DNA of 32,799 nt from a virus. The notes beneath the pieces were generated by a model. The model had not been told where the DNA came from. It saw only the letters and a program-made list of their open reading frames with translations, and ran no database searches. Location of the stretch: IMG/VR virus record IMGVR_UViG_3300031259_000036, positions 1 to 32,799 of that record. One strand, written 5' to 3'. A program made the translations under genes and the position numbers. Shown here piece after piece: positions 1-32,799 of this stretch; position 1 is the stretch's first letter, and each line of letters begins with the position of its first letter.

Positions 1-1321
1 TGTTCTGCGTGGATGCCGTACCAAGTCCACTGATCTGAGTGTTGGGAATGGTGGCAATGAAATTGGCTGGGATGGTGCTGCCTGAGCTATAGCTAGTTCC
101 CCACGCGCTAGAACCGTTATAGTTCGGTATGCCAGCGCCACCCGCAGGCCAAGTCATTGATCCACCGGATCCGAGTGGTCCGGTAGTGGCCCCATTGATT
201 CTGGCAAACACACCCGCCGTGGTAGTCCACAGGTCGCCATTAACAGGCGCTGTGGGAGCCGCGCCGTGTGGCAGATTGAACCCGGCAGTGCCGACGGCAG
301 AGGCCAGTGTAATCACCTCGCCCGTGAACGTGCCGCCGCTCTTAGGCATCGCGCCAGTCACTCGCGCGTCGTTGCCTACGGTGGCGCTAGCTGCTGTGGT
401 CCCGTACGTGACGGAGATAGCGCCGCTGGTGTTGGTGATGGTGGTTCCGTCCGGCTTTACAAGACCCAGCGTGCCTGCTGAAGCTATACCGGGAGGCGCG
501 CCGCCGTCAGACAACAGAGTGCCGGAAGTATTATTCAACAGTGCGACGTGGCCTACAGTGGCCGCGCCCGGTCCAGTCACCGGATTGGTCAGCGTGGCTT
601 GCTTGCCGTTCAACTGCGTCTGCACACTGCTGGTGGCGTCCATGAACGCCATGGTAGCAGGTGTGACACCGTCAACGGTCTTGTTAGTCAGCGTCTGCGT
701 GTCAGTGGTGCCTATGATAGTACCAGCCGGAGCGGTTAGAGAAGTCCCCCACGTACTAGCGCCTGCGTACACTACGATACCAGCCGCAGCGGGCCACGTC
801 ATCGATCCGCCTGACGGCGCGTGGCACTGCGCGTCTTGTGGACTGAGTAACCACGTGGCGGTGGTGCAGCCTGTAAGGCCCTGCAGCAGCGCGTTCACTT
901 GAGCCGCTGTGGCTATGGTAGGTGCACCCGTGGCTGTGGTGTTGTACAGCACGCCCGTGGCCAGCCCGGACAGCAGCACACCGTTCAGGCCCTTGACCAT
1001 GGTGGCCCCGCCGGAGCTAGTGCTTACAGCGTCGCCAGTAAGCGCCGTGAAGCTGCCACTGCCACTAGCGCACCCAGCGGTGGTCAGTGCGCCATTCAAG
1101 CCATTAGGGCAGATGGGCGACGTGCTTTGCGGTATGCCGCTGACCAGCAGTCCACCTGTAATAGCCACTCCATTAGCACCATCTGCAGCTACCCCAGGTA
1201 GCATTAAATTAGTAGACAGCAAAGGCCCGCCGATCTGATTATTGGGATCAATCTGCGTCGTAGCTTGCGCCAGAGCGCCTATGCACCCGCAGCAGAATAG
1301 CACAACAGCTAAAAATTTCAT
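1..1321 (-). CDS. tail fibre protein with N-terminal leader peptide (partial, runs off left edge)
   Basis: The minus frame is open from an ATG at 1321 to the window edge (about 440 codons), so the C-terminus is missing. The N-terminus reads MKFLAVVLFCCGCIGALAQA, a hydrophobic leader with a plausible signal peptidase site after AQA. The rest is rich in Gly, Ala, Thr and Ser and contains TDTQTLTNKTVDG, typical of phage tail fibre repeats, plus two copies of a GGSMTWPA-type segment followed by an SxWGTS motif. The expected role is host recognition at the baseplate. The start overlaps the spike gene stop as TGATG, so translation is probably coupled. The long plus-strand frame from 129 to 902 is a low-complexity shadow. 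The fibre assignment rests on composition and position, not on a specific family. Confidence 0.8.
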   Translation of the reverse strand, partial: MKFLAVVLFCCGCIGALAQATTQIDPNNQIGGPLLSTNLMLPGVAADGANGVAITGGLLVSGIPQSTSPICPNGLNGALTTAGCASGSGSFTALTGDAVSTSSGGATMVKGLNGVLLSGLATGVLYNTTATGAPTIATAAQVNALLQGLTGCTTATWLLSPQDAQCHAPSGGSMTWPAAAGIVVYAGASTWGTSLTAPAGTIIGTTDTQTLTNKTVDGVTPATMAFMDATSSVQTQLNGKQATLTNPVTGPGAATVGHVALLNNTSGTLLSDGGAPPGIASAGTLGLVKPDGTTITNTSGAISVTYGTTAASATVGNDARVTGAMPKSGGTFTGEVITLASAVGTAGFNLPHGAAPTAPVNGDLWTTTAGVFARINGATTGPLGSGGSMTWPAGGAGIPNYNGSSAWGTSYSSGSTIPANFIATIPNTQISGLGTASTQN

Positions 1322-2061
1322 CACTGGCCTTTCAATACGGTGGTTTCCGCCAAGCTGGCAATAGGAGGAGCAGGCCCGAGGTAGCCTTTGGACACTAGGA
1401 ATGGCTGGACATTTGTAACGTACCACTGGTAGAATGTGTCATTCATCAGTGCTTGTGCCGTACCGCCGTTAGTGGCATGTATGGAAGGTGATGTTATAGT
1501 CACACTGGAGGGGGCTGATATAGACACCGCATTACTGCTGACCGTCACGGCTACTGTGCCGTCGTCTGTTCTAAGCTGCATAGCCGTAGTGGAGTAGCTA
1601 GGCAGCAATCGTGTCTGGTTCCACATGCCTGGTATGAATCCGCAGTCATGTATATGATGACGGCGTACCACGCGCTGTTGATTGGTGCCTGTGGGTGAGC
1701 TGGACTGACCACTGGCCCACCAAGTGTCGAAGCAGGTATCGCAGAATACGAGCAGGCCCTCATCGCCGGGGTTGATGGGCATGGTCAGGCAATAGCCACC
1801 AGCGCGCGGCAGTATAAGCGGTACGCGGTTAATCGGCACAATAGGTATCCACTTCGGGCCCGCCGTGGTGCGCACGCGCTCTTGAAGAGCTATCTGCACG
1901 CTGACGGTCTGCGTAGCAGCGTCAAACCCATTAGGTGCGACGAACGCCACGGTAGCACATCGGGTGTCGTTCAGTGCGTCCTTCACGGCCTGCCGCCACT
2001 GCGAGAATTCTACCTGATTGACTTGTGCAGGGCTTAGTAGCGGACTACTTACGGTGCTCAT
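1321..2061 (-). CDS. baseplate central spike (Gp138-like OB-fold family)
   Basis: This encodes 246 residues from the ATG at 2061, which overlaps the upstream hub stop as ATGA; a start 15 bases further upstream is less likely. The N-terminal half holds a conserved block, roughly residues 85-115, with GYCLTMPINPGDEGLLVF followed by a Trp pair. This is characteristic of the Gp138 N-terminal OB-fold of membrane-puncturing spikes. The C-terminal part is Ser/Thr/Val-rich beta sequence, as expected for a trimeric beta-helix needle. It would cap the tail tube and pierce the outer membrane on contraction. Its place after plug and hub genes fits. The family call comes from recalled sequence patterns, and position supports it strongly. 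Confidence 0.82.
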   Translation of the reverse strand: MSTVSSPLLSPAQVNQVEFSQWRQAVKDALNDTRCATVAFVAPNGFDAATQTVSVQIALQERVRTTAGPKWIPIVPINRVPLILPRAGGYCLTMPINPGDEGLLVFCDTCFDTWWASGQSSSPTGTNQQRVVRRHHIHDCGFIPGMWNQTRLLPSYSTTAMQLRTDDGTVAVTVSSNAVSISAPSSVTITSPSIHATNGGTAQALMNDTFYQWYVTNVQPFLVSKGYLGPAPPIASLAETTVLKGQ

Positions 2062-3092
2062 GCATTGACTCCCCAAATTCCGTATGAAAGACCCTTGGCG
2101 TACGTTGTGCTGTAGCCAATCACTTCTGTCTGCCAGTCGTTCCCGCGCGTGTCGCCCGTATGACGAAGCTGTGCGACGAAAAACGAAAGATCATCGCTCA
2201 ACGGCGATACAAGCTGGCTATTTGGGTTAGGCCTGATTACTGTCTGTGAGATCAGCGCCGACCTATCAATCTGGATCATCATAGGTGGCACTTTGACTAA
2301 CAAGCGGGGGTCCAAAAGAACCGTGAAGATGCAGCCTTGCGGTATCTGCCGTGGCGTGCCTATCAAGCTGGCTGTGACACTAGCCGGAAGACTGGGCGCA
2401 TTAGTGCCAGGTCCTGGCTGCGGTGCGTACACAAAGCTGGGCGTGGTGTTGGGATTAACCATGTCAGACATGTAGGCGCTGTTTCCATCAGTGAAGAACT
2501 GTGCGTAGTTGTCATCAGCAATACGGCCCAGAAGCTGGCTGGGCTTTCCGAACAATGTGTCGCCACGTGGTAGTACTTTAGAAGTCATGCTGGTCTGTAT
2601 AGTCTGACTCTGTGTACCCGTAGCCTGGGACAGCGGTGGCAGCCCGATAGCCTGTAGCATGCTTGCGACCACCTGCTGCTGAGTCACCAACGGACCCATG
2701 GGCATGTTTACCACATCGTCCATAGCATATGGATTGGCAATACAGTGCAGTGTAGTGACTTGATCGACCACTCCGTCCCGTGTGAGTGTAACTTGAAACA
2801 CGCGCCCGTTCCAAATAGTGGCCATCTGTGTAGGTCCGTACTGAAACCCGGCCTTTAGCTGGGCCCACGTGGCATTGAATAGAGCGTTTTGAATATCCGG
2901 CCGGTCTAGATTGTAAATGCTGATATCAGCATACCACCAGCATTCTGATATACTGCTCTGTACCACGTCAAATGTAATGCGTAGTGCCTCCGGCTCCCAG
3001 GAACTAGAGCTGAATACTTGTTGCGTATTATCCCCAAACCCAACTGTGAGTTCATACGCCTGTCCCCACAGTGGAATGGTAGATGTGCTCAT
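2058..3092 (-). CDS. baseplate hub protein
   Basis: This encodes 344 residues starting at the ATG at 3092, which overlaps the plug gene stop as ATGA; the longer frame from 3107 would overlap more and is less likely. The N-terminal part (YELTVGFGDNTQQVF, then RITFDVVQSS and ISIYNL) resembles phage hub proteins of the T4 gp27/Pam3 hub type that form a ring between tail tube and spike. No enzymatic motif is visible. It lies between plug and spike in the usual order plug-hub-spike and probably forms a trimer carrying the spike. The role is inferred from order and the N-terminal pattern. Confidence 0.78.
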   Translation of the reverse strand: MSTSTIPLWGQAYELTVGFGDNTQQVFSSSSWEPEALRITFDVVQSSISECWWYADISIYNLDRPDIQNALFNATWAQLKAGFQYGPTQMATIWNGRVFQVTLTRDGVVDQVTTLHCIANPYAMDDVVNMPMGPLVTQQQVVASMLQAIGLPPLSQATGTQSQTIQTSMTSKVLPRGDTLFGKPSQLLGRIADDNYAQFFTDGNSAYMSDMVNPNTTPSFVYAPQPGPGTNAPSLPASVTASLIGTPRQIPQGCIFTVLLDPRLLVKVPPMMIQIDRSALISQTVIRPNPNSQLVSPLSDDLSFFVAQLRHTGDTRGNDWQTEVIGYSTTYAKGLSYGIWGVNA

Positions 3093-3424
3093 GGTGTGTC
3101 GCTCCATACAAGACTGAACTGCCCAAGGTTGTCACGGCCGGGATAGTCGGCTGCAATGTTGCCCGTGTTGAGCAACGCGGCGCTACCAATGGCGAGGTAA
3201 ACATACTGGGCTAGCAGATTGGCTGCTGGGTACCAGCCAGTGATCAGCGGCACAGATGCAATCAAAGCATTTCCATTCACATCCGCGACACTCATCTGCC
3301 AGTAGCCAGCCGTGGAACTGTAGCTGAGTGAAAGATTGAGCGTCAAGGCATTACCGTCTACAATCAGCTGGGCAGAGAATACTTGATTGGCAGCTGACGT
3401 CAGAGGAATAATCTGATCAGCCAT
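3089..3424 (-). CDS. baseplate plug protein (Pam3 gp18-like)
   Basis: A 111-residue protein starting at 3424 in a TAATG overlap with the preceding gene. It begins with an IPLTSAANQVFSAQL segment and ends with a YPGRDNLGQFSLVW signature, which matches my recollection of the small plug proteins of cyanophage Pam3-like baseplates. The protein is almost entirely beta-strand in character. The plug closes the tail tube lumen above the hub and spike before infection. It is part of the compact baseplate cassette from 1321 to 4284. The family is recognised from the conserved C-terminal motif. Confidence 0.78.
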   Translation of the reverse strand: MADQIIPLTSAANQVFSAQLIVDGNALTLNLSLSYSSTAGYWQMSVADVNGNALIASVPLITGWYPAANLLAQYVYLAIGSAALLNTGNIAADYPGRDNLGQFSLVWSDTP

Positions 3425-4284
3425 TAATACACCCCGGGAGCAGAACTGAGCGCATTAGTTATGGAGCTGGTGACAAGCGTATTGGAGCTAGAGTAATTGC
3501 CTGCGCCTTGCACTTGACTCTGCTTTACAGGCACTACACCGCCATAGTTATTGATATTGAACTGCTGCGTGGTGGCGGCTGGCACAGGTATGGGAGTGAC
3601 TGAGCCTAGTGGCGTATTATCTGTGTCCTGCGTGCGGGCACTGACCACTGGCTGAGACTGCGAAATAGTAGCTGTGCGAATCTGACCAAACGACAGCCGC
3701 ATGCGCACACCACCATAAGAGCGATAGTCTTCCGGGGCCTGCACATTGGTCACCATCATGTTGTAGTAAGTGCGTAGCCGAGTAGAAATTATTAGTGGCA
3801 CGCGAGCCGCCTGCAAAGCTATCATCTGCTGATAGGCAGAAACGCTCTTGCTTGGGCTGCCAGTCCATGGCGTGGCTTTGGTTGCGGTAGAAGCGCCGAC
3901 AGTGGTGGTGTTCGTAGATGTATTGGCATACTGGTCTACAGAATCACTCATCAGGATAGACATTGAAAGCGTGGCAGGCATCAGGTATGCATGACTGGAA
4001 ATGTCCGCACCAGTCTGCACTGGATGCTCTGTCATGCGTAGCTGCTGATCATGGTCTAGCTCCATCACAGCATCAAATACGTACACCACAGGAACTGAGG
4101 CCGTAGTATTAGAGGCGACATGAATGGTAGCTTCGTCGCCGGACACTACAGAACCCAGCGTGGCTGTGCTGTTCAAACTGGCAGGCGAATTGTTGGCTGC
4201 AGGAACATAGTTGGCAGGCACCGTGATGGTGATAGGCGTAGTGTTCAGACCCCACTGCGGAGGTCTGTATATGGCAGTGCCCAT
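3424..4284 (-). CDS. Dit-like baseplate/tail protein
   Basis: A 286-residue protein whose start overlaps the tape measure stop as TAATG. Around residues 70-115 it has a segment running VFDAVMELDHD, RMTEHPVQTGADISSHAYLMP and LSMSILMSD, the pattern of Dit-like N-terminal domains in contractile-tail phages. The C-terminal hundred residues are Gln/Ser/Thr-rich low complexity. Such proteins sit just below the tape measure and link the tube to the hub. Its position between tape measure and plug matches. Residues 120-150 are Thr/Ser-rich and may be a linker. Confidence 0.75.
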   Translation of the reverse strand: MGTAIYRPPQWGLNTTPITITVPANYVPAANNSPASLNSTATLGSVVSGDEATIHVASNTTASVPVVYVFDAVMELDHDQQLRMTEHPVQTGADISSHAYLMPATLSMSILMSDSVDQYANTSTNTTTVGASTATKATPWTGSPSKSVSAYQQMIALQAARVPLIISTRLRTYYNMMVTNVQAPEDYRSYGGVRMRLSFGQIRTATISQSQPVVSARTQDTDNTPLGSVTPIPVPAATTQQFNINNYGGVVPVKQSQVQGAGNYSSSNTLVTSSITNALSSAPGVY

Positions 4285-5831
4285 TATGCGCTCCAGCCTA
4301 GGTTCTGCGCCTGCGCTATGTTACGTTGAACTGCCTTGGCCTGTGCCTGGCGCACGGTGTCGACTACTACACGACCTACGTCCTCATTAACAGCGTTAGG
4401 CTTGGCTACGTGAATGGTGATGCTGCCTACAGTAACGTCACCTGTACCACCGGCACGTCCAAGTACACTGGAGATGTAGTTCTGAGTCTCTGCTGGAAGC
4501 GTGGCTTTGCCTGCCAGGAACTTGTCCATGCGACCCGGACCGGCATTGTATGCACCCACAGCGTCGGCCACATTGTTCCCGTAGTGGGCTAATAGCTGAT
4601 TGAAGTATCGTTCGCCACCTTGCATATTTTCGGTGGGATTGTAAGGATTTACGCCCAGCCCCGCAGCCGTGTTGGGCATCAACTGCATAAGACCGATAGC
4701 GCCCTTAGGTGACACTGCGCTCTGATTGCCACCGCTTTCCTGCATCATTATAGCGTGCAGCAGACTATCAAGGCTGCTAACTCCTGCCGCGCTACCAGCG
4801 GTCCCGTTGCCATGCCCTGCGCGCCAGAAGTCCCAGGCACCGCCCGTAACTGCGCCTGCACCTGCGCCTATAGCACTACCGGCAGCTCCACCGCTAACGA
4901 TGCCAGCTAGTATGCCGGCGGGTCCTAGTGGCAGTCCCGCGATTCCGCCTATGATGGAGCCTACTACACCACCCACGCCGCCGCCTGCCAGCAAGCCGGT
5001 AAACGTGCCGGTAAACTTCAGCATGTTTTCAACCAACACAGCGAACCAGTGGGCCACCGTTTGTACGGCTGTAGCAAACTTCTCCATGTTGAATGTGCTG
5101 CCCTCTATGGCCTTGTCACCTGAAAGCATGCCGACAACATTAGTGAACATGGTGCCAAAGTCCGCCAGCACTGCGCCCGCAGCTTTACCTACTTCAGTGA
5201 TGTCTTTCCAAATGGGAAGGAACCACTTAGCGATGCTGTGCGCAATGTCAGGCATCTTTTCAATGACCCACTTGTTGAACTCTTTCAGCTTGGTCAGCAG
5301 TGTGTCCGGTCCGAGACCGAGTCCTTTCATAAACTCCGTGACGACGTTCATCCCGAGGTACTCAAGTTCCACGTGCATACGCGTGAACTCGAACCTGACG
5401 TCGCGAATCTTGCGCATCTGCTCATCGTAGTCTTTGCCTGGAGCCATAGCCTTTTGATCAAGCAGAAGCTGATGTGCACGCCCCCGTAGTTCTGGGTCCC
5501 AGGCCATATCTTCCATACTGACGCCGAGAGCATCAGTAGCTACTTTGAGCCCCCGTGCAGCATCCTTCGACATATACATGTGGAGCGCAAATAATCGAAA
5601 TGACTGATCTGCCATTGCGGTCTTGTCAATAAGCCCGATAGCTGCGCCACCAATTGCCACGAACCCTGCGACTATTTCTGACTGAGCCTTGAGAAAAGAT
5701 CCAGCCATTCGCATGGACTGGGTCTCCGCAACAAAGGCTGCCTCACGCAGAGCATTATGGAATCGTGCCAGACCAGCCTGGTCTACCACTGTCCCAAGTT
5801 TTATTAAGTATTCATCAATCACGTTGGGCAT
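4284..5831 (-). CDS. short tape measure protein with C-terminal lytic transglycosylase domain
   Basis: 515 residues. The N-terminal half is helical and amphipathic; residues 278-332 form a Gly/Ala-rich hydrophobic stretch that could cross a membrane. Residues 355-455 form an SLT-type lysozyme-like domain: ESGG with catalytic Glu365, GLMQLMP at 381-387 and AYNAGPG at 427-433. It sets tail length and probably cuts peptidoglycan during DNA entry. The size predicts a short tail, as in small myoviruses. The start at 5831 has a GAGAGG ribosome site and overlaps the end of the frameshifted chaperone frame. It follows the chaperone genes, the standard order. Confidence 0.9.
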   Translation of the reverse strand: MPNVIDEYLIKLGTVVDQAGLARFHNALREAAFVAETQSMRMAGSFLKAQSEIVAGFVAIGGAAIGLIDKTAMADQSFRLFALHMYMSKDAARGLKVATDALGVSMEDMAWDPELRGRAHQLLLDQKAMAPGKDYDEQMRKIRDVRFEFTRMHVELEYLGMNVVTEFMKGLGLGPDTLLTKLKEFNKWVIEKMPDIAHSIAKWFLPIWKDITEVGKAAGAVLADFGTMFTNVVGMLSGDKAIEGSTFNMEKFATAVQTVAHWFAVLVENMLKFTGTFTGLLAGGGVGGVVGSIIGGIAGLPLGPAGILAGIVSGGAAGSAIGAGAGAVTGGAWDFWRAGHGNGTAGSAAGVSSLDSLLHAIMMQESGGNQSAVSPKGAIGLMQLMPNTAAGLGVNPYNPTENMQGGERYFNQLLAHYGNNVADAVGAYNAGPGRMDKFLAGKATLPAETQNYISSVLGRAGGTGDVTVGSITIHVAKPNAVNEDVGRVVVDTVRQAQAKAVQRNIAQAQNLGWSA

Positions 5832-6467
5832 TGTGGACCTCTCGGCTTCGGCGCTCGTTTTCTTCTTTAACGTCCAGGAACTCTAGCACATCGGCAAGGT
5901 CGCCCATGTCGTAAGTGCCGTCCGTTAATTCATGCTGACGCCACAGCCCAGCAGCTACCGGCCGCCACGCAATGGGGTTTATGGTAGGAAAGGCTACAGG
6001 CTCAAATCCTAGCCTGCCGTTGGAGTGGCCGCCAACGGGCGATCGGAGAAAAAACTGGACAAGCTGAACACCAGTGATTCCGTGGTGATGTTGTTGACCA
6101 ACGAAATATCGTCAGCAATCTCCGGAATGGCCCAACGCCCAAAGTCATTCATGATGGGTATGGTGATATCTGTGCCTGTAGGTGACGCTTCAATGCGTGA
6201 TGTGGCCTGCATACACTGGCGCTGCGCAAACTTCAAGTCCTCGTAACTGAGGCCGCGCATAAAGGCCAATGTGCACAGCATCCGCGCCTTGTCCTGCTCC
6301 GTGGGCTTGGGCGCATTTTCGTCCGCGTCAGGCGTGGCCTGCGCATCTGCTGAAGCTGTCAACAGCACGCCCATCATCTTCATGTAGATGTAGCTGCCTA
6401 CATCAGGCAGCAGCTTACGTAGCTGGTACCGTTGCCCGTTTATTTCTACCACTGTTGTTTTTGCCAT
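5815..6467 (-). CDS. tail assembly chaperone, -1 frameshift product (G-T type)
   Basis: Reading the 140 codons from 6467 to the slippery site at 6054-6048 and then moving to the -1 frame gives a 217-residue protein ending at the TGA at 5815-5817. The 77-codon extension is fully open and protein-like, with PTINPIAWRPVAAGLWRQ and DLADVLEFLDVKEENERR. The WR and acidic DVLE features recall the T extension of tail chaperones. By analogy with lambda G/GT, the long form would bind the tape measure and recruit tube subunits. The extension has no strong start of its own and overlaps the tape measure gene by 17 bases. The frame join is seen directly; use of the frameshift is inferred. Confidence 0.85.
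6009..6467 (-). CDS. tail assembly chaperone, unshifted product (G type)
   Basis: 152 residues from an ATG at 6467 with an AAGGA ribosome site nine bases upstream. It begins MAKTTVVEINGQRYQLRKLLP, a compact alpha/beta start typical of phage tail chaperones between tube and tape measure genes, and has a low-complexity middle (residues 40-58). The last 12 residues follow the slippery site and end at the TAG at 6009-6011. This form would be made by most ribosomes and coat the tape measure during tail assembly. Position, size and the frameshift into the extension support the call more than sequence identity. Confidence 0.85.
   Translation of the reverse strand: MAKTTVVEINGQRYQLRKLLPDVGSYIYMKMMGVLLTASADAQATPDADENAPKPTEQDKARMLCTLAFMRGLSYEDLKFAQRQCMQATSRIEASPTGTDITIPIMNDFGRWAIPEIADDISLVNNITTESLVFSLSSFFSDRPLAATPTAG
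6017..6054 (-). promoter_or_regulatory. programmed -1 ribosomal frameshift site with downstream hairpin
   Basis: On the minus strand the zero-frame codons AGT TTT TTC contain the canonical X XXY YYZ heptamer TTTTTTC (6054-6048). Nine bases later a perfect 7-bp stem, CCGTTGG at 6038-6032 pairing with CCAACGG at 6023-6017 around an 8-base loop, could pause the ribosome. The shift joins the chaperone to the only open downstream frame. All elements are visible directly; efficiency cannot be judged. Confidence 0.85.
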
Positions 6468-6484
6468 TGTTCTGTGTCCTTCAG

Positions 6485-6949
6485 CTACAAGTTAACGATG
6501 TTGGCTGCCATAAGATTCCAAGTGACATTGGAGCCTGTAGCATGATACGGCTTGTCAGGTACTTTCTCGAAACTGACGCCGTCGCACAGATGTGTGGAAC
6601 CGTCAAGTAACGTGCGAAAGCTGATGCTGGTGCTCGCCCAGCCACTGACATCATCACCATCAGCAGCTAGTGTGGCCAAGTTGTACAGGTCCAATAGCGC
6701 GTGATGGAGCGAAGACGTCTGCTGCACTTCAATAGCGATGGCGCCGTTATTGCCTGGGATATAGTTGGGCATGACGGTACCATCTGAGGCTACTTGGTGA
6801 GCCGTGCGACTGGTAGTCATGGAGATGGTAATCTGACCCAGGCCTACGTTCCCACCCGTTAGCGGAAATGCCACAGCGAACGCACTGTTAGTCAGCGCGC
6901 CCACCAAGTCTTTGAATGAATACGTTACGCCAACATTGCCGACGGCCAT
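6485..6949 (-). CDS. tail tube protein (DUF3277-like)
   Basis: 154 residues with a strong AGGAGG ribosome site five bases before the ATG at 6949. The start (VTYSFKDLVGALTN), then GLGQITISMTTSRTAHQVASDG and an AIEVQQTSSLHHALLDLYN segment match the DUF3277-type tube subunit of contractile tails. It would stack in hexameric rings to form the DNA channel inside the sheath. It lies between the sheath and chaperone genes, the universal order. The strong ribosome site fits a protein needed in high copy. Confidence 0.87.
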   Translation of the reverse strand: MAVGNVGVTYSFKDLVGALTNSAFAVAFPLTGGNVGLGQITISMTTSRTAHQVASDGTVMPNYIPGNNGAIAIEVQQTSSLHHALLDLYNLATLAADGDDVSGWASTSISFRTLLDGSTHLCDGVSFEKVPDKPYHATGSNVTWNLMAANIVNL

Positions 6950-6961
6950 TGGTTCCTCCTG

Positions 6962-8359
6962 TTAAAGCTGCACATAGACGCCGATAAGCAGACTGACAAC
7001 TGCTCCCGCCGTGGTAATGGCCGAAATAATCGGCATAGCCTGCCCGGCGGCACGTGCGCCAGAGGACTGCTGTGAGTACGGCTGCGACTGGTTCAAGTAA
7101 CCGAGCGGAATGGCTTGTCCCGAGGTAAGCGAGATACCTGGCACATTAACAGCGGGCCCAGCCCAGTTAGCACCCGACAAGAAACCGATGCCTGCAAAAG
7201 TAGCTCCAACGGCATTAGCCGCCTGGATAAACAAGTGCTGGCCACCGTTAGTCTGTGGCACGGCGGGCAAGCTAGCTAGTACATTCAGCTCTGCAATCTG
7301 CAACTGTGCGACATACATAGCCAAGTAAAGCCACAAGAATGATGGAACACCGCTGCTCATGAAGCCCGGCTCAAATAGTTGGTATGGGTTGTAGTTGCCG
7401 TAGAAGTTGAAGTTAGCTGCCTTAATATTGGTAGCCTGTGTCTCTGTTAGTGGCTCTGCAGCTATGCCAACTAAGTCTTTATGCGCTACAGTGAAGAAGC
7501 TACCAGGTAGGCCAGTATTAAGCCCCATCTCCATACCCATCAATGCCGCGGCGGCATAGACATTGTTAGGGTACAGACCACTTTGCGTGGTAGAGTAGAC
7601 CCCAAGCACACGGTACTGCAGTGTCCGCAACTGAAGCGCAATGTTGGCCGCCGTGCCGTTGGGAATGCCGACAGACGAGGACCATGCATAGTAGCGTGTA
7701 GTCTGCCAGTTAGGGTCGGCCCATGCAGCCAGCGCCAAGTTGTCGGCATCAGCCGGGTTGTTGACTGCGAGCCCATACCACAGTGAACTCGCAGCACGAC
7801 ATGCCTGTGAGGCCTGCAGCAAAGTCTCGCCTACAGCTGTAATGTCTACTGTGAGGCCTGTACCACTGCCGCCTGTGGTAGCCAGCGCCGTGACCACAGT
7901 GTACGCAGTACCCTGTGTGCCTGCCACAACGCCCAGTGTGAGCACTGCGCCCGTACCAACGTTGATGGTAAGCACCGTAAGGAAACCATTGGATGCACCG
8001 CCTTGCGTGACGCCTACTATATCACCAACCTTGTAATTAGTGCCTGCTGAGCCTGCGTGTGGAATGGCTGTGGCAATAGCTGTCAGGTCTTGACAACCGA
8101 TCCAGATGTAGCCAGGTGCTGGTGTCTGTGCGAGGTAGATGTTGGCGGCGATATACTCCGGCTGAACGGCCGTGAATCCGTCAGAAAGCATGGCCGCTGT
8201 AGTGGCGTACTTGCGCAACCGGGAATTAGCCCCGTAAGAAGGAATGACGGCGCTAGGGCCGACGAACAGTCCTTGGTTGAAAGAATTGGCCGTTGCGGCC
8301 GTCGGAGCTACTGTAACAGAAATGTTTACTATGTCCGACAAAGGAAGTGGAATACTCAT
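6962..8359 (-). CDS. tail sheath protein (DUF3383-like) with an inserted beta module
   Basis: 465 residues, start at 8359 with AGGAG seven bases upstream. The N-terminus (LPLSDIVNISVTVAP, NQGLFVGPS) and the C-terminal half with conserved aromatic segments fit the DUF3383 contractile sheath family. Residues about 100-177 look inserted: NYKVGDIV, then GGASNGFLTVL and TTGGSGTGLTVDI, a Gly/Thr-rich module I recognise as a recurrent insertion in phage virion proteins. It probably projects from the sheath surface. The protein contracts to drive the tube and spike into the cell. It is adjacent to the tube gene. Confidence 0.87.
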   Translation of the reverse strand: MSIPLPLSDIVNISVTVAPTAATANSFNQGLFVGPSAVIPSYGANSRLRKYATTAAMLSDGFTAVQPEYIAANIYLAQTPAPGYIWIGCQDLTAIATAIPHAGSAGTNYKVGDIVGVTQGGASNGFLTVLTINVGTGAVLTLGVVAGTQGTAYTVVTALATTGGSGTGLTVDITAVGETLLQASQACRAASSLWYGLAVNNPADADNLALAAWADPNWQTTRYYAWSSSVGIPNGTAANIALQLRTLQYRVLGVYSTTQSGLYPNNVYAAAALMGMEMGLNTGLPGSFFTVAHKDLVGIAAEPLTETQATNIKAANFNFYGNYNPYQLFEPGFMSSGVPSFLWLYLAMYVAQLQIAELNVLASLPAVPQTNGGQHLFIQAANAVGATFAGIGFLSGANWAGPAVNVPGISLTSGQAIPLGYLNQSQPYSQQSSGARAAGQAMPIISAITTAGAVVSLLIGVYVQL

Positions 8360-8369
8360 TTTCTAGCTC

Positions 8370-8966
8370 CTAGCCTACGGTGATATCGGCCACTTGGCCT
8401 TCGTTGGTATCCACCTTGATCTCCACGCTAGTGGCAATGCCGGGTGAAATAGTTTCTGTGACGGCTTCATACATGTTGCAGTAGAAGTCAGCTCGCTCCC
8501 ACCACTGGGCGTTGAGCAGCTCAGGCACGCGCCTCGGAAGTGGCATGTTAGGCAATGGGAACAGGCTGCTTTCTGACAGGCTATCTGTGAAGGCGTCCAT
8601 GAACAGCGCACTGTGAATAGCCCGTGCACGGTCGAATGAGTTGGGGCCGTATAGCGTCCAGCTAACTCGCCACGCCCGTGTGTACGTCCATGATTGAGTC
8701 AGTACACCGCCAGTCTGTGAAAGATACTGGTCACGAATCAGGGTGTATGGATCGTCTGTCAGTAGGCATCCCAGATAACACACATCTGCATTGACGTCCT
8801 CGAATGGCTGCCCTGCCGTGGCCCAGTCGATGCGTACTTGGCTGTAGTCAGGCGCGGGCATTCCTAGCACACTGCATGTGAGCGGCTGTAATGCTGCATT
8901 TATAGCGGCTATAGTAAGTGCTGTGCTAGTGAGCACTTGTCCATTTGGGTAGGCAATAGTTGTCAT
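8370..8966 (-). CDS. neck/tail terminator protein (LIC_12616-like)
   Basis: 198 residues; the ATG at 8966 overlaps the preceding stop as ATGA. Around residues 42-130 the pattern QVRIDWATAGQPFEDVNADV, DDPYTLIRDQ, YTRAWRVSWTLYGPNS and ARAIHSAL matches the gp12-like neck terminator family annotated as LIC_12616. Such proteins cap the last tube ring and join the tail to the neck. Its place immediately before the sheath gene is usual. The family is recognised from motif memory. Confidence 0.8.
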   Translation of the reverse strand: MTTIAYPNGQVLTSTALTIAAINAALQPLTCSVLGMPAPDYSQVRIDWATAGQPFEDVNADVCYLGCLLTDDPYTLIRDQYLSQTGGVLTQSWTYTRAWRVSWTLYGPNSFDRARAIHSALFMDAFTDSLSESSLFPLPNMPLPRRVPELLNAQWWERADFYCNMYEAVTETISPGIATSVEIKVDTNEGQVADITVG

Positions 8967-9553
8967 GAGGCACTCATTCTAGTTCCTAGTGCTTTCCAGT
9001 AGCCACTGCCGGGGTAGTGCCTGACTGACAGCACTCTGTACTGTTCTCCTACGTACACAAGTATGTCGCTCGCATCTGTTCCGCTGGCAGAGTTGACAGT
9101 CTGCACAGCATAGAGATTGCCACCTACTTTAGTGGACCAGCCGAGCAAACTGATGGTGCTTCCTATGAGAGCGTAGTCTATTCCTGGAGTAAGCATCAGT
9201 CCGTTGTAGAATAGAGCTACGCCACTAGGATTTACAGGCCCTGTAAGTGTGTACGTGTTGCCTGGGTGCGCGCCCTGTGGCACTTGGCCCTTTGCACTTG
9301 GTGTCTTCGCTTTAGCTTGCGTAGTGTTTATCGGAATGGTAGACCAAAAAGCCATGATACCTGCTATACGGTCTGCTTCAGGCATCATGTTTACTTCTTT
9401 ATCACTGGCGCGCTGCACGGGACCGACAGTATTAATGGGCGTAACTGATGATTGAAATCCGCCCAGCACAAACTGCCCTGCAGACCGCAGGATGATGAAT
9501 GGCTGCGGCGCGGCTAGTTCGGCGTCTGCGACTATGTCAGCTACGCTTATCAT
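8963..9553 (-). CDS. probable head-closure/neck protein carrying an insertion module
   Basis: 196 residues. The outer segments (residues 1-95 and 158-196, the latter with ILVYVGEQYRVLSVRHYPGSGYWKALG) look like one small beta-barrel neck protein. It is split by a module at residues 97-152: NTYTLTGPVNPSGVALFYNG, LTPGIDYALIGSTI, NLYAVQTV. A closely similar module occurs in the adaptor gene at 11499-12464. The gene stands between the gp53-like protein and the tail terminator, where a head-completion protein is expected. Its exact family is not certain; a tail completion role is also possible. Confidence 0.6.
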   Translation of the reverse strand: MISVADIVADAELAAPQPFIILRSAGQFVLGGFQSSVTPINTVGPVQRASDKEVNMMPEADRIAGIMAFWSTIPINTTQAKAKTPSAKGQVPQGAHPGNTYTLTGPVNPSGVALFYNGLMLTPGIDYALIGSTISLLGWSTKVGGNLYAVQTVNSASGTDASDILVYVGEQYRVLSVRHYPGSGYWKALGTRMSAS

Positions 9554-9554
9554 G

Positions 9555-9986
9555 TCAGTTTCCTATCGCGATCCAACTGAATGTAGAGCCACTACCATTA
9601 CAGCCCACATTGAAGCCGCCCGCGTCAAATCCGGACATATACCCAACACGATCGTTATTTCCATTTATAGTTCCCACTACCGTGAAGCAATTGCTCGGGA
9701 ATGATGCGGGAAAACTCACACGCATACCTGTACCGCTACCACTAGTAGCTGTGATGGTAGACGACACACCCCACTTTATGACAAGTCCGCCCGGCAAGGG
9801 CAGTGAGCCCGACCCAGACTGCGTCCCCGCTAGAGCGGCCGTAACCCAGGCAGTAGTCGCTGCATTCTGGCTGTTGTCCCCGGCACCGGGCGTAATGAAC
9901 TGTGCAGTGCTGGGAGAGGAGCTGCCTATGGGCGAGCTGTCAATTGTAGAACTGACCACCTGCAAGCTGTTTACTTTTGTTGACAC
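9555..9986 (-). CDS. small fibre-like protein with gp53-like C-terminal domain
   Basis: 143 residues. The N-terminal half is Ser/Thr/Ala-rich with AATTAWVTAAL, a segment common at the end of tail fibre shafts. The C-terminal half (LPGGLVIKWGVSSTIT, VSFPASFPSNCFTVVG, ending FSWIAIGN) matches the gp53-like tail fibre tip domain. A receptor-binding tip without a long shaft, placed between neck genes, suggests a neck whisker, head fibre or moron fibre. It sits immediately after the tail-completion gene with only one base between. Fold family likely; virion location unknown. Confidence 0.65.
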   Translation of the reverse strand: MSTKVNSLQVVSSTIDSSPIGSSSPSTAQFITPGAGDNSQNAATTAWVTAALAGTQSGSGSLPLPGGLVIKWGVSSTITATSGSGTGMRVSFPASFPSNCFTVVGTINGNNDRVGYMSGFDAGGFNVGCNGSGSTFSWIAIGN

Positions 9987-10541
9987 TTAGTCCTCCCGTA
10001 CAAGTCCGATGATGGAGGCGCGCAAAGCGCCGGTGTCGATTAATGGCCGATCACTGCCCTTAGCTGCGATGGTAGCAGGCTTATTCGACTCCCAGCCATT
10101 GCGGTCGTCCGTAAACCACCCGCGTGCTGCGTTTTGGCCGGCTAGCGCCGCCCTCATCATCTTTGCTTCAGCGCCTGGCTTATCGCCAGCTAAGTTTGCC
10201 TTGACGGAAGCAGCTAGCTCTCTGGCAATGATGTGCTTATTAGGCTCGGCCTCCGTTGCAGGCTCAAGTACCGGGCGTGCAGGAATATGCTTTAATGGTG
10301 AGCCTTTGGTGTGGATATATAGCAGCTCGGCATTGCTTACATCAGACTCCGCGATGCTTGTCAGCCTAGCTCGCTTCTTTTTGCTCTTTGTCTTGCCGGC
10401 CATTTCAAGCAGTTGAGATGATCGCTCCGTTGCATCAGATGGAATCCCTACATATGCTGCAAGCTTGCCGAGTCCAGCCAACCTCTTAGCGAGCGCAGCT
10501 ACGCCAGACTTACGTCCTAGTGTAATCTCGGGACGGGTCAT
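9987..10541 (-). CDS. tail completion/neck protein (HK97 gp10-like)
   Basis: 184 residues; the ATG at 10541 overlaps the endonuclease stop as ATGA. It has NAELLYIHTKGSPLKHIPARPVLEPA in pieces around residues 69-95 and a C-terminal RPLIDTGALRASI, the paired signature of HK97 gp10-like tail completion proteins (IPARPF then LIDTGxLRxSI). The middle is charged and helical. It would sit in the neck and join the head adaptor to the tail terminator. Its gene is separated from the DUF4054 adaptor only by the inserted homing endonuclease, so the two were probably adjacent before insertion. Confidence 0.75.
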   Translation of the reverse strand: MTRPEITLGRKSGVAALAKRLAGLGKLAAYVGIPSDATERSSQLLEMAGKTKSKKKRARLTSIAESDVSNAELLYIHTKGSPLKHIPARPVLEPATEAEPNKHIIARELAASVKANLAGDKPGAEAKMMRAALAGQNAARGWFTDDRNGWESNKPATIAAKGSDRPLIDTGALRASIIGLVRED

Positions 10542-11488
10542 ATAGCACCGCTTAGCTGCGCAGACTTTTCTTTACGAATAGCCCAGGCTTTCTTAGCCGC
10601 TTCGCTGCATCTAGCACGTGCAGCTGGATTTTCGTACGCTTTCCGTACACCATTTGATATACTAGTACGGCATGCTTCAGTTCTATGGGCCTCTAGCATG
10701 CGTAGTTTTACTTCCGGGTCTGCTAGGCGCTTTTTCTGTGCCGCCGATATCTGGGCCTTTTGGGCCTGAGTTCTTGTCGCGCCCTTTGGTCCCAGTATCT
10801 TACCTAGAGCTTTATACTGGGCCCAAGTATTTTTTGCAGTACGTGAACTGAGCTCGGCTGCTACAGGATTCTCTGCAAAATACTTCGAAACAGCTACAGA
10901 AGTCTTAATGTGTTCTTCTTTGTGCTGATATCGCTGCATAGTAGCTCGCGAAGTTTTAGCACGCTCTTCCACACTAGCGTATCTTTTATAGGCACTTTTT
11001 GACGCTTTTTCGCGCGCATCTGCGGTAGTATGAGTTTCTAAGTGAGCCTGCCTATTTGCGGGATCGCTGAACCATAGGCGTTTATTAGCCGAGTTTCTTG
11101 CGCGAGCTTCTGGAGAGCCTAGCAGTAGCTTCAAAAGTTTCCTTGTCTGCTCTGACACTCCAGTACCTTGTCGCCCACCAGTTGTAAGGTTATAGCCGCC
11201 ACCTTTAGGGCCGTCTACAAATGATCTAAACTTCTTGATATAAAAAATTTCTTTGCTATTAAGAAGCTTAACTGGTCCACTCCAAAGTACCTCTGCTGTA
11301 AAACCACTTACTCCATACTTGTTAATTGCGCGATGAATATACAGCTTAGAAGATTTTTCAGAGTCGTATATATGGCTGCTCCATCTGGTCTCTACAGTTA
11401 GAAAGTTTTTATGCTGCCCAATGTACCACTTATCAGTAGCCAGACAATGCAGCCCGTAAATGCAGCCGTGCTGAGCCTCGATTGCCAC
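10538..11488 (-). CDS. GIY-YIG homing endonuclease with NUMOD3-like repeats
   Basis: 316 residues from a GTG at 11488, preceded by the strong ribosome site AAAGGAGGT four bases upstream. A longer frame from 11527 would overlap the adaptor gene by 29 bases and lacks such a site. The N-terminal nuclease domain shows CIYGLHC and KWYIGQHKN (the GIY and YIG elements), an Arg in VETRWSSH and a catalytic-type Glu in NSKEIFYIKKF. The C-terminal 190 residues are Lys/Ala-rich repeats like NUMOD3 DNA-binding modules. It is a free-standing selfish element inserted between two neck genes. AT content and AAA codon use look higher than in the flanking genes. Confidence 0.9.
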   Translation of the reverse strand: MAIEAQHGCIYGLHCLATDKWYIGQHKNFLTVETRWSSHIYDSEKSSKLYIHRAINKYGVSGFTAEVLWSGPVKLLNSKEIFYIKKFRSFVDGPKGGGYNLTTGGRQGTGVSEQTRKLLKLLLGSPEARARNSANKRLWFSDPANRQAHLETHTTADAREKASKSAYKRYASVEERAKTSRATMQRYQHKEEHIKTSVAVSKYFAENPVAAELSSRTAKNTWAQYKALGKILGPKGATRTQAQKAQISAAQKKRLADPEVKLRMLEAHRTEACRTSISNGVRKAYENPAARARCSEAAKKAWAIRKEKSAQLSGAI

Positions 11489-11498
11489 CGGACCTCCT

Positions 11499-12464
11499 TT
11501 ACCAAATAAGTGCCGGACCACTCCCAATCACTTTTGCCATGCTAGCCAGCTGAACACCGTACACCGTCAAATTCCACTGGCCCCAAGCTTCAAGCGAGGT
11601 AAGCTGAGCATAGCTGACGCTTACGTCGCCTACGCTCTTGCTTACCTCGATGCCCGTGGCAATTCCTTGTGCCGCCACTTGTGCTGCACCGTAGACGACA
11701 GGTGTACTAGATGTGACTGGTGTGGGCCACACTGCATATAAATGGTCAGTCGTCTTAGTGGCTAGACTCAACGTGACGGTGATACCAGACAGACTGTAGT
11801 CTACTCCAGGCGTCTGGAACACACCATTGCGTGTCAAGGACTGCAGCTGCCCACCTGGTGGAACTGCACTAATGGTATACACTGTACCTGGCTGGACACC
11901 TACTGGAATTTCGCCGTGGATACCCGTCTGCGTGTTGCTTAGCACCTCTGCTACGTCACTCTTGACGTAGAGTGTGAGGTAGTGCGCAATGAACCACGAC
12001 ATGGCGAGATACCACGCGTCCTGCCAGCGAGCTTGAACTAGTGAAGCTTGCGCCAAGTTTAGGTAAAGCTGGATTACCATGATAGGCACTATGGGCGCCT
12101 CATACACTTGCAGCGTAACAGTCCCAGAAGCTGTAGCAGGCTTGTTCACTGTAATGGAGCTAACACCTAGCACTGTAATTACCGTACCAGGTTGGAGTCC
12201 TACGCCTTGTATGAACTGCCCGTAGCCCAGGCCTGCTAGAGAAGCCAACGCGACTTGATTAGAGCCGGCAACCGTTGTAGCATTTCCTACGAGAGTAGCC
12301 GCTCCAAAGAACTTCGGATTCACAGCTAGAAAATCATCAAGGTAATACGGTGGGTTGGTGCCGAACACAAAGCCGACATTACCTACGCCCGGCTGCGCAC
12401 ACCAGAACTCCGCTCCGGAGCCCCACGCAGTTTGCAGCCATCCGTTGAAATTAGGTGTACTCAC
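11499..12464 (-). CDS. head-tail adaptor (DUF4054-like) with two insertion modules
   Basis: 321 residues from a GTG at 12464 with GAGG eight bases upstream. The core pattern (DDFLAVNPKFFG, then YLNLAQASLVQARW, YLAMSWFIAHYLTLY, and VSKSVGDVSVSYAQL, GQWNLTVYG) fits DUF4054 phage head-tail adaptors. Two foreign beta modules interrupt it: residues 56-122 (YGQFIQGVGLQPGTVITV), similar to one in the cement gene, and residues 190-250 (QPGTVYTISAV, PGVDYSLSGITV), similar to one in the neck gene at 8963-9553. This roughly doubles the usual family length of about 130-170 residues. It would bind beneath the portal. Confidence 0.78.
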   Translation of the reverse strand: MSTPNFNGWLQTAWGSGAEFWCAQPGVGNVGFVFGTNPPYYLDDFLAVNPKFFGAATLVGNATTVAGSNQVALASLAGLGYGQFIQGVGLQPGTVITVLGVSSITVNKPATASGTVTLQVYEAPIVPIMVIQLYLNLAQASLVQARWQDAWYLAMSWFIAHYLTLYVKSDVAEVLSNTQTGIHGEIPVGVQPGTVYTISAVPPGGQLQSLTRNGVFQTPGVDYSLSGITVTLSLATKTTDHLYAVWPTPVTSSTPVVYGAAQVAAQGIATGIEVSKSVGDVSVSYAQLTSLEAWGQWNLTVYGVQLASMAKVIGSGPALIW

Positions 12465-12482
12465 CGTATTACCTCGCTTTGC

Positions 12483-12899
12483 TTAACGCCGGGTGTTGAT
12501 CAAGCCCTTGGCGGCCTTAGGCGCTTTTGCTGCAGCCTTAGGCGCGGCAAACTCCAGCTCGTCGTCCTCATTGATCTCCTCAGCACCCGCGCTGGGAGGC
12601 ACTACTGGAGCAGGGCCCATCTCCTCGTCGCCTTCATCAAGCTCAATGGCCTCAGATGCCGTACTGATCTTGTCAAGTGGCGGAATGACGACAGGAGCTT
12701 CAACTGGTATAGCTGCTGTAGGTGGCGTCAAGTCCACAATGCTGCCGTCAGCAACACCCAACTTATAGCCAATAGTCTTACGTACCCAGTTGGGAGCAGG
12801 CACTGGGACATTGCCGGCCGGGGCCTGGAACCTGAGCTCACGATCGCCGTGGTTGGCGAGAAAGATTTTTGAACGCTTGAAAAACAATTGCAATGCCAT
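12483..12899 (-). CDS. unknown protein between capsid and adaptor, acidic Pro/Ala-rich tail
   Basis: 138 residues, ATG at 12899 behind GAGAGG. The first 60 residues are a small folded region (FFKRSKIFLANHG, VRKTIGYKLGVADGSIVDL); the remainder is Pro/Val/Ala-rich, then acidic (ELDEGDEEMG, EINEDDELEF), ending with AAPKAAAKAPKAAK. The gene lies between the capsid gene and the adaptor, where small head genes occur in many phages. I do not recognise a family. The acidic then basic tail could be a disordered linker or interaction tail. It is expressed below the capsid terminator, so probably at a lower level or from readthrough. Confidence 0.7.
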   Translation of the reverse strand: MALQLFFKRSKIFLANHGDRELRFQAPAGNVPVPAPNWVRKTIGYKLGVADGSIVDLTPPTAAIPVEAPVVIPPLDKISTASEAIELDEGDEEMGPAPVVPPSAGAEEINEDDELEFAAPKAAAKAPKAAKGLINTRR

Positions 12900-13120
12900 G
12901 TAGTTATCCTCTCCTTGCGGAAGATTGGTTGAAGTGCTGCACGGATGTCAAGTTGTCACCCGAAGGCGGCAAGGAGCACCCGAGTGCCGTTTGGCACCCG
13001 TGCAACCCGGTTAAAGGCATCCATCGCGGCAATGGGACGACCGTGGCGGAGTTTGCGGCCTTAAAGACGAGTAATTGGGCATGGAAAAGCCCACGGTGTG
13101 ATCCGTGGGCTTTCTAGAGT
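12900..13120. other. non-coding gap after the major capsid gene
   Basis: This 221-base gap is the longest in the late operon. It holds the terminator at 13086-13113, a small inverted repeat around 12982-12997 (GTGCC/GGCAC) and the ribosome site of the next gene. A TTGACA-like hexamer lies on the minus strand at 12951-12946, but no matching -10 element follows at normal spacing. I see no gene in it. Confidence 0.6.
13086..13113 (-). terminator. strong hairpin terminator after the capsid gene
   Basis: An 11-bp perfect stem, AAAGCCCACGG at 13086-13096 and CCGTGGGCTTT at 13103-13113 with a 6-base loop, starts eight bases after the capsid stop codon. On the minus strand the hairpin ends in TTTTCC, a short T tract. 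It probably reduces transcription downstream of the capsid gene or protects the capsid mRNA 3' end. The stem is symmetric, so it could also act on plus-strand transcripts. Confidence 0.75.
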
Positions 13121-14161
13121 TTAGATTCCGTCCTGATAAACTGCAGTTTGGGTGCGCTTGAAGATGACCTGCGAGATACAGCCCGCAAACATAGTTTCAT
13201 AAGCCCCGCCTGCCCGTGTAGTTGGCACGGACAGTGCTTGCATCATAGGCTGTGGGACTTTGAGATACAAACTTTTCTTGGAGTTCTTATAGTACGTGCC
13301 ACGATCAAGACCATTGCCCTGCTGACCGACTGGAGCAGTGTTGCCTACACCTTGGCCGCTGATCCACGGATTCGGCAAGAAGTTGATCTTGAACTGGACG
13401 CCGTGGTGCGCTGCAACACAGTTCTCTTCAATGTACTTGATGGTGCTCATGGTCACCGCAGAACCGCCGATGGTCATAGGCTGGGTCAAGTAAGCGAACT
13501 GAGTATAGGGGATAAGCAGACGATCGGCCATGCCCTCTTCGCTAGAGTAGCCGCTGTTCTGGACAGTCTGATTGAGCGCCGTATTGACGTCCGCCAGAAT
13601 CTCCTGAGGTGACTTGCCAGACCAAGTGGTTTTGCCGCTTGCGCCCGCCGGAACTGTGTACTCATACACATTGGGGTTGTTGATGAGACCGGGATCGCCC
13701 AGGAAACCGGCGTAGACAACAAAGTCAAGCGCCTTGCCCCAGTTGGCCTCGACAGACTCCTCATAAAGCTCCTGCAAGCTAAACGGCGGAGCCTGCCCAG
13801 TGTGGAGAGCAGTCTCCATGCGGCGCAAGTCTACCCAGGTGATGGTCATGCCCATCGCCCAGATATACGTTTTCCAGATGCCCTTCTGGATGTCAGCCTG
13901 TGCTTCGGGAATCTCCGTGTTGTTAGTTCCCTGGAGACCGAAGTACTGCGAGCCGGTGGTGGCGTAGTTGGAGGCAAACGCCGAGATGAACTCAGGGAAG
14001 CCGCCGCCTACTTCAACATGGATGTCACGCTTGTGCGTAACAGCCTGCAACGGACGTACAAGGTCCGTGTCGATGATTTCCAGTTGGCTCTGAAGGAACG
14101 CCAGACCAGAAGCGCCTGCAGTGTCGAATGCCTGAGCGCGATTGCCGGATTTGCGAATCAT
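13121..14161 (-). CDS. major capsid protein (DUF2184-like, HK97 fold expected)
   Basis: 346 residues with AGGAG five bases before the ATG at 14161. Conserved blocks include RPLQAVTHKRDIHVEVG, YYKNSKKSLYLKVPQPMMQAL and a C-terminal CISQVIFKRTQTAVYQDGI, the pattern of the DUF2184 major capsid family. It follows the protease/scaffold and cement genes and is followed by a strong terminator, as expected for the most abundant virion protein. It would assemble on the scaffold and be matured by the DUF2213 protease. No N-terminal delta domain is evident. Confidence 0.87.
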   Translation of the reverse strand: MIRKSGNRAQAFDTAGASGLAFLQSQLEIIDTDLVRPLQAVTHKRDIHVEVGGGFPEFISAFASNYATTGSQYFGLQGTNNTEIPEAQADIQKGIWKTYIWAMGMTITWVDLRRMETALHTGQAPPFSLQELYEESVEANWGKALDFVVYAGFLGDPGLINNPNVYEYTVPAGASGKTTWSGKSPQEILADVNTALNQTVQNSGYSSEEGMADRLLIPYTQFAYLTQPMTIGGSAVTMSTIKYIEENCVAAHHGVQFKINFLPNPWISGQGVGNTAPVGQQGNGLDRGTYYKNSKKSLYLKVPQPMMQALSVPTTRAGGAYETMFAGCISQVIFKRTQTAVYQDGI

Positions 14162-14185
14162 GTAATCTCCTGTGGTCTAGGTTGC

Positions 14186-14998
14186 TTAGGCCGCGTTGCG
14201 GATCTTGATGGTGATTTCCAGAACGTTGTTGCTGTCCACGTAGCCGGTACGAGCGACCATGTTGGGCAGTGCAACCAAGTTACTGAAAGTGAGAGGCGAG
14301 GTGGCAGTGATAGCGGTGGTCAGGGCCTGACTCAGCACGATAGCGGTATAAGCGCCGGCCGTGCCCGTGCCGCTGACTACATACGTACCAGGCTGGACAC
14401 CAGGACCACTAACGGGCTGGCCAACGAAGACATTAGTGCCGGTCAACGTGATGGCAGTAGCACCTGCAGCAGCCGCAGTAGCGCCCGTCAGAGTGAACAG
14501 GTCAGTCGCGGCCGGATTGGTCTCGTAGTCACCAATAGTACCAGCGGTGACGGCCGTGTTCAGTACAACACGAGTGTAGATCTGAGCGCCCGCATTCGGC
14601 GTGCCGACGGCAAGGTTGATAGTGCCCGAACCACGCTCCATAACCTCAGCGATCTGCAAGTTGTTGTAGTTACCCAGCTGCTGAACACCAGGAGTGACAG
14701 CGTTGGGGTAGACAAGCTGAGTCTTGACCTCACGCACTGCCATGCCGGCGAAGTAAGCGGCGACGTTAGCGATGTTCGCAGTAGCAGCCGCAACGTAGTC
14801 AGCAACGGAAGTATAGACTCCGCCCTGTGCATTAGGAATCTGAACCGCTGGATCACCAAAGTTCAGGACATTGGTGACGTTGGTCGGCATGAACTGACGC
14901 GCTACAATGACGCGCTCACCGAATCGAGAGACCGCGCCCGGGAACCCAATATTGGGGCCGGTTACGGGAATAGTCTGCCCAAAAGCATACTGGGTCAT
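14186..14998 (-). CDS. capsid cement/decoration protein with insertion module
   Basis: 270 residues, ATG at 14998. The N-terminal 110 residues (GQTIPVTGPNIGFPGAVSRF, VYTSVADYVAAATANI, GMAVREVKTQLVYP) resemble phage structural cement proteins that bind the outer capsid. Residues about 166-240 are a Gly/Thr/Ala-rich module (ITLTGTNVFVGQPVSGPGVQ, TYVVSG) similar to the first module of the DUF4054 adaptor. The C-terminus returns to the core with TGYVDSNNVLEITIKI. It lies directly upstream of the capsid gene in the transcript, the usual order. The role is inferred from order and N-terminal pattern. Confidence 0.68.
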   Translation of the reverse strand: MTQYAFGQTIPVTGPNIGFPGAVSRFGERVIVARQFMPTNVTNVLNFGDPAVQIPNAQGGVYTSVADYVAAATANIANVAAYFAGMAVREVKTQLVYPNAVTPGVQQLGNYNNLQIAEVMERGSGTINLAVGTPNAGAQIYTRVVLNTAVTAGTIGDYETNPAATDLFTLTGATAAAAGATAITLTGTNVFVGQPVSGPGVQPGTYVVSGTGTAGAYTAIVLSQALTTAITATSPLTFSNLVALPNMVARTGYVDSNNVLEITIKIRNAA

Positions 14999-15000
14999 GG

Positions 15001-15897
15001 TTACTTATCTCCTTTGGCAGCGTTATCATAGAACGCTTGCAGTTTGGCAACGGCATCTGCACCGCTGTCGTTCGCCTTGCCAGTTTTAGAGTCATGCGCA
15101 CGCGCGCTACCCGCAAACTTGCCATAGCTACCAGTACTAGCCTTGCTGCTACGCTTCACACTACCCAAGGCAGCGTTGAACGCATTGACCACGGCAGCGT
15201 CATTGCTGCGTGCAACGACAGGGCGCAGAAGCTTAAGCACGGCAGCAGCACCATCCTTGGCATCACGCGCGCGGCCTTTCTTCTTGTCGTCAGCAGGCTC
15301 GAGCTCCTCCTCGCCAGACTCGACAACCTCCATACCAGGCTCGCCCTCGTCGTCCTCGGCCTCTTCCTCTTCTTCCTCAGAGTCGTCGGCTTCTTCCTCA
15401 GAGTCGTCGGCTTCTTCCTCTTCTTCAGGATCAAGCCCAAGGATATCGTCAAGCTTCTTTACTTCTGCGTCCTCAACTTCGACAGGCAGCTCTTCCTGCT
15501 TGGCGTGCGCGGGCTCTTCCTCTTCTTCAGAGAAAAACTCACTGAGCAGTGACTTCAGCTCTTCGAGGTCAGTGTCGCGCCCACGCTTATCCTCTGCGTC
15601 GAGCTTACGATCAAGGGCGTCATGCATACGCTTACGATGGCTGTCCTCAACCTCTTCTTCCTCTTCTTCGGGCTCGACATCGCGGGACTTCTTCTTGTCC
15701 TTGCCGCGCTTCTTGTCGTCAGCCGGATTTACCTCGACTTCGCTGCCTTCATCAGGCCACTCATCGCGACTCTTTTTCTTATCGTCAGCCTCATCAGGTG
15801 GTGCGAGTTCTGCCAACTGTTCCGGCTGGATATCAGCGTCTTGCGCCGCCGCCCTCAGCCCGAGGCCCCAGATGTGCTTCCGTAGATTCTTCATCAC
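15001..15897 (-). CDS. probable nested scaffold protein from an internal start
   Basis: Inside the protease gene, AAGGAG at 15912-15907 precedes an in-frame GTG at 15897 by nine bases, with an ATG directly after it at 15894. Translation there would give a 297- or 298-residue protein containing only the acidic scaffold part, beginning KNLRKHIWGLGLRAAAQDAD. The internal site lies exactly where the protease domain and its linker end. Nested scaffolds of this type are known from lambda C/Nu3. The sequence signals are seen; actual use is inferred. Confidence 0.6.
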   Translation of the reverse strand: MMKNLRKHIWGLGLRAAAQDADIQPEQLAELAPPDEADDKKKSRDEWPDEGSEVEVNPADDKKRGKDKKKSRDVEPEEEEEEVEDSHRKRMHDALDRKLDAEDKRGRDTDLEELKSLLSEFFSEEEEEPAHAKQEELPVEVEDAEVKKLDDILGLDPEEEEEADDSEEEADDSEEEEEEAEDDEGEPGMEVVESGEEELEPADDKKKGRARDAKDGAAAVLKLLRPVVARSNDAAVVNAFNAALGSVKRSSKASTGSYGKFAGSARAHDSKTGKANDSGADAVAKLQAFYDNAAKGDK

Positions 15898-16557
15898 GGG
15901 TTTGCTCTCCTTAGTGGTTAGTAATGCGCTAAGTTTAGATACCACAAGTCCGTTCCCGGACCTAGGCGGCGTGGCCGCAGGTTCGGACGGAGCAGCATCA
16001 TTTATACGAGCCTCGTGGCCAGCTCTTCCACGTGGCACCACAGCTTCATGGTTGCCCCTGATACTGGCCATACAAATCTTTTTGCCGCGCGCTTTAAGCG
16101 CATAGTCATACCCTGCAGAAAGCTCCTCAACTTCTTTGCGCTTGACTTTTCCAAGCAGAGGCTCTGCAGTGATAATGACATCAGCAAGCAATGGCCATTC
16201 ACCGTCGTCCAGAGGCTCATCACCTTTGCGCACATTTTGAATATGGCCACATGCATACTTTTTAAAATTCTCTGGGTTAATAAAATCGGGCGGATGCTCG
16301 TCTGTTACGGGTTTGCCCTCGAAGCTCGCAATGGTCGCAGGGTCGAACACATCATCAGGATGCCGATAGATGTCGATGCTAGCGCTTGGGTTTGAAAGAT
16401 CAACTCCCAAGTCTCCGGCAGCTTCTTGTGGAAGGTCCTTTACTTGATAGGACTGGAAGCCGGTCCTAGCAATGACGCAACCGGGCACAATGAGAAACCC
16501 TTCCGGAGTCTCGCTGCGCCCTGCGCTGAGTCGGCTTGCGTAGTAGCCGCGCGCCAT
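15001..16557 (-). CDS. DUF2213-type prohead protease fused to acidic scaffold
   Basis: 518 residues. The N-terminal 190 residues are the protease: TPEGFLIVPGCVIARTG, GKPVTDEHPP with His88, LSAGYDY with Ser147, and IRGNHEAVVPRGRAGHEARI at 166-185, a DUF2213 signature. Which residues are catalytic is inferred, not shown. Residues 255-430 are extremely acidic with runs of Glu interrupted by DDKKKSRD blocks, and the last 80 residues are Ala/Lys/Ser-rich, a typical scaffold. The protease probably frees the scaffold and trims other head proteins. The C-terminal part carries RARDAKDG, ARAHDSK and KANDSG, resembling the AKDS motifs of neighbouring genes. Confidence 0.87.
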   Translation of the reverse strand: MARGYYASRLSAGRSETPEGFLIVPGCVIARTGFQSYQVKDLPQEAAGDLGVDLSNPSASIDIYRHPDDVFDPATIASFEGKPVTDEHPPDFINPENFKKYACGHIQNVRKGDEPLDDGEWPLLADVIITAEPLLGKVKRKEVEELSAGYDYALKARGKKICMASIRGNHEAVVPRGRAGHEARINDAAPSEPAATPPRSGNGLVVSKLSALLTTKESKPVMKNLRKHIWGLGLRAAAQDADIQPEQLAELAPPDEADDKKKSRDEWPDEGSEVEVNPADDKKRGKDKKKSRDVEPEEEEEEVEDSHRKRMHDALDRKLDAEDKRGRDTDLEELKSLLSEFFSEEEEEPAHAKQEELPVEVEDAEVKKLDDILGLDPEEEEEADDSEEEADDSEEEEEEAEDDEGEPGMEVVESGEEELEPADDKKKGRARDAKDGAAAVLKLLRPVVARSNDAAVVNAFNAALGSVKRSSKASTGSYGKFAGSARAHDSKTGKANDSGADAVAKLQAFYDNAAKGDK

Positions 16558-18561
16558 TTACTTGGCCTCACTGTGAAAGTGCTTAAGGAATGCTCCACGT
16601 ATATGATCCGGCAATTTCATCCAGCTTTCGCCGGCCCAATTATGCGCTTGACCCGCCGTAATACCGTTTGCAATAAGAATCTTTTCTTGAGCAGCAAATG
16701 GCAAAGACGCCCATGCAGTGCTTGCGGCGCCATCCTTCGCCCTCTTGGTACCGGCGGGAATCACCTCAAACCCACTATCAGTAATCCGAACAGACTCGCC
16801 CGCCCGCGTCCGCTGCAAAGCAGAAGTCAGTGCTCTGTCAGCGGAGTCGAATGCCTGATGCTTGCCCTTAGATGGATGGTCGTACAGACCCTCGTGCCCG
16901 CCGACAAGGCGCCGCTGACACTCTACGATGCCATCTCTGGCGCTATCCTCACCTTGGTGGTTGCCAAGTCTACGGTAGCCAGTCGCAGCAGCGCGGTAGC
17001 TGTCTAGAGCACGCGCACGGTCGCCTGCAATCTCGTACTGGTTAGCACGAGCTAAGTGATCTTGCGGCTCAGAACCGGAAATTTGGGCGGAGTCCTTGGC
17101 CTTACCTTCCACAGCCTCTTTTGCAGCCGTTACAGATGGGTAGAGGCCTCCTGAAAGATGCGGCATGTAGCGAATCTCTCCACCCGCCGTCTTCACCTTC
17201 CAGATGCTCTCGCCCTTAGCCGTGCCTACTATCTCCAACCGTTCTGGACCGGCGTCCTTGGCCTTCTTCTTCTGCCGCTCTGCGTGTTCACGAGCATTTG
17301 CTTCACGCAGTTCTGCTCGCCGGCGCTCCCATTCTGCCTGGCGAAACTCTGGAGACTTGCCCGCTGCAAAACCAATCGGTACTTCGGAGTCTTTTGCTGG
17401 CTTTTTCTTTGGCGTACCAGCCGGCTCGATCTTTACACGGCCGCTGCCGGCACAAGTTACACAAGTACTGCCTTTCGTACGTTCACCGGCACCACTACAA
17501 GTTGGGCACCAAGCATTGTCAGCATCCTTCCCCGGCACTGGAATAGGCTCCATGTCAAGCGCCTTTGCTCTTGCGTCTCTCAGCTTCTTCAAGTCGTCGC
17601 CCTTTCCAAGTGCATAAGGTACAACCTTCTCGCCCATTTCTTTCATGGCAGACTCATGCGCACGCAACCGGTTGCTCGACTCGCCAGGATTCTTTGCTTC
17701 AAGCTTGGCCTGATGCTTCTTGCGCAGGTCGAAGTACTTCTGCTCTTCGGCGCTGGACCATTTGTCGGTAGCTTTATGTAGCAGGCTTGTCTTGCCAACT
17801 TCCCAAGATTCAGTAGTAGACTTTAGCCTATCAGGAACGACAATAACTCTGCCGCCTTTTTGCTCCACTACTGTACCAGTCTCACCACTAGAGCGCTTAG
17901 CCGCCTCACCTTTGTAGAAAGGCCCATCATTGTCCTGACTCTTCGTAATACCAGTAGCATGCTTGGCAAGCGCCAGCTTCTTCTCGGCTGGTGTGGGGAT
18001 GGGCTCCAAAGAGTCATCTTTTGCTTTGGCGGCTTTCCGCGCGGCATAGTACGCAGATTGCAGTTCCTCGTATTTATTACGCAATTTAGCTTCACGCTCA
18101 GGCGTGCTCGACTTACTACGCCGTGCGGACTCGTACGCAGCTAGAGCCTTGCCAGCCGCTCGTTTAGCTGTGTACTCTGCCTCGTCTATATCTACGTCTT
18201 TCCCCTCGCCCTTAACAGGGATGGGCTCAAGGTCGCTGTCTTTTGCTGGTGCAGGCGCTTGCCCCCCATTCTGCAGCATACTAGTCTGTGCCTTCCAAGC
18301 CTGGGCTTTCGTCGCACCTGGAAACTTCTTTACGTAGTTCTGATAGAAGCCGGCAAACATGTACGCGCCTTCTTCTGATGCATTCGCAAAGTTACAGGCC
18401 CACTCAAATGCAGGACGTTGTGCTGATGTGATTTTAAAAGCATCCTCGCCCCTCTTGCTGTAAGCAATCGCAACGGCTTGTTTCTCGGGCTTGCCTGCTT
18501 TGCGCTCAATGGCGATGTTCTTCTCAAGTGCAGCTCTGCTCTTACCAGGAACTAACGGCAT
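16558..18561 (-). CDS. large head-locus mosaic protein with zinc motif and repeated AKDS/EPIP motifs
   Basis: 667 residues, start at 18561 with AAAGGAG eight bases upstream. Residues 1-40 (VPGKSRAALEKNIAIERKAG then KQAVAIAYSKRG) are a short phage module I have seen in head regions. Residues 352-374 form a DnaJ-like zinc motif, CPTCSGAG and CVTCAGSG. Residues 500-545 look like a TPR-type helix pair. Through the chain recur A-x-D-S-like sites (106, 180, 389, 434, 488, 518, 570, 608), three followed or accompanied by LEPIP or MEPIP. It lies between the protease/scaffold and portal regions, so it may be a virion internal protein or protease substrate. Function not known. Confidence 0.75.
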   Translation of the reverse strand: MPLVPGKSRAALEKNIAIERKAGKPEKQAVAIAYSKRGEDAFKITSAQRPAFEWACNFANASEEGAYMFAGFYQNYVKKFPGATKAQAWKAQTSMLQNGGQAPAPAKDSDLEPIPVKGEGKDVDIDEAEYTAKRAAGKALAAYESARRSKSSTPEREAKLRNKYEELQSAYYAARKAAKAKDDSLEPIPTPAEKKLALAKHATGITKSQDNDGPFYKGEAAKRSSGETGTVVEQKGGRVIVVPDRLKSTTESWEVGKTSLLHKATDKWSSAEEQKYFDLRKKHQAKLEAKNPGESSNRLRAHESAMKEMGEKVVPYALGKGDDLKKLRDARAKALDMEPIPVPGKDADNAWCPTCSGAGERTKGSTCVTCAGSGRVKIEPAGTPKKKPAKDSEVPIGFAAGKSPEFRQAEWERRRAELREANAREHAERQKKKAKDAGPERLEIVGTAKGESIWKVKTAGGEIRYMPHLSGGLYPSVTAAKEAVEGKAKDSAQISGSEPQDHLARANQYEIAGDRARALDSYRAAATGYRRLGNHQGEDSARDGIVECQRRLVGGHEGLYDHPSKGKHQAFDSADRALTSALQRTRAGESVRITDSGFEVIPAGTKRAKDGAASTAWASLPFAAQEKILIANGITAGQAHNWAGESWMKLPDHIRGAFLKHFHSEAK

Positions 18562-18579
18562 GACTCATTCTCCTTTGTT

Positions 18580-18593
18580 CGGCGGCCACGCCG
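18580..18593 (-). other. small GC hairpin before the ribosome site of the 667-residue gene
   Basis: CGGCG and CGCCG form a 5-bp stem around a 4-base loop on the minus strand, nine bases ahead of the AAAGGAG ribosome site. It lies in the short gap after the 103-residue gene and has no T tract, so it is not a terminator. It may stabilise the mRNA end; the evidence is weak. Confidence 0.3.
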
Positions 18594-18603
18594 CTGTGCC
18601 TAC

Positions 18604-18915
18604 TTAACTACCTGTAACGATGTTGGCCGTGGAAGATGTTCCAGGCCCACCACAGCTGATGCCGGCGATGTAAGTAGCTGTGCCAATAGTGATATACTCC
18701 ACCTGCCCAGCTGGAATCATCAAGCCAGTGTTATTGGCAACCGTCACAGTACCAGTTCCGAGCAGCACAGTAATGTGGCACGGTCCTTGGTTAGCAATAC
18801 GCACACAGTTGTCAGACCCAGGTGTTCCTGGCAAAGCGACACGTGAGCTTGAGCTACCGAAGCTAGTGGCGGCAACGCCATCGATTTGGAATGATGCATG
18901 CTGAACTACGGCCAT
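18604..18915 (-). CDS. small beta-rich probable virion protein
   Basis: 103 residues, ATG at 18915 immediately after the stop of the peptidase gene (TAAATG), with GGGAG eight bases upstream. The sequence is almost all beta-strand and turn (VRIANQGPCHITVLLGTG, TGLMIPAGQVEYITIGTAT), as in small capsid decoration or head-fibre base proteins found near portal and protease genes. There are two cysteines and no catalytic motif. Its place in the head cluster supports a virion role, but I cannot name the family. Confidence 0.65.
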   Translation of the reverse strand: MAVVQHASFQIDGVAATSFGSSSSRVALPGTPGSDNCVRIANQGPCHITVLLGTGTVTVANNTGLMIPAGQVEYITIGTATYIAGISCGGPGTSSTANIVTGS

Positions 18916-19836
18916 TTACTTAGCTCCCTTTAACTTCGCGATCGCCGTCTTCAGCAATTCGCGTTTCTGTGACTCATTACGGCCCATGTAAGCTTTAATG
19001 TCAATGCCCAGCGCATCTAGAATCTGCGCCATGCTGTAACGGTCAATGGCGGTGTCCATCGCAGGGTTCTTAACTGGCTTGCTCTGGTTGGTTAGACTCA
19101 GAGCACCTGGGCAGGACATTCCGGATTGGCTATGACTGCCGAACGTAGTATCTCTCGCAGTGCCCTTCAACTTTTCGATGAACTGCTGGGCCTTATCCTT
19201 TAGTGCCTTGTCCCTTGCATCTTGTGCCCTAAACTCCGCCAAAGTCGCGCGTTCCAGGGCCTTCTTAGTGTTTCCGCTGTTAGCCGCCTTGACCGCCTCA
19301 AGCATGAACTGGACAGCTTGGTGGGAGGAGAGCTCATCGACGTCGGTAGCTTTGTGATAAGAATCCGCACACTCCGGACACACGACTTTACCGTGTACCT
19401 CTGCGACGTCATCACCGAGCAAGTTGTCGCCACACTCTTGGCACTTGGTTACGCCTTTGCGAATGTCCATATCTTTTACCTTCCCTTTATCAAGGGACTC
19501 CAACACACCCCAAGCAATTGTCTTGTCTAGACCATGACGTGACCCATCGATAGGATGCGGATCCCATTCTTCGAGCCCATCAAATCCGACAATCGCATGA
19601 TATCCGCCTCTGGGAGAGACACCGCAGATAATGTGCCAACCCTTTGGTGGAGGCTGCGTAGCAGGAACCTCACGGTAACGCAAGCCCCGCTTGGCAAGCC
19701 AGACATTGACCTCGGGATCTTCGTTAGCCTTCTTGAAGTCAGGGACTTGTTTGAGCGGCAGTCCGAGTACACTTGCCAATGACGCAGCAAAACAGTTTCC
19801 AGTTTTACCAGTTCTAGTCTGCGTTACAGGTATCAT
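18916..19836 (-). CDS. papain-like cysteine peptidase with zinc ribbon
   Basis: 306 residues; the ATG at 19836 overlaps the preceding stop as ATGA. The N-terminal 100 residues carry a peptidase pattern: GNCFAASLASVLG with Cys15, RGGYHAIVGF with His80 and EWDPHP with Asp92, a Cys-His-Asp triad in the right order. A zinc ribbon follows (CQEC at 132-135, CPEC at 153-156). The C-terminal half is helical, charged, with GTARDTTFGS and ARDKALKD segments like the motifs of neighbouring head proteins. Similar small peptidases occur in phages without a settled function. It could process a virion protein or act on a host target after ejection. Confidence 0.7.
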   Translation of the reverse strand: MIPVTQTRTGKTGNCFAASLASVLGLPLKQVPDFKKANEDPEVNVWLAKRGLRYREVPATQPPPKGWHIICGVSPRGGYHAIVGFDGLEEWDPHPIDGSRHGLDKTIAWGVLESLDKGKVKDMDIRKGVTKCQECGDNLLGDDVAEVHGKVVCPECADSYHKATDVDELSSHQAVQFMLEAVKAANSGNTKKALERATLAEFRAQDARDKALKDKAQQFIEKLKGTARDTTFGSHSQSGMSCPGALSLTNQSKPVKNPAMDTAIDRYSMAQILDALGIDIKAYMGRNESQKRELLKTAIAKLKGAK

Positions 19837-19997
19837 GCCGCAAACCTTATAGCGGGCATGGTCTCCGTTGTCGAAGTATCCTCGCTTGCCCTGATAAACA
19901 GTAGCATGACCTCACCGGTATCGCCCGTCAAATACACGCTCCAGGTAGCTTTGATCGCTGCAGCGTATTCACGCACTGCCTTCATATCAAGTTTCAT
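19833..19997 (-). CDS. small unknown protein between portal and peptidase
   Basis: 54 residues from the ATG at 19997, which overlaps the portal stop as ATGA; its own stop overlaps the peptidase start in the same way. A longer frame from 20042 would run into the portal gene and is unlikely. It has one predicted helix (KAVREYAAAIKATW) followed by beta-strand sequence (SVYLTGDTGEVMLLFIRA). The coupled overlaps on both sides argue that it is real. No family is recognised. Confidence 0.65.
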   Translation of the reverse strand: MKLDMKAVREYAAAIKATWSVYLTGDTGEVMLLFIRASEDTSTTETMPAIRFAA

Positions 19998-21979
19998 ACA
20001 GTCTCCGAGCAGGGCCTGCTCAAGTCCGCTGTGGCCGTCCATCTTTTGAACTCTTCCACGGTCATTGGAGTAATGGCCGAGAAGACGTCTTTTGCTTTGT
20101 GATGACCTGCTGTGTAAAGGTTGAGTGCCTCATTGCGAGTCTTCACGCCAAGTATCACTTTGTGCTCGTCAAATTTCCTGCGACTGCCAAGGACTGACTG
20201 GTCGACAACGTAAACATATTGACTGTCAGACTCAGGATCCACCACGTAGCAGTCCAGCGAGTCACCATCAGCACCAAGCACACCAGGAAAATATCCGTAG
20301 TCAGCAGGCATGGTGTTTGACCAGTCCTTGCCGCTACGTATCTCACCCTTATGTGTTTCGATGACGACATCCAGTCCCTGCACTTGGTACTTCTGCACAG
20401 CCGGGCCATCAGCGTCGTTGGCCTGAGCTTGCTTTGGTGAGGCCTGTGTCTCTTCTGGCTTGTCCGTGGGCTCTTTGGCAGCCTTACCTACTTTGTTCTC
20501 TTCTTTGATCTCTTTAGCAGGCGATGCAGATGGATTCAGTCCACCAAACAGCCCCTCACCAAGCTCTCCTTCACTGCTGACTTCATCCGACAGCTTCTCA
20601 ATAGCCTCATCAGTGATGTTGGTGAACAAGTCCGTCTTGACACTGCTCTGCTTCAACTCTTTACCGGCCGTACGAGGACTAATGATACCACCATTCATTG
20701 CTACCACAACTGTGTCCATTGTGGTCTTAGCCAGCTCGCTCTTGTCCTTCGGGTCCATCACGCGGATGGAGGGGAACGCTAAGTCTAGGTCGTCAGGAAC
20801 TTCACCCATCTCACTCATGCAGAGAACGGGGTAGAGCTTTTCAAGTTGTGGACGTAGGTCTTTGTCTTGGTCCGCACTTATCCGTTCCTCGTAGACGCGC
20901 TCATCTCCCTCATTGGTGCCATTACCTAGACCACCTAGAGTCTTGCCCCAAAGGCGGGAGACGGGGATCTGCGCAGCACCAGAGATGTCTAATTGAAACT
21001 GCTGATAGCACTCGGCCAACCCACTGAACGTGTAGGAGGTAGACTCGATGCCGCCGTCAGCCGGCAATGGAACCAAACTGTTGTTACCCATTAGGTGATT
21101 GAGTGTGCTCATGCGTTGTTCAAATGCTGCAGAAGCCTTTTGATTCGAGCCTAGACCGCTGAGCAACTGTGCCAAGTCGGGGAACTTCATACCGAGGATG
21201 TTCGCGCGAAACGACAATGAGAGAATGTTCCAGCTCATGTTGTCGCGCTTCTTAATCTCCTCGTACACTGGCTCTAGCGACGAGATACCCCACCAAGTCT
21301 GCGCTTCACGTTCTGGAGTAGGAACCTCAGGGCCCGTAAAACGCAGAATGCGGGTAGCATGGACCTTAAACGATTCACCGCCCAGCACATTAACACTATA
21401 ATGCTCTGGTAAACCAAAATCAAGAGGCCGATCGATATCAGTACAGACAGACCCATCGGGCTGAATTCCAGACCAGCGATCGAATGGTACAAGACCTTTG
21501 AAATCGTGGATGCCAATGCTGTCCAGATCAAGGGGCTGATCAAGCTCGTTCTCCTGGTTCTTCAGGGCAATCAAGCACCCGGCGCCGCCAAACAACCTTG
21601 CCCACTGCATTGCTGCAAGGATCTTAGCCTTTGAGTTCGTCTTGCGCAGCGTCTTGTCAATACGAGACATATCTTTAGGATCTATGTCACTGGTAAGGCG
21701 AGGCCACGCACGCACCATGTCCGCTGCCGGCATGTCGATAATGCGACGACTGATCCAATGGTTGCGATACATGACGATCAGCTTCCAATAGTCATAACTA
21801 AGCCGCACCATCTCGTAGTCAGCAGACTCAGCGAGTGAGGGCGTTCCAGCTCCCATACGGGCAGCAGGATTAGTGAAGTAGTCCATTGCATGGGCAGTGT
21901 CGAACGTTACACGCTGCTGTAATCCAAGAGCATTCTCAGTCAGATTGGCTTTAGTACGTTTGCGCTGTTGCCTATTCAT
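19994..21979 (-). CDS. portal protein (DUF1073-like) with C-terminal pyrophosphatase-like domain
   Basis: 661 residues from the ATG at 21979, with AGGAAGG six bases upstream; the frame reaches 22009 but that start has no support. Residues 30-440 follow the DUF1073 portal pattern (YRNHWISRRIIDMPAADMVR, ARLFGGAGCLIAL, LDISGAAQIPVSRLWG). Some databases label this family as Acb1-related, but no paired HxT motifs of an Acb1 enzyme are visible. After an acidic and Lys/Pro-rich linker, residues 531-650 resemble family I inorganic pyrophosphatase: YGYFPG at 561 and DGDSLDC at 571, close to the D-x-D-[PE]-x-D signature but with Ser in the fourth place. The portal ring is the DNA gate of the head. Confidence 0.88.
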   Translation of the reverse strand: MNRQQRKRTKANLTENALGLQQRVTFDTAHAMDYFTNPAARMGAGTPSLAESADYEMVRLSYDYWKLIVMYRNHWISRRIIDMPAADMVRAWPRLTSDIDPKDMSRIDKTLRKTNSKAKILAAMQWARLFGGAGCLIALKNQENELDQPLDLDSIGIHDFKGLVPFDRWSGIQPDGSVCTDIDRPLDFGLPEHYSVNVLGGESFKVHATRILRFTGPEVPTPEREAQTWWGISSLEPVYEEIKKRDNMSWNILSLSFRANILGMKFPDLAQLLSGLGSNQKASAAFEQRMSTLNHLMGNNSLVPLPADGGIESTSYTFSGLAECYQQFQLDISGAAQIPVSRLWGKTLGGLGNGTNEGDERVYEERISADQDKDLRPQLEKLYPVLCMSEMGEVPDDLDLAFPSIRVMDPKDKSELAKTTMDTVVVAMNGGIISPRTAGKELKQSSVKTDLFTNITDEAIEKLSDEVSSEGELGEGLFGGLNPSASPAKEIKEENKVGKAAKEPTDKPEETQASPKQAQANDADGPAVQKYQVQGLDVVIETHKGEIRSGKDWSNTMPADYGYFPGVLGADGDSLDCYVVDPESDSQYVYVVDQSVLGSRRKFDEHKVILGVKTRNEALNLYTAGHHKAKDVFSAITPMTVEEFKRWTATADLSRPCSETV

Positions 21980-22235
21980 CGCCAGCCTTCCTGATTTGAT
22001 CTTCTTCACTAAGCCATATTACTTTTTCTTCGCTATAGCACACAGGCTGAATCTTTGTTCCATCAGCACTCTTGATAAATGCCCATAAAAGACGTTTCTT
22101 TGCTTTAGGTGCTATAATCTCTGCAAGGATGTCGCCGTCAAGTTCATAACCATTGACATAGATCACGTCGCCCTTGCTTATATGAACTTGTTTAGGCGCA
22201 GAGCGGTCGAGGTGTAGACTTCTGCGCCTAAGCAT
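21972..22235 (-). CDS. small unknown protein preceding the portal
   Basis: 87 residues; the stop overlaps the portal start by eight bases. It begins with a basic segment (LRRRSLHLDRSAPKQ) followed by beta-strand pattern (ISKGDVIYVNGYELDGDILAEI) and a charged end that contains the portal ribosome site. The short beta-barrel look recalls CsrA-type or KOW-type small domains, but key residues do not match, so I leave it unnamed. Coupled position suggests a head-related role. Confidence 0.65.
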   Translation of the reverse strand: MLRRRSLHLDRSAPKQVHISKGDVIYVNGYELDGDILAEIIAPKAKKRLLWAFIKSADGTKIQPVCYSEEKVIWLSEEDQIRKAGDE

Positions 22236-22247
22236 TGTAAAACTCCT

Positions 22248-23057
22248 TTACTGTTGAACGTAGCTCAATACGCCTTGCGCAGTTGTGACAGTGCCACCTG
22301 CTAGCAAACACAAAGCATTACCAGCTGGCGCAGTAACTACTGCTCCGCCCCAGCCCATACTGACGGGCTGTGTAGCATTAAGTGCCAAAGCGCCTGTTAG
22401 CGTTGTAGTCCCAGTTCCACAGTTACTACCTGTGCCGTATTCAAGTGTAGCCGTTGCCGCAGAGCCACCTGATGCCGTGACTTGGCACACATAAACTGCC
22501 TTACCAGCAACTGGTGCAACTAGTTGCGTAGTACCAGTACTAGAGATATTGATAACTACACTCGAAGTCTGCACATTTGGATTTTTGCAGGGGTCGCCAG
22601 CAATCGACTGAGTCGCAACGAACGAATCCACAGGCGACATAGTTACACTGATGGTGCCAGCAGTCGGATACGTAGAGCAAGAGTAAGTAATGACGATCTG
22701 ATCAGCAGCCAGCACGGTAGGCGCAAGCAGCAAAGACTGAACGCCGTTAGAAGGCGTAAACGCAACAGTCGCTTGAGTGCTCCCAACAGTCGTGGAGTTG
22801 TTCGCCTGGAATGCTTCGGCAAATGCGCAACCAGAAGGCGAACCGGTAATGCCCGCCATGGTAACGTTGAGGTATCCATAGCTGGACTGCAAGGGCGAAC
22901 GAACTGCGGCACTAGTGGCTGTGGCCTTTGCAGACTGCAACGTGAACATAGTCATGCCCGCATCAGCAGTGTAGCTGTAAGTGGGAACCTGGGCAGAAAC
23001 GAGGACGGGCAGCGCCATGAGCGAGGCTGCCAGGAACGTGAGAATTGCTTTGCGCAT
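22248..23057 (-). CDS. exported beta-rich protein with Sec signal peptide in head gene cluster
   Basis: 269 residues. The N-terminus has a textbook signal peptide: basic MRK, hydrophobic core ILTFLAASLMALPVLV and a cleavage site SAQ near residue 22-23. The mature part is Thr/Ser/Ala/Gly-rich beta sequence with two similar halves and several cysteines (CAFAEAF, SCSTYP, DPCKNP, YVCQV, SNCGTG, ALCLLAGG) that could form disulfides in the periplasm. Such a leader is strange for a virion protein between portal and MuF genes. It may be a lysogenic or infection-time cell-surface protein, or a virion protein matured outside the cytoplasm. Function not known. Confidence 0.75.
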   Translation of the reverse strand: MRKAILTFLAASLMALPVLVSAQVPTYSYTADAGMTMFTLQSAKATATSAAVRSPLQSSYGYLNVTMAGITGSPSGCAFAEAFQANNSTTVGSTQATVAFTPSNGVQSLLLAPTVLAADQIVITYSCSTYPTAGTISVTMSPVDSFVATQSIAGDPCKNPNVQTSSVVINISSTGTTQLVAPVAGKAVYVCQVTASGGSAATATLEYGTGSNCGTGTTTLTGALALNATQPVSMGWGGAVVTAPAGNALCLLAGGTVTTAQGVLSYVQQ

Positions 23058-23081
23058 GGGACTGTCTCTCCTGGATGTTGG

Positions 23082-23936
23082 TTAAGCCGCTTGATGGGCG
23101 GCAAATTGTTTAATGAACTGTTGCTTGTTCATTTGATGAATGGCACCTTGATGGTAGACGCGGCATGGAAACGTGAGATCGTCAAAGTCGAGTACCGGCA
23201 TAGAAGTGCACCGGCAGTTTGGAAACTCTCCAGCATGTCCAGCACCGAGCGTCGACTTGACTCCAGCTAAGTGGTCTGGATTAGGCACGTCGTTCCAAGG
23301 CACTATGACGTCATTCATGTGAGCATGACTGCCGCGCACTCGGCCGTCTTCTGAAGTGACCCACTTATAGAACTCAATGTTCAATGCTTCTGATCGAGCT
23401 TGAGTTAAAGCAGCTGACGCTTTTGCAGACTCGGTCCTTGCTATAAGATGCACTCTAGACCGAATCAACGCTGGGAACCTTGCACGCATCATCTTCGCCA
23501 CGGTACCAGCACGTGCTCCATTCTGCTGTGCTGCTCGTACCTCATGGACTAGATGCTCTGCGGCTTCAGTGGAGACTGATGAGATATACTTGGCATTCTC
23601 TGCAATAAGTTGCTGCACTCGCAAACCAGTCTGGCCTTCCATCTCTTTAGCAAGCAGACGATGCAGCATGCGTGACCGCTGAGACAAAGCGGCAGCTTGT
23701 CTCCAAGTCTGCCTGTTGCCTACATTGACCCAATGAACCATCTTTGTAGCAAGCGACTCACTGGCCTCTTGGATGTCTTGCTCTTGGGACCTTGCTTGCA
23801 GCCGGGCTAGCCACTGCTCCAGAGTCTCTTCAGGCATCTGTGGGGCGAGCACTTTACCGGAGATTTTGCGGATAGCTTGCTCGTAGGACTTCTGGAGGCG
23901 CTCAGTCGGTCCGAAGGTGCCTTTGAGATGGCGCAC
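23082..23936 (-). CDS. MuF-like head morphogenesis protein (Mu gp30/SPP1 gp7 family)
   Basis: 284 residues from a GTG at 23936 with GGAGAG eight bases upstream, overlapping the preceding small gene by 35 bases. The C-terminal half shows the family signature: RVHLIARTESAKASAALTQA, then YKWVTSEDGRVRGSHAHMND and a Cys-containing FPNCRC near residue 240. The N-terminal half is helical. Family members are minor head proteins that bind the portal and can be ejected with DNA. Here the gene precedes the portal in transcription, the reverse of the common portal-MuF order, with two other genes between. Confidence 0.85.
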   Translation of the reverse strand: MRHLKGTFGPTERLQKSYEQAIRKISGKVLAPQMPEETLEQWLARLQARSQEQDIQEASESLATKMVHWVNVGNRQTWRQAAALSQRSRMLHRLLAKEMEGQTGLRVQQLIAENAKYISSVSTEAAEHLVHEVRAAQQNGARAGTVAKMMRARFPALIRSRVHLIARTESAKASAALTQARSEALNIEFYKWVTSEDGRVRGSHAHMNDVIVPWNDVPNPDHLAGVKSTLGAGHAGEFPNCRCTSMPVLDFDDLTFPCRVYHQGAIHQMNKQQFIKQFAAHQAA

Positions 23937-24099
23937 AGTATTCTCTCCACTCTGCTGCGGACTGCATCAGCTCAGCTGCAGTCCAATCATCGCGATGAAA
24001 CTGACGCGGCAGTCGGTCCAAAGCATTCACATGCTCTACCAAAGTTTCAAGAGCGAACAGGGCGTCACTGAGCTTCGTAGCTAAATAAGCGTCTTCCAT
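23902..24099 (-). CDS. small unknown helical protein
   Basis: 65 residues; the ATG at 24099 follows the upstream stop directly (TAAATG), which supports translation by reinitiation. It is predicted to be mostly helical (LSDALFALETLVEHVNALD, ELMQSAAEWREY). Its end overlaps the MuF start region and contains that gene's ribosome site. No family is recognised. It may help head assembly given its neighbours. Confidence 0.6.
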   Translation of the reverse strand: MEDAYLATKLSDALFALETLVEHVNALDRLPRQFHRDDWTAAELMQSAAEWREYCAPSQRHLRTD

Positions 24100-24618
24100 T
24101 TACTTCTTAGCCTTCCCGTCCAACACGCAATCAAGCGCTTTGTGCAACCTTGCTCTGCGGCCGAGGGACTGGGAAGAGTCTTTGGCACGCGACTGGAGCT
24201 TAGTCTCTACAAATTGCTTTGCTGCAGCTTCTGTAGGAAAAGTTTTTGTAAGCTTCAAGCCTCTGCCGTGAATATACGCCACCCACTCATCATTGTGGTC
24301 GCCTCTAAACACGTCAGCTAGAATTGGATACGCTTTATTTGTTCTATCGACATAGGCAGAACTGCCACCCATAGTCTCCCAAGAGGCTACCTGGGAATCT
24401 TTAGCAAATGCACCGCGGTGTAATTGGGCGCGGTCGGTAGCCTTTGCCTTTTTAGCGGCTATCTCTTTCTTGAGTGCCGCAATATGATCGTACATAGCTC
24501 GCCAGCGCTGTGTCCCTTCAAACTTACCTTTGAACTTATCAGCGTGCTCTTTGAAGGATTTCTCGGCATTATGCAGAGTATCTTCGAGGTCCTTCAAACT
24601 GTACACGTAGTCTGCCAT
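24100..24618 (-). CDS. unknown charged head-locus protein with AKDS motifs
   Basis: 172 residues from the ATG at 24618, just beyond the upstream stop; an ATG-like start at 24642 would overlap that gene. The first 65 residues are a Lys/Glu-rich coiled-coil-like helix (LEDTLHNAEKSFKEHADKF, IAALKKEIAAKKAKA). A middle part (EWVAYIHGRGLKLTKTFPTE, AAKQFVETKL) looks folded. AKDS occurs twice (AFAKDSQVAS and SRAKDSSQSL), as in the 667-residue protein. It stands between terminase and MuF genes. Function not recognised; it may be an internal or protease-processed head protein. Confidence 0.7.
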   Translation of the reverse strand: MADYVYSLKDLEDTLHNAEKSFKEHADKFKGKFEGTQRWRAMYDHIAALKKEIAAKKAKATDRAQLHRGAFAKDSQVASWETMGGSSAYVDRTNKAYPILADVFRGDHNDEWVAYIHGRGLKLTKTFPTEAAAKQFVETKLQSRAKDSSQSLGRRARLHKALDCVLDGKAKK

Positions 24619-24619
24619 T

Positions 24620-24955
24620 TTAGTTTTCCATCCCGCTCGCATGAGCTGTTAGTCCGGTCTCGCGTCCATATGTGTCGACCATGGACCAAGCTTCATCACT
24701 TAGCCAGAGATAACCAAAGAACCCCGGACCTCGAGGATGTGACTTCATCTTGCAGACCTTTCCACGAGCCAGCTTCAAGTTAATGACGCCCTCGACTGGG
24801 GCGCCTGCGGCTTTGAAGTTTTCAAGCAGAAACTGATTAAAGGCAGTAGGCGTCAGCTTGTTTTTCCAGCAGGCCCCGATCTCTTGGGCATCGATGGTGA
24901 TCATGATCGGCTCTTCATGCAGTATCTGAGCTGCAGCGGTTTGTGCTGTGTCCAT
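24620..24955 (-). CDS. small unknown protein after the large terminase
   Basis: 111 residues, start at 24955. It contains LTPTAFNQFLLENFKAAGAP, VINLKLARGKVCKMKSHPRG and FFGYLWLSDEAWSMV, a mixed alpha/beta chain with no enzymatic motif that I recognise. The stop and the next start are separated by one base. The gap upstream (24956-25041) holds only a 6-bp inverted repeat, GTGGAG at 24983 and CTCCAC at 24997, with no T tract. Position between terminase and head genes suggests an accessory role in packaging or head assembly. Confidence 0.65.
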   Translation of the reverse strand: MDTAQTAAAQILHEEPIMITIDAQEIGACWKNKLTPTAFNQFLLENFKAAGAPVEGVINLKLARGKVCKMKSHPRGPGFFGYLWLSDEAWSMVDTYGRETGLTAHASGMEN

Positions 24956-25041
24956 TTTGTGGCACTCCTACAAGTATGAATGGTGGAGCCTGGTGACTCC
25001 ACACGGAATTTCTTGGTACTTAGGCAAGGAAACACGCGCCC

Positions 25042-26295
25042 TTAGCCTCCTGTAAGCCGCCAGCGAGGCACCTTCTGGTGAATCCCATAGCGAAGTGAAT
25101 CACAGTCATCATCTTCTACTTTGAGCGGCTTTTCAAGTCCTAGCTTAGCAGCTGAGGCATCCCAGGCATAAGTCGGTACACGTTTAGCAAGTTCAGGACA
25201 GCCTTCTTTATTGATGATCAGCTTTCGCTTATGTAGCATTGTGCTGACAGAGTGAATGCCTTCACTTACTGCATTATCCGCTTCAACGATCCAAAAGCCG
25301 CGCATAATGAGCTCAGCTTTAAGACTCGCAGCTTCGGGCGGTATTCTTACTTCACAGCCCATTGCTCCGAATGCTTCAAGGTCATCTGCATACTGGCCGT
25401 CTGTCTTGACCCGCATTTCTTTGACACTGTCCCAGCGTTGTTCACGTGTAGCATAGATGACATCGCCATCATCATAATACTCAATATGCGACTGAACGTG
25501 AGACACACCAGCATCGATGGAGTACCAATGATCGACATGACCGCCTGGATTGCGCAGCCCGACAGGCTCAGTGGCATTTGTGCATGTGTTAAGCTTAGCA
25601 TCCCAGCTATCCCGATAGATCGAGCCTTCAGCAACGACCCACAACCCATCAATATAACGAAGCTTAAACACACCAGTCTGTGATGCAATGATCGCAGCTT
25701 TGGCTCGTTTACTGACGTTGGGATTGTCATCTAAGCTGAAGTGAATTATCTCAAGGTCGTCTTGGAATGCCGGGCTGTCCATTACATCTGCTTTGAGATA
25801 GCAGTATGGATTACCAGGGTTCGTAGACATATAAGCACGCGCCATGTCTGGTGACATACGCATGAACATCTGAGCTAGGAAGCTTTTAGGATACTCAACA
25901 ACCTCGTCCCCGACCCAGATTCCCACGGTGGACCCAAGAATTTGCTTGTAGCTTGCTTCGTCCTTAGCTCCGAGACAGAACCATTGCTTGCCGAACAGGA
26001 ACAGCTCACCAGAAGCGGCATTATATGTATAGTTCTCTCGGCCCGCAATTTCAAATAGATCAAGCAACACATTGCGATAGAGCGTCTGCTTTGTGGCTCC
26101 AGTCATGATACGCTTGCCTGGAACCTCATAACGGCAGAGCTGCACAATGGTCTTGGCGTCGAGCGTAAACGTCTTACTAGAACGCACTGAGCCTTCAAGC
26201 AAGGTGTATCGCTTGTCGAACTGTGGCTCACGCATGATGAATGCATGCGACTTGCGCCCGAATGGCTTCATTACAGCATTACTAGTCGCTGGCAT
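25042..26295 (-). CDS. terL: terminase large subunit (PBSX-type)
   Basis: 417 residues. The ATPase half has a deviant Walker A, GSVRSSKT at 35-42, a Walker B GIWVGDEV at 125-132 with Asp130 and Glu131, and the coupling motif STNPGNP at 157-163. The nuclease half starts with YSIDAGV at 258-264, containing the first metal-binding Asp. This layout is the PBSX-type large terminase that cuts concatemers and pumps DNA through the portal. The start at 26295 overlaps the small subunit by 14 bases; the ATG at 26271 is an alternative, and neither has a clear ribosome site, so coupled translation is likely. Confidence 0.92.
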   Translation of the reverse strand: MPATSNAVMKPFGRKSHAFIMREPQFDKRYTLLEGSVRSSKTFTLDAKTIVQLCRYEVPGKRIMTGATKQTLYRNVLLDLFEIAGRENYTYNAASGELFLFGKQWFCLGAKDEASYKQILGSTVGIWVGDEVVEYPKSFLAQMFMRMSPDMARAYMSTNPGNPYCYLKADVMDSPAFQDDLEIIHFSLDDNPNVSKRAKAAIIASQTGVFKLRYIDGLWVVAEGSIYRDSWDAKLNTCTNATEPVGLRNPGGHVDHWYSIDAGVSHVQSHIEYYDDGDVIYATREQRWDSVKEMRVKTDGQYADDLEAFGAMGCEVRIPPEAASLKAELIMRGFWIVEADNAVSEGIHSVSTMLHKRKLIINKEGCPELAKRVPTYAWDASAAKLGLEKPLKVEDDDCDSLRYGIHQKVPRWRLTGG

Positions 26296-27121
26296 CTACG
26301 GGCCCGCTTTTCAGTGCCGCGAACAAAGCTTCGAGTTGCTCATTATGTCCACCACTTGGTGGCTCAGCGTTCTTGCCGTGCTTTTTTGGAAGCATATGGG
26401 AAAGCGACCACTGATACGCATTAAAAATGAGTGTACTGCGTGCGACGTTGTCAATGATACGAGTCTCAGTTGACGCGCCATATTGGTCACTGTTTTTCGT
26501 CACCGTGAGCTCGGTGAGCAGCGGCTTTAATGCGGCCTGCTGAGCTCGTTCTTCGTATAAAGTGACGAGTACAGATTTGGCACGCATATAGCGCGCGGAG
26601 AATGGATGGTCTTTGTCGTGGATCCACGAAAGCAATTTCGACACATTAGGCATATTAGGCATCATGCCGATATCATCGAGTGAAACACCAGTAGAAACTA
26701 GCTCAAACAATGCCACATCTAGCTCATCTGTGTAAGCAATAGATGGACGACCAATTTTGCCTGGAATCTTTTCGAGCACTAAGTTTGGCTTAGGCGAACC
26801 AACTACACGCCGCTGTACTTTGGGCTTTGCTGCCCTGACCTTTGCAAGCTCTTCTGCCGCAGTTTTACGCCGCTCAAGAATACGCTGTTCACGCTCTGCT
26901 TTTTTAACAAGACGACGGCGCTCTACTTCAGCTTCGTAAAATGCAAGCTGCTTTGGACCGACATTAGGCTTCTTCTTAGCTACAGGCGCCGTCACCTTAG
27001 CAGGCTTCTTCTTAGCTACAGGCGCCGTCACCTTAGCAGGCTTCTTCTTAGCTACAGGCGCCGTCACCTTAGCAGGCTTAGTGGGCGGCGTGCCCTTACC
27101 TGTTTTCTTGGTGGGTGCCAT
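26282..27121 (-). CDS. terS: terminase small subunit with Lys-rich repeat N-terminus
   Basis: 279 residues from the ATG at 27121, with GGAG eight bases upstream; the frame extends to 27160 but crosses a hairpin. Residues about 12-50 are basic, with three exact copies of PAKVTAPVAKKK. A charged coiled-coil region follows. The DNA-binding core is near residues 125-200: GRPSIAYTDELDVALFELV, VSLDDIGMMPNMPNVSKLLS and an ARYMRAKSV helix, resembling Sf6-type small terminases. It recognises the packaging site and hands DNA to the large subunit, whose gene overlaps. The unusually long basic arm may add non-specific DNA binding. Confidence 0.82.
   Translation of the reverse strand: MAPTKKTGKGTPPTKPAKVTAPVAKKKPAKVTAPVAKKKPAKVTAPVAKKKPNVGPKQLAFYEAEVERRRLVKKAEREQRILERRKTAAEELAKVRAAKPKVQRRVVGSPKPNLVLEKIPGKIGRPSIAYTDELDVALFELVSTGVSLDDIGMMPNMPNVSKLLSWIHDKDHPFSARYMRAKSVLVTLYEERAQQAALKPLLTELTVTKNSDQYGASTETRIIDNVARSTLIFNAYQWSLSHMLPKKHGKNAEPPSGGHNEQLEALFAALKSGPVDASD
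26967..27074 (-). repeat. three exact 36-bp tandem repeats in terS
   Basis: Units at 26967-27002, 27003-27038 and 27039-27074 are identical base for base. Each encodes 12 residues, PAKVTAPVAKKK. The perfect identity indicates recent expansion by slippage or unequal recombination and predicts length variation between related phages. Confidence 0.95.
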
Positions 27122-27147
27122 GATGTATCTCCGTAGACAAAGAAATA

Positions 27148-27175
27148 GCGACCTAAGCACAATGGCCTAGGTCGC
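27148..27175 (-). terminator. hairpin between the tRNA region and terS, possible terminator
   Basis: GCGACCTA at 27148-27155 pairs with TAGGTCGC at 27168-27175 (8 bp, 12-base loop). On the minus strand TATTTCTTTG follows. It could end transcripts carrying the tRNAs or separate them from terS; the T tract is interrupted, so strength is uncertain. Confidence 0.45.
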
Positions 27176-27452
27176 TCACATATGTGACGGTCTTGCCGCG
27201 TACCGTCTTGGTGCCCCACTTGGCTAGTTTATTGGAGGAACAGGTCCGTCCTAAATGATGATCTGTACAAATCACCTTAGCCGCTTTTTGGCACTCCCTT
27301 TGTAAAATTGGTCGGAGTAGATGGATTCGAACCACCGGCCCTCTGTTCCCAAAACAGATGCGCTGACCAAACTGCGCTATACTCCGATACCGCCATTGCT
27401 CTCCATGGCTTAAAGTCACGCCACTGTAGCAGGTGTCGCATGTTGTGCACAT
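27153..27452 (-). CDS. doubtful small frame running through tRNA-Pro
   Basis: An open frame of 99 codons runs from an ATG at 27452 to a TAG inside the hairpin at 27153. The parts outside the tRNA look protein-like: FMCTTCDTCYSGVTLSHG before it and ICTDHHLGRTCSSNKLAKWG after it, both Cys-rich as in small zinc-binding proteins. The middle is the tRNA-Pro sequence. No good ribosome site precedes 27452 or the shorter GTG start at 27275. It may be a short gene of about 40 residues from 27275 or only chance. Listed because nothing else explains 27176-27308. Confidence 0.25.
   Translation of the reverse strand: MCTTCDTCYSGVTLSHGEQWRYRSIAQFGQRICFGNRGPVVRIHLLRPILQRECQKAAKVICTDHHLGRTCSSNKLAKWGTKTVRGKTVTYVSDLGHCA
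27309..27386 (-). tRNA. tRNA-Pro (anticodon UGG)
   Basis: The minus strand folds as a full cloverleaf: acceptor CGGAGTA/TACTCCG, D stem GCGC/GCGC, anticodon stem TCTGT/ACAGA with loop TTTGGGA (anticodon TGG), 5-base variable loop, T arm GGTGG-TTCGAAT-CCATC, discriminator A and an encoded CCA. It probably supplements host decoding of CCN proline codons. Confidence 0.93.
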
Positions 27453-27482
27453 AAAGTCCGGTTCTTCACTGTGTTCAATCTT

Positions 27483-27556
27483 TGGCAGGAGATGTAGGGA
27501 TCGAACCTACAAGCTCGGTTTTGGAGACCGACAGTTTGCCATTAGCTTAATCTCCT
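27483..27556 (-). tRNA. tRNA-Trp (anticodon CCA)
   Basis: The minus strand has acceptor AGGAGAT/ATCTCCT, a weak D stem AGCT/AACT with one mismatch, anticodon stem TCGGT/ACCGA with loop CTCCAAA (anticodon CCA), T arm GTAGG-TTCGATC-CCTAC, discriminator G as usual for tRNA-Trp, and an encoded CCA. Its 5' end lies four bases below the stop of the 46-residue gene. The imperfect D arm is the only odd point. Confidence 0.9.
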
Positions 27557-27560
27557 GTGC

Positions 27561-27701
27561 TTAGTCTTTTGTCCACTCAGCACTCTCGGCCTCCGCCGCA
27601 TCTTTAGGCTCTGTCGAGTCAGACCCATCAGAAGCTGGAGCTGTGTCCTCAAGAATCATTTGGCGAAGCTCATCAAGCGTAGGCAGGCGTTTTTCAGACA
27701 T
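27561..27701 (-). CDS. 46-residue acidic protein upstream of the tRNAs
   Basis: ATG at 27701 with GGAG six bases upstream and a TAA at 27561. The protein begins MSEKRLPTLDELRQMILED and continues with an acidic, Ser/Ala-rich disordered tail (DGSDSTEPKDAAEAESAEW). The N-terminal helix may be an interaction motif. It follows the 58-residue gene by one base, so it belongs to the same transcript. No family is recognised. The ribosome site and tight spacing support it despite its size. Confidence 0.65.
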   Translation of the reverse strand: MSEKRLPTLDELRQMILEDTAPASDGSDSTEPKDAAEAESAEWTKD

Positions 27702-27702
27702 A

Positions 27703-27879
27703 CTAACTCCACGGAGTATAGCTCAAAGCTGCTTCATTGACAAGCTTAGCATAACCTTTGACAAGGTAGAACCCAGCGCCTGTGCACTCAATGACCACCG
27801 TGCTGTTTGCATTAGCACCGGCTATTCTTGGGTGTAAGTAAACAACATCTTTAACTTTAAACCCTGTGAATCTGCTCAT
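27703..27879 (-). CDS. 58-residue protein with a small beta-barrel look
   Basis: The ATG at 27879 overlaps the stop of the preceding gene as ATGA; the longer frame up to 28014 is a shadow. The chain MSRFTGFKVKDVVYLHPRIA, then TVVIECTGAGFYLVKGYAKL, is a run of short beta-strands, as in SH3- or KOW-like small domains. A translational regulator or nucleic-acid-binding role is possible but not shown. It is part of the leftmost-transcribed group that starts the late operon. Confidence 0.65.
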   Translation of the reverse strand: MSRFTGFKVKDVVYLHPRIAGANANSTVVIECTGAGFYLVKGYAKLVNEAALSYTPWS

Positions 27880-28367
27880 CCTGTTTTCTGTAAGCCCCAT
27901 GTACGAAATCCCATTAAAGCCTCGCCGGTCTCCAAGCCTGCAGCAACAGGCGACCACATCCCGCCAACATTGACAGGCACAATAGCTGTAATGGGACCAG
28001 CTGAAGAAACACAAGTATCAGCGCCACCAACAAGCCGGTGAGTTTCCACTGAAACCATCATTTCAGCTTCTAGGCGACTAATATGCCTATGTGATGCAAA
28101 CTTTTCGTCTCGATTCAGTTTTGGTTTACCGGTTTTATAGCAGCAGGGCCAAATTGACCAGTGCTCAAGGCGTGCGGCTTCTTCAACAGAGAGCAGGCAA
28201 AACTTCACAGCCATTTGCAGATACCTGTGCCTAGGGTTTGCGTTAGTCGACTGGATATCGTACCAGTGGGACGCCTCCTCAACCCTTAGGGAGAAAGCAG
28301 CATAGCAGAGTACGCCCTCCGCACAGCTATTCAACAAAGCATTGCTAGTGTCAATCAACAAGTTCAA
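27876..28367 (-). CDS. unknown protein, first gene of the minus-strand operon
   Basis: 163 residues starting at 28367 at the edge of the AT-rich control region. It contains YAAFSLRVEEASHWYDIQ and LLSVEEAARLEHWSIWPCCYKTG, with a helical character and two adjacent cysteines, and a Gly/Val-rich end. No domain is recognised. It is followed by coupled small genes and then the tRNAs and terminase. It could be a regulator of late transcription from its first position, but the sequence gives no direct support. Confidence 0.55.
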   Translation of the reverse strand: MNLLIDTSNALLNSCAEGVLCYAAFSLRVEEASHWYDIQSTNANPRHRYLQMAVKFCLLSVEEAARLEHWSIWPCCYKTGKPKLNRDEKFASHRHISRLEAEMMVSVETHRLVGGADTCVSSAGPITAIVPVNVGGMWSPVAAGLETGEALMGFRTWGLQKTG

Positions 28368-28449
28368 TTGTAAACTGCGAACGGCGCTGTAACGGCGAGA
28401 AAATACACAGAAGCGGCAAAATTCGGCTTAACTGGTTTCTTTTCTGCTT

Positions 28450-28516
28450 GATAGTTCACAATAGTTCATTTAAGTCTTTTGTTTTCTTTATTTAACTATT
28501 AACTATTATAACTATT
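28450..28516. repeat. AACTATT repeat cluster with inverted ATAGTT copies
   Basis: AACTATT occurs at 28494, 28501 and 28510. The reverse complement AATAGTT lies at 28460 and a near copy GATAGTT at 28450, and both ATAGTT copies are followed by CA. The inverted groups can pair across a 27-base AT-rich spacer. This is a plausible repressor operator or initiator-binding site. Confidence 0.6.
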
Positions 28517-28727
28517 AATAAATATTGTATATATATTTAAACTTATTCTTTTACCATCTTATATGTTATGACATGAAAAAGAATAAAATTCCTAATACCA
28601 ATTTCGAACTACGAAAGTACGCGGTTGTTAGTCAGTTGGTAGTTAAAGCTTCCGAGCTCTTTTTGTTATTATAAACATCTTAAGATATGCTTATATGCTT
28701 GTGTATAAAGGGCTTAGCTTTTTGGTG

Positions 28728-28733
28728 TATAAT
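28728..28733 (+). promoter_or_regulatory. sigma-70-type -10 box for the early genes
   Basis: A perfect TATAAT lies 52 bases before the first plus-strand start codon, preceded by GGTG. A convincing -35 hexamer is not present at 16-18 bases; TTGTGT is 23 bases upstream. A second box, TATAAA at 28704, is possible. The promoter is likely by position, but activator help may be required. Confidence 0.4.
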
Positions 28734-28785
28734 TTCTTAAGGTAAGCAGGCTGAATAGTCGCTCAAAAGCCTGCCAGGAGCCCGA

Positions 28786-29304
28786 ATGCGCGGTGCAATT
28801 ATGCTCAGCCTTGATGTGGACATTTTGGCACGTCTACATCAATGCACAACTCAAGCTACACAGTCCGATGAGCTAGCAATTATGCTCGGCCTTTACGACT
28901 CCACGGCGATAGAAGTCCCATTAATGGCTACCGTGAAGCCCATTATTGTACCAAAGTACGACGAGTATTTCTTCACGCCTGACAAATATAAAGAGCTTCA
29001 AAAGCTTGTTAAGTCAACTAAAACCGGCTATGATCTATTAAATTATGCTGCTTTACATGATCCAAATGGCAAAGCTTTTATTCTGAAAACACGCCATGAA
29101 GCAGGCAAAGTTCTTAAGCGCGCTGCACGACCGCCGAAGCCTTTAAAGGCTCCTAAGCCCGCTAAGCGCCCCGTGATTAATCTAAGTCGTGTTGCTGAAG
29201 CTTTGTTACTTAAAGGTCTGGAGAGTTTTGATGTCCCCTCTATCGCTGGTGGAAGTACGCGCCGCAATGCTGCAAAAGCTACAGACCAGCCTGCTAACGA
29301 GTAA
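28786..29304 (+). CDS. unknown protein preceding primase-helicase
   Basis: 172 residues with AGGAG six bases before the ATG at 28786. The first 90 residues are a folded alpha/beta part (LSLDVDILARLHQC, PKYDEYFFTPDKYKELQKLV); residues 110-130 are Lys/Pro/Ala-rich (RAARPPKPLKAPKPAKRP), a likely nucleic-acid-binding linker, then a short helix. It is the first early gene and overlaps the primase by 74 bases, so it is probably part of the replication module. No family is recognised. Confidence 0.7.
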   Translation: MRGAIMLSLDVDILARLHQCTTQATQSDELAIMLGLYDSTAIEVPLMATVKPIIVPKYDEYFFTPDKYKELQKLVKSTKTGYDLLNYAALHDPNGKAFILKTRHEAGKVLKRAARPPKPLKAPKPAKRPVINLSRVAEALLLKGLESFDVPSIAGGSTRRNAAKATDQPANE

Positions 29305-31333
29305 GCATGCACAACAACTGAAAATACAACCGATGACAGAGCGTGAAGCTGCGGAACTAGGAGTTAGTCCAAGCTGGGCCGGTTTCAAAATTCCGTATTT
29401 TACACCAGAAGGTGCTATTGATAAAGGTTTCTTCCGCTACCGTTTTTGGCCCGACAGTAAGCCAAGCTCAGGCTTTGCTGCCATAGCTGAGCCAACAAGG
29501 AAACTACGCTATGTACAGCCCAAGAACACAGAGCTGCATGTTTATATGCCGCCGGTGCTCAGCACATCGTGGCGTGACATTATGAATGACGCCGCTCAGC
29601 CGCTCTGTATAACAGAAGGTGAGCTCAAAGCTGCCTGCGCATGTGTAAGTGGCTTCACTATGTTAGGACTCGGTGGAGTATTCAGCTGGACAAGCAAGAA
29701 GCATCAACAGCCATTGATTCCCATCCTTGAGGAATTTGTTTGGGAAAGCCGCGACATTTACTTATGCTTTGACAGCGACCAGACAAGCAACCCATTGGTG
29801 CAGTTGGCTGCAAGCCGCTTAGCCTTAGTATTGACAGCACGCGGCGCAAAGGTTCACGACGTTATTATCCCAGATGGCGCTGGTGGTGCAAAGCAGGGCG
29901 TAGATGACTTCATGGTCGCGCGGGGCGCGGAGGCCTTCGAAAAACTGATCGAAGACGCGAAGCCCATCGGCGCTGGAGTCGAGCTTCATCGGCTTAATGA
30001 AGAAGTAGGCTTGTTGTGGAGCGGCGGTGCAGCGGGGCACGTCGTGCGCTTGTCTGACGGCTTCGTTATGAAGCCCCTAGCTTTTACGCAATCATTTTAT
30101 CGCGATCGTACGTATTCAGAATTTACGCTTAATGCGCAAGGTCAGCCGGGTACGCTTCGTGTTAAACGGGCGGCAGAAGAGTGGCTAGGTTGGCGCAGTC
30201 GTACACTCATGGGCGAGATCACTTATGAACCTGGTAAACCGCAAATTACGGCTGAAGGCAACTATAATATATGGCGGTCCAGTGGACTAGAGCCCATTAA
30301 AGGCGACATTAGCCCGTGGACTCATTTGATGGGACATATGTTTAAGGACCTACGACCAGAGCAGTTTAGATGGCTAGAACAGTGGCTTGCTTGGCCATTG
30401 CAGTATCTAGGCGCGAAGATGTATAGTTGCGTATTGCTTTGGAGTCATACAGGCGGTACAGGAAAGAATTTGCTAGCAGAAGTTATGTGCCTGTTGTATG
30501 GCCCATCTAATTCTGTCACTATTGGTAGTCGTGAGCTAACTGCTGCATTTAACGGTTGGGCAGAGGGTAAGCAGTTTGTTGTAGGCGACGAGATCACGCT
30601 TGACGACAAGCGGCAAACGAGCAATGCGCTTAAGTCTATGCTGACGAGCACAAAAATTCGTGTAAACCGCAAAGGCGTTGAGAGCTACGAGATCGACGAC
30701 CGCGCTAACTATGTGCTGACAAGCAATGATCCTTTGTCGGTTGTGCAAGAGCAAGGAGCAAGGCGCACATTTATTCATCAGGTAAACGAAGAGCCATACG
30801 GGGACGCAAGAGGCCGAGCGTTAAAGAAGTGGGCAAGTGAGGGCGGAGCTGCACATGTGCTCTACCATTTGGTTAAAGAAGTTGACCTATCCGATTTCTC
30901 TCCCACTGCCAAGCCGCCGGACACGGATAGCTTTATTGACGCTGTAGCTTATAGTCGTAGTGATATTGACACATGGGCCGTAGCTGTGCGGGCAGATCCC
31001 GATACTTACCTTACAAGTAATCGAGCCAAGTTCGACGGGGGCAAAGAACAAAAGGCATATGATGTGTATACGCCAGCAGAACTGCTGAAGCTGTACGACC
31101 CAGAGGACAAAAAGAAAGTCAGCTTACGCGCTTTAGGCATCGCGCTTGACCGAGCGGGCTTCAAGAAAGCGCTCTATAACAATGGCCGGCTCGGAAACAT
31201 TCGGTCCACATTTTGGTTAGTACGTAGTACAGTGAACGTAACAAGCACAGTCGCCGCTAAGATGTACCAGCAAGAACGTGGCGTAGGCGATAAAACAGCT
31301 AGTGTGAGCAAGTTTGGAAAGAGAGTGCAATAG
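29231..31333 (+). CDS. primase-helicase (Toprim plus SF3 helicase)
   Basis: 700 residues from the ATG at 29231, with GGAGAG about five bases upstream; later starts at 29267 and 29333 lack a good site. Residues 35-75 are the usual primase-like N-terminus (AAELGVSPSWAGFKIPYFTP). The DUF3854-type Toprim domain has ITEGELKAA near 127-135 and FDSD at 180-183. The SF3 helicase domain has Walker A HTGGTGKN at 406-413, Walker B VVGDEI at 450-455, sensor LTSND near 496 and Arg pair near 511. It makes primers and unwinds the phage origin. The last 16 residues lie in a DNA segment repeated 220 bases downstream, so the present C-terminus may be secondary. Confidence 0.92.
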   Translation: MSPLSLVEVRAAMLQKLQTSLLTSKHAQQLKIQPMTEREAAELGVSPSWAGFKIPYFTPEGAIDKGFFRYRFWPDSKPSSGFAAIAEPTRKLRYVQPKNTELHVYMPPVLSTSWRDIMNDAAQPLCITEGELKAACACVSGFTMLGLGGVFSWTSKKHQQPLIPILEEFVWESRDIYLCFDSDQTSNPLVQLAASRLALVLTARGAKVHDVIIPDGAGGAKQGVDDFMVARGAEAFEKLIEDAKPIGAGVELHRLNEEVGLLWSGGAAGHVVRLSDGFVMKPLAFTQSFYRDRTYSEFTLNAQGQPGTLRVKRAAEEWLGWRSRTLMGEITYEPGKPQITAEGNYNIWRSSGLEPIKGDISPWTHLMGHMFKDLRPEQFRWLEQWLAWPLQYLGAKMYSCVLLWSHTGGTGKNLLAEVMCLLYGPSNSVTIGSRELTAAFNGWAEGKQFVVGDEITLDDKRQTSNALKSMLTSTKIRVNRKGVESYEIDDRANYVLTSNDPLSVVQEQGARRTFIHQVNEEPYGDARGRALKKWASEGGAAHVLYHLVKEVDLSDFSPTAKPPDTDSFIDAVAYSRSDIDTWAVAVRADPDTYLTSNRAKFDGGKEQKAYDVYTPAELLKLYDPEDKKKVSLRALGIALDRAGFKKALYNNGRLGNIRSTFWLVRSTVNVTSTVAAKMYQQERGVGDKTASVSKFGKRVQ
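31280..31323 (+). repeat. 44-bp direct repeat, copy 1 (end of primase gene)
   Basis: This matches 31500-31543 with one mismatch (T at 31291 against C at 31511). It encodes GVGDKTASVSKFGKR in the primase frame. The pair is spaced exactly 220 bases. Confidence 0.97.
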
Positions 31334-31522
31334 TGAAGCGAATACTGCCAAAGATTGTCCAAATTTGTGCATTAGGCGAAGATCTGCAATCTTTACATAT
31401 TTGTGTCTGGTAAAGGCGTTACGCATTCACACTGGGTACTTTCTGTGCGTAATATAGCAGAACGTCCCGGTTTAGCTCTGGAAGATGTTGAGCGGCCAAG
31501 GCGTAGGCGACAAAACAGCTAG
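31333..31522 (+). pseudogene. small interrupted frame between the direct repeats
   Basis: A GTG at 31333, overlapping the primase stop, opens VKRILPKIVQICALGEDLQSLH and stops at 31413. The adjacent frame continues in protein-like fashion, FVSGKGVTHSHWVLSVRNIA then ERPGLALEDVERP, to a TAG at 31522 inside the second repeat. Joining them needs one frameshift near 31399. This looks like one small decayed gene, or two small overlapping frames. No family is recognised. It occupies the whole segment between the repeats. Confidence 0.35.
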
Positions 31523-31712
31523 TGTGAGCAAGTTTGGAAAGAGGGACTTAGCTGTTATAGTCGCTCAGCCGGCTAGCACGCTTATAGAGCGGTTACTAGA
31601 AGAATGGGGCGACCCAGCTGCCGGATCTAAAGCGTTGGGTTTGACATGCGCTTTAGTCGAGACTAGGCACGTAGAGCTAAGACGGCAACAGCTGGAGAAG
31701 TGGAATGGATGA
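31485..31712 (+). CDS. 75-residue frame, possible detached C-terminus of the primase
   Basis: It begins MLSGQGVGDKTASVSKFGKR, whose last 15 residues repeat the primase end, and goes on with DLAVIVAQPASTLIERLLEE and WGDPAAGSKALGLTCALVE, ending in a charged helix. The ATG has no properly spaced ribosome site. Deleting one 220-base unit would fuse it in frame to the primase. It therefore may be a separated primase tail rather than an independent gene. Its end overlaps the sigma factor start by eight bases. Confidence 0.5.
   Translation: MLSGQGVGDKTASVSKFGKRDLAVIVAQPASTLIERLLEEWGDPAAGSKALGLTCALVETRHVELRRQQLEKWNG
31500..31543 (+). repeat. 44-bp direct repeat, copy 2
   Basis: Second copy of the sequence at 31280-31323, in the same translation frame (GVGDKTASVSKFGKR) but followed by a different continuation, DLAVIV instead of VQ and a stop. 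Confidence 0.97.
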
Positions 31713-32286
31713 TGCAGAGATACCAGGCCAGATGCCTCGTGTATGGACCATTGCGTGGAATATGAAAGCAAAACTTCCGCCTGAAATAGAGCTTGACGAT
31801 TTGATAGGCGCCGGAACACTCGGCTTAGTAGACGCAGCTGCGAAGTACAATCCTGCGCTAGGCACGCCATTCGGCCTATATGCGGCCCATAGAATCACAG
31901 GCGCTACAGTAGACTCCTTGCGTGAGCTAGACTGGGGCAGCAGAGCAATACGTCGCAAAGCGCGTGAGGTAGCCGAGGCAACTAGCTCTCTAGCGCGGCG
32001 CTTGGACCATGAGCCTGACAAAGCGGAGATTGCGCAGGCACTAAGCATGCCACTAGCGCATTACCAAGCACTGCGCGCTAGGCTAGACGCACTTGTTACT
32101 AAAGTTCTTGATGCAAGATGGGAAGATGGCTCCGAGACAATTGGATGGGTGGTCGACCCACGACCTGGGCCGCTAGACTGCGCTATAATAGCCGAGACAG
32201 CAGCGTGGTTCAGTAGACTGCTATCGCGGTTAACGCCGTGGCAGCGTGAGGTGCTAATCGGTATTTACTGGTTGGGCATGAGGTGA
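31705..32286 (+). CDS. FliA-like sigma factor, regions 2-3 (region 4 out of frame)
   Basis: 193 residues. Region 2 is clear: ELDDLIGAGTLGLVDAAAKY, TPFGLYAAHRITGATVDSLR and ELDWGSRAIRRKAREV, matching FliA/WhiG-type sigma-70 factors, which lack region 1. Region 3 follows (LARRLDHEPDKAEIAQALSM). Region 4 begins with LTPWQREVLIGIYWLG but a TGA at 32284 cuts it off; the helix-turn-helix continues in the -1 frame to 32402. If active it would direct host RNA polymerase to phage promoters, possibly late ones. The window shows either a mutation, a sequencing error, a recoding site or a split factor. Its start overlaps the preceding frame by eight bases. Confidence 0.82.
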   Translation: MDDAEIPGQMPRVWTIAWNMKAKLPPEIELDDLIGAGTLGLVDAAAKYNPALGTPFGLYAAHRITGATVDSLRELDWGSRAIRRKAREVAEATSSLARRLDHEPDKAEIAQALSMPLAHYQALRARLDALVTKVLDARWEDGSETIGWVVDPRPGPLDCAIIAETAAWFSRLLSRLTPWQREVLIGIYWLGMR

Positions 32287-32402
32287 TGCAGGCTACAAAG
32301 CTTAGTAAAGCACGTGTGAGCCAGGTGCACAAAAGAGCTTTAGCTAGGGTAGAAAGGACGCTGAAAATAAATTTCCGTCTGGATACATCTGCAGCGCTAT
32401 AA
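32286..32402 (+). CDS. detached sigma region 4.2 helix-turn-helix (38 residues)
   Basis: An ATG at 32286 shares its A with the TGA of the sigma frame (TGATG) and opens MQATKLSKARVSQVHKRALA, then RVERTLKINF, to a TAA at 32400. The KxSKARVSQVHKRAL part is the recognition helix of sigma region 4.2, which binds the -35 element. It is open in this frame from 32250, so the join could lie anywhere in 32250-32286. Coupled reinitiation could make it as a separate peptide. Compared with FliA the linker to region 4.1 seems about four residues short, which fits a small out-of-frame deletion. Confidence 0.65.
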   Translation: MQATKLSKARVSQVHKRALARVERTLKINFRLDTSAAL

Positions 32403-32422
32403 TAAAGGTATGAGGTGAAAGC

Positions 32423-32799
32423 ATGAAACTGACTACAACATTGAGTCTTCTTCACAAAGCCAATGCTTGCCAACCGCGCTACAAAGTTTTGCTTGCAGCG
32501 CTCGGAACTGACTATCCAAAAGACAAACCAATCAATTTGCTTACAATTCTCGAGCATAATGGGCTAGATGATGCGCTCTGGGCGCTGCGAGCTACGGCCG
32601 AGAATTGCAATAAAATAGCGTACTTAATGGCAGCAGATTTCGCAGAGCAAGTGCTTTTTGTTTGGCAGAACTATGCTCCAGAAGACAAGCGCCCAGAACT
32701 TGCAATCAAAGCTGTAAGAGACTTTGCTAATGGGCACATAACAAAAGGAGAACTACAAGTTGCCCAGGCCGCCGCTCGGGCCGCCGCCGCCGCTTGGGC
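32423..32799 (+). CDS. Imm-5-like helical protein (partial, runs off right edge)
   Basis: ATG at 32423 with GAGGTG five bases upstream; open to the edge, at least 125 residues. Start MKLTTTLSLLHKANACQPRY, then LLTILEHNGLDDALWALRAT, PEDKRPELAIKAVRDFANG and a closing Ala-rich stretch. The DALWALRA, then DKRP-x-x-AI-x-x-x-R, then Ala-rich order is what I recall from proteins annotated as putative immunity protein (Imm-5-like) in phages and bacteria. No toxin partner is visible. It may protect against a bacterial or phage factor or simply be a helical phage protein. The Ala run continues beyond the window. Confidence 0.55.
   Translation, partial: MKLTTTLSLLHKANACQPRYKVLLAALGTDYPKDKPINLLTILEHNGLDDALWALRATAENCNKIAYLMAADFAEQVLFVWQNYAPEDKRPELAIKAVRDFANGHITKGELQVAQAAARAAAAAW

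Follow-up and report, generated by a model that had tools for sequence, protein, structure and literature searches.

The window examined here is a linear virus record from IMG/VR, 32,799 bases long. Near its right end, it carries a phage gene of the FliA/sigma-28 type whose region 4 lies out of frame. We put the probability at roughly 0.88 that this arrangement results from one small deletion, whether real or introduced as an error in the contig. Its length would be 3n+1 bases, with 10 as the simplest case, and it would lie at the turn that separates region 4.1 from the helix-turn-helix of region 4.2. Read as it stands, the sequence would be translated up to 32286 and yield a protein of 193 amino acids that comprises regions 2 and 3 and lacks the helix recognizing the -35 element. 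The deletion is more likely a genuine mutation of the phage than an error in the metagenomic contig, whose end is near. We find no support for a sigma factor that is recoded or made of two pieces; the locus has the look of a gene broken in an ordinary way, or of a sequence error.

The sigma gene and its two reading frames

The 5' part of the FliA/sigma-28-like gene occupies positions 31705..32286 on the plus strand and ends in a TGA codon at 32284-32286. The encoded 193 amino acids cover regions 2, 3, and the start of region 4. Region 2 matches Pfam Sigma70_r2 (PF04542; E 8e-9) with 35.6 bits, above the cut-off of 24, and region 3 matches Sigma70_r3 (PF04539; E 1e-5) with 25.9 bits, above the cut-off of 25.3. 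Of the Pfam family Sigma70_r4_2, this ORF contains the first half only. The rest of region 4.2, including the recognition helix, follows in the -1 frame of the same strand. That frame is open throughout 32250..32402, and translates as GANRYLLVGHEVMQATKLSKARVSQVHKRALARVERTLKINFRLDTSAAL, with the tail reading ...GHEVMQATKLSKARVSQVHKRALARVERTL. The two frames overlap for 37 bases (32250..32286, plus strand), and the frame change, which is -1, must fall inside this overlap. By alignment, the break falls at about 32273-32279, at the turn that precedes the helix-turn-helix. Within the -1 frame, an ORF of 38 codons (MQATKLSKARVSQ...; 32286..32402, plus strand) starts at an ATG that overlaps the stop codon of the 193-aa ORF (TGATG). 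It lacks the first half of the helix-turn-helix and is probably not a separate gene.

Several measurements bear on the nature of the tail. A region-4 HMM built from relatives only scored it at 19.0 bits; the best dinucleotide shuffle of the same DNA reached 10.4 bits, and none of 5000 scored as high as the tail. A codon-usage score trained on the larger ORFs of the window favored the 0 frame up to the junction, across regions 2-3, and from there on the -1 frame. Joining the frames also raised the score against the FliA_WhiG family (TIGR02479) from 114.6 bits for the 193-aa ORF to 133.7 bits. Judged by these scores, the out-of-frame tail is a genuine region 4.2. A tail that retains a coding signal in the -1 frame and has acquired no stop is what would be expected soon after a break, and the deletion is probably recent. 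A full sigma factor would no longer be made from the gene. A preliminary description of this DNA had placed regions 2, 3, and the start of region 4 in one frame, and region 4.2 in the -1 frame behind an ATG overlapping the stop. Both statements agree with the ORF found at 31705-32286, the open -1 frame, and the HMM score.

TIGR02479 is the best family by far, with E-values of 5.6e-33 for the 193-aa ORF and 7.9e-39 for the joined frames. Both bit scores stay below its curated cut-off of 189.6 bits, and the gene is therefore described as FliA-like only. The best PDB match of the joined frames is FliA (6pmi, 4.6e-26), and among cellular proteins, FliA of Betaproteobacteria and Gammaproteobacteria comes closest, with at most 49% identity over about 110 residues. 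On these comparisons, the sigma protein of the window is FliA/sigma-28-like. The tree gave it no definite place. A search of the phage's own genome for FliA-type promoters gave one match to TAAA-N13-GCCGATAA, at 6980 on the plus strand, with no enrichment over shuffles.

Length at the junction and a possible programmed frameshift

The joined frames align to FliA-like sigma factors as one segment, with a gap of three residues exactly at the junction. The same gap appears against FliA in 6pmi. The stretch bounded by the tyrosine of region 4.1 and the R of RVSQ is 17 residues long in the joined window sequence, against 20 in 114 of 121 relatives and 21 in four more. Of the relatives, 80 come from bacterial genomes and the others from records of viruses or phages; many are near copies of one another. 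The three remaining relatives (L127, L130, and L133) have no recognizable region 4.2. Three lost residues and a shift of -1 amount to 10 bases, so a single deletion accounts for both, and we infer that one event caused the frame change together with the residue loss. An ancestor with 21 residues would put the deletion at 13 bases and leave the logic unchanged. The gene may also have taken another course, with two events, the loss of a single base and a separate loss of nine. An out-of-frame deletion was among the four options raised by the preliminary description, and the gap at the junction favors it.

Programmed -1 ribosomal frameshifting, another of those options, would join the halves into a 232-aa sigma factor. 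The direction of the frame change and the 37-base overlap suit it, and the sequence GTTGGGC at 32271 offers three of the four identities of a tandem -1 slip. However, the stretch 32235-32286 contains no in-frame X XXY YYZ heptamer, which bears out the earlier remark that a classic slippery heptamer is missing, and the overlap 32250-32286 contains no long run of A or T. A ribosomal shift would moreover leave region 4 short, and so it explains the frame change only and not the lost residues, which are missing at a position of nearly fixed length. The relatives, including an unbroken homologue in locus L010, need no shift, and none was found split. We regard programmed frameshifting as extremely unlikely. 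As a candidate programmed -1 frameshift gene, the locus was rejected, the split not being conserved in relatives and the product not being of normal length.

Relatives and gene order

In the window, the structural genes are encoded by the minus strand. Toward the right end, the plus strand carries, in order, a small ORF, a primase/helicase gene, the sigma gene, and an Imm5-like ORF. The primase/helicase gene (DUF3854 + DUF5906; 29231..31333, plus strand) served as the syntenic anchor for finding relatives; its ORF is open from a GTG at 29189, and the homologous start lies near the ATG at 29231. Its 3' end is duplicated into the 371-base stretch that precedes the sigma gene and holds no recognizable gene. 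The duplication takes the form of a 44-base direct repeat (31280-31323 and 31500-31543), 98% identical and 220 bases apart. Beyond the sigma gene, the Imm5-like ORF (32423-32799) is truncated where the contig ends, within a run rich in GCC. Imm5-like homologues also occur downstream of related primases in loci L012, L142, L152, L155, and L162.

Most primase relatives have no sigma gene nearby, and the relatives at 56-58% (L002, L003, and L008) have none. Among 86 primase-bearing loci examined, a sigma gene stands directly behind the primase in L010 only; in L203, a weak and unrelated sigma gene lies about 2 kb further on. The L010 gene (L010:7151-7753, IMGVR_UViG_3300012942_000057) directly follows a related primase and stays in one open frame through a full, normal-length region 4.2. 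It resembles the window's gene in this position, in its FliA-like character, and in a start of the form V/MDDAEI..MP (VDDAEIVALMPLV against MDDAEIPGQMPRV in the window). It differs in its continuous frame, its complete region 4.2, and a much reduced region 3. The L010 protein is very divergent, with only 38% identity to that of the window over 85 residues, and the tree does not show the two to be sisters. For these reasons, the L010 gene supports an unbroken ancestral state and does not prove it.

A protein scan of IMG/VR with the sigma sequence found no close relative. No DNA relatives were recovered by megablast and distant blastn of phages or by distant blastn of plasmids, a gapped DNA pattern across the junction had no match in IMG/VR, and the bacterial genomes scanned with the primase alignment held no prophage relative. 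The ancestral state is consequently read from distantly related proteins, which reach no more than 49% identity, over part of the length. In the comparison with homologues that the preliminary description had named as a check, the relatives read in one frame, and no close relative turned up.

A possible assembly or sequencing error

The phage itself may also lack the break, which would then reflect a mistake of assembly or of sequencing close to where the metagenomic contig ends; a sequencing error was among the options of the preliminary description. Some 515 bases separate the junction from the end of the linear record, which breaks off in a GCC-rich run, and the 44-base repeat at 31280 and 31500 indicates a neighborhood with repeats able to mislead an assembler. 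Yet the loss of about 10 bases without a homopolymer is untypical of short-read error, and an unsystematic look at the larger ORFs revealed no other broken genes. We consider such an error unlikely, while giving it real weight.

A possible two-peptide or truncated sigma factor

TGATG overlaps are common in phage operons, and two-part sigma factors exist (T4 gp55/gp33 and SigO/RsoA). Both facts lend some appeal to a sigma factor of two peptides, in which a 38-aa region 4.2 peptide produced by coupling at the TGATG works together with the 193-aa protein. However, the 38-aa piece begins inside the helix-turn-helix, with the first half missing, and its match to Pfam Sigma70_r4 covers only positions 31-48 of 50 and stays under the cut-off, at 14 bits. 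A Shine-Dalgarno-like GAGGTG stands immediately before the ATG at 32286, with no spacing, leaving no usable ribosome-binding site there, whereas this motif is properly spaced before the next gene (32423). The likeness of GAGGTGATG to a ribosome-binding site plus start codon follows from the codons for the conserved E-[IV]-x in the helix-turn-helix: GAG GTG ATG represents these codons in the -1 frame, and a regulatory explanation is thus unneeded. No relatives split in the same manner were found, and the joined product is short. These points count against the two-peptide option of the preliminary description, and we find it barely conceivable. More broadly, expression of both frames, through recoding or coupled re-initiation, to give a working sigma factor with a short or separate region 4.2 is very improbable.

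Selection may instead have acted on the 193-aa protein itself, which would then be a sigma factor limited to regions 2 and 3, in the manner of T4 gp55, and the tail would be debris. In codon usage, regions 2 and 3 still look coding. Within a phage FliA-like clade, moreover, L127, L130, and L133 have no recognizable region 4.2, whereas L124 and L128 keep it; loss of this region thus happens in nature. Against this stand the tail, which is intact and recognizable and leaves little time for a new role of the 193-aa protein to have been fixed, and the long branch of the sigma gene in the tree. The truncated protein may have some role, and its selection as such seems improbable to us; a deletion in a gene of the ordinary kind is the reading that we prefer.

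The sigma genes of that clade deserve description in their own right. Those at L127:3860-4486, L133:3866-4516, and L130:3923-4486 have region 2 intact and no recognizable region 4.2, and they share a tree group with those of L124 and L128. In the phage contig L130, two sigma-like genes stand in tandem, the gene at 3923-4486 being followed by an ORF at 4398-5159 with regions 2 and 4. This pair comes nearer to a possible division of labor than the gene of the window.

Other features of the window

Two further features were recorded outside the sigma locus. An exact 42-base direct repeat (26966-27007 and 27038-27079, 72 bases apart) lies inside a putative terminase small subunit ORF. On the minus strand, a single ORF at 19994-22009 combines a portal protein (Phage_portal_3, 1.4e-89) with a C-terminal domain resembling inorganic pyrophosphatase (InPase PF18823, 5e-32).

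Significance and comparison with known divided sigma factors

As given, the locus has little significance: a single metagenomic record contains a phage sigma gene with a frameshift. It does offer a caution, since a TGATG overlap behind GAGGTG resembled an evolved coupling site yet is explained by conserved helix-turn-helix codons. Should use of the truncated protein or of the split be demonstrated, the gene would join the few divided sigma factors of phages as a FliA-like case. Even then, the split would have precedents, as divided sigma factors are known in phages and bacteria.

Compared with the FliA/WhiG (sigma-28) family, the window's protein has a shorter N-terminus and a score below the curated cut-off. 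Members of this family carry a region 4 of normal length in the same polypeptide; in the window, region 4 is out of frame and three residues short once joined, the measured stretch having 17 residues against 20-21.

The preliminary description took a working two-piece sigma factor to be new for phages, which is wrong. Late transcription in T4 uses gp55 and gp33, described as a split sigma subunit, in which the sigma2-like gp55 works with gp33 (PMC7408454). The likeness to the window would lie in a phage sigma function spread over two proteins, one of them sigma2-like (PMC7408454). The T4 proteins differ in being encoded by separate, full genes, in the mimicry of sigma4 by gp33 on the beta flap, and in serving promoters without a -35 element, whereas the second piece in the window is half of a helix-turn-helix. 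SigO-RsoA of B. subtilis is a divided sigma factor of bacteria, with sigma2 and sigma4 on different polypeptides (PMC8103513). The locus was also considered as a two-subunit sigma factor of the SigO-RsoA or gp55-gp33 kind, a candidate rejected for the incomplete domain of its second ORF and the Shine-Dalgarno-like motif abutting the ATG. Each subunit of SigO-RsoA carries a whole domain, and the second ORF of the window does not.
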